Made by a program: the position numbers and the translations under genes. From positions 1 to 6,290 of the forward strand of contig CALANS010000034.1 of assembly GCA_937926105.1 (NCBI GenBank): DNA of 6,290 nucleotides, given 5' to 3'. The first letter of the stretch is position 1. Each line of letters opens with the position of its first letter. This DNA comes from an uncultured Actinomycetes bacterium. GTDB taxonomy: Bacteria > Actinomycetota > Actinomycetes > Mycobacteriales > Nakamurellaceae. The notes beneath the pieces are model-generated. The model was not told the origin of the DNA, ran no database searches, and saw nothing but the letters and a program-made list of their open reading frames with translations. Positions 1-6,290 of this stretch are shown piece by piece.

Positions 1-10
1 TTGCTTCCAT
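1..10 (-). CDS. First codons of an IS orfA-like gene (partial)
   Basis: An ATG at 10-8 is followed by GAA and GCA before the window ends (M-E-A). AGGAGG at 21-16 lies five bases upstream, the best ribosome binding site in the window, and this is the main reason for calling a start here. It sits 44 bases inside the proposed IS3-type terminus, where the helix-turn-helix orfA of such elements normally begins. Only three residues are visible, so the product is inferred purely from position. Confidence 0.4.
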
Positions 11-13
11 GAA

Positions 14-21
14 CTCCTCCT
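14..21 (-). promoter_or_regulatory. Strong Shine-Dalgarno site for the edge ORF
   Basis: AGGAGGAG on the minus strand. The AGGAGG core (21-16) is five bases from the ATG at 10. This near-perfect site is what makes the short edge ORF credible. Confidence 0.6.
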
Positions 22-54
22 ACACGAGGTGTCCACCAAACGGGGGGATATCCA

Positions 55-309
55 AGCCTCGTAAATGGAAGCGTATTGTTGTACCTGAAGTTGCACCTGC
101 GCCCGTCGAGCCCACTCGTCTTCGATTCGCATTCCTTCGAAGAACTTGTAGAGGTAGCGAGCCGTGAAGTACCCTTCGCCGACACGCTGCTGCAACTTCA
201 CGTCGTCTCCAAGGAAATCAAAGAACGCGACGTGGTCCGCGAGACCACCGTCTAGGTCAGCTCTCGCGTAGGAGTCCAGGCTGTCACGAATCTCAGGTGG
301 GAACGGCAC
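55..309 (-). pseudogene. Hypothetical protein gene, apparently disrupted by an IS
   Basis: From a GTG at 309 the minus strand reads 85 sensible codons. They start V-P-F-P-P-E-I-R-D and include D-H-V-A-F-F-D-F-L (residues 25-33), A-R-Y-L-Y-K-F-F-E-G (50-59) and Q-V-Q-Q-Y-A-S-I-Y-E-A (75-85). This mix of aromatic and charged helical segments looks like a real all-helical soluble protein. I associate the pattern with a poorly characterised actinobacterial family whose next residues should be hydrophobic (roughly V-I-H-H-L-L). Instead the frame turns into unrelated sequence at position 54, where the IS3-type end begins, so I call it interrupted. The frame stays open to the window edge for 18 more codons of foreign-looking residues. 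The GTG is the only usual start codon after the in-frame stop near 388, and no good ribosome site precedes it. The Y-A-S-I-Y-E-A helix faintly recalls HEPN-like helical domains, which is speculative. Confidence 0.5.
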
Positions 310-439
310 GCGACCTAGACTAGTAGGGGTCCCGCGCCCACGGAGGAACGCACTGGAACATCCGTGCGTTGGCTGCAGGCGTGCGCACCGTCACAAACCG
401 AATGCACAGTCGGAATTGTACGAGACAGCAGTGCCCGGT

Positions 440-520
440 CAGTTAGACGGCGGATTCACACCGTGTTCCTCGCCTACCTCGCGGATGTGTAGCCAACGCC
501 CGATCCTCCACAGAGATCAC
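440..520 (-). pseudogene. istA: istA remnant (IS21 transposase N-terminus), frameshifted
   Basis: The GTG at 520 gives V-I-S-V-E-D-R-A, close to the I-S-V-E-D-W-A-E-I-R-R opening of IS21 transposases. The intact protein would continue with a helix-turn-helix ending in R-N-T-V-R. Here R-N-T-V is found in a different frame (codons starting at 469) only about a dozen codons later, and it runs directly into a TGA. The GTG frame itself stops 25 codons in. The segment therefore carries at least one frameshift, one internal deletion of perhaps ten or more codons, and stop codons. GACCGG just downstream fits the S-D-R-P stretch that follows the helix-turn-helix in intact relatives. It cannot make a functional transposase. 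Confidence 0.5.
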
Positions 521-535
521 TCTCCAATCGTCGAG

Positions 536-575
536 TGTTCACTTTTCAACGCGCCGAAACTGTCCAGTTTTCAAC
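536..575 (-). repeat. Two 15-bp direct repeats (IS21-type terminal repeats)
   Basis: Copies at 575-561 and 550-536 on the minus strand share GTTGAAAA-x-TG-x-ACA, differing at two positions. They are separated by 10 bases, giving a 25-base period. Their place just upstream of the istA remnant fits the internally repeated terminus of IS21-family elements. Confidence 0.65.
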
Positions 576-586
576 CGCCGCCGACA

Positions 587-917
587 GCCCAGAGCGCGCG
601 GCAACCGGCGAGAAGCGATCGACACGTCGGAGGGGACACGTACAACAGACCGCCATCCTCGACTGATCACCGCGTGATCATGAACCGGGTGGCCAGATTC
701 GGCACCGGCATAATCACTAGCCAGCGTCCGTGCCGCTAGAGTGCCGCCCGCCGACGCGACATCAGACACGCGACGTACCCCCTTCAGGAACTGGGACGAC
801 GGAAGTGGACAGAAGGGACACCGCGCCAAGATCGCGGGTCGCCGTTTCGGGAGCCGCATATGGACGCTCCGCAATCCGAGTCGAACGCTGGCGCCGACGC
901 GGGTCCGCAAGGTCGAA
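587..917. other. Intergenic stretch without a supported gene
   Basis: Open frames exist on both strands, but they have the arginine-, serine- and proline-rich composition of shadow frames, no ribosome sites and no recognisable motif. The only structured element I see is the inverted repeat at 664-680. It may be further debris from the mobile elements to its left. Confidence 0.5.
664..680. promoter_or_regulatory. Perfect inverted repeat, operator-like
   Basis: TGATCAC (664-670), CGC, GTGATCA (674-680): two perfectly complementary 7-base arms around three bases. Spacing and length suit a dimeric regulator of the GntR or TetR type. No credible gene starts nearby on either strand, so it may be an orphaned operator left after local decay, or the site of a regulator encoded elsewhere. 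Confidence 0.4.
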
Positions 918-1061
918 CTACGTCGTTGCTTTCGGATGTTCGTGGCGGATCTGGGTGAGGAGGAGGCTGACGAGGCTAAAGACACCTAGTGCATAGTGCA
1001 TACCGATGTGCATCAGCACAATTTTAAGGGTGTGCCGATTCACGACAGTAGCGGAACTCAT
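918..1061 (-). CDS. Possible 47-residue single-span membrane peptide
   Basis: The minus-strand ORF starts with ATG at 1061 and ends with TAG at 918. Residues 1-13 are polar. Residues 14-36 are hydrophobic (I-V-L-M-H-I-G-M-H-Y, then A-L-G-V-F-S-L-V-S-L-L-L), followed by a basic tail T-Q-I-R-H-E-H-P-K-A-T-T, as expected for one transmembrane helix. Its ATG overlaps the stop of the preceding short ORF as ATGA, a common sign of translational coupling, and it lies directly downstream of the large gene on the same strand. Against it, there is no clear ribosome site, no family I recognise, and frames rich in leucine and valine arise by chance in such DNA. It could be a third-cistron accessory peptide or nothing. 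Confidence 0.3.
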   Translation of the reverse strand: MSSATVVNRHTLKIVLMHIGMHYALGVFSLVSLLLTQIRHEHPKATT

Positions 1062-1138
1062 GTGCGGCGCTGCCTGAAATCGGCGACGACGGCCGTGACG
1101 AGCATGGCGCTCATCGCCAGGGCTGATAGAAACGTCAG
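1058..1138 (-). CDS. Possible 26-residue hydrophobic peptide overlapping the large gene's stop
   Basis: Reading from a CTG at 1138, which overlaps the large gene's TGA as CTGA, gives L-T-F-L-S-A-L-A-M-S-A-M-L-V-T-A-V-V-A followed by D-F-R-Q-R-R-T and a stop at 1060-1058. The shape is one hydrophobic helix and a basic end. CTG starts are rare. The conventional alternative is the ATG at 1114, leaving 18 residues. The stop overlaps the next ORF's ATG, so both might be read in series after the large gene, or joined by a frameshift into a two-helix hairpin. With no homology or ribosome site to lean on, this is a weak call. Confidence 0.18.
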   Translation of the reverse strand: MTFLSALAMSAMLVTAVVADFRQRRT

Positions 1139-4100
1139 TCCAGATCTTGGTCCAGTTGGGCTCGTTCGTCCTCACGGATGGCGTCCCGTTCGTACGACTC
1201 TGCGATGGCGCGCAGAATCCGTGCAGTTCGGGGCCACTGCACCTGTACTGCCAAACTCCATTTCTTGTACTGCTCAGCCAGCGTTCGCTCCTGGCTGCCG
1301 CCGTCGTAGGCACCACGCGAGGTGACACCACGGCTGTTCAGTCGGCCGGTGATTACGCCATTCTCTAGGTTGCGACTCCCGATCGACTCGATGAGTTCTC
1401 GAACTGGAACTGGTGGCCAAATTCCGTCGGCGTCGACCGGCGCCTGAGCAAAGGTTTGGCCAATCAGTTCGTCACCGATGTCCGCTCGGTCGAGGTCGGA
1501 TAGTTGGAGACGAGCCTGCTTGACCCACTCCCGCATCGCAGCTTGATCAAGTGTGCCGTCCTCCTGTCGTCCCGGGAAGCCGTGCCAACCGCGAAGGACC
1601 CACCAAGCGTGCTCGGTTAGCGGATCCGCGCTCTTGCTCTGACGGCGAGGCTTGTTCGCACCGCGGAAAGTGCGTTGAACGAGATCAACGAACAGGGCAG
1701 GGTCCGAGGCAAGAGCCCGGTTAAGGGCGCGTGGCTCGCGGTCGTGCTCGAGGAGCCTGAAATAGCCGAACTCCAGAGATGCGAGGTCGGCAACCGACAC
1801 GTCGGCTGCGGCTAGGTAGTCCAGCAATGTCCCCACGTAGTGGCCGGTCATCTGTGATATCCCCGCCCTACCCGGGTCCTGGGTGATCGCCGCGCGGAGA
1901 ACGGACAGGACCAGCGTTGCGCTCGGGAGGTGCTCCTTCTGGTCTGCTGTCGGGTTGAAGATGCCGTGGCTTGCGACCGCAATCGCCGACCAAGCTCGTG
2001 CTCTCTCAAGGAGCAAGTCGATAGCGCTGGTGAGATCTTCATGGGGAACGACCTCGAAAGGTGCCTCCGCCCAGAAGAGGTCTTCAGCGTCTGGGAACTC
2101 GCGGAGAACCTCCCAGAACCGGCTCGACGTCGGGACGTTCAGCACGAACCTTTTCAGGGCCTCGTTCCCCACATCGCCCCGTTCGAGCGCTCGCCTGAGA
2201 TCTGCTGGTCCATCGACGGCGAGGTGGCTTCGGACCCACGTTGCCGCGGCTTCCTGGAGCGCTGTGCTATCCGATGCCAGCCATTTCAGCATGGTGTCGA
2301 GAGCATCAATCGGCTCGTAGGTTGACAGAGCCCAACCGACCTGCGTCGGAACCTCAGCACGGGCCGCTACTGCGCCGAGCTGTTCCCATGCGTCGGCGCG
2401 GGCAAACAGAACGTCAAGTGCTTCGCGCCGTTTGGCTTCCAGCGCTGTCCGGTAGTGCTCGTAGTCGTTCAGGTCTGCATCCGACAGGTCTGGGCGCCAA
2501 TTGAAGAGATATGCGAACCGGCGTAGGTCATCAGCAGGTTGGAGCAAATCGGCCATCTTGTGTAAGCGGGCGCGTCGCTCCGCCGGCATCGCCCAGTCCG
2601 CGTCCTGGAAACGCTCGTGCCGCGCTGCGGTCTCTCGGACCTGTTCGAACAGGGCTAGTCGAACGTCTTCATCCAAGTCGCCGCGCGATGCTTCCTCCTC
2701 GAGGAACTCGATGATTCGATTCGCACCGTCCGTGCCAACGGTGGACAGCGCTTCCACAAGCCACGGCAGGGCGGTGCGATCTGCCTTGACCCATTCGAGT
2801 GCTCGGTCGACCAGGCTCGTCGCGAACGCGGACCATTCGCTGTTCGGCATTCGCTCGCTGGGGGGCTTCCAGAGTTGATAGCGCGGCTCATTGGGCGGGG
2901 AGACCAAGGCGTTACTGTCGGGCCACAGTGCCTTGAGCAAAGCCCAACCTGTCGTCGCGCTCACGACCCGGCAGGCGTCGAGCGCTTGGAGCCGGACTGC
3001 AAGATCTGCGCCAGTGTTCCGAATCCATCCGCACAGGACGCTAGACATGCTTGCGAGGGGATTGTTGCCCGAGTTCTTCGGTAGTTCGTAGCGGCAGAGT
3101 TCGGTCAGGATTTGTGTTGCGCGAACGAGGTAGTCCGGCGACCAGCAGAGCACTTCCAACGCCCACAACAAGTGATGGTGTTGACCTGACGGTCCCAGTA
3201 CCAGCGGATCGTCAATGGTCTGGAACATGCGGCCGACGGTCGGCTCGCTGGTTGAAAGGTCATCCTCTAGCGCCGAAAGGAAGGTGTCTGGAGCGGACTC
3301 GGCAAGAAGCGGAAGCACGTCGGCAATCGCTCCCCAAGTATGACCCTCGGAGCCGGCAACGACATGACGCAGAACGTCGCGCACAACCCGTGCGGCCACT
3401 GAGGAAGCGTGATTGGTGCCACCGGGGACTGATTCGATCGCGCCCGCCAGCGCGAGACTGTCGGCGATGCCCCGCCGCAGGGCAGGAGAGTACGTTCGGC
3501 GCTGTCCCTTCAATTGAGCTGCGATCCGCTCGTGTGAAGTGAGGCCCTCATAGGGATTTGGGTCCAGGAGAACGCTGATTGCGATATCTACCCATCGCGA
3601 AGCCAGATCCGATGACACCCGGTCGCCGAACTCGAGGAACGCCTCCTCCAAGGAGGTGAACACAAAAACGTTCCGCACATTCCGGATCGCCGGATCGGAC
3701 CCGGAACTGGCGTCGGCGATAGCACGCTGCAGATCGACCGAGGGGATGGCGGCCAGTTCGCTCAGGACCTGCAGGTCCTCGGGTCGATCGGTCCAACGAC
3801 TGGCCAGCATCAGTGCGGCGAGAGTGTCGGCCAGCGGCGGCCGAGACCACATGGGCTGCTTCACGCGAGGTGAGCGCGAAAGGCGCCGTACCAACGCGGG
3901 CAGGCTCCGACGAGCAAGTACCGCGAGGCGATCGGCTTGCCGCCATTCGACGCCCCCTGCCCGGAAGACCTCGGCCGCCTCGTTTCGGCCAACCCTCGGC
4001 AGGCGAATGTCGACGCTGCGGCGCACGGCAGAGCCGCTATCGACGATGGACACGACATGTCTACCGCCAACGAGGGCGCGGGTCACGTCTGCATTGTCGA

Positions 4101-5109
4101 AGTCGGGCACCAAGATCCCGGGCCCGGGGATTGCCACCATTCGATCCCATACGTCTGCCGACCGGACGATTGTGACTGCGCCGGGCTCGCTCGAATTGTC
4201 GTCGTCGGGCGTGAGGCACGCGTGCAGAAATCCCAAAGCGTCATCGACCCACTCAGTCTGGATCGATGTAATCCGCGGCTCCTCGCTAAGCATCGAGCGC
4301 AGTCGCTGCGCCTCCTTAGCCCGCCCGGCGATGAAGAGCTTCAGTGGAAGGGGGGGTTCGGTCGCAGCGGAAGAGCGGTCCCACCAAGTCTCTAGGGTCA
4401 CCGCGTCCCGGGGTCGAAGCCCGAGAGTTTCCGAGATCCACAAGTGCGCGGCCGGGGCAATCTGCAGCCAAGCTTCGAGGTCATCCGCATCGAGGACGAG
4501 GACATCCTTGAAGAGTTGCTCGGCTCGTCGCTCGGCGGCCCACGTGCCCTTGCCTTGCCATCGACGGACTGTCACGAAGACGAAGGTCACATCTTGCGAT
4601 GCCTCGCCCTTTCGTCCGTCGTAGTCCTGTGTGGCTTTGCGCTTAGAGTTCTTGTCGGTGCCGAACTCGAACAAAATCTGTCCGGCCGGCAGCAATTGCG
4701 TCTGCCGCTCGAGATTCGCTACGCCGTCCTCACCGGCCAGGGCGACCCCATCCCTTGTCCGAATCGAGATCTGGCCGGCCCCGGGGGTCTCGAACAACAG
4801 CCTGCGCACCAACTCTGGAAACCGATCCTGTGCTTCGCGAGCATTGGTCTCGGGCCACAGCGCGAGCTGGCTTGCCGTCGCAAGCTCGGGACTGGCCGTT
4901 CGTCGTTCGGCAGCGAGACTCATGGCTGGCGCTCCGCGCTGCGCTTTGAGGCGCTCCACGTCGCTCGCTCGGAACTTATAAAACGACGTCCCCGGCACCC
5001 GCGCATCCGGAAGCAGTCCCTGCCTGGCGTACGCCCGCACGGTGTTCTCGTGCGCCCCCAGCCGACGGGCTGTCTCACGGACACCAAGGAGTTCTGAGTC
5101 GCTATCCAT
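1135..5109 (-). CDS. Giant HTH / nuclease-like / helical-repeat protein (1324 aa), putative defence or DNA-surveillance protein
   Basis: I do not know a gene name for this protein. Residues 6-55 are a MerR/excisionase-like winged helix (G-V-R-E-T-A-R-R-L-G, then E-N-T-V-R-A-Y-A-R-Q-G-L-L-P, ending D-V-E-R-L). Residues about 97-235 resemble a restriction-endonuclease-like fold: G-E-D-G (126-129), then I-L-F-E-F-G-T-D-K (145-153), a buried strand T-F-V-F-V-T (175-180), and D-A-D-D-L-E-A-W-L (207-215). Residues about 255-415 look like a degenerate NTPase core without a Walker A motif, ending L-A-R-R-S-L-P-A-L-V-R-R-L (398-410). From about 420 to 1240 the protein is helical, alpha-solenoid-like. 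The C-terminus has G-V-T-S-R-G (1261-1266), D-G-G-S-Q-E-R (1269-1275) and E-S-Y-E-R-D-A-I-R-E-D-E-R (1304-1316), which I recall as a signature of large actinobacterial hypotheticals. No signal peptide or membrane span is seen, so it is probably cytoplasmic. The ATG at 5109 is fixed by an in-frame TAG four codons upstream. An N-terminal nuclease joined to a sensor-like repeat region suggests anti-phage or anti-plasmid function, which is an inference. Confidence 0.85.
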   Translation of the reverse strand: MDSDSELLGVRETARRLGAHENTVRAYARQGLLPDARVPGTSFYKFRASDVERLKAQRGAPAMSLAAERRTASPELATASQLALWPETNAREAQDRFPELVRRLLFETPGAGQISIRTRDGVALAGEDGVANLERQTQLLPAGQILFEFGTDKNSKRKATQDYDGRKGEASQDVTFVFVTVRRWQGKGTWAAERRAEQLFKDVLVLDADDLEAWLQIAPAAHLWISETLGLRPRDAVTLETWWDRSSAATEPPLPLKLFIAGRAKEAQRLRSMLSEEPRITSIQTEWVDDALGFLHACLTPDDDNSSEPGAVTIVRSADVWDRMVAIPGPGILVPDFDNADVTRALVGGRHVVSIVDSGSAVRRSVDIRLPRVGRNEAAEVFRAGGVEWRQADRLAVLARRSLPALVRRLSRSPRVKQPMWSRPPLADTLAALMLASRWTDRPEDLQVLSELAAIPSVDLQRAIADASSGSDPAIRNVRNVFVFTSLEEAFLEFGDRVSSDLASRWVDIAISVLLDPNPYEGLTSHERIAAQLKGQRRTYSPALRRGIADSLALAGAIESVPGGTNHASSVAARVVRDVLRHVVAGSEGHTWGAIADVLPLLAESAPDTFLSALEDDLSTSEPTVGRMFQTIDDPLVLGPSGQHHHLLWALEVLCWSPDYLVRATQILTELCRYELPKNSGNNPLASMSSVLCGWIRNTGADLAVRLQALDACRVVSATTGWALLKALWPDSNALVSPPNEPRYQLWKPPSERMPNSEWSAFATSLVDRALEWVKADRTALPWLVEALSTVGTDGANRIIEFLEEEASRGDLDEDVRLALFEQVRETAARHERFQDADWAMPAERRARLHKMADLLQPADDLRRFAYLFNWRPDLSDADLNDYEHYRTALEAKRREALDVLFARADAWEQLGAVAARAEVPTQVGWALSTYEPIDALDTMLKWLASDSTALQEAAATWVRSHLAVDGPADLRRALERGDVGNEALKRFVLNVPTSSRFWEVLREFPDAEDLFWAEAPFEVVPHEDLTSAIDLLLERARAWSAIAVASHGIFNPTADQKEHLPSATLVLSVLRAAITQDPGRAGISQMTGHYVGTLLDYLAAADVSVADLASLEFGYFRLLEHDREPRALNRALASDPALFVDLVQRTFRGANKPRRQSKSADPLTEHAWWVLRGWHGFPGRQEDGTLDQAAMREWVKQARLQLSDLDRADIGDELIGQTFAQAPVDADGIWPPVPVRELIESIGSRNLENGVITGRLNSRGVTSRGAYDGGSQERTLAEQYKKWSLAVQVQWPRTARILRAIAESYERDAIREDERAQLDQDLD

Positions 5110-5115
5110 ACATTC

Positions 5116-5121
5116 ATTCTA
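5116..5121 (-). promoter_or_regulatory. -10 element for a leaderless transcript of the large gene
   Basis: TAGAAT (5121-5116) matches the TATAAT consensus at five of six positions. The base expected as +1, seven bases after its last T, is position 5109, the A of the large gene's ATG. No Shine-Dalgarno sequence lies upstream of that ATG. Both facts point to a leaderless mRNA, common in actinobacteria. No good -35 hexamer is visible at normal spacing. Confidence 0.55.
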
Positions 5122-5371
5122 TCAGATGTGCACTTTCAGCACTCACGCGCGTCTTTCTACCTGCTGTCGTGGTGGCAGCCGCGCCCCACTGCCCCCGCCC
5201 GGCACAGCTCGGACAGCGTCCCTCGTCTTAGAAACTGTCCATCCCAGAGGCCCGACGGGCGGCCATCTGGGCCAATGGTGTTCGTGGGCGTCGTGAAGTG
5301 AGAATTTCGCCCGGGCGTGGCGCCGCCTGCCTGTGCAACGCTTCGACGCCTCGACCAGGCGCCAGCGGCTA

Positions 5372-5406
5372 TGACGGCTGCCCCGTGCCGGTGCAAACAG
5401 CCGTCA
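5372..5406. repeat. Inverted repeat with 9-bp perfect arms
   Basis: TGACGGCTG (5372-5380) and CAGCCGTCA (5398-5406) are perfect complements around a 17-base loop. No T-run follows on either strand, so it is not a classical terminator. It could be a regulator site, an RNA hairpin, or the end structure of a lost element. Confidence 0.5.
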
Positions 5407-5488
5407 CATTGCGGCCCGCACCTTGGCCGTTGCCCGGCGGACGAGAACAGGCGATACACGTCTGTCACCGGGCTTCACCGGTGTGGCG

Positions 5489-5508
5489 GATCGAGCCTGA
5501 TCGAGCCT
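5489..5508. repeat. 10-bp tandem duplication
   Basis: GATCGAGCCT occurs twice in immediate succession (5489-5498 and 5499-5508). It is probably a replication slip. No function is evident. Confidence 0.6.
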
Positions 5509-5602
5509 GGCCACTGCGGTCGGTCGCACTGCTGCGGTCGTCAGCCTCATGGCGACGCCGCAGGCCGCCACAAGGGCTAGCCCGAGTCGGGCCGTTGGCC
5601 AA

Positions 5603-5632
5603 TCGACAAATACAGTAGCAACGCCATACACT
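5603..5632 (+). promoter_or_regulatory. Candidate promoter of the toxin-antitoxin operon
   Basis: TCGACA (5603-5608, five of six to TTGACA) is followed after 18 bases by TACACT (5627-5632, four of six to TATAAT). Transcription would begin near 5639. That lies past the GTG at 5637, which argues for the downstream ATG at 5676 as the antitoxin start and leaves a leader of about 37 bases containing the ribosome site. Confidence 0.45.
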
Positions 5633-5641
5633 GTTAGTGCA
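5627..5641. promoter_or_regulatory. Imperfect inverted repeat over the -10 box, possible autoregulatory operator
   Basis: TACACT (5627-5632), GTT, AGTGCA (5636-5641): the arms pair at five of six positions. It covers the proposed -10 and start point, the usual place for an antitoxin to repress its own operon. The arms are short, so chance occurrence cannot be excluded. Confidence 0.35.
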
Positions 5642-5660
5642 TGGTAGGAATGGGCGGACT

Positions 5661-5666
5661 GGAGGT
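5661..5666 (+). promoter_or_regulatory. Ribosome binding site that decides the antitoxin start
   Basis: GGAGGT ends nine bases before the ATG at 5676. No comparable site precedes the in-frame GTG at 5637, so the shorter protein is preferred. Confidence 0.6.
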
Positions 5667-5675
5667 GCGGCGGGC

Positions 5676-6248
5676 ATGACGGTCAGTGAGCTGTTCCGCG
5701 CGCACGGCATTGACCTCGACGAGCAGCAGGTCTTGGACCTGATTGAAGCGGCGCTGGCGGGGGCACCGAGTGCCGCGCCGTCGCCGTCGCCGCTCACTCC
5801 GGATGAGGCTGCGATTTACGACGCGGCCGGCATGGTCGATGACCCCGATGCGCTCCAAGGGCAGGCTGCGGGCGCGGCGGCACGGTTCGTCGCGCTTCTG
5901 GCGACCGCGATCCCGGTGGCTGGGGCCGCGGCGCGTATCGGAGTGTCGCGCTCCCGGATGCAGCAGATGATCGCCGCGAGGGATGTGTGGGCTCTGCGTC
6001 ACGGTTCGCGTTGGGTGCTGCCGGCTATCCAGTTCGACGGCGATAGGTTCGTTGTCGGCTGGTCGACCGTTGCCAGGGCGCTGCCCGAGTCGGCGCACCC
6101 TCTGGAAGTTCTCGGGTTCGTCACCACGGTCCAGCCCGAGTTGTATGCCGACGGCCGGCCGCAGTCGGTGCTTGAATGGCTGCGCAGCGGCGGCTCCCCG
6201 GAGAGAGCCGCGACGCTTGCCGCCGCGCTGCACGACGTCGCTGCCTGA
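5676..6248 (+). CDS. Antitoxin-like helix-turn-helix protein of a RES-type toxin-antitoxin pair (190 aa)
   Basis: Residues 1-28 form an acidic N-terminal helical piece, then comes an alanine/proline/serine linker (29-41). Residues about 79-121 read as a helix-turn-helix (I-P-V-A-G-A-A-A-R-I-G-V-S-R-S-R-M-Q-Q-M) with a trailing strand R-W-V-L-P-A-I-Q-F-D-G. Residues about 141-187 resemble the toxin-binding region of Xre/MbcA/ParS-type antitoxins: H-P-L-E-V-L-G-F-V-T, then Q-S-V-L-E-W-L-R-S-G-G-S-P-E-R-A and L-A-A-A-L. In such pairs the antitoxin binds and occludes a RES-domain NAD+-consuming toxin and represses the shared promoter. The toxin candidate starts 12 bases after this stop, the usual order. 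At 190 residues it is longer than MbcA-type antitoxins of roughly 110-150, because of the N-terminal part and linker. An alternative start at GTG 5637 would add 13 residues but lacks a ribosome site. The family assignment comes from sequence appearance and context. Confidence 0.75.
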   Translation: MTVSELFRAHGIDLDEQQVLDLIEAALAGAPSAAPSPSPLTPDEAAIYDAAGMVDDPDALQGQAAGAAARFVALLATAIPVAGAAARIGVSRSRMQQMIAARDVWALRHGSRWVLPAIQFDGDRFVVGWSTVARALPESAHPLEVLGFVTTVQPELYADGRPQSVLEWLRSGGSPERAATLAAALHDVAA

Positions 6249-6260
6249 CCGGCGACACTC

Positions 6261-6290
6261 GTGCCCAAGCTGCCGCTTCCGCCCGCAGAT
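6261..6290 (+). CDS. Start of a RES-domain toxin-like gene (partial)
   Basis: A GTG at 6261 opens V-P-K-L-P-L-P-P-A-D before the window ends. A short proline-rich opening of this kind is common in actinobacterial RES-domain proteins, and the gene follows the antitoxin-like gene by 12 bases on the same strand. RES toxins such as MbcT deplete NAD+. Only ten residues are visible and the catalytic arginine, glutamate and serine region lies outside, so the identity rests mainly on the neighbour. The other two frames give arginine- and cysteine-rich sequence and look non-coding. Confidence 0.5.
   Translation, partial: MPKLPLPPAD

Follow-up and report, generated by a model that had tools for sequence, protein, structure and literature searches.

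We analyzed a window of 6,290 nucleotides, by which we mean the whole stretch of DNA, and identified on its minus strand a single long open reading frame (ORF) of 1324 codons with an ATG start. Features of this gene and its surroundings are given below, with residue counts from an alignment of 80 sequences, namely 79 of 84 loci plus the window (L032, L037, L038, L041, and L050 were left out because of broken or split frames).

1135..5109, minus strand: whole gene, encoding a 1324-aa HTH-nuclease-dead STAND-winged-helix-HEAT protein (ORF, homologues, 2 models)
4936..5091, minus strand: BldC/MerR-type winged HTH, residues 7-58
4420..4884, minus strand: predicted PD-(D/E)xK nuclease domain, residues 76-230
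4726..4728, minus strand: D128, proposed catalytic residue, 79/79 aligned, opposite the second aspartate of the PD-lambda-4-like DGGxD motif
4666..4668, minus strand: E148, proposed catalytic residue, 80/80 aligned, opposite the Q of QxK in PD-lambda-4-like proteins
4636..4638, minus strand: K158, lysine proposed to be catalytic, which has shifted to the following helix, 79/80 aligned
3865..4407, minus strand: AAA+/STAND core with no P-loop, residues 235-415 (fold matches, alignment, P-loop scan)
3655..3831, minus strand: winged-helix domain, residues 427-485 (helix/strand order of the model, by eye)
1138..3651, minus strand: HEAT superhelix, proposed sensor, residues 487-1324 (model and fold matches)
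1288..1359, minus strand: conserved C-terminal motif, residues 1251-1274 (N1258, R1260, G1261, G1270-G1271, E1274)
5128..5144, minus strand: candidate operator, a tandem direct repeat with a 9-bp period (two copies of AAGTnCAC), lying 35-19 nt before the ATG and weak in the window, where 11/14 positions match
5637..6248, plus strand: antitoxin-like DNA-binding ORF of a type found beside a RES gene, with its partner beyond the window edge; we do not count it among the parts of the system

At the opposite edge of the window (1-309, minus strand), a 103-aa open frame is cut by the window boundary; its relatives were found on 5 plasmids, among them one of Arthrobacter sp. ZXY-2 (50.5%).

Two structure models of the protein (pLDDT 91 and 88) cover the domain order, which runs from a winged HTH (wHTH, residues 2-59) through a PD-(D/E)xK nuclease (76-230) and an AAA+/STAND core (235-415) to a winged helix and the HEAT array. 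The preliminary description, made from the letters alone, had proposed DNA-binding, nuclease-like, and degenerate NTPase-like domains followed by helical repeats, and this order holds in the models, with the nuclease-like fold that it looked for at residues 90-240 predicted at 76-230. Its effector-plus-sensor layout was likewise supported by the 2 models, the invariant D, E, and K residues, and the other N-terminal modules carried by the same winged-helix/HEAT array. Above the Pfam cut-off, only the N-terminal HTH was annotated (HTH_17, residues 7-58, 3.8e-7; MerR_1), NCBIfam gave weak excisionase/MerR matches on the 1324-aa protein, and PADLOC models at E<=1 matched the HTH through mad1 alone and nothing beyond it. 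A search of 5.8 billion proteins returned 169 homologues at E<=1e-3; among the 120 listed, identity ranged from 90% to 38% and most were full length, the HTH being absent from some that measure about 1262 aa.

The PD-(D/E)xK core fold, in the model, and a conserved acidic pair with a lysine, in the alignment, are present in the family, and the model makes residues 76-230 a probable DNA-cutting domain, with R.BspD6I2, MspJI, and FokI as its nearest folds. K158 lies 10 residues from E148, against a usual spacing of 2, and a migrated lysine can serve in PD-(D/E)xK sites. That spacing, together with the dead STAND core adjoining the domain, would suit a protein whose nuclease is dead or merely holds DNA and which acts by binding or by blocking transcription. 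We consider this distinctly improbable, since 79/79, 80/80, and 79/80 sequences retain D, E, and K, respectively, although their N-terminal parts fall to 22% identity, and a dead site would not need such conservation.

Fold matches assigned residues 235-415 to the STAND/AAA+ fold. A P-loop (Walker A) was found at the core position in 0 of the 80 aligned sequences, the pattern occurring elsewhere in 22 of the 80 proteins, and the branch to which the window belongs is best read as having lost NTP binding in its STAND core. This makes it possible to test if nucleotide is dispensable for the function of a STAND-type immune protein.

Among the hits of the HEAT profile was a protein of 1264 aa in genome G030 that PADLOC names PD-Lambda-4_A (1018 bits), and a search with the PD-lambda-4 A model gave matches in 12 of 369 genomes; the reference given for PD-lambda-4 is reportedly Vassallo et al. 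2022. In an alignment of 10 PD-lambda-4-like proteins, 3 of them near the model and 7 remote, DGGxD and QxK were invariant, and a P-loop was present in 12 of the 12 PD-lambda-4-like proteins read. Profile comparison by hhalign aligned the window family with the PD-lambda-4 A-like proteins collinearly over 1088 columns (98.1%, E 9e-14). The N-terminal part, with HEAT excluded, kept the homology by itself (97.2%, E 4.5e-11), as did the HEAT part alone (98.2%, E 3.4e-14), and the nuclease alone gave 65.3% (E 6e-5). In the N-terminal profile alignment, D128 and E148 fall on the D and Q of DGGxD...QxK, and G150 occupies the place of the QxK lysine. The earlier statement that the protein matches no named system thus stands for the single sequence, on which the mad1 HTH was the only PADLOC match at E<=1, but gives way at the level of profiles, where the PD-lambda-4 A-like homology appears. 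On the strength of this collinear homology, the best reading of the window family is that of a divergent branch of the PD-lambda-4 A lineage in which NTP binding was lost and the nuclease site rebuilt, and we treat it as a relative of PD-lambda-4, not a member.

Five more distant PD-lambda-4-like proteins (L119-L122, L124) have an N-terminal XRE-type HTH, assigned by eye, which suggests that HTH fusion recurs across the wider lineage. In one gammaproteobacterial genome (G198), a member of the window family coexists with a full-length match to PD-lambda-4 A (L103 and L114).

We identified N-terminal parts of other kinds on the winged-helix/HEAT module. Residues 291-1179 of the Shewanella protein P0242 match the winged-helix/HEAT profile (E 5e-127), and its first 285 residues gave no match to the window nuclease/core (prob 4.9). 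This N-terminal part had no Pfam match, and PADLOC gave only DUF626_VIII at 0.003; D62, D63, Q82, and K84 are invariant in 19 of 19 aligned sequences, resembling by eye a QxK nuclease motif. At E<=1e-3, 472 proteins match the HEAT part of P0242, and most of the 120 listed fall in its length class. The P0242 subfamily, with proteins of about 1185 aa and its own N-terminal QxK nuclease-like domain, belongs mainly to marine gammaproteobacteria by the names listed, and in Shewanella OS117 a gene of this type lies beside Abi_2 and SieB genes.

In other genomes, the N-terminal part is a separate ORF. In Buttiauxella, the gene for a 106-aa HetE-N protein (PF20701, 1.5e-40) lies 5 nt before that of a HEAT-only protein; the end of the former (L095:7573-7893) and the start of the latter (7899-10667) share a similar short motif by eye (NHSGTGDNVGGN / NHTGTGHNVAGD), which gives the impression of a common tag pairing effector with sensor. 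A separate small ORF precedes the HEAT-only ORF in G201 and G068. In L104, a 214-aa ORF (858-1502) overlaps an 860-aa HEAT ORF (1492-4074) by 11 nt, and in L105, where the first ORF is cut at the locus start, the corresponding coordinates are up to 520 and 510-3095. This small ORF carries an RNxxxH motif that is HEPN-like by eye, with no Pfam match. The two genomes agree in the position of the split, within the winged helix, in the 11-nt overlap, and in the junction sequence (TTT TGA C context), a possible site of re-initiation or frameshift. As the N-terminal part varies and the winged-helix/HEAT part is kept, HEAT would be the constant part, as expected of a sensor, and the module resembles a sensor whose effectors can be exchanged. 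Comparison of members that differ in their effectors makes the target of the shared HEAT module a testable question.

The persistence of the HEAT module where the N-terminal part differs also argues against a type IV/IIS-like restriction enzyme, modification- or sequence-dependent, whose HTH and nuclease would find and cut foreign DNA and whose HEAT part would only shape the protein. Such an enzyme would accord with the nearest nuclease folds, and no methylase was found among the 3 window ORFs scanned, but many members have either no HTH or one of a different type, so that it is not a constant target reader; we regard a restriction enzyme as improbable.

The head of the protein is a BldC-like wHTH by Pfam and fold matches. 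In the aligned upstream DNA of close members, a repeat of AAGTnCAC x2 was identified that ends about 20 nt before the start codon and scores 12-14 of 14 in L001-L005, L007, L081, and L128. A score of at least 12 of 14 was reached by 6 of 7 HTH members (the window scoring 11), vs 0 of 21 members lacking the HTH and 0 of the other 52, among which some HTH members were wrongly placed owing to a start set too far upstream; all of the 7 HTH members except L081 were among those used to spot the repeat. Of 5 members not used for discovery, L081 scored 14 and L128 scored 13, and L006, L008, and L009 scored 9-10, below the threshold. The start position matters to the score, with L005 reaching 12 or more from the correct start and 10 where the start was mis-set. 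Shuffled controls reached 12 in 0/350, 2/1050, and 2/2600 cases in the first scoring and 2/1000 in the second. Further, 5 of 9 listed proteins with starts extended by at least 20 residues read TKST at a similar distance, a sequence that the repeat DNA would encode. BldC binds 9 bp per subunit on direct repeats (PMC5859096). The 9-bp tandem repeats, the BldC period, and the BldC fold of the head point to autorepression, and the HTH probably represses its own gene; if so, the 9-bp operator would offer a simple way to study how the level of a toxic nuclease is held down.

A search of genome contigs gave 156 relatives; the 80 covered by the analysis are from Actinomycetota, Pseudomonadota, Cyanobacteria, Planctomycetota, Gemmatimonadota, and other phyla. 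On plasmids, the family was present in 22 of 72,556 records, 11 of them conjugative. It was found in 10 of 5426 E. coli genomes, 4 of the 10 being named HS, and the 2 E. coli regions opened hold one element, which in HS (L085) has guaA and an integrase beside it. Among genomes from the same class as the Enterobacter member (gammaproteobacterial), the HEAT module was identified in 6 of 369, 3 of which were shown with the nuclease; 2 of the 8 hits were PD-lambda-4-like and not counted, and the 6 kept comprise G001, G147, and G198 with the nuclease, G201 and G068 with HEAT only, and G213 in pieces. In the class of the Agrococcus member (actinomycete), the family was present in 6 of 394 genomes, including 1 copy with 5 stops, 1 split, and 1 in fragments, with 119 of 125 hits left out as covering the HTH region only. 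These counts include the centre genomes G001 and G002, picked as carriers, and are lower bounds since only the best first-look candidates, mostly 2 per genome, were scored. Truncated or decayed copies were also seen in P0165 (Klebsiella), G683, G581, and G382. The family is sporadic and mobile. It is also large and without a name, the records seen for it being annotated as "helix-turn-helix," "HigA antitoxin," or "hypothetical protein."

This distribution (6/369 genomes for the HEAT module, 6/394 for the family), the decayed copies, and the 1250 residues of nuclease, core, and HEAT make it very improbable that the protein is a housekeeping regulator or a recombination directionality factor with a large tail, to which the weak excisionase-type match of the HTH (TIGR01764, E 7e-4) might otherwise have pointed.

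The regions opened are accessory, not housekeeping, in keeping with the defence setting that the preliminary description had supposed. A neighbour test on 38 loci with enough flank (ORFs <110 aa excluded, E<=1e-10) gave 309 PADLOC model matches (145+164) over 242 genes within 3.5 kb and 86 (23+63) over 204 genes at 6-10 kb, about threefold more per gene near than far, with redundant models and simple gene calls. Out of 14 plasmid regions opened, 5 (L082, L083, L089, L092, and L096) are annotated with restriction, Abi, SIR2, Shedu, or superinfection exclusion genes, 5 (L084, L091, L093, L094, and L095) with toxin-antitoxin, ImmA, or nuclease names only, and 4 with neither kind of name (L081, L087, L088, and L090, the last without annotation). 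In Thalassospira (L092:6062-13080), the gene is flanked by 2 Xre-RES toxin-antitoxin pairs, and the window also has a RES-type antitoxin-like ORF adjoining. In E. coli (L085:10123-11839, L086:6252-7839), the gene comes after an ORF resembling HigA and a gene with a PIN domain (PIN_12, 2e-24), so that this form may be part of a longer operon.

The gene could instead serve competition between mobile elements, guarding its host plasmid or island against other plasmids or ICEs or acting as an addiction module, with no part in phage defence. Carriage on the 22 plasmid records, half of them conjugative, would suit this role, as would par, tra, or rep genes near L081, L084, L085, and L093, the XRE-type head of the Enterobacter member (HTH_3, 1.2e-9) and the HigA antitoxin annotation of relatives, and the HigA-like ORF and PIN gene adjoining the family gene in E. 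coli HS. However, the family also occurs on chromosomal contigs with defence models nearby, is homologous to proteins that PADLOC names anti-phage, and needs no separate toxin; we therefore consider element competition unlikely, while giving it real weight.

An anti-phage defence role is likely, judging from the sporadic mobile distribution, the neighbours, and the PD-lambda-4 A-like homology. The explanation we prefer, and hold with reasonable though limited confidence, is a single-gene immune sensor on mobile DNA that diverged from the PD-lambda-4 A lineage. In the resting cell, the BldC-like head would bind the repeats head-to-tail and repress the gene. The HEAT array would recognise something made by the invading phage or element, most probably a protein. 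The STAND core would act as a linker or oligomerisation surface, and ligand alone would rearrange the molecule, since the core cannot bind NTP via a P-loop. Rearrangement would then release or cluster the nuclease domains, so that DNA is cut and the invader stopped, with or without cell death.

More tentatively, and at somewhat less than an even chance, the protein may belong to an NLR-like sensor superfamily in which the winged-helix/HEAT part is constant and the effector was repeatedly changed, the set of effectors comprising 2 unrelated nuclease-type heads, a HEPN-like ORF, and a HetE-N partner. The window branch would have lost NTP control and would be activated by ligand only, its dose set by its own HTH on the 9-bp repeats; the HTH on DNA may also hold the nuclease silent until triggered. 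The new points are a branch with a dead core and a moved lysine, different effectors on one HEAT sensor, and a candidate 9-bp operator. They connect a large family, spread over several phyla, with a lineage to which an anti-phage protein belongs, and suggest the HEAT part as the constant piece.

Among known systems, MADS Mad1 (PADLOC PDLC04133) has in common with the window protein only the small HTH (residues 4-60, E 1.5e-9), and the other mad models had no match among the 3 ORFs scanned in the 6.3-kb window. BldC is a free 68-residue regulator, whereas in the window family the same fold heads an effector protein, and the operator repeat differs from the AATTXXXX(C) of BldC. Avs/AVAST proteins combine a nuclease or SIR2, a STAND NTPase, and a helical sensor; they are working ATPases with TPR-type sensors, whereas the window family has lost the P-loop and has a HEAT-type sensor. 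DSR2, whose sensor part consists of HEAT repeats, is like the window family in layout, with an enzyme effector and a HEAT sensor. It is, however, an NADase, where the window family has a predicted DNA nuclease plus a dead STAND core, winged helix, and HTH. DSR2, whose effector is a SIR2 domain, is triggered by a phage tail tube protein (PMC11263360). The nearest system is PD-lambda-4, tabled as a P-loop NTPase system in PMC10952713, whose protein A (PADLOC PDLC03991) has the same layout of nuclease, STAND core, and HEAT. The window family differs from protein A by its BldC-type head and has no PADLOC match outside the HTH; PD-lambda-4-like proteins have a P-loop and DGGxD...QxK, whereas the window family has no P-loop and a D...E...K site.
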